From a virus, in IMG/VR virus record IMGVR_UViG_3300032893_000726, positions 1-22,725 of that record: a stretch of DNA of 22,725 bases; one strand, written 5' to 3'. This document shows positions 1 to 22,725 of this stretch, in pieces (position 1 is the first letter of the stretch; each line of letters opens with the position of its first letter). Both the position numbers and the translations under genes were made by a program. Below the pieces are notes generated by a model. It was not told where the DNA came from. It made no database searches and saw only the letters and a program-made list of their open reading frames with translations.

Positions 1-17
1 TAATCGCAGGGTCAACG

Positions 18-284
18 TTAGGGCACGCGGTTAGGATCAGGAGCGGAAGGATCAGGAGCAGGTATTTCAGTTTTTGCATTAGTTCCTCCATCAGTGCTGC
101 GAGCACCAGTTTTGTTTCCAACCATGAGAGTAAGAAGTGCCGCGAGAACTTGGCCGGCTACATTCTCCAGCCATGAAGTCGAGAAGTGACCGATCTTGAA
201 CAGCACGGTTTCCCAGATAACTACCAATGATATGAACAGGATAAAGAGAATTACCTTATCGAAGTGTCGCTCTAGTGCATTCAT
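18..284 (-). CDS. small membrane protein of the lysis cassette
   Basis: An 88-residue protein following the lysozyme. A strong transmembrane helix lies at about 10-30 (KVILFILFISLVVIWETVLF), followed by a second, weaker hydrophobic or amphipathic segment at about 38-56 (WLENVAGQVLAALLTLMVG) and a polar, Pro-rich tail (APDPSAPDPNRVP). It could be a second holin, an antiholin or a spanin-like protein. There is no lipobox or long coiled coil that would support a spanin. The ATG overlaps the lysozyme stop by four bases. It ends 17 bases before the left edge, and nothing can be said about what follows. Confidence 0.6.
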   Translation of the reverse strand: MNALERHFDKVILFILFISLVVIWETVLFKIGHFSTSWLENVAGQVLAALLTLMVGNKTGARSTDGGTNAKTEIPAPDPSAPDPNRVP

Positions 285-748
285 TCATCGCCTCCTCCAC
301 CTGAAGCTACAGGCTTCAGCCCGTTAATATGCCATTCCCCACTCCGCATCTGGTTTGACAGGCGTGTGGCCCGATTGCCTACCTGCTTGGCCCATGTCGA
401 TTCCAGCATGGCGTCTGCGGCCCCGGAGTAGTTTCCAGCCTGTATCATCGCCAAGGTCCGAGTAAACCCCAGCAAACCGACTATTCCCATGTTGAATGCC
501 ATGTTCGCCAGAACTCCACGGCGGGCGTCATCAAGGGCATCCGTCCACGGCAGTTTGGCCTTCAGATCCCGGAGAACGTCGTCAATATCATCCTGCAACA
601 TGAGATCGGCTTCGGCCTGATTGATACCCTTGTCGTCGAGATTACGTCCAACGCCAATCGTGAGTTTTCCTACGGTATCGCGGTAAGGCTTGAACCGGAC
701 GCCCTCATCGTAGCGAAGCTGTTGTACGAGCAAATCTTCAATCATCAT
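281..748 (-). CDS. T4-type lysozyme (GH24 endolysin)
   Basis: Endolysin that cuts the glycan strands of peptidoglycan at the end of infection. The catalytic triad has exact T4 lysozyme spacing: Glu15 (DEG), Asp24 (YRDT) and Thr30 (LTIGVG), against Glu11, Asp20 and Thr26 in T4. The rest of the 155 residues, including LANMAFNMG (81-89) and the C-terminal helices ending WHINGLKP, is normal GH24. There is no N-terminal membrane or signal-anchor segment, so it needs a holin for release. The ribosome site AAGGA is nine bases before the ATG. The C-terminus SGGGGDE is unusual because its codons also supply the ribosome site of the next gene. Confidence 0.93.
   Translation of the reverse strand: MMIEDLLVQQLRYDEGVRFKPYRDTVGKLTIGVGRNLDDKGINQAEADLMLQDDIDDVLRDLKAKLPWTDALDDARRGVLANMAFNMGIVGLLGFTRTLAMIQAGNYSGAADAMLESTWAKQVGNRATRLSNQMRSGEWHINGLKPVASGGGGDE
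291..296 (-). promoter_or_regulatory. ribosome site encoded by the lysozyme glycine tail
   Basis: AGGAGG at 296-291 lies six bases before ATG 284. It is formed by the Gly codons at the end of the lysozyme gene. Confidence 0.65.
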
Positions 749-1065
749 TCGTGGTTATCCTTCCTCCCTTGGATGTAGTTGCAGAAGGACTTATTCACGT
801 ACTTCTCATCCAGCATCTTGATAATCCGGTTCTCAGTCTCGACCAGATCTTTCTTGGTCGCCATGTTCTCGGAAAGATTCTTCAACTTCTGGTTCATTGA
901 TCCATACAGGCTGCCCGCTATGATCAGGTTGGAGGCAACCACGATGGAGACCGAGACCACAGCCAAGGGACTGCTGTATACCGCCTGCATTGTCCAGATC
1001 GCAATCGACATTATCACCCCCAGAAACGGCAACCAGAAGAATCCGAGATGACCAAGCACGCGCAT
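745..1065 (-). CDS. putative holin: two membrane helices plus coiled coil
   Basis: A 106-residue membrane protein. Transmembrane segments lie at about residues 7-26 (LGFFWLPFLGVIMSIAIWTM) and 31-53 (SSPLAVVSVSIVVASNLIIA). The cytoplasmic tail from 55 on is a charged coiled coil (LSENMATKKDLVETENRIIK). Two helices followed by a charged tail, directly upstream of the lysozyme, fit a holin, which opens the inner membrane so that the lysozyme can reach the wall. The start may be ATG 1065 or GTG 1059 (two residues shorter), the latter better placed for the AGGAGG site. The stop overlaps the lysozyme ATG as ATGA. Confidence 0.6.
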   Translation of the reverse strand: MRVLGHLGFFWLPFLGVIMSIAIWTMQAVYSSPLAVVSVSIVVASNLIIAGSLYGSMNQKLKNLSENMATKKDLVETENRIIKMLDEKYVNKSFCNYIQGRKDNHE

Positions 1066-1067
1066 AT

Positions 1068-1073
1068 CCTCCT
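1068..1073 (-). promoter_or_regulatory. strong ribosome site before the membrane protein at 1065
   Basis: AGGAGG at 1073-1068 is the best ribosome site in the lysis region and overlaps the beta-helix gene's TAG. It is only two bases from ATG 1065 but eight from the in-frame GTG at 1059, so the GTG may be the true start. Confidence 0.6.
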
Positions 1074-3246
1074 AATGTCCTACCGCTCCCGCTGCTGGCG
1101 TGTTGATGTTTAAGGGTTGTGTGGAAGGGGTACACGATACCCCGTTGGCAATCGCTCCCAGGGTATAGATTCCGCTCACCGTGTACGGAAGGTTTCCCGT
1201 CTGGCCACTGGCAGTGCAGTTTGAGAATGGATAGTTGCATACGCCAATGGCGACATTTAGTGGATCAAGAATAAACCAAGAAGAGTTCTCCCCCGAAACA
1301 CTTGTCAGCGAAGTAGTGCATGAAACAGTTTGTGGAAGGTTGAGATTGTTACTAACGCAGGTGAGGCCGCATGTCGGCGTGACTTGGAATGTTGCTGACA
1401 CTGTGACCGGAGAACCACTGACGGTCAAGTTACACGGGCTTGTTGTGCAACCACCACCCGCAAACGTTGTGAAGTTTCCCGCCGTGGCGTGTGCCGTAAG
1501 TGTGATGTTAGATGGTGAAGGAAAACTATGCGTGCAGGCTCCCGAGGTCGTCGTTCCGTTCCATGTGCAGTTGATAAGACCATCGGCACAGGTTGTTCCA
1601 TCCGTGCAAATCGTACCGCTTCCGTTGCCGAGTCCGGACACCGTTACGAGTTGCGGGTCGGCCCCCACGTACTGATACGCCCCAACATCCCACGCACCCA
1701 CCGAAGGACGCCCGACGCCGAGAGCGTCAGAGTTTAATCCGGTGATTCCAAGTGCAGTCAGGTTCTCGCCTAACTGGTAAGCGGGAGAGGTATTGGGAAT
1801 CTTGTAACTACCGTCCAACAGTGGATTAGCACAAACGCTATTCGTGTCATAGCCAGCCCCCTGCCAGCCAGCCGATGACAGTTTGTAGTAGGTGCTTAAT
1901 GCGTGCAGATAAAAAGTATTGCCCGCACTTCCATTACAGACATTGCCCTGAAATCGCAAATCCCAATAGAGATTTCGATTGATGTCTGCCGTGTTGCTGA
2001 AAACGGTAGTAAGGGCTACGGCAGAATTTATGCCCGTGTCCCAACCTGTTATGAGGTTATTTTTGACAACATTTCCGCACGGACTTGTGACGCATGAGTT
2101 GATGAAAATCCCAGCTGTCCCATAATAATTGCTTACAAGGGTGTTGTTAAAAACCCAGTTATTCGTCATCTCTGGCTGTCCACCGATGTAGATAGCGTTT
2201 TCCGAGACAACCGATCCGGTCACGACGAGGTTGTTATAAACGCGACAATGGGTTCCTGAATCCGCCGGTGGCGTATGAGCCGATCCGCGAGTGCAGAAGA
2301 TGGCAGCCGTTGCCGTTCCCGTGGTGTCGTGAATGTAGTTGTTGTACACCTCCGGGTAGTAATCGTTGCACCCGTCGCACGTATAGATAATCAATCCATC
2401 ATGGTGATAACCAGAATTTCCTGTCCAGCCATCCATGATGTGAGTGATCTCGTTGTCGTGCATATACATCGCCGATGCCGTATCGCTGGGCCAGTTTCCG
2501 ATGTTGGAAATTCCCCACACAGCATCTTGGATTCGGTTGAAGGAGATGTCGTGATTGGTTACTACTCCTCCATATCCCCAGAAATCACTGATAACTGTTT
2601 TCCCGCCGCCGAGATCATTGTTGTGAATGGATAGATAAGAAGTGCTGTACGCTGGCCCTGTTGATGGGCTGCTGATGTCTATAACGGCAGTGCTTGCCCC
2701 AAGCGTATCCCCATCCGTGGCCTGATAAATATGCTGGGCCTTGAGGTTGCGAATCTCTACGTGTTGGCTACCATAAACCTTGATAGCCGCAGACTTCTGG
2801 TGATTGGTGAGGTTGGTTCCATTGTCAGTGTTTTGAATCAGGCCGTTGCAGGTTCCGGCATTCATTCCGCCCGCCTGTGTCCCGCAAACACCAGATACGG
2901 CAGTTCCGCCGTCAATCAGGACGTAGTTCACTTCATTGAGATAGATCGCCCCATTTGCATTGAAGGCTGGCGACTGCATGATTGCACCCGACTCGAAGAC
3001 GATCGTTGTCGGGTTTCCGGCGCTTCCGCTTTGTGTCGAGGTCAGGGTAATGTTGGTCGCATTGAGAGCTGAAGCCGCTGTTCCGCACCAGTGGATCACG
3101 TCACTTCCGGCGATGGCATGAGACGTATCGTAGGCGTTAGCGCAGTTTGCGCCTGTCTTGCTGCCGGCACCGCCAACCGCCATATAATACGTCGCAGCCC
3201 AGGCGTTGCAGGAAATCAGGAGAGCGAGAAGAAGTTTAGTTCGCAC
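1072..3246 (-). CDS. secreted right-handed beta-helix protein with InlB-like repeat
   Basis: A 724-residue protein. From GTG 3246 it starts with a signal peptide (MRTKLLLALLISCNAWA). Residues about 155-440 are a right-handed parallel beta-helix with Asn ladders (EIRNL, SIHNNDL, ISFNRIQD, MYMHDNEITH, EVYNNYIHD, VVKNNLITGW), the fold of pectate lyases and many phage depolymerases. Next comes a helix-closing segment ending GRPSVGAWDVGAYQY, the 'DIGAYE' motif of bacterial surface beta-helix proteins. After it lies a domain (about 530-622) with the layout of divergent InlB-type B-repeats (Gly-rich strand, Cys pair, TLTAHATAG, VTVSATF), then a Cys-rich tail. It may degrade or bind glycan. The architecture is that of a secreted bacterial protein, so host origin is possible. 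Confidence 0.72.
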   Translation of the reverse strand: MRTKLLLALLISCNAWAATYYMAVGGAGSKTGANCANAYDTSHAIAGSDVIHWCGTAASALNATNITLTSTQSGSAGNPTTIVFESGAIMQSPAFNANGAIYLNEVNYVLIDGGTAVSGVCGTQAGGMNAGTCNGLIQNTDNGTNLTNHQKSAAIKVYGSQHVEIRNLKAQHIYQATDGDTLGASTAVIDISSPSTGPAYSTSYLSIHNNDLGGGKTVISDFWGYGGVVTNHDISFNRIQDAVWGISNIGNWPSDTASAMYMHDNEITHIMDGWTGNSGYHHDGLIIYTCDGCNDYYPEVYNNYIHDTTGTATAAIFCTRGSAHTPPADSGTHCRVYNNLVVTGSVVSENAIYIGGQPEMTNNWVFNNTLVSNYYGTAGIFINSCVTSPCGNVVKNNLITGWDTGINSAVALTTVFSNTADINRNLYWDLRFQGNVCNGSAGNTFYLHALSTYYKLSSAGWQGAGYDTNSVCANPLLDGSYKIPNTSPAYQLGENLTALGITGLNSDALGVGRPSVGAWDVGAYQYVGADPQLVTVSGLGNGSGTICTDGTTCADGLINCTWNGTTTSGACTHSFPSPSNITLTAHATAGNFTTFAGGGCTTSPCNLTVSGSPVTVSATFQVTPTCGLTCVSNNLNLPQTVSCTTSLTSVSGENSSWFILDPLNVAIGVCNYPFSNCTASGQTGNLPYTVSGIYTLGAIANGVSCTPSTQPLNINTPAAGAVGH

Positions 3247-4417
3247 CTTCAACCCTCACGATCACGCCAAATGTTCCACCCGCAGCCGAGTTGTTAATCT
3301 CCACGCTACACTTGGTAACTCCTTTGGTAAGAGCGATAGACTGTCCTGTCGCACTTGCTGACTTGGCACCATTGGCGATTGTTGCCACTAGCGCAGTCGG
3401 GGAACCATCTTTGAATAGCGTCACCGGAGTCGTTCCAGCTCCAGCGTTGATGTTGGAGCCAACATATAGTTCGGTAGCATTTCCACTCACGGGAGAAAGG
3501 AATGAGATATTTGATTCGGTTGTGTCGTTGGTGAAATTGGAGGCTAGGTAGGACTTAACCGATGACGCTGCGGCTCCATAAAACACCAGATAGGTAACTG
3601 TTGGGTCTGCTAGTTGTGCAGAGGCCGTATAGTTTGAACTGGTAGTGCTTGGCTGGGAGATGGCTCCCGCAAACTGGTTTCCCTTGGTAATGGCTACGCT
3701 GATGGCACCCGAATCGCAAGTTTTTCCACTGATAGCAACCGAACACGAAGCCAAGTCGGTTCCCGCGTTGTTATCAAATGCAACGGTAGTTGTACCTCCT
3801 GCATCGGCAGTTACCTTGTCGCCCCGGACGCGGACAATGTTAGTGGTAATCGGAAAGTAATTCAGTACACTCGATTCGGTTGCGTTATTAAATTCGTGGG
3901 TGAAATAGGTCTTGGTGGCCGAAGCCACCGCCGCCGAGAATATCTGCAAGATACCCGTTGTCGAGCCTGAGATCCCCACGTAGGCGCTATACTTGGCCGC
4001 CGTGGACGTTCCCACAACCTTCATGGTAATGGGATCGCCAGCATTAACATTGGCCACACCATTGCTGGCAGAGCATCGCTGATTCCCTGCGCCCGATGCC
4101 ATCGTACAGGTAACAGCATCGGCCCCATTGATCCGCAACGTGCAAACAGCCGAACCGCCCACATCGGCGACATCTGCCGCGCAGGAGATATATTTCGCTG
4201 TTCCCGTAGCCGGAGCCTGAAACTGACCAGCAGCTTCTGTCGTATTGGTCAGCCCATTTCCTAAATAACGAGCAGTTGTACTCACCGTACCATTGTTGGG
4301 AAACATCACGATGGCAATACCCGTTGACGTAGCGCTGGGCGCAGAGTTCAACACCGCATCCAAAATCTGCCCGTAGCAGGGAAGCGCAAGAGCGAGAAGA
4401 ATGATTAGTCTCTTCAT
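3236..4417 (-). CDS. secreted protein of three tandem beta-sandwich repeats
   Basis: A 393-residue protein with a signal peptide (MKRLIILLALALPCYGQ). The rest is three tandem copies of one domain of about 105 residues (about 48-150, 168-270 and 287-391). Each holds an aromatic-Leu start, a TTES/ATES-like turn (NTTEAAGQ, NATESSV, DTTESNI), an Ala-Gly-Gly/Gly-Thr-Thr strand region, and a Cys-containing hairpin in the first two copies. The repeats are beta-rich with no enzyme motif; they could be carbohydrate-binding or fibre-shaft units. The ATG at 4417 is chosen because it starts the signal peptide; ATG 4435 would add six residues. It lies two bases after the HNH stop. Confidence 0.64.
   Translation of the reverse strand: MKRLIILLALALPCYGQILDAVLNSAPSATSTGIAIVMFPNNGTVSTTARYLGNGLTNTTEAAGQFQAPATGTAKYISCAADVADVGGSAVCTLRINGADAVTCTMASGAGNQRCSASNGVANVNAGDPITMKVVGTSTAAKYSAYVGISGSTTGILQIFSAAVASATKTYFTHEFNNATESSVLNYFPITTNIVRVRGDKVTADAGGTTTVAFDNNAGTDLASCSVAISGKTCDSGAISVAITKGNQFAGAISQPSTTSSNYTASAQLADPTVTYLVFYGAAASSVKSYLASNFTNDTTESNISFLSPVSGNATELYVGSNINAGAGTTPVTLFKDGSPTALVATIANGAKSASATGQSIALTKGVTKCSVEINNSAAGGTFGVIVRVEGAN
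3253..3257 (-). promoter_or_regulatory. ribosome binding site deciding a GTG start at 3246
   Basis: GAGGG at 3257-3253 lies six bases before GTG 3246, but directly abuts the in-frame TTG at 3252, which is therefore unlikely to be used. Confidence 0.6.
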
Positions 4418-4419
4418 GG

Positions 4420-4977
4420 TTAGCTCTTTGTCCATAAATCACGCTTCTTGAGGTTGTCGGACGCCCATAGCGGCTGTAGGTTAGAAAGTGCCCAACACTC
4501 CCGAAGGTCACATTCTCCTATAATCTGAAATGATGCGAGTGGCCTGATGTGGTCAATGTGCCACTGCCCGTAGTTGTCCCATGTCATCCCTTGTTGAAAC
4601 TTACTTTCTAGGTGTATTTTCAATTGACTAAGATCGTAACCAAGAATGGCAAACGTTGATCTTCTATTTTTCACGCCCTTAAGTTGTTCCCATACTTTCT
4701 GGCGCATATTGTCTCTCAACCTTTCTTCCACTGTCCTCTGGAGGCGATGCTTCCTTGCCCAATTCCTGCGAATTTCTCTGCGACGTTCAATATTTTCTAA
4801 GCTCCACTGCTTAATAAGAAGCGCGTGATGATCCTTATTTTTCTTGCTCCATGCCGTAGTAAGCTCACCCCTGCATTGTTTACATTGCCTGTAATACCCA
4901 TCTGCGTAGCCGCGACACTTCGCAAAATCGCTTACTGGTTTCTCGATTGAGCACTTGCTACAAGTTCGTAATGCCAT
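4420..4977 (-). CDS. free-standing HNH endonuclease with zinc ribbon
   Basis: A 185-residue homing-type nuclease. The N-terminus has a Cys4 zinc site (C6, C9, C32, C35, in TCSKCSIEKP and YRQCKQCRG). The middle is a basic, helical DNA-binding region. The C-terminus has the HNH core: H140-I-D142-H143 in WHIDHIRPLASF, N166 in NLQPLW, and N175 in ASDNLKKRD. All expected catalytic positions are present, so it may be active. It starts at ATG 4977, overlapping the previous TGA by one base (TGATG); ATG 4992 with AAGGG nearby is an alternative. Its composition is more AT-rich than its left-hand neighbour. It sits between two signal-peptide genes, as expected for a mobile insertion. Confidence 0.85.
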   Translation of the reverse strand: MALRTCSKCSIEKPVSDFAKCRGYADGYYRQCKQCRGELTTAWSKKNKDHHALLIKQWSLENIERRREIRRNWARKHRLQRTVEERLRDNMRQKVWEQLKGVKNRRSTFAILGYDLSQLKIHLESKFQQGMTWDNYGQWHIDHIRPLASFQIIGECDLRECWALSNLQPLWASDNLKKRDLWTKS

Positions 4978-5903
4978 CAATTTTTCGTCCATACACCCTT
5001 GTTGACGTAAAGTTGCCAGTGAGTAGCATCCACACCGACCAAACAAGCCTTGTCGCCACCCGCCCCGCCAGAAGTTACGTGACCGCCTGTTGCTCCAAGG
5101 GTTCCATCTACGTCGATGATGTATTGGCCGGATGCCGAAGTATTGACCGTCAAAACGCCCGTATCTGCCGCCGAACCGTTATAGCTATTTCCGAAACAGA
5201 ACTGTAATCCTGCTGCTGCCGTAGGGAGCGTGTAAGCAATTGCCGTGGCTGGCGTGGCGTGCTGGTTGAAGTAGTAAGCTGACGTGTAGAGAGAACTGAC
5301 GGTGATGGGTGTGCTCGTAGTGACAACAACCGCCGTGCCTTGGATCGGACTCAGGACGACAACAGTCTGTGAGCTTGTTCCTGCCGTGAGCGCAAATCCT
5401 AAGCAAGTCGAAGGACAAGGCTGCGTATTCGGTACGCCACTGTCCATCACCTGCTTCGCGTTGGCCGTAGACTGAACCGTCCAGTTGCCAACCACAGAGG
5501 TATTGGAGAACGTCATCGCCTCCGTGAAAGCTCCGTTGACGTAGGCATTGCCCGTGGTGCAACCCGTCCCGCCAGCACAGGAAGTCTCCTTGACTACAAG
5601 GAAGCAGTAACGCGATGTGGTAGCACAAGCCTTGAGGTAACCCACTCCTGCTACATTGACAAATTCTGCTGTCCCATTCAGGTCTGTGCCTGTCGTGCCT
5701 TCGTTGGGTGTTCCTGCTCCTACCAGCGCCCCGCCTGAGAGTGTTGCGAGGCCGGAGACGGTAAGGGCATTAGCAACAGTGCATGGATTTGACCCGCGTC
5801 CGCACTTGTTCGGGACCGTTCCGTTGGTAGCTCCGCCAGGGCCATCTGCCTGAGCAAATGCCATCCCCGATAACAAAGCAATCAGACAGATTAGACGTTT
5901 CAT
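4977..5903 (-). CDS. secreted beta-rich protein with Sec signal peptide
   Basis: A 308-residue protein starting MKRLICLIALLSGMAFAQA, a textbook Sec signal peptide with cleavage expected after AFA or AQA. The mature part is rich in Thr, Gly, Ala and Val, with several cysteine pairs (C34/C41 and others such as CAGGTGC), as in proteins that fold outside the cytoplasm. The C-terminus (SGQYIIDVDGTLGATGG, then CLVGVDATHWQLYVNKGVW) resembles the closing domain of phage tail appendages. The ATG at 5903 makes ATGA with the previous stop, so an earlier in-frame start at 5918 is rejected. It could be an exported appendage or a host-derived surface protein. Confidence 0.66.
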   Translation of the reverse strand: MKRLICLIALLSGMAFAQADGPGGATNGTVPNKCGRGSNPCTVANALTVSGLATLSGGALVGAGTPNEGTTGTDLNGTAEFVNVAGVGYLKACATTSRYCFLVVKETSCAGGTGCTTGNAYVNGAFTEAMTFSNTSVVGNWTVQSTANAKQVMDSGVPNTQPCPSTCLGFALTAGTSSQTVVVLSPIQGTAVVVTTSTPITVSSLYTSAYYFNQHATPATAIAYTLPTAAAGLQFCFGNSYNGSAADTGVLTVNTSASGQYIIDVDGTLGATGGHVTSGGAGGDKACLVGVDATHWQLYVNKGVWTKN

Positions 5904-6229
5904 AGAACTTGATACCAAATCCTTCCCGTCAGGGCTACCGCTGCCGACGAATTGATAATAAAGGCGTTACCGTTGGTTCCCTCATAGACATAGTTCGTCC
6001 CTTGCAGGGTTCCCAGTTCATAACTCCCACCCCCGGAAGCGATGAACACCGCCGTCGCGTTGTACGCCGTGGTGCCATCCTTGAACACGATAGAGGTGTC
6101 GTTGGTGCTGTCCGTGTTCTCCAGGGTCAGCGCCCAGATGAGGATCTTCTTGCCAGTGACCGCAGCAATCGCCGTGTTGTCACCACTGGACGAGGTTGAG
6201 AAGTCGATGACGTTCAGGTTATAGGCCAT
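5900..6229 (-). CDS. small beta-sandwich structural protein, 109 residues
   Basis: A compact protein with clear strands (KKILIWALTLENTD, TSIVFKDGTTAYNATAVFIA, ELGTLQGTNYVYEG, GNAFIINSSAAVALTGRIWY). This pattern is typical of small beta-sandwich proteins found in phage structural regions, often of unknown place in the particle. There is no signal peptide, unlike its downstream neighbours. The ribosome site AAGGG lies seven bases before the ATG, and the stop overlaps the next gene as ATGA. Likely a tail or baseplate accessory, or a carbohydrate-binding cap; neither is proven. Confidence 0.62.
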   Translation of the reverse strand: MAYNLNVIDFSTSSSGDNTAIAAVTGKKILIWALTLENTDSTNDTSIVFKDGTTAYNATAVFIASGGGSYELGTLQGTNYVYEGTNGNAFIINSSAAVALTGRIWYQVL

Positions 6230-6246
6230 TGGGATACCCTTTCACT

Positions 6247-7566
6247 TTACTGATTGAGTTTGTTCATCGCATTGCCGACCTGGGCATTAGGGATGTCAGT
6301 TGGGAGCTTCGGTCTCATCGCTCGCCACAGTGCCAAAGGCACAGTAGCCGGTCTCGTTATATGAGCCGATACAGCAGCATTGGTAAGCCTCTGCGCCAGT
6401 GGTCTGGCATTTACTGTCGCTTCTGGAGTTATCAGGCTTGCGAGTCTGTCCTTCAGTGCGTTCTGGATCGTCAGAACAGCAGATTGAGATTGCTTCAATC
6501 CTGATACGTTCGCAGTCGGATTCAACCTATCCAACTCACCATAGAGAACATCCCTGATTCCCGAACTTTCTACCCCGCTTACATCAGGCCGGCGAGCATT
6601 CAATTCTCCTAATGTCATGGTCTGACCGCGATACTTATCCACCAACGGCTGCAAGGCAGCGGCCTGTTCGGGACGCTTGTTGATGACAGATTGAATCCTG
6701 TCAGCGATCGGATCGGTAGATACAGCGACGTTCTCGTTCGGTTTAAGAAGATTCTGAAACTGTGATTCGTAGCCTAGGCTGGCCTTTTGAAGCGAAGTGT
6801 GAAGATCTCCGAGTTCGCTGGGCGCATCCGTAGCCGCGATATTCTTCAAATCAGGCATGGCTGTATCAATGGCAGCGCTGAGTTTGGGAGCCACTTTAGC
6901 TGTGGGTTTAATCGCCGCTATCAAACTTTCCTTCGGTGTCGGGCCAAGTTCGTTTATCGCTTTAGCCGCAGCGGGAATTGCTTTTGCAGCGACAGCCATT
7001 GCTACTGGAGGGCCAACAGTATTTCCTAAGACTGCTCCCGTTCTTCCTTGCGCTGCTGCCTGCTCCGCTCCTGCTGGATTTACCATCGCCAAAGGCGCCA
7101 CTTCAGCCAATGCCCGATACGCTGGACTATAGCCTTGATCTTTGCGGAATTGTCGTTGCTGATCCAACGCCTGCGCCTGATTCTGTTGCATTTGCTGGAA
7201 TGGTGCAGGATTCACCGCTCCCATCGTCGAATAAGGAGTCGGAGGGCCACCGTTAGGAACTAAATTTCCGCCTGTGGTCTTCAGGAAGTCCATCAGTTGC
7301 TGACCGAATGACATCGCCCCACCGGGACGCTGTTGCTCAAACTGCGTCGGTTTCGACTGATCCACCGCCTGACTCTTGATAACCGCTCCCGCTCGCATGG
7401 CTGGTCCCAACTGGTCATGCGGCACCCAAGCCTCAGAACCATCAGGTGCACGCATATTGATTGCAGGCTTCGCGCCTTTGCTCATGGCAAGCGCAATCCC
7501 TTGCGGAGCCACTTCCGCAATAGAACCATCCGGCGCAATCATCGTGATGGGATTTGGAGTTGTCAT
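6247..7566 (-). CDS. putative internal virion protein with N-terminal PDG repeat
   Basis: The third ejection-type protein, 439 residues. The first 65 residues hold two copies of a motif of about 28 residues (MIAPDGSIAEVAPQGIALAM and MRAPDGSEAWVPHDQLGPAM), each ending in a small-residue GA; such repeats look like short membrane or capsid-interior adaptor modules. An Ala-rich hydrophobic stretch near 175-200 (NTVGPPVAMAVAAKAIPAAA) might cross a membrane. The C-terminal half is helical and charged. It is joined to the previous gene by ATGA and followed 17 bases later by the next gene. Function is inferred from composition and position. Confidence 0.58.
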   Translation of the reverse strand: MTTPNPITMIAPDGSIAEVAPQGIALAMSKGAKPAINMRAPDGSEAWVPHDQLGPAMRAGAVIKSQAVDQSKPTQFEQQRPGGAMSFGQQLMDFLKTTGGNLVPNGGPPTPYSTMGAVNPAPFQQMQQNQAQALDQQRQFRKDQGYSPAYRALAEVAPLAMVNPAGAEQAAAQGRTGAVLGNTVGPPVAMAVAAKAIPAAAKAINELGPTPKESLIAAIKPTAKVAPKLSAAIDTAMPDLKNIAATDAPSELGDLHTSLQKASLGYESQFQNLLKPNENVAVSTDPIADRIQSVINKRPEQAAALQPLVDKYRGQTMTLGELNARRPDVSGVESSGIRDVLYGELDRLNPTANVSGLKQSQSAVLTIQNALKDRLASLITPEATVNARPLAQRLTNAAVSAHITRPATVPLALWRAMRPKLPTDIPNAQVGNAMNKLNQ

Positions 7567-8900
7567 TTAGGAACCGCTCCGGGAATATTGTTCCAGAAAC
7601 TTCCCCCTGTATTCTGATTTGGCGGATTGGGAGTTCCTCCGGTTGGCTTGCTGTTGGACGCTCCACCGGTTGCCTTGGGGTTCGCAGTCCCTGTTGCCTT
7701 ATACGTGTTTAGGAACGTCTTGATCGCCTCCGCCGAACCAATCAGAGCATTCGGCTCCTGGGAAGTATTCAGGAGATTGTCGAACTTGGCGAGAATCTGC
7801 TGCCCGCCTCTCGCGCCGAAGTGAGCGCGGACGGCCCCGGACTTCAACAGTCCAACAGTGGTAATGAAGTTGGCAACGTCAGGATCGTTTCCACCGTACC
7901 CTTCGGTGAGATAGGTATTTAACCGTCCCATAACCGGACCAAGTTCTCCCTTGGCCGAAAGGTTCCTGACAGCCGATTCAAAGTCAGGGATATGCTGTGC
8001 GACCGCACCTGCAGCCTGACCCTGCGTCTTGGTCGCTCCGGTTGGGCCAAAGACCTGGTTCCATACCTGCGCCGATGGATAGCCGTTTTTGATCGCATCG
8101 GCAACCGTGGTGGTGGTGAGGTTTCCCTCTGAATCAAACGTGGCGAAAGGAGTGTTCTCCGCCCTGCCAATCCCGTATCCCTGCCCGCGTGCCAGATTGA
8201 GACCAGTCTGATACGTCTGGAGTTGATTCAACTTGGACTGTGCCAACTGCTTGTCGGTAGGACTGGCTTGTGGATTCTGGATAGTGGCAATCCACTGATT
8301 CAGGTTTTCCTTGGGACTCAACTTCGCCTGCATCACAGGAGATAGCTTTGACTGATCTATCGGGGTGAATGATGCTTTCCCATTTTCATCGAAAGTCGTG
8401 TCGTAACCAAGTCCCTGCATCTTCTGGATGATGGCCTGCTGCGCTAATTTCTCTTGGCTGGATATTTTGGCGTTGGTATTGGCTGTTGACGCACCCGATC
8501 GAATCAGTGCAGGAGCGATTGATTTCCAGTAAGCCAGTGGCATCTGGCCGTAAGGAGTATCGACCATCGTCCGCATCTGCTCGGCCTGTGCTTGCGTCAG
8601 GTTCGCCTGTGCCTGAGCCTGTTGAATCTTGTACGGCTGCAAAGCTCTTGATTCCGCCGTGTTCTGCTGCAGGGCTTGGGCTTGTGGGATACCAGACTCG
8701 TAACCCGCAGCAAGAGACGCTCCCCGCGCCATATTCATTAGCAGGCTCTTGAGGGCACCCGGTTTGTTAGGCGATGCTTGGGGAGTAGATGGAACCGCTC
8801 CATTGGCCGCGAGCATCTCCATCGTAGCGTCAGTAGGCCCGTTTTCCTGCGGAGGAGTAGGAAGCAACGAATTGTCAGGAGATACAGGAAATCCGCCCAT
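7563..8900 (-). CDS. putative internal virion protein, 445 residues
   Basis: The second and one of the largest of the three ejection-type proteins. The N-terminus is Pro-rich and probably disordered, followed by long Gln/Ala helices (IQQAQAQANLTQAQAEQMRT around residues 92-111). A more ordered domain spans about 270-400 (FESAVRNLSAKGELGPVMGR, then VGLLKSGAVRAHFGARGG), and the tail is low-complexity, rich in Gly, Asn, Pro and Thr. There is no transglycosylase motif or other catalytic signature that I can see. The ATG follows directly on the TAA of the previous gene (TAAATG), and the stop overlaps the next ATG by four bases. Confidence 0.6.
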   Translation of the reverse strand: MGGFPVSPDNSLLPTPPQENGPTDATMEMLAANGAVPSTPQASPNKPGALKSLLMNMARGASLAAGYESGIPQAQALQQNTAESRALQPYKIQQAQAQANLTQAQAEQMRTMVDTPYGQMPLAYWKSIAPALIRSGASTANTNAKISSQEKLAQQAIIQKMQGLGYDTTFDENGKASFTPIDQSKLSPVMQAKLSPKENLNQWIATIQNPQASPTDKQLAQSKLNQLQTYQTGLNLARGQGYGIGRAENTPFATFDSEGNLTTTTVADAIKNGYPSAQVWNQVFGPTGATKTQGQAAGAVAQHIPDFESAVRNLSAKGELGPVMGRLNTYLTEGYGGNDPDVANFITTVGLLKSGAVRAHFGARGGQQILAKFDNLLNTSQEPNALIGSAEAIKTFLNTYKATGTANPKATGGASNSKPTGGTPNPPNQNTGGSFWNNIPGAVPK

Positions 8901-9575
8901 TTAGAACACCTGTCCCAATCCCGGCAACATACCCAATCCACCAGAGATTCCACCTGTTGCCGCAGCTCCTAGACCCTTACCAAGAGAACCACCAAGAGCC
9001 GTTGTAAAGGCATTGCCGAAGCCAGAATTAGCAGCCTGAATATAGGAATTCAGCGCACTGGAAGCCGCCGACCCAGTAGAACCGATCGTTTCACCCTGCG
9101 TAGCCGCATTGCCGCTTAACACATTGGCAGCGTTCCACTTATTTGAAAGTGCCTGTTGGAGATTCTGCAGCCCGATCGTGTTCAAACCCTGCGCCTGCGT
9201 ATTAGCCTTCGCCGACTCCAGTCCCAATGTTCCACGGATGAAGTCTCCCGAGGCAGGGAGATTTCCGCCTCCCGCTCCTCTTGCCAGCAACGCCGATCGC
9301 AGATTAGAGCCTGCTCCGTTATATGCCTGATCGTTCTGATTCAGGAATTGCGTCTGCAGGGCCGCAAGCATGGCTGGATCGTATCCCTGCGTCCCTGACA
9401 GGGCTGGCGAAAGAGCACTGTTCAGCATCCTCAACTGCGCTTGCTGCGCGTCGAATGCCTGCTGCTGCATATTCAACTCCTGCTGCCGTTGCTGGTTCGC
9501 GGTATCCGATCCCTTCCCGCCAGAGACGAAGGGATAATCGAAAAACGTCCGTTCAATACGTTCGGTATGAGTCAT
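8901..9575 (-). CDS. putative internal virion (DNA-ejection) protein, Gln/Gly-rich
   Basis: A 224-residue protein with Gln-rich helices (QQRQQELNMQQQAFDAQQAQ), an Ala/Asn/Ser-rich middle, and a glycine-rich hydrophobic C-terminus (GGSLGKGLGAAATGGISGG) that could insert in a membrane. It is the first of three genes of this style, in the place where podophages carry proteins ejected into the host envelope with the DNA. Two starts are possible. The ATG at 9584 has AGGA too close. The ATG at 9575 has the same AGGA about nine bases away and forms ATGA with the upstream stop, so it is chosen. No enzyme motif is seen. Confidence 0.6.
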   Translation of the reverse strand: MTHTERIERTFFDYPFVSGGKGSDTANQQRQQELNMQQQAFDAQQAQLRMLNSALSPALSGTQGYDPAMLAALQTQFLNQNDQAYNGAGSNLRSALLARGAGGGNLPASGDFIRGTLGLESAKANTQAQGLNTIGLQNLQQALSNKWNAANVLSGNAATQGETIGSTGSAASSALNSYIQAANSGFGNAFTTALGGSLGKGLGAAATGGISGGLGMLPGLGQVF

Positions 9576-9949
9576 GGCAAACATTTCCTATAAGCCTTGA
9601 TGGGCTTGAATCCTAAAACCTTTTCTGCATAAGCATCAGTGCGTTCGTCGGAGGACAGATAGATCATTTCCTTGATTCCAACCTGTTCGCATCTCATCCT
9701 GGCAAAATGGAGCAATTCCAATGTGTTCAGCAGATTCTCTTTCGTTATCCCGTCGGCAAAGCCAAGCGATTCCAGAACCATCGCGGAATGCACTGGAATA
9801 CAAGACTTGGGTGAATCATCGGGAGCGACATAAAGCTCCGCTGTCGGGTAATCCAGCACCGCCGGATCGAAGTCGTTGCTTTCGCGGTTCGCTTCTAACC
9901 ACTCCAGACACTTTCCATGCTCTGCGAACTTCGCTTTCCTTGCCGACAA
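9572..9949 (-). CDS. GNAT acetyltransferase-like protein
   Basis: A 125-residue protein whose second half looks like the end of a GNAT fold: a long helix (KENLLNTLELLHFARMRCEQ), a strand (KEMIYLSS), then DAYAEKVLGFKPIKAYRK, which parallels the usual 'Y-x-x-x-G-F' closing segment. The acetyl-CoA pyrophosphate loop (Q/R-x-x-G-x-G/A) is not obvious, so activity is doubtful. GNAT-like genes of this size are common among tail genes of phages, with unknown targets. It begins at TTG. Its ribosome site (GGGGGA, eight bases upstream) is made from the last codons of the Hint gene. Its stop forms ATGA with the next gene. Confidence 0.55.
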   Translation of the reverse strand: MSARKAKFAEHGKCLEWLEANRESNDFDPAVLDYPTAELYVAPDDSPKSCIPVHSAMVLESLGFADGITKENLLNTLELLHFARMRCEQVGIKEMIYLSSDERTDAYAEKVLGFKPIKAYRKCLP

Positions 9950-9950
9950 G

Positions 9951-11018
9951 CTAGAATCCCCCGTTGTTCATCTTGTTGTGAGAAAGTATGCCATTGGCCC
10001 AGAACAGATGACCGCGCTCTAGGTGAACGGCTCGCTTGGTGCAACTGCGGTGAAATGGCTGCAGAACCATAATCTCGCTGATGCCTTCTTCAGTGATAAT
10101 AAACATTCCTGCATCTGTATCCTGCGCCTGTATCTTGAACTTTTCTAGATTCTCTTCGGTGAGAGAACCCATCGCCTTTTCCATCTCCTCTTTGTCTTCT
10201 ACCGGGCAGGCATAGATCGGATGGTCGGGAGTAACGTAAACATACTTCCCGTTACGCGTCTGAATGCAGATCCACAAGTTACAAGGAAGAATCGTAACCC
10301 GCATGGAGCCATAATCTCCGATCGGATCAATGAACGTCCCTGTCATCACACAGGAACCGATCTTCCCGCCGCCTCCACCGCCCCCCGAACTGGAACCGGA
10401 GACGGGAGTGGTATAAGACATGAAACCCGCCGTCAGCTGCTCCCGATTCTGCAACTGTTGCTGCATCAAGTAATACTGGGCATTGGCGCTGTTTACATCG
10501 GCAGAAACAAAAGCTATCTGTGGGAGTCCGACAGTTCCAATCACCCATCCAATCTGGCATCCCCCCACCGTGCTCCAGAACGGAAGAAAATAGTACGTGG
10601 TATTCGCTACTAGTCCGCCGATGGTAATGCTTCCACGAGGAACAGCGAAGAACGATCCATCAGCTCTCTGAATCACCAGAGGACTTGATCCGTTCGTTCC
10701 ATCCCAATACCACGTAATCGTGGTAGTCGTTGCCGTAGCCGTGAACAGCCCCGTCACGCCCGAAGGAGGAGTTGAACCAGTCTTGATTACTGAGGAGGCT
10801 GCAAGGTCTAACTGCCCTCCTGAACTGACTGCGTTGGTTGCCACTCCTGTTACTGAGGAACTGGTATCCACGGAGGTTCCGCTGCGAAGGTACGGAACCG
10901 CCTTTTCCACCCTCCTGAGACGATAGGTAGTGCTTACATCGCTCGAAGGGAACGAGTACAGATTTCCGATCGGATCGCCGTTGGCGTCGGAGTTGTAAGG
11001 CGGAATCTCACTGTCCAC
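9951..11018 (-). CDS. tail protein with Fn3-like domain and C-terminal Hint (intein-like) domain
   Basis: A 355-residue protein with three parts: a polar N-terminus (1-80), a fibronectin-III-like domain (about 83-165, with ITWYWDGTNGSSP and GLVANTTYYFLPFWS), and a Gln-rich helix plus a seven-glycine linker leading to a Hint fold (223-348). Hint marks are the first residue Cys223 in GSCVMTGT, block B TPDHPIY (263-269), and block G GHLFWANGILSHN (336-348). The residue after His347-Asn348 is Lys, and only seven residues remain, so normal protein splicing with a Cys/Ser/Thr nucleophile is not expected. Autocleavage or linkage, as in bacterial intein-like domains, is more likely. No homing endonuclease is inserted. 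It starts at GTG with a weak ribosome site. Confidence 0.75.
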   Translation of the reverse strand: MDSEIPPYNSDANGDPIGNLYSFPSSDVSTTYRLRRVEKAVPYLRSGTSVDTSSSVTGVATNAVSSGGQLDLAASSVIKTGSTPPSGVTGLFTATATTTTITWYWDGTNGSSPLVIQRADGSFFAVPRGSITIGGLVANTTYYFLPFWSTVGGCQIGWVIGTVGLPQIAFVSADVNSANAQYYLMQQQLQNREQLTAGFMSYTTPVSGSSSGGGGGGGKIGSCVMTGTFIDPIGDYGSMRVTILPCNLWICIQTRNGKYVYVTPDHPIYACPVEDKEEMEKAMGSLTEENLEKFKIQAQDTDAGMFIITEEGISEIMVLQPFHRSCTKRAVHLERGHLFWANGILSHNKMNNGGF

Positions 11019-12882
11019 GGATTTGATACCCTATGTCGAACTGGTAGAGTCGGAAGAATCCCGAAGACGCCTGCCAGTTCATGAGGAACGAGGCCATCCT
11101 TCCTACGTTCGTAGTTGGCTGGGAAGGATAGCGAGTTGTTTTGATAAACGCACCCTGCGGAACGTCCAGATTGTCACTACTCGTTGCTGTCAAGATCGTG
11201 TACGTTCCTAGTGCCGGATCGTCATCGTTTAACTGACTGACGGAATCAGGGACCACAAGATCGGTTTTTACTTCGATGTTATCGACTACTCCTCGCCATT
11301 CCGGGTTTGACCGATCGTATCTCTCCAGAAATGCCGAGGCTTCGGCAATCCACATCATGCCAGTCTTGATGTTCCCGGCATAGAAATCCTTATCGTCGGT
11401 GTAGACTCCTGCGGTCTGATACAGTGCTTTGGACTTGTTTCTTGCCAAAGCGAGAACGGTAGTCCCATCTGAGATTTCGCCGGAACTCAATGCTGCGCCG
11501 CTGATGCCAATGCTCCACGGAGGAAGCCATTGCTTATTATCGAGGTCAAAGATGTAGAGCTTTCCATTCGCTCCATCCAGCAGGCAGCACCAGTGAGCAT
11601 CTCCCGAGATATGAATTGCCACAGAAACCTGCGACTGATCCATGTTCTTCGTGTCTGGCCTGATCGGAGTCCCGATTTCTCCCAGATCGGATAACCAGAC
11701 TTGGCCGGCGGTATCGAACCACATTACCGAAGAACCAAGAGCGGTTACGCAGGGCTGGTACTTGGCACCACGCTTCTGAACTAGAATATAGCGTCGGAAG
11801 GTATCTAAAGAATCGCCCTCAATCTTCCATATTGTCGAAGCTAGAAACACCGCTACGCCATCTGTCATCGGAGCATGAGCACCAACCTTCCGAGGCCAGT
11901 TGTAGACATTCCCGCCCCCGAATAGACCCAGCGTTCCTCCCGGACAGGTTTCTTCCTTCACTCCGTTGGTAATCTCCTCGTACCCTGAATACCAGGTCGA
12001 AGCGTTGGAGAATCCCCAAATCCTGCCTTGTGCCCAAACCATTCCACTCACCGGAGGCATCGGATCGTTGTAGTTAAGAGCAGGTGCGGTCTGCGTCGTA
12101 AATGCTGTGTCTACCGTGTTGTCGGTGAGAGTCTGGACTCCTCGCGCCACGGTTCCGACGAGATGCATTTCAATGGAATCGTTGGATCCGCCGTCAGTGG
12201 TGCGATAGACCTTTACGAAATCACATTGCGTATCTACAGGATCAACCCATGTAACCTGAATAGCTTGAGCTGTGAAGACTCCCGTGCACGCAGAAGCATT
12301 GGATGGAGAGGATTCCCCTCCTGTCGTCGAGTTATATCCTGTCGTCCGGTACTGATACCCGACGCTCCCGTTCAAGGTTCCCGCTACTAGAGAGACGTTT
12401 GGAGCTGCTGGCTGTGAGGCAATGCCCATGTTGTAGACAGTCGTATCGTAGGGAGATTGGGCCAGGAACTTCTTATTTACGTCCACCCCATTACCAAAGT
12501 AGACAGCATCATTGGCTGTGCAGAAATCAAATACCGCAGTCGAAGTAACCGAGGTATAGATCAGGACTGCCGAGTAATCCACCCCAACAGCGTACTTGTA
12601 TACTTTGGATCTTCCACCACTAATTGAACAGAAGAGAACATAGAACTGTCCATTCCATTTCTCGAAAAAGTAGATTCGCTGCAGGTTGGTGAACGCAGTG
12701 ACTACCGACTCTAAACCAGTGGCAAATCCTGCCCGCTTCTCAGCAATCCCGCGAATGTTAGTGAGAATGTCACTAGATCCTTGAATGAATTGCGGATCTA
12801 CGGATAGCGCAGAAGAGTTCGAGACGTAAGGCAGCGCCACGTTGGAAAAGACATGGTGGTTGAGTTTGGAAGTCTGCGCCAT
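11008..12882 (-). CDS. putative tail nozzle / tail-needle-stabilising protein
   Basis: A 624-residue beta-rich protein. It begins with a segment containing DILTNIRGIAEKRAGFATGL (residues 38-57), much like the 'uniform start, then RPG' opening of podophage nozzle and P22-type stabilisation proteins. Repeating blades such as QRIYFFEKWNGQFYVLF, MVWAQGRIWGFSN, SVMWFDTAGQVWLSDLG and GKLYIFDLDNKQWLPPW suggest a beta-propeller. An embedded fibronectin-like domain (about 170-265) contains YQYRTTGYNSTTGGESSPS and VKVYRTTDGG. It would close the tail tube below the adaptor. The start overlaps the 37-residue gene as TAATG. The stop overlaps the GTG of the next gene by 11 bases. Confidence 0.66.
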   Translation of the reverse strand: MAQTSKLNHHVFSNVALPYVSNSSALSVDPQFIQGSSDILTNIRGIAEKRAGFATGLESVVTAFTNLQRIYFFEKWNGQFYVLFCSISGGRSKVYKYAVGVDYSAVLIYTSVTSTAVFDFCTANDAVYFGNGVDVNKKFLAQSPYDTTVYNMGIASQPAAPNVSLVAGTLNGSVGYQYRTTGYNSTTGGESSPSNASACTGVFTAQAIQVTWVDPVDTQCDFVKVYRTTDGGSNDSIEMHLVGTVARGVQTLTDNTVDTAFTTQTAPALNYNDPMPPVSGMVWAQGRIWGFSNASTWYSGYEEITNGVKEETCPGGTLGLFGGGNVYNWPRKVGAHAPMTDGVAVFLASTIWKIEGDSLDTFRRYILVQKRGAKYQPCVTALGSSVMWFDTAGQVWLSDLGEIGTPIRPDTKNMDQSQVSVAIHISGDAHWCCLLDGANGKLYIFDLDNKQWLPPWSIGISGAALSSGEISDGTTVLALARNKSKALYQTAGVYTDDKDFYAGNIKTGMMWIAEASAFLERYDRSNPEWRGVVDNIEVKTDLVVPDSVSQLNDDDPALGTYTILTATSSDNLDVPQGAFIKTTRYPSQPTTNVGRMASFLMNWQASSGFFRLYQFDIGYQIRGQ

Positions 12883-12995
12883 TAGTTCGCTGTTTTCTTC
12901 AGTTCATCCAGCTGCTTCTGCAAGGCGATGTACTGCTGCTTCAACTCTTCAATCCGCTTCAACAGTCCGGCGATGATTTGAATGGCTTCTTCCAT
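12882..12995 (-). CDS. 37-residue coiled-coil protein between fibre and nozzle genes
   Basis: A tiny gene encoding a single amphipathic helix (MEEAIQIIAGLLKRIEELKQ, then QYIALQKQLDELKKTAN) with heptad spacing of Ile and Leu, so it probably makes a coiled coil. Its ATG overlaps the fibre gene's TAA as TAATG, and its own TAA overlaps the nozzle gene's ATG in the same way. This argues for real, coupled translation. A longer reading from 13097 in the same frame would overlap the fibre gene by about 100 bases and is rejected. It may trimerise a fibre or act as a small chaperone. Confidence 0.6.
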   Translation of the reverse strand: MEEAIQIIAGLLKRIEELKQQYIALQKQLDELKKTAN

Positions 12996-14617
12996 TATCC
13001 GACTTGCTCCAAGGCCAGGTGCAGGTTGTATTTCATCTGCCCCGGCGTGTTCGACACGTAGCCGAAGGCATACGTGATGTTGGTCGATGCTTTGCAATTT
13101 AGCGTAATTGGAAGGCCAAGCAGGACCGTCGAAGTGGTATTCGCAGCACTTGAAGTTGCCACTGTACCTGCCGCGATCAAGGCTCCTGCGGTAATGGTCT
13201 GGTTAACCCCGTCAGGGTCAGTGTAGACGATGGTCAACGCTCCCAAAGTAGAACTGGTTCCATCTACCGTCGTTACCTTGGCATCCCAGACGAGACGATA
13301 CTGACCTGCCAATCCAACCGCCAGAAGCGTAGTCGTGGTGATGGCTGCTGCCTGAGCGGTCAAATCTACGGCTACCACCTTGGGAACCACGGTCCCTGTA
13401 GCATCCTGCAATGTCAGGGTTCGTGCTGCCGTCGCCGTTCCCGTGACCTTGATGTTGTTAGTTGCTGCTGCCCCCAAGTAGACGCTCTTGAACGGAAATG
13501 CTGCTGCCCCTAGATCGCTGGTGTTTACCGCTCCAGGCTTGATGGCCGATGCAGTGACAACCAGTGCAGGAGAACCTTGAAAATCAAAGAGCAGGTTACT
13601 CGTGCTGTCAGCAATCAAGTCCCATGCCAGTTGAACGCTGCCTCCGTCCCTTGCTGAGAATCTCAATGTGTTGGAATTGGCGCTGGTAGCTCCCAGTTCT
13701 CCAAGCTCAATTCCCACCGACGGGTTGCTCAACGTCATCCCGGAATTAAAAAAAGCCGAAGATTCGATGGCGCGGGAACCTACATAGACACCCCACGTCG
13801 TAGCAGAACGAATCCACAGCCCGGAGTCTGGAGTGATTCCGTTTTCTGTGCCAATCGCCAGACCGCTTAATCTTCCATTGAGAAAATTGTATTTGAATCC
13901 GTGCGTGGAATTGGTTCCCCGAACGAGGATGCCAGCAGTAACGTCTACCGTTCCACCAGTAGCGGAATTGTTGGTAATCAGGTTTCCAATCGACCACGGA
14001 CCAGTTGTTCCACCATCCGCATTCGCGTCCCTGGTTGGACTGCAATCAATTTCCAATCCTACCAATCTTTGCGGCAACGCTCCGTTGTAAAGGCTGGTGA
14101 CAACGATGTTTTCCCCGAAGATGGACGCACTTGATCCAGTCGCCAATGCCGAGCAGTTGACTACGAGACCAAGTTGATTAGTCGCATCGTATCCGGCGGG
14201 ACTCGTGGAGTTGGTACTGCGGGAGTTATTGAATACGCCGAGAGCAGCCGAAGATCCAACATCTATCCCCGACTCCGTGCTCATGTCTATCCGGCGGGTA
14301 TAGCCCTGAAATCCAGCGCCTGTCTGCACCGAGCCGTTGAACAGAGAATCGTAGGCTGAAGGGGTGGTGGCTGTGATGCCCGTGGAATAGGACGAAGAGG
14401 AACCATCGAGGACGGAGAACAGGCGCGGAACGATGGGCGACACTGCCGCCCCTGTGCCAATGGTGAATGGCCCTGTGAGCGTCAGGCTTGTGGCAGAGAT
14501 CGACTGCGCGAACAGATCCCACAACTGACCCACCGCGCCAAGGTTCTGCCCTGTCGCCGCAGGAAGAATGTCGCCATTGGTGGTTCCACCGCTTACAGTC
14601 TGATTGATAACGGTCAT
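12995..14617 (-). CDS. tail fibre or appendage protein
   Basis: A 540-residue protein rich in Thr, Ser, Gly, Ala and Asn with short beta strands throughout. The region around residues 375-405 (DLGAAAFPFKSVYLGAAATN, then RTLTLQDATG) matches a motif that recurs in phage tail fibres before the C-terminal tip. The N-terminus is short and could anchor to the adaptor or nozzle. The middle, with repeated GLWIRSATTWGVYVG-like strands, suggests a beta-helical or beta-sandwich shaft. The protein probably touches the host surface, so its C-terminal part (about 410-540) is the expected receptor-binding or capping domain. It is coupled on both sides by TAATG. No depolymerase residues could be recognised. 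Confidence 0.66.
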   Translation of the reverse strand: MTVINQTVSGGTTNGDILPAATGQNLGAVGQLWDLFAQSISATSLTLTGPFTIGTGAAVSPIVPRLFSVLDGSSSSYSTGITATTPSAYDSLFNGSVQTGAGFQGYTRRIDMSTESGIDVGSSAALGVFNNSRSTNSTSPAGYDATNQLGLVVNCSALATGSSASIFGENIVVTSLYNGALPQRLVGLEIDCSPTRDANADGGTTGPWSIGNLITNNSATGGTVDVTAGILVRGTNSTHGFKYNFLNGRLSGLAIGTENGITPDSGLWIRSATTWGVYVGSRAIESSAFFNSGMTLSNPSVGIELGELGATSANSNTLRFSARDGGSVQLAWDLIADSTSNLLFDFQGSPALVVTASAIKPGAVNTSDLGAAAFPFKSVYLGAAATNNIKVTGTATAARTLTLQDATGTVVPKVVAVDLTAQAAAITTTTLLAVGLAGQYRLVWDAKVTTVDGTSSTLGALTIVYTDPDGVNQTITAGALIAAGTVATSSAANTTSTVLLGLPITLNCKASTNITYAFGYVSNTPGQMKYNLHLALEQVG

Positions 14618-15351
14618 TAGGTCACTCCAAAGATGGTCAAAACCGTGTCATCGCGCCCGTTGGAGAGGTTTTCGGAAGGAAATACGCTGTTAACTCCAAA
14701 CATATCCTCCGCAACCCTCATGTTCTTGAGCTTCGACATATACTCACCGTACTGCCCGGTGTACGTCGTTCTTCCATCGTCGTTGAACTGCGCCGTCCCT
14801 GCCCGAGCGTCGTTGGATAGCTTGTAGGCGTAATAGAGAACACCGGCAGCAAAGACAGTGAAGTATTGGTCGTCAAACCATAGGTTTTGCGACATTGAGG
14901 TAAGTTTGGTCGGATTGACTTGGTATTCTCCTTGTATTTCCCACGAATCCCCTGAAGAAATCGAAATGGCCGACCCCAACCGCAGCATTCCCACTGCTGC
15001 CTGCAAACTGATAGACCGGATGGCATAACCGCTTCTGGGAATGAGGTCAACATCCGCCTCTTCCACTACATCAAGTTCCCTCCAGTCGTTCGGAGTCACC
15101 GCTGTGTGGACTAAGGATGCCTTGGTAAGGCGGTAGATGTTGGTGGGAACGGTGTAGTCTTGCTGCCCGTTGACACAAGGAATCGAGCCGGGAGCAATCG
15201 TCGTTTTGGCCCGATACCACGGGTACGGCGTCCACATCTCCGACGCTACCTGATCGGCAGTCTGGATCTGCAGTGCCGTAGTGATGGGAGTTCCGGCAAC
15301 CATCTTGGTTGCCAGATCCCATGCCGACTGTACGGTGTAAGTCAGTCCCAT
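14617..15351 (-). CDS. putative head-tail adaptor protein
   Basis: A 244-residue protein resembling the adaptor or tail-tubular-A type of podophage connector, which docks below the portal. Features are the N-terminal helix SAWDLATKMV, an early WTPYPWYRAKT segment, the YTVPTNIYRLTKASLVHT strand region, and a helical C-terminus around FAAGVLYYAYKLSNDA. The pattern of a small helical bundle with a beta insertion and its place just before tail genes are the grounds. An upstream in-frame start (15390) would overlap the previous gene by 40 bases. The ATG at 15351 forms TAATG with that gene's stop and is preferred. Confidence 0.6.
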   Translation of the reverse strand: MGLTYTVQSAWDLATKMVAGTPITTALQIQTADQVASEMWTPYPWYRAKTTIAPGSIPCVNGQQDYTVPTNIYRLTKASLVHTAVTPNDWRELDVVEEADVDLIPRSGYAIRSISLQAAVGMLRLGSAISISSGDSWEIQGEYQVNPTKLTSMSQNLWFDDQYFTVFAAGVLYYAYKLSNDARAGTAQFNDDGRTTYTGQYGEYMSKLKNMRVAEDMFGVNSVFPSENLSNGRDDTVLTIFGVT

Positions 15352-15893
15352 TAGACTGCCGCCATTTCCTTCTTCTCCGATTCGGTCCAACCGATCGGCT
15401 TCGTTTTCGGCTTAGGGCCACCGGTTTGTTTCTGCCACTGTAGAAGAATCTCTTCTGTCATGTTCGCCATGATCACGTTGTCTGCATCCTGTGCGTTGAC
15501 TCCACCCATCAACCACTCCTGCGGAGCCTTCACTTCCGGTCCGACTTTCTGACACACGGTACAGACTGGATGCCAATAGCCATCGGAGTTGACCTGTCCG
15601 CCCCAAGCTGAGACAAAAGATCCCGTGCGAGACTTCTTTTTGTGCATACAGGCTTGCTGCGCTCCGAGACGGGATTTCTCCTCGATGATCATCTCCGAGC
15701 GGCGTATCTCGCGCTGGCGGGCAAGACGCTTCTCTTCATCGTCAAGTTTCTTCTGCTCTGCCGCCGTCGGCTTCTTCATCTCCGAGATCGCTTTCATCAT
15801 GCGATTGTCGGAGTCCTCATTCATGCGCTGCATCAGCGCGAGAATGTCCTGAATCGTGAAACTTGCTGGTAACTGCTCTGGTTCTTTTGCCAT
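15351..15893 (-). CDS. hypothetical coiled-coil protein with possible zinc site
   Basis: A 180-residue protein of unknown role. Residues 25-78 form a highly charged helix (KKLDDEEKRLARQREIRR within it), probably a coiled coil. Next comes a Cys/His cluster, C82-x-H84 and, 26 residues later, C111-x2-C114 with H108 nearby, in a context (GYWHPVCTVCQKVG) that looks like a zinc ribbon. The C-terminus is Lys/Pro-rich. The ATG is preceded by GGAGAG, and the stop overlaps the adaptor gene's ATG as TAATG. Zinc binding is inferred from spacing; possible roles include head-tail joining or packaging help. Confidence 0.65.
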   Translation of the reverse strand: MAKEPEQLPASFTIQDILALMQRMNEDSDNRMMKAISEMKKPTAAEQKKLDDEEKRLARQREIRRSEMIIEEKSRLGAQQACMHKKKSRTGSFVSAWGGQVNSDGYWHPVCTVCQKVGPEVKAPQEWLMGGVNAQDADNVIMANMTEEILLQWQKQTGGPKPKTKPIGWTESEKKEMAAV

Positions 15894-15900
15894 ATCTCTC

Positions 15901-16140
15901 CTATGCTTGGTAAATGACTGATTTCGGTTTTATCTTTTCCTGTCGGATGGAATGATCCTTGAGGAGCGATAGCCACGTCTCGCACATCTCTACCATATGG
16001 GAGCGAGAACGTTCGGGCACCGCGAAGTCAACGAAGTCGGGTGGATTGGATGACATATAAAATCCAGCCACGTTGTAGCCTTCATCCGCGATCTTCTGCA
16101 AGACGAGTTCCAGTAAATCCTGCGTTTCTTGGGATAGCAT
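15901..16140 (-). CDS. small hypothetical protein, 79 residues
   Basis: A small soluble protein, not recognised. An N-terminal helix (SQETQDLLELVLQKIADEG) is followed by the strand-like segment YNVAGFYMSSNPPDFVDFAVP and a second helix (MVEMCETWLSLLKDHSI). This is a compact alpha-beta-alpha layout with no catalytic motif in view. The ATG lies four bases after the TAG of the previous gene, and its own TAG is followed by the GGAGAG ribosome site of the next gene. The tight spacing supports a real gene in the same operon. Confidence 0.6.
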   Translation of the reverse strand: MLSQETQDLLELVLQKIADEGYNVAGFYMSSNPPDFVDFAVPERSRSHMVEMCETWLSLLKDHSIRQEKIKPKSVIYQA

Positions 16141-16144
16141 TTGC

Positions 16145-16687
16145 CTACCAACTGAAGAGTTGATGCCAGTTCTTTGAGCTTGCGCGAGGAGGGCCGAAGG
16201 TGGTCTCCACCGCCGCCTGGGTGATGATCTTGGAAGTGATGAGACGAAGCAGCACAGTTCTCCATCCCATGTATTTGACTGAATGCTTTTCCTTGTCGAA
16301 AATCGAAAACTCAGGAATCTTGTCCTTGTGCACTGCTCCTACATAAATCATTGGATTTTCAGGATCGTTCGTCACTCGGTAGATGGAGATACGGTCCTTG
16401 AATCCCTGCGTGGGAGCAAAATGCAGAACCTTGGTCAGGCGACAGATCCGACGCATGAATTCATCGGTATCCAGCCACCATCCCGAGGCGTCCTTGAGCG
16501 TGCGCGGTCGGCTTCCATCATTGGCCGCAGCGGACTTTTTCTTCCCTTCCGCATCAGCAATCAAGCCATCGCGCTTGTGCGCTTGCCGCTGGCGATAGGA
16601 AATGCCTGCGCGTTTTTCTGGGGTTAAAGAGGGGACGCCTACGGTAGCGCGCCCCCTTTCCAAGTCCTCAGGAGAGAGGATCAACAT
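16145..16687 (-). CDS. hypothetical basic protein, 180 residues
   Basis: Not recognised. The N-terminal third is basic and polar (KRAGISYRQRQAHKRDG, later EGKKKSAAAN) and may be disordered. The rest looks like an ordered alpha/beta domain with IYRVTNDPENPMIYVGAVHKD around residues 100-122 and a helical C-terminus ending NWHQLFSW. An AGGA ribosome site precedes the ATG, two bases after the upstream stop. It sits in the run of small genes between decoration-type proteins and the adaptor, where head-completion or packaging-accessory genes are often found. Confidence 0.65.
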   Translation of the reverse strand: MLILSPEDLERGRATVGVPSLTPEKRAGISYRQRQAHKRDGLIADAEGKKKSAAANDGSRPRTLKDASGWWLDTDEFMRRICRLTKVLHFAPTQGFKDRISIYRVTNDPENPMIYVGAVHKDKIPEFSIFDKEKHSVKYMGWRTVLLRLITSKIITQAAVETTFGPPRASSKNWHQLFSW

Positions 16688-16689
16688 GA

Positions 16690-17145
16690 TTAGCTTCCTG
16701 TGTTCCAGTTCGACGGAGTTCCCAGAACCTGCATGGTGAAGGTAAACGAGGGATTGGTGCCGCCGATGGTGTACTTGACCTTGATATACCGCCAGTCAAA
16801 TACGCAGTTCTTCGCTACCTGGCCGCCCGTATCCGCGACTACCTGACCAAGCGCAACCTCGTTATTCCCAAGGCCGTTCTTGAATACCAGAACCTCTGAC
16901 GCTGCGGCAGTTTTCTGCGTGTAGCGAAGAGGGAGGTCAACGTAGGTAGTCCCGCCATCGTAACTGGTTTGCAGCACGATGTCGCAGGTCGGAGTGGTTC
17001 CTGTGGCAGCCGATACGATTACCCAGATCGCATAAGTATCTGCGATCGGGAGCGACAAAGCCGAACTGGTAGCGGTAGCCGCAGCCGCCGTTACCGTCAG
17101 CCATGCATTCTTGATTACCGGAGATGCTGCATTGCTGTGTGGCAT
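16690..17145 (-). CDS. small beta-rich virion-type protein
   Basis: A 151-residue protein. The order of segments (SLPIADTYAIWVIVSAATG, CDIVLQTSYDGGTTYVDLP, then FDWRYIKVKYTIGG and FTFTMQVLG) is that of a beta-sandwich. The stretch LQTSYDGGTTYVDLP resembles the 'quantity of a sample' motif common in small phage structural proteins. No enzyme motif is seen. It is translationally coupled to the gene before it through TAATG, so the two are probably made in fixed ratio. Likely a head decoration or completion protein; the function is inferred from position only. Confidence 0.7.
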   Translation of the reverse strand: MPHSNAASPVIKNAWLTVTAAAATATSSALSLPIADTYAIWVIVSAATGTTPTCDIVLQTSYDGGTTYVDLPLRYTQKTAAASEVLVFKNGLGNNEVALGQVVADTGGQVAKNCVFDWRYIKVKYTIGGTNPSFTFTMQVLGTPSNWNTGS

Positions 17146-17669
17146 TACATGGCCTCCAGACTCAACTCATCGAGGTATCCGATGTCTCCGCCGCCAGTGG
17201 CAATCGTGATCTCTACCGTCAGGCCAAGGCCGGCAGTAGTGAGATCGACGCTCGTAACCGTGGTGGTCGCCGCTGTACTGTCCAACACTGCCGTCGAACC
17301 GTTCTCGGCGCTAAAGCTACCTTTCAGAGTTTTGGAAGTAGAGTCCCAATACAGCAAACCCTCGATAATCCATGCTGCTGTCGTAGTGGCTACGGCACGC
17401 GCTGTTGCGGCAGCAATGGCAGTGTTTGAGCCGGCCGTGACGCTGACTCCGTAATCAACCTTGGGAGTAACGTTATGGGAGCCTACGGTTGTAGCCCGAC
17501 CGCGAGCACGAAAACGGAACCACGCGCTCGTGACGTAGCTAGGAAGAACGGGGAAGTAAACCGATGCCGCTTTTGCACTGTTGCTCGACAAAACAAAAGT
17601 CGAGGCAGCAGTGGGATTCGACAGGCTTGCAGCCGCTCTCGCTGTGTAGATTGTGTTTGTATTCGCCAT
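17145..17669 (-). CDS. Ala/Thr-rich virion-type protein after the capsid gene
   Basis: A 174-residue protein of unknown function, rich in Ala, Thr, Ser and Val, predicted to be mainly beta. The N-terminal half holds VYFPVLPSYVTSAWFRFRARG and the C-terminal half holds WIIEGLLYWDSTSKTLKG, a pattern of alternating strands seen in jelly-roll decoration or fibre-head proteins. It directly follows the major capsid gene, the usual place of decoration proteins, so a capsid surface role is a fair guess only. The start is the ATG with AAGGAG six bases upstream. The stop overlaps the next start as TAATG. Confidence 0.7.
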   Translation of the reverse strand: MANTNTIYTARAAASLSNPTAASTFVLSSNSAKAASVYFPVLPSYVTSAWFRFRARGRATTVGSHNVTPKVDYGVSVTAGSNTAIAAATARAVATTTAAWIIEGLLYWDSTSKTLKGSFSAENGSTAVLDSTAATTTVTSVDLTTAGLGLTVEITIATGGGDIGYLDELSLEAM

Positions 17670-17675
17670 CAAATT

Positions 17676-17681
17676 CTCCTT
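17676..17681 (-). promoter_or_regulatory. ribosome binding site deciding the start at 17669
   Basis: AAGGAG at 17681-17676 lies six bases before the ATG at 17669. An in-frame TTG one codon earlier (17672) is poorly placed, so the ATG is chosen. Confidence 0.75.
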
Positions 17682-17738
17682 GCTGGTTCACCGCCAGCAC
17701 GGGTAATCAGGCGCGGTTCACCGCCGCGCCACCGGCGC
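17681..17738 (-). promoter_or_regulatory. hairpin cluster between capsid and next gene, two with the same loop
   Basis: Directly after the capsid TAA come three palindromes. The first is GCGCC-GGT-GGCGC (17738-17726). The second is GGCGCGG-CGGTGAA-CCGCGCC (17730-17710). The third is TGCTGG-CGGTGAA-CCAGCA (17699-17681). The second and third have different stems but an identical seven-base loop. The first and second overlap and cannot both form. The third sits at the foot of the AAGGAG ribosome site of the next gene. There is no T-run, so an ordinary intrinsic terminator is unlikely. Roles in mRNA stability, processing or protein binding are possible. Confidence 0.6.
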
Positions 17739-18704
17739 TTATACGAGCTGCACATCCGCCTGAACGATGCGGAAGCGGTATTGATCGTTAGAGGTGTAGA
17801 GCGTCTTATACGCAGTGACATAGCGGTAAGCCACGTAGGTTCCAATGGTTCCCGCTGGATCAACTGCTGAAGGACCACCCTTGGTCACGAATGTCTGGAA
17901 CCGCTGGTTCTTGGGATCGCTGATGTTTTGCGACGGACCAGAGCCGCTCAGATCGACTGCTCCGACTCCACCCTTACCGAAGATGTACATATTGTAGAGG
18001 GTGGTTGGAGCCGATCCTGACGTTCCAACGTTGGTCGTAGAGACCAGACGGCAACCTGCTACCTTCCCGATTTCTCCATTCAGGAAGTTCCCCGGCTGGG
18101 CGTATTTCATAATGTCAATGAAACCGCCAACCGTGTTGTCCGAGCAGATGTCGTACTCGTGGTACGGGTGAACGATCGTGGTCCACTCCTGGTCCATTGA
18201 TGGCATGATGTTCAATGCCTTCAGGCGAGAGACATTGGCGCGAAGATCGGAAACCGACGCAAAGGCTCCAATCGTCGAAACCTGCGCCGAGGAGTTCGAA
18301 TCAATCTCTACACGGGCGAGCGTATCGTTGGTCAGGGCAGCGCGGTAGCTCATAAAGTCCACCATCTCATCGACAAACTGCGCGATGTCGGTGTCTTCAA
18401 GCAACTGCGAGCTGCTGGTGAAATCGTTGTACTCCTCTACCGTCGCAGAGACCGTCTGCGAGTCGAGAGGAATCGGGGTGCCAACCACACCGTCTACCGC
18501 TGGATTGGTGTTCGCTGTTGCCACCGTGAAGCGGTAGAACTGGATGGTTCGGCCTGCACTCTTCGGCAACGGGCGAGGTTCACAGACCTGCACAAACCGG
18601 AGCATCGCCATCAGTTTATCAAGACCTCTTCGGTCGTAATATACTGTTGCTTGCTCGCGTAGTGTGGGTGTCCCTACCTGGTTGCCAGCTGGCTGATATG
18701 GCAT
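17739..18704 (-). CDS. major capsid protein, N4-gp56-like
   Basis: The 321-residue main shell subunit (HK97 fold expected). The motif EYNDFTSSSQLLEDT at residues 91-105, following an N-terminal YYDRRGLDKLMAMLRF segment (22-37) and GRTIQFYRF (51-59), matches the pattern I know from the N4-gp56 family of capsid proteins. Length is normal for the family, and there is no obvious cleavable scaffold domain, in keeping with a separate scaffold gene. The ATG has GGAG nine bases upstream. It is the only gene here with its own promoter candidate and a long leader, as expected for the most abundant virion protein. It is followed by a cluster of hairpins. Confidence in capsid identity is high; the exact family is from memory of motifs. 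Confidence 0.85.
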   Translation of the reverse strand: MPYQPAGNQVGTPTLREQATVYYDRRGLDKLMAMLRFVQVCEPRPLPKSAGRTIQFYRFTVATANTNPAVDGVVGTPIPLDSQTVSATVEEYNDFTSSSQLLEDTDIAQFVDEMVDFMSYRAALTNDTLARVEIDSNSSAQVSTIGAFASVSDLRANVSRLKALNIMPSMDQEWTTIVHPYHEYDICSDNTVGGFIDIMKYAQPGNFLNGEIGKVAGCRLVSTTNVGTSGSAPTTLYNMYIFGKGGVGAVDLSGSGPSQNISDPKNQRFQTFVTKGGPSAVDPAGTIGTYVAYRYVTAYKTLYTSNDQYRFRIVQADVQLV

Positions 18705-18890
18705 GATGACTTCTCCAAGTTATTTAGTTTGTGTTATTTGCGTTGGACGGTCGGTCTTGGCAAACCGAGTGCATCAGTAATTCGGAGATGCTGTCCGTCG
18801 CCCGTTGGAGGTCATCCGTGGCGAAACGATGACTTATGTTTCAGCAGGGTCTCTGCTTGCACACAAGGTAGTACCGAATAACAAAATTTG
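18705..18890 (-). promoter_or_regulatory. structured 5' leader of the capsid gene with anti-SD segment
   Basis: Non-coding leader of 186 bases. Seen on the minus strand: (a) a hairpin AGCAG/CTGCT at 18857-18843, at the predicted 5' end; (b) a hairpin GTCATC/GATGAC at 18833-18811; (c) the segment GATGACCTCCAA (18816-18805), complementary over 12 bases, with one AA bulge, to TTGGAGAAGTCATC (18718-18705), which contains the capsid ribosome site GGAG and ends at the ATG; (d) a possible stem GCATC/GATGC between them. Elements b and c share the same GATGAC, so the two pairings exclude each other. This is the layout of a translational on/off switch. The structures are read by eye; no energies were computed. 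Confidence 0.5.
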
Positions 18891-18894
18891 TCAA
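18865..18894 (-). promoter_or_regulatory. sigma70-like promoter candidate before the capsid gene
   Basis: A perfect -35 hexamer TTGACA occupies 18894-18889 (minus strand). After an 18-base spacer comes TACCTT at 18870-18865, a moderate -10 box (T, A and final T match). The -35 overlaps the stop of the methyltransferase-like gene, and the region downstream is the longest non-coding stretch in the window. A start of transcription near 18858 is expected, about 155 bases ahead of the capsid ATG. A phage-coded polymerase or sigma factor could use other signals. Confidence 0.5.
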
Positions 18895-19481
18895 TCCCTA
18901 ATTCTGGAGAAGAGGGTCGCTCCTCGCCAGCTTTCGAGATGGACTGCTGAACCTAAACCCTTGAAGGCATCCCTCAAGAATGGCTCCTGCCTCGTGTCGT
19001 GCATCAACGCTAAGGCTCCTGACTTCATCCTGGGAACACATTCGATACGAGAGTCCTCAGAACCGTCAAGAAAGAGGAAATCTGCCCGCTCTACTTCCGA
19101 TAAATCTTCGGCCCGACATAGCCGTATCTCAACAGGGAGACCACAGCAGCGATTCTCGGCCACAACAATGAGCGCAGGATCAATATCACAGCTTATTACT
19201 CTAGCATTGACCTCTCTCGCTGCTCTACCCAAAGCAAAAGTCCCAATTCCTCTATGACATCCGGTTTCGACAATTAACTTAGGACGAACCAGCCGAACCA
19301 AGGAAAATAACAGGTCCAGGATCTCCAACTCAGCCGATGGTCCGTAGATGGGACAAAGCCAAGGTCTCGCTTCTCCTCCACCCTGCATCCATTTGAATTC
19401 CACATCCGGCATAGCCTGATACTCCAAAGCTAACGCACTGATAGGGATACGGATTGGCGTTTCCTGCTCGATTGCTTCCAA
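18891..19481 (-). CDS. class I SAM-dependent methyltransferase-like protein
   Basis: A 196-residue protein with the Rossmann-type methyltransferase signature. Motif I is IVETGCHRGIG (residues 70-80), the acidic end of strand 2 is VISCDID (95-101), a strand-4 segment is FLFLDGSED (135-143), and HDT follows at 161-163. This resembles the Methyltransf_24-like or O-methyltransferase group, but the substrate is unknown. The frame has no ATG near its beginning. The TTG at 19481 lies inside the glycosyltransferase gene with only a weak AAGGGA upstream. The ATG of residue 24 (19412) has GGAG about nine bases before it and is a real alternative start. Both starts keep motif I. The stop codon lies within the -35 box of the capsid promoter candidate. 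Pairing with the glycosyltransferase suggests a joint modification step. Confidence 0.66.
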   Translation of the reverse strand: MEAIEQETPIRIPISALALEYQAMPDVEFKWMQGGGEARPWLCPIYGPSAELEILDLLFSLVRLVRPKLIVETGCHRGIGTFALGRAAREVNARVISCDIDPALIVVAENRCCGLPVEIRLCRAEDLSEVERADFLFLDGSEDSRIECVPRMKSGALALMHDTRQEPFLRDAFKGLGSAVHLESWRGATLFSRIRD

Positions 19482-20020
19482 ATTTCTGATTTCCCTTCGC
19501 CGAGATGCAGCATCGAAAACTCCTTGAAGAATCCGACCTTCCTTCCTCTGCGTCGGATCTCATCAGCCTGAGTCCGGTCATATCCCGGTGAATCCGCTTC
19601 CGGCCAATGTACGATGTGTCCTTTTCGGCACATCCTTATTCCTCCAACCGATACGTGCTCAAGCACTTGCGAGTCTTCGTATGACTTTATTTCTGTCCAC
19701 TTCTCGATGTTGGCATTTTCCGGCCACCACGACAGAATTGAAAACTCAGGGTGGTGGAGAAGAACGTCAACTGCTGGTGCAAAGTCGTAAATGTCGGGAA
19801 TGCAGTCATCGTCGGTAACGATGTAGGGATCGGACTCAGAATAGGTCTCGGCGTAAATCCTCCGATGCAGATTAAAGTCCAACAGGGAGCACGAGATGGC
19901 CCGGGGAGTGGTGATGTGCAGGATGACATCTCGCTTGTTCCACCACTCCAATGTGCGAATAGCAATTTCTTCGCGCTCCTTCGTCTGCGGACATGAACAC
20001 CAGTAGACATCGAGTTTCAC
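19430..20020 (-). CDS. GT-A-type glycosyltransferase-like protein
   Basis: A 196-residue protein resembling small phage-encoded family 2-like glycosyltransferases, which transfer a sugar from a nucleotide-sugar to an acceptor. Visible marks are an N-terminal beta strand (KLDVYWCSC), an Asp triad at residues 70-72 in the context YIVTDDDCIPD that fits the metal-binding DxD motif, VGG at 125-127, and a late histidine in SMLHLGEG (169-176) of the sort that completes the metal site. It is shorter than most full GT2 enzymes (250 or more residues) but close to phage minimal forms. It is coupled to the scaffold gene by an ATGA overlap, and its last 52 bases overlap the methyltransferase-like gene in another frame. 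The acceptor (virion protein, DNA or host glycan) cannot be told. Confidence 0.6.
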   Translation of the reverse strand: MKLDVYWCSCPQTKEREEIAIRTLEWWNKRDVILHITTPRAISCSLLDFNLHRRIYAETYSESDPYIVTDDDCIPDIYDFAPAVDVLLHHPEFSILSWWPENANIEKWTEIKSYEDSQVLEHVSVGGIRMCRKGHIVHWPEADSPGYDRTQADEIRRRGRKVGFFKEFSMLHLGEGKSEIWKQSSRKRQSVSLSVR

Positions 20021-20781
20021 TTCTGTTCAGCCCACGCTCTGATCTTGTCCAGTGGGACGCTGCGGTCGTAAGGATTGAACGGAACGTCCTTCTGCACGGG
20101 AGCCGAGCCGGGAAGCATGGGCGCGGGCATCTTGGGAGCAACCTGTTGCGGAGTAATCCCCAAAGCCTGCATCCTCTGCTGCTGTATCTGATCCTGCGTC
20201 AAAGGCTGGTACTTCCCTTCCTGCACGGCAATCAGATGAGCCGCCCTTAGTCCCTGCGGCGTCTGCGGGAACCCGTACTGTTCCTGAATCCCTAGCAGGG
20301 CGTCAATGTTCTGTTCCGTTTCCGGGAAATCAGGGCAAAGGTTCTGAAAACCTGTAGCAATCTGCTCGTTCATCTGTTGCTGGGTGATCTGCCCGGTAAC
20401 TCCTACATACTGCTTGAGTTCCTGACCGCTGCTGAAACCGAGAGCTGCCGCAGTCTCATTTAGGAGATACTCACGGGCTTGGGCAATCTCAGGAGCAAGC
20501 GCGGGAAGTTCTTGCGGAGGAGGCTGCTTGAGCGACTGAATGGTCCGATCGGCTTCAACCTTACCCTTGGCGATGTTGATCGCTAACTGCTGCTCGTTGT
20601 CGCCTAGATACTTGGCTCCCGTAGGCAGTTCCGCAAACAGTTTCCCTTCTGCGTTCTTGCCGTACTTGATGCCGTCGATTTCGGTTACGGTTGGTTGTGC
20701 CGGGGTCGCTGGCGGTGTCTCTGGCGCTTGTGCTGCAGCCCGGAGGTCTTCCAGGCTAGGCGTAGTTGGATTCGTGCTCAT
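20017..20781 (-). CDS. probable capsid scaffolding protein
   Basis: A 254-residue protein rich in Gln, Pro, Ala and Glu. The N-terminus is Pro/Thr-rich and probably disordered. A short ordered segment lies around residues 35-65 (DGIKYGKNAEGK, then ELPTGAKYLG), followed by long Gln-rich helices, and the C-terminus ends near PYDRSVPLDKIRAW. This composition and the position between portal and major capsid gene fit a scaffolding protein, which directs capsid assembly and then leaves or is cleaved. Scaffolds share little sequence, so the call rests on context and composition. The ATG start has a good ribosome site (AGGAG) upstream. The stop overlaps the next start as ATGA. Confidence 0.6.
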   Translation of the reverse strand: MSTNPTTPSLEDLRAAAQAPETPPATPAQPTVTEIDGIKYGKNAEGKLFAELPTGAKYLGDNEQQLAINIAKGKVEADRTIQSLKQPPPQELPALAPEIAQAREYLLNETAAALGFSSGQELKQYVGVTGQITQQQMNEQIATGFQNLCPDFPETEQNIDALLGIQEQYGFPQTPQGLRAAHLIAVQEGKYQPLTQDQIQQQRMQALGITPQQVAPKMPAPMLPGSAPVQKDVPFNPYDRSVPLDKIRAWAEQK

Positions 20782-21127
20782 TCATCTCCTCAAATTCATC
20801 CCCAATGCGTTGCAAGAACGATTCGGGATCGGGTTCCGAGTTTAACTGCTCAACTAACTGCTTTTGCTTGGCTTCCTGAGTTTCTACCCAGCCCACGATG
20901 TCGCGGACAGCGGCTTTCAGCATCTTAACCCGCAACCGCAAGCCTTCATTGACCTTGGGATCGCTCGATTCAGAACCTTCCGCCAGATCCCTGACCTGAG
21001 CAACCATGCGCTCCATCTCCGCTTTCAGGAGCGTCCAGCCTGGACCCTTTGCCATCGCAATAATCCACTGCGACTCGCGGAGAAACTTGGCTTCTTCCTG
21101 CGTCGGGTTCTGCCGAAATTCAATCAC
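20756..21127 (-). CDS. small charged helical protein between portal and scaffold
   Basis: Hypothetical protein of 123 residues, function not recognised. It is highly charged and mostly helical by composition, with an acidic C-terminus (EFEEMNEHESNYA). It starts at GTG, overlapping the portal stop as GTGA, which implies translational coupling. Its 3' end overlaps the next gene by 26 bases in a different frame. Its position in the head-assembly block suggests a head-assembly accessory role, but nothing in the sequence proves that. Confidence 0.7.
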   Translation of the reverse strand: MIEFRQNPTQEEAKFLRESQWIIAMAKGPGWTLLKAEMERMVAQVRDLAEGSESSDPKVNEGLRLRVKMLKAAVRDIVGWVETQEAKQKQLVEQLNSEPDPESFLQRIGDEFEEMNEHESNYA

Positions 21128-22725
21128 TGCGGCCTTCTCTGTGTCTGCATTTTCAGGTTCGATTGCATCAGTTTCAGCGGATTATCCAGACCCTCCGCTT
21201 CCAAGAGCGACAAAACCACTTCGGGATTCTTGAGAATCTGCTGCAGCATGACCTTCAACAATTCCGTGTCAGCGTTCTGATCGGCCAACTGGCTTTGTGC
21301 CTGTGTTCTCTGTTGCTGCATCTGCGCCCGCAACATCTGGTCTGGCGAAGGCTGCTTGAGTGCCTGCATCTCCTGTGGAGTCATCTGGGTGTAGAGCGCG
21401 CGATATGGCATACCGAGAGCATCGGAGAATAGTCCCACAATGGTATTGAAGTCGGGCTTTAATCCCTGCTGGGCTGCCATCTGCAGCACCTGTGGGTTGA
21501 GAATGCCTTCAATCAGGAACTGCAACCCACCACCAGCAAGAGCTTCTTTGGTCTTCATCTTCGTGGAACCGAGCATCTGAAAGTGCACGTCCGCGTTGAT
21601 AACGTCCAGCGGATCGAATTCCAGCAACTGCCCATCCTGGCCGAGAATCTTCATGGCCTCGTTGGGATTCGAGAACCGTTTATTCATCCCGTGCATGATG
21701 TAGAGGAATGGCTGCAGAACCTGGTCCTCAAAGTTAACGACGGCATACTTGATTCTGCCGGCGGTAGCATTCTGCTGCGTCCTGATACCCGTTGCAGTTC
21801 GGTTAGCAGAGTTTCCCTGTCCGCCAGGTGCTCCCAAGGCTACCAAGTCCGTGATTCCCGTAGTTTTCTGGCTTCGGTTCTCGGCTGCCTGTACTTCCGT
21901 GATGGCTTGAGCAGTAACGTTAGCCATTGGCATCCAAGCCACGGCATCGGTCACTTTCCCGTCGGTATCGACTTCCCACTCCACTCCGGGACGGAGTTTC
22001 CGGTAGGTGCTCATTTTGGTAATCGAGCCGGACTTCCTCAAAAGCGGCGGGTGGATCATCATGGACAGTTCATCCAACCGAGCTTCAAGAATGGAAGCAA
22101 TGACCTTCTGATCGCCCTCTAATAGATCGGAATAGGAAATCCCGTAGAATCTACCAGGGAGATCGACCCCACAGCAGTTGAGGAATGGCAGGATTCCGTA
22201 CTCATTCGGCTGATTGTAAGCACACCATTTTCTTCCCAGCATCCATACGATACGGTTTTTCCGAAAGTACCGAATAACTTCAACTCGTGCCAAGTTGGGA
22301 TCGACAGACTGGTCAATGGAGGGCTGGTACTGCATACCACGATAGGCTTCGGCATACTGTTTGTCTGTGTCTCCCATCGAAGTCGATTTGTAGGTTGCCA
22401 ACTGCTTCAGAACGATGTCGGGTGGAAGATTGAACCCAAGTTCGCGGGAATGATCACCGCCCATGATCTGCTTCAGGTATTCAATCGAGTAGAGATTCCG
22501 AGTAGCGCAATATCCGCCTTCCTGCGGATTGGGGGATGGGCAGTTGGGATCAATGTAGAAATCCTCTACCGCTACCGCCTGCGCTACCGGTTTCCTGACA
22601 ACATAGCGGTCAATCTGCGGAATGATGCGATCGAAGAACTGGCCGTTCGGAACCAGCAAAGGGCCAGCCATTGGGTGCTGGATGAAGGAATGTTGAGGAA
22701 TCGTCTCCCGGAGTAAGGTCAACTT
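21124..22725 (-). CDS. portal protein, 5' end beyond the window
   Basis: Dodecameric portal at the capsid vertex through which DNA is packaged and ejected. The visible 532 or so residues carry a portal-like EDFYIDPN motif near residues 53-60 (counted from the TTG at 22722), a central segment containing FYGISYSDLLEGDQK, and a Gln-rich helical C-terminus (about residues 440-520) such as forms the portal barrel or crown. The frame is still open at the right edge: the codon before that TTG is AAG, so the TTG is probably not the true start. Portals of this kind usually have 100-250 more N-terminal residues, so I treat the gene as partial. Its stop overlaps the next start as GTGA. Family assignment rests on motifs and on its place upstream of scaffold and capsid. 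Confidence 0.78.
   Translation of the reverse strand, partial: KLTLLRETIPQHSFIQHPMAGPLLVPNGQFFDRIIPQIDRYVVRKPVAQAVAVEDFYIDPNCPSPNPQEGGYCATRNLYSIEYLKQIMGGDHSRELGFNLPPDIVLKQLATYKSTSMGDTDKQYAEAYRGMQYQPSIDQSVDPNLARVEVIRYFRKNRIVWMLGRKWCAYNQPNEYGILPFLNCCGVDLPGRFYGISYSDLLEGDQKVIASILEARLDELSMMIHPPLLRKSGSITKMSTYRKLRPGVEWEVDTDGKVTDAVAWMPMANVTAQAITEVQAAENRSQKTTGITDLVALGAPGGQGNSANRTATGIRTQQNATAGRIKYAVVNFEDQVLQPFLYIMHGMNKRFSNPNEAMKILGQDGQLLEFDPLDVINADVHFQMLGSTKMKTKEALAGGGLQFLIEGILNPQVLQMAAQQGLKPDFNTIVGLFSDALGMPYRALYTQMTPQEMQALKQPSPDQMLRAQMQQQRTQAQSQLADQNADTELLKVMLQQILKNPEVVLSLLEAEGLDNPLKLMQSNLKMQTQRRPQ

Follow-up and report, generated by a model that had tools for sequence, protein, structure and literature searches.

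The leader of the major capsid protein gene analyzed here raises the question of whether, and through which signals, a tailed phage could set the dose of its capsid at the level of translation. To our knowledge, little is known about translation-level dosing of the most abundant protein in tailed dsDNA phages. The window, defined as the whole stretch of 22,725 nucleotides of IMG/VR virus record IMGVR_UViG_3300032893_000726, covers a tailed phage's late region, read from the minus strand. The gene that the leader would control (17739-18704, minus strand; 321 aa) matches the PHROG 1357 major head protein (E = 3e-27), and its ATG start codon lies at 18704. Relatives of this capsid protein were found in 78 viral loci, from which a comparison set of 56 distinct, phylogenetically non-independent capsid leaders was drawn; a scan of genome contigs for the capsid yielded no relative. 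At the 5' end of the leader, a likely promoter (18860-18894, minus strand) can be read from the sequence as a TTGACA element at about -190 followed by a weak -10 (TACCTT). It was not called by a stricter consensus scan, and TTGAC was present between -250 and -110 in 29 of 55 capsid leaders, where 7.7 were expected. A promoter located at the 5' end of the leader makes a separate capsid mRNA likely.

Two regions of the window outside the leader were also noted. Between the scaffold-like and capsid genes, positions 18891-20020 (minus strand) harbor a methyltransferase-like gene (PF13578) along with one further gene of unknown family, and extra genes are likewise found at this location in the locus of the nearest relative, L001. 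At 9951-11018 (minus strand), the C-terminal part of a 355-aa ORF resembles an intein/Hint domain (CVMTGTFID...HPIYACPVED...FWANGILSHN), as judged by eye.

Predicted burial of the SD in capsid leaders

All leader structures described in this work are predictions. In both the MFE and centroid folds of the window leader, the SD segment TTGGAGAAGTCATC (18705-18718, minus strand) forms the 3' arm of an SD-blocking helix with the anti-SD arm GATGACCTCCAA (18805-18816, minus strand), which is composed of GATGAC (18816-18811) and CTCCAA (18810-18805), leaving the SD with an unpaired probability of 0.01. In this blocked state, the helix of the MFE fold encloses a branched structure at approximately 18742-18801 (minus strand) that overlaps the third of the hairpins described below. 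The first-pass annotation of this DNA had proposed this helix of 12 pairs with an AA bulge, placing GATGAC, CTCCAA, the SD segment, the ATG and an upstream GTCATC at positions that were all correct. It had also considered a 12-base match unlikely by chance, and this estimate agrees with the energy of the duplex between the upstream leader and the 14-nt SD segment (-14.1 kcal/mol, versus -9.0 ± 1.6 in shuffled leaders), which was equalled in 3 of 500 shuffles. The leader as a whole folds with an MFE of -45.2 kcal/mol (z = -3.04), and none of 200 shuffles was as stable.

The leader of L001, the nearest relative with 74% capsid identity, is unrelated in sequence to that of the window and yet keeps the SD pairing, with CCUCUCUG pairing with CAGAGAGG across its SD and enclosing a branched element comparable to that of the window. 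Across the comparison set, SDs of the 56 capsid leaders are less accessible (median 0.20) than those of 122 control genes from these phages (median 0.31; P = 4e-6), the two groups being alike in overall folding energy, and 29% of the 56 leaders present an SD duplex better than chance at P<0.05. The preservation of SD burial with different sequence in relatives, together with the conserved hairpins resembling protein-binding sites, gives good support to the original proposal that the capsid leader contains an element controlling translation. Comparably long leaders were not found in the more distant capsid relatives Pascal, Page, WRightOn, MW202801, API480, BRock, Rollin and LuckySocke, and the hairpin array was not found in the first four of these.

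The same annotation had envisaged that GTCATC (18833-18828) would compete for GATGAC and thereby free the SD. The six-pair complementarity does exist, but enforcing it costs 3.9 kcal/mol above the MFE and leaves CUCCAA:UUGGAG paired, so that the SD stays covered, and an equivalent of GTCATC was not seen by eye in the L001 leader. GTCATC was consequently rejected as an SD-freeing competitor, a role that we consider very improbable.

A hairpin array with a phage-specific loop code

The capsid leaders of relatives present two or three hairpins in sense orientation, each consisting of a 5-bp stem and a 5-nt loop. At least two hairpins with an identical 4-nt core were identified in 28 of the 56 leaders, compared to 0.55% of shuffled leaders, and three such hairpins were identified in 10 of the 56, a configuration that did not arise in any of 5600 shuffles. 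In a set of 89 hairpins from 34 phages, whose positions were picked from core words, and partly by eye among core occurrences, so that pairing is somewhat favoured, pairs 1 to 5 were formed in 88, 83, 82, 73 and 61 hairpins (56, 43, 42, 38 and 32 when shuffled) and pair 6 at chance level, delimiting the unit to 5 bp plus 5 nt. The pair closing the loop is G-C in 65 of the 89. The cores map near -140, -88 and -53, or near -95 and -63 in a clade with two hairpins. When whole contigs were scanned, 32 hairpins of the phage's own class fell within 2250 nt of capsid leader and 66 within the remaining 1.23 Mb, a 266-fold enrichment, and a scan blind to loop class recovered mostly the same capsid leaders plus another element ahead of the following gene, and a few scattered pairs besides. 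The hairpins show strong covariation and are located nearly exclusively at the capsid gene.

Most loops follow the pattern N-R-X-X-C, usually in the form G[N-G-X-X-C]C, in which XX is constant within a phage and variable between phages. The codes UU, UC, AC, AU, CU and AA were observed, along with GGAUU and CUCAA in other lineages. The code is common to the hairpins of one phage and changes in concert between near-identical phages: for capsids that are 96% identical (G018/L062 versus G019/L068), all three loops carry UC in one phage and UU in the other. When L062 and L063 (UC) are aligned with L068 (UU), the first two hairpins correspond to each other: changes in their stems are compensated, and the same loop base is substituted. 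The first of them stays in register, with one stem pair alternating among C-G, A-T and T-A and a T-to-C change of the loop base. The same loop change separates L028 from L015 and L019, with capsids 92-93% identical. Two other explanations of these repeats were considered and rejected: a dsDNA operator, because the arms vary while the loop is conserved and the orientation is always the same, and loop-loop kissing within the leader, since complements of the loop cores are mostly missing from the leaders.

Further repeated elements were observed around the capsid gene. GCGAA or GCGAC recurs at about -35 in the capsid leaders of relatives, between the last hairpin and the SD, and of 47 non-redundant leaders, 13 contain GCGAA where 2.5 would be expected; neither occurs there in the window. 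Before the post-capsid gene of the window, two hairpins share an identical 7-nt loop, GGCGCGG[CGGUGAA]CCGCGCC at 17730-17710 and UGCUGG[CGGUGAA]CCAGCA at 17699-17681 (minus strand). The CGGUGAA loop occupies this position also in L017, L024, L025 and L028, irrespective of which code their capsid loops carry, and in L060 it is taken by two CUGAA hairpins; the CGGUGAA hairpins may be a second operator that travels with the post-capsid gene. In the cultured Acidobacteriota phage Tunturi_3 (PP885686), the 222-nt capsid leader contains two CGGAUU hairpins, the sole pair of same-loop hexaloop hairpins of that kind in its 97.6 kb. Given their hexameric loops, these hairpins constitute a variant and not a strict member of the array. 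The main text of the paper describing this phage (PMC11924767) makes no mention of the leader or its hairpins.

Possible coupling of the array to the SD, and rival explanations

In the window, three putative array members are apparent on the minus strand. Hairpin 1 (AGCAG[AGACC]CUGCU, 18843-18857, core at -147) is formed in the MFE fold, and hairpins 2 (GGA[UGACC]UCC, 18807-18817, core at -109) and 3 (GAC[CGACC]GUC, 18746-18756, core at -48) match relatives in position and loop class and are absent from the MFE fold. As the stems of hairpins 2 and 3 comprise just three pairs each, the window falls outside the 28 leaders detected automatically; its assignment to the array draws on loop class and position, and the window by itself would not suggest an array. 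Besides hairpin 1, the only NGACC hairpin with a stem of 4 or more pairs on the minus strand of the window is GAGGAG[CGACC]CUCUUC (18909-18925), which lies within the upstream gene, before the likely promoter, and is a doubtful member. Hairpin 2 lies almost wholly inside the anti-SD arm, making it and the SD-blocking helix mutually exclusive, and in L001 and other relatives, too, the middle hairpin either overlaps the anti-SD arm or lies next to it. This middle hairpin is the competitor for the anti-SD arm that the comparison supports. Imposing all three hairpins on the window leader costs 8.2 kcal/mol and raises the openness of the SD region from 0.26 to 0.45; the same operation costs 7.2 kcal/mol in L001, with an increase from 0.22 to 0.63, and in L060 the openness rises from 0 to 0.35. 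The region of the middle hairpin pairs better with its own SD than with swapped SDs (P = 0.035, in a weak test on relatives that are not independent), and hairpins 1 and 3 pair no better with their own SD than with swapped ones. In L062, L063, L068, L069, L072, L025 and L027, a local SD hairpin stays closed when the array is imposed, and any coupling in the ON direction would therefore be specific to certain lineages and not universal.

That loops on unrelated stems share one code within a phage, and that this code changes in concert, points to a shared reader acting in trans; the difference in code between close phages makes this reader most likely phage-encoded, and the concentration of the array at one gene points to capsid dose as its target. 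We consider it fairly likely that the hairpins are an operator, and the best explanation overall, which we favor with somewhat less assurance, is that they form a phage-specific RNA operator through which a trans-acting factor controls capsid translation. A factor of this type, presumably an RNA-binding protein encoded by the phage, would read the loops and set capsid translation. In the window, in relatives including L001 and L060, and in the two-hairpin GACC clade, activation is the most likely action, and for the window it is favored by the geometry: binding would withdraw the middle hairpin from the SD-blocking helix, exposing the SD, with the bound hairpins keeping the anti-SD arm off the SD, much as Com of phage Mu opens mom. 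If the hairpins are indeed an operator, this ON direction, as opposed to OFF, would have slightly less than an even chance of being correct.

Several other explanations have to be weighed against this operator. If the capsid protein in excess, or another virion protein such as the scaffold or the one encoded by the next gene (17145-17672), bound the hairpins and shut off capsid translation, in the manner of RNA-phage coat proteins acting on the replicase gene, the near confinement of the array to the capsid gene would follow naturally. The next gene is of interest here because L019 and L028, with capsids 93% identical and next genes only 40% identical, differ in their loops, whereas L019 and L015 (94% and 83%) share the same loop. 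Overall, however, this link does not reach significance (P = 0.19), L035 being one of the cases that run counter to it, and the association for gene B (P = 0.0005) is confounded by phylogeny. Moreover, codes that differ at 93-96% capsid identity would require the specificity of the capsid protein to shift in few residues, and the imposed hairpins open, instead of closing, the SD of the window. Autogenous repression of this kind hence appears unlikely, if the strongest of the rivals. The first-pass annotation had suggested that a coat, scaffold or host factor binding an upstream hairpin could set capsid dose; the spirit of that suggestion is retained, but the differences in code among capsids 93-96% identical speak against both the capsid protein and a host factor.

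The hairpins might otherwise be nut-like sites at which an N-like protein modifies RNA polymerase for transcription of the late operon, since they equal boxB in size and lambdoid boxB/N pairs are also phage-specific. Against this antitermination model stand the lack of a recurrent boxA-like element, with boxA-like words confined to a few scattered leaders, the lack, in 13 of 15 contigs, of a terminator-like site directly downstream of the capsid gene, the placement of two or three similarly spaced copies immediately upstream of a single start codon, and the burial of the SD; we regard it as improbable. A comparably low probability is assigned to a plain SD-blocking fold accompanied by stability hairpins, which would tune translation or protect the mRNA without a specific ligand. 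SD burial is general in capsid leaders and a separate capsid mRNA is likely, both in agreement with such a structure, but it leaves unexplained the identity of loops on unrelated stems within a phage and their concerted change.

No reader protein for the proposed RNA operator was identified among candidate late genes or through co-inheritance tests, in which the association of genes A, B and C with loop class was only suggestive. Two late-operon genes, at 16145-16687 and 15351-15893 (minus strand), are conserved in 14-15 of 15 contigs, and the latter is of zinc-knuckle type, with invariant C82, H84, C111 and C114. Neither has family (Pfam, PHROG), structural or named-phage matches, and copies 70-88% identical accompany different loops; as readers, both were set aside and provide leads only.

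In its broadest form, the proposal is that a lineage-specific loop code with at least eight variants (the six XX codes plus GGAUU and CUCAA), displayed on tandem hairpins and read by cognate phage proteins, controls the capsid gene, the RNA-protein pairs being orthogonal and coevolving like operator and repressor while one loop base changes in all copies together; we give this an even chance. If true, these would be natural, mutually orthogonal RNA-protein pairs, the readers of which, once found, would provide a ready orthogonal set, and the code predicts compensating changes in the reader protein. The element itself is concrete, being present in about half of the examined capsid leaders of a large group of soil phages, and the two-hairpin variant in the culturable Tunturi_3 renders it testable.

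Comparison with known systems

Rfam searches of the window and 20 relatives gave no hits at gathering thresholds, the best weak match being c4-a1b1 (15.9 bits, cut-off 46.7) on the opposite strand. As regards a metabolite riboswitch, no conserved aptamer sequence was found, leaders being unrelated beyond close relatives, and Rfam returned no riboswitch. A description of such a hairpin array was not found in a literature search covering openly licensed papers.

In phage Mu, the start signals of mom are concealed by an RNA structure, and translation begins once the small zinc protein Com binds the loop of a nearby hairpin (PMC6483171). The start signals in the window are likewise hidden in a stable predicted structure. 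Conserved hairpins are present in the capsid leaders, and a protein may bind them. Mu, however, controls a DNA-modification gene through the motif CC(N)2-3GAG, whereas the leaders analyzed here precede the capsid gene and present an array of two to three hairpins whose loop code is specific to the lineage. No Com homologue was found among the late genes tested, the zinc-type gene at 15351-15893 included; as the window covers only part of the genome, one may lie elsewhere.

In the ssRNA phages MS2, Qbeta and PP7, the coat protein binds a phage-specific operator hairpin and controls translation of the replicase gene. The phage-specific hairpin loops are a shared trait, as would be the control of translation by a phage protein proposed here, but the present hairpins occur in tailed dsDNA phages, as two or three tandem copies ahead of the capsid gene itself, and the loop differences at 93-96% capsid identity argue against binding by the coat protein. 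Lambda boxB, with a stem of about 5 bp and a 5-nt loop, is matched by equally short pentaloop hairpins, and lambdoid phages have phage-specific pairs of boxB loop and N protein. The lambda system nevertheless acts on transcription, with boxA and Nus factors, and boxA and terminator were mostly not found in the loci studied here. Mechanisms of this kind are known, while the element described here, with its loop code, appears to be new.
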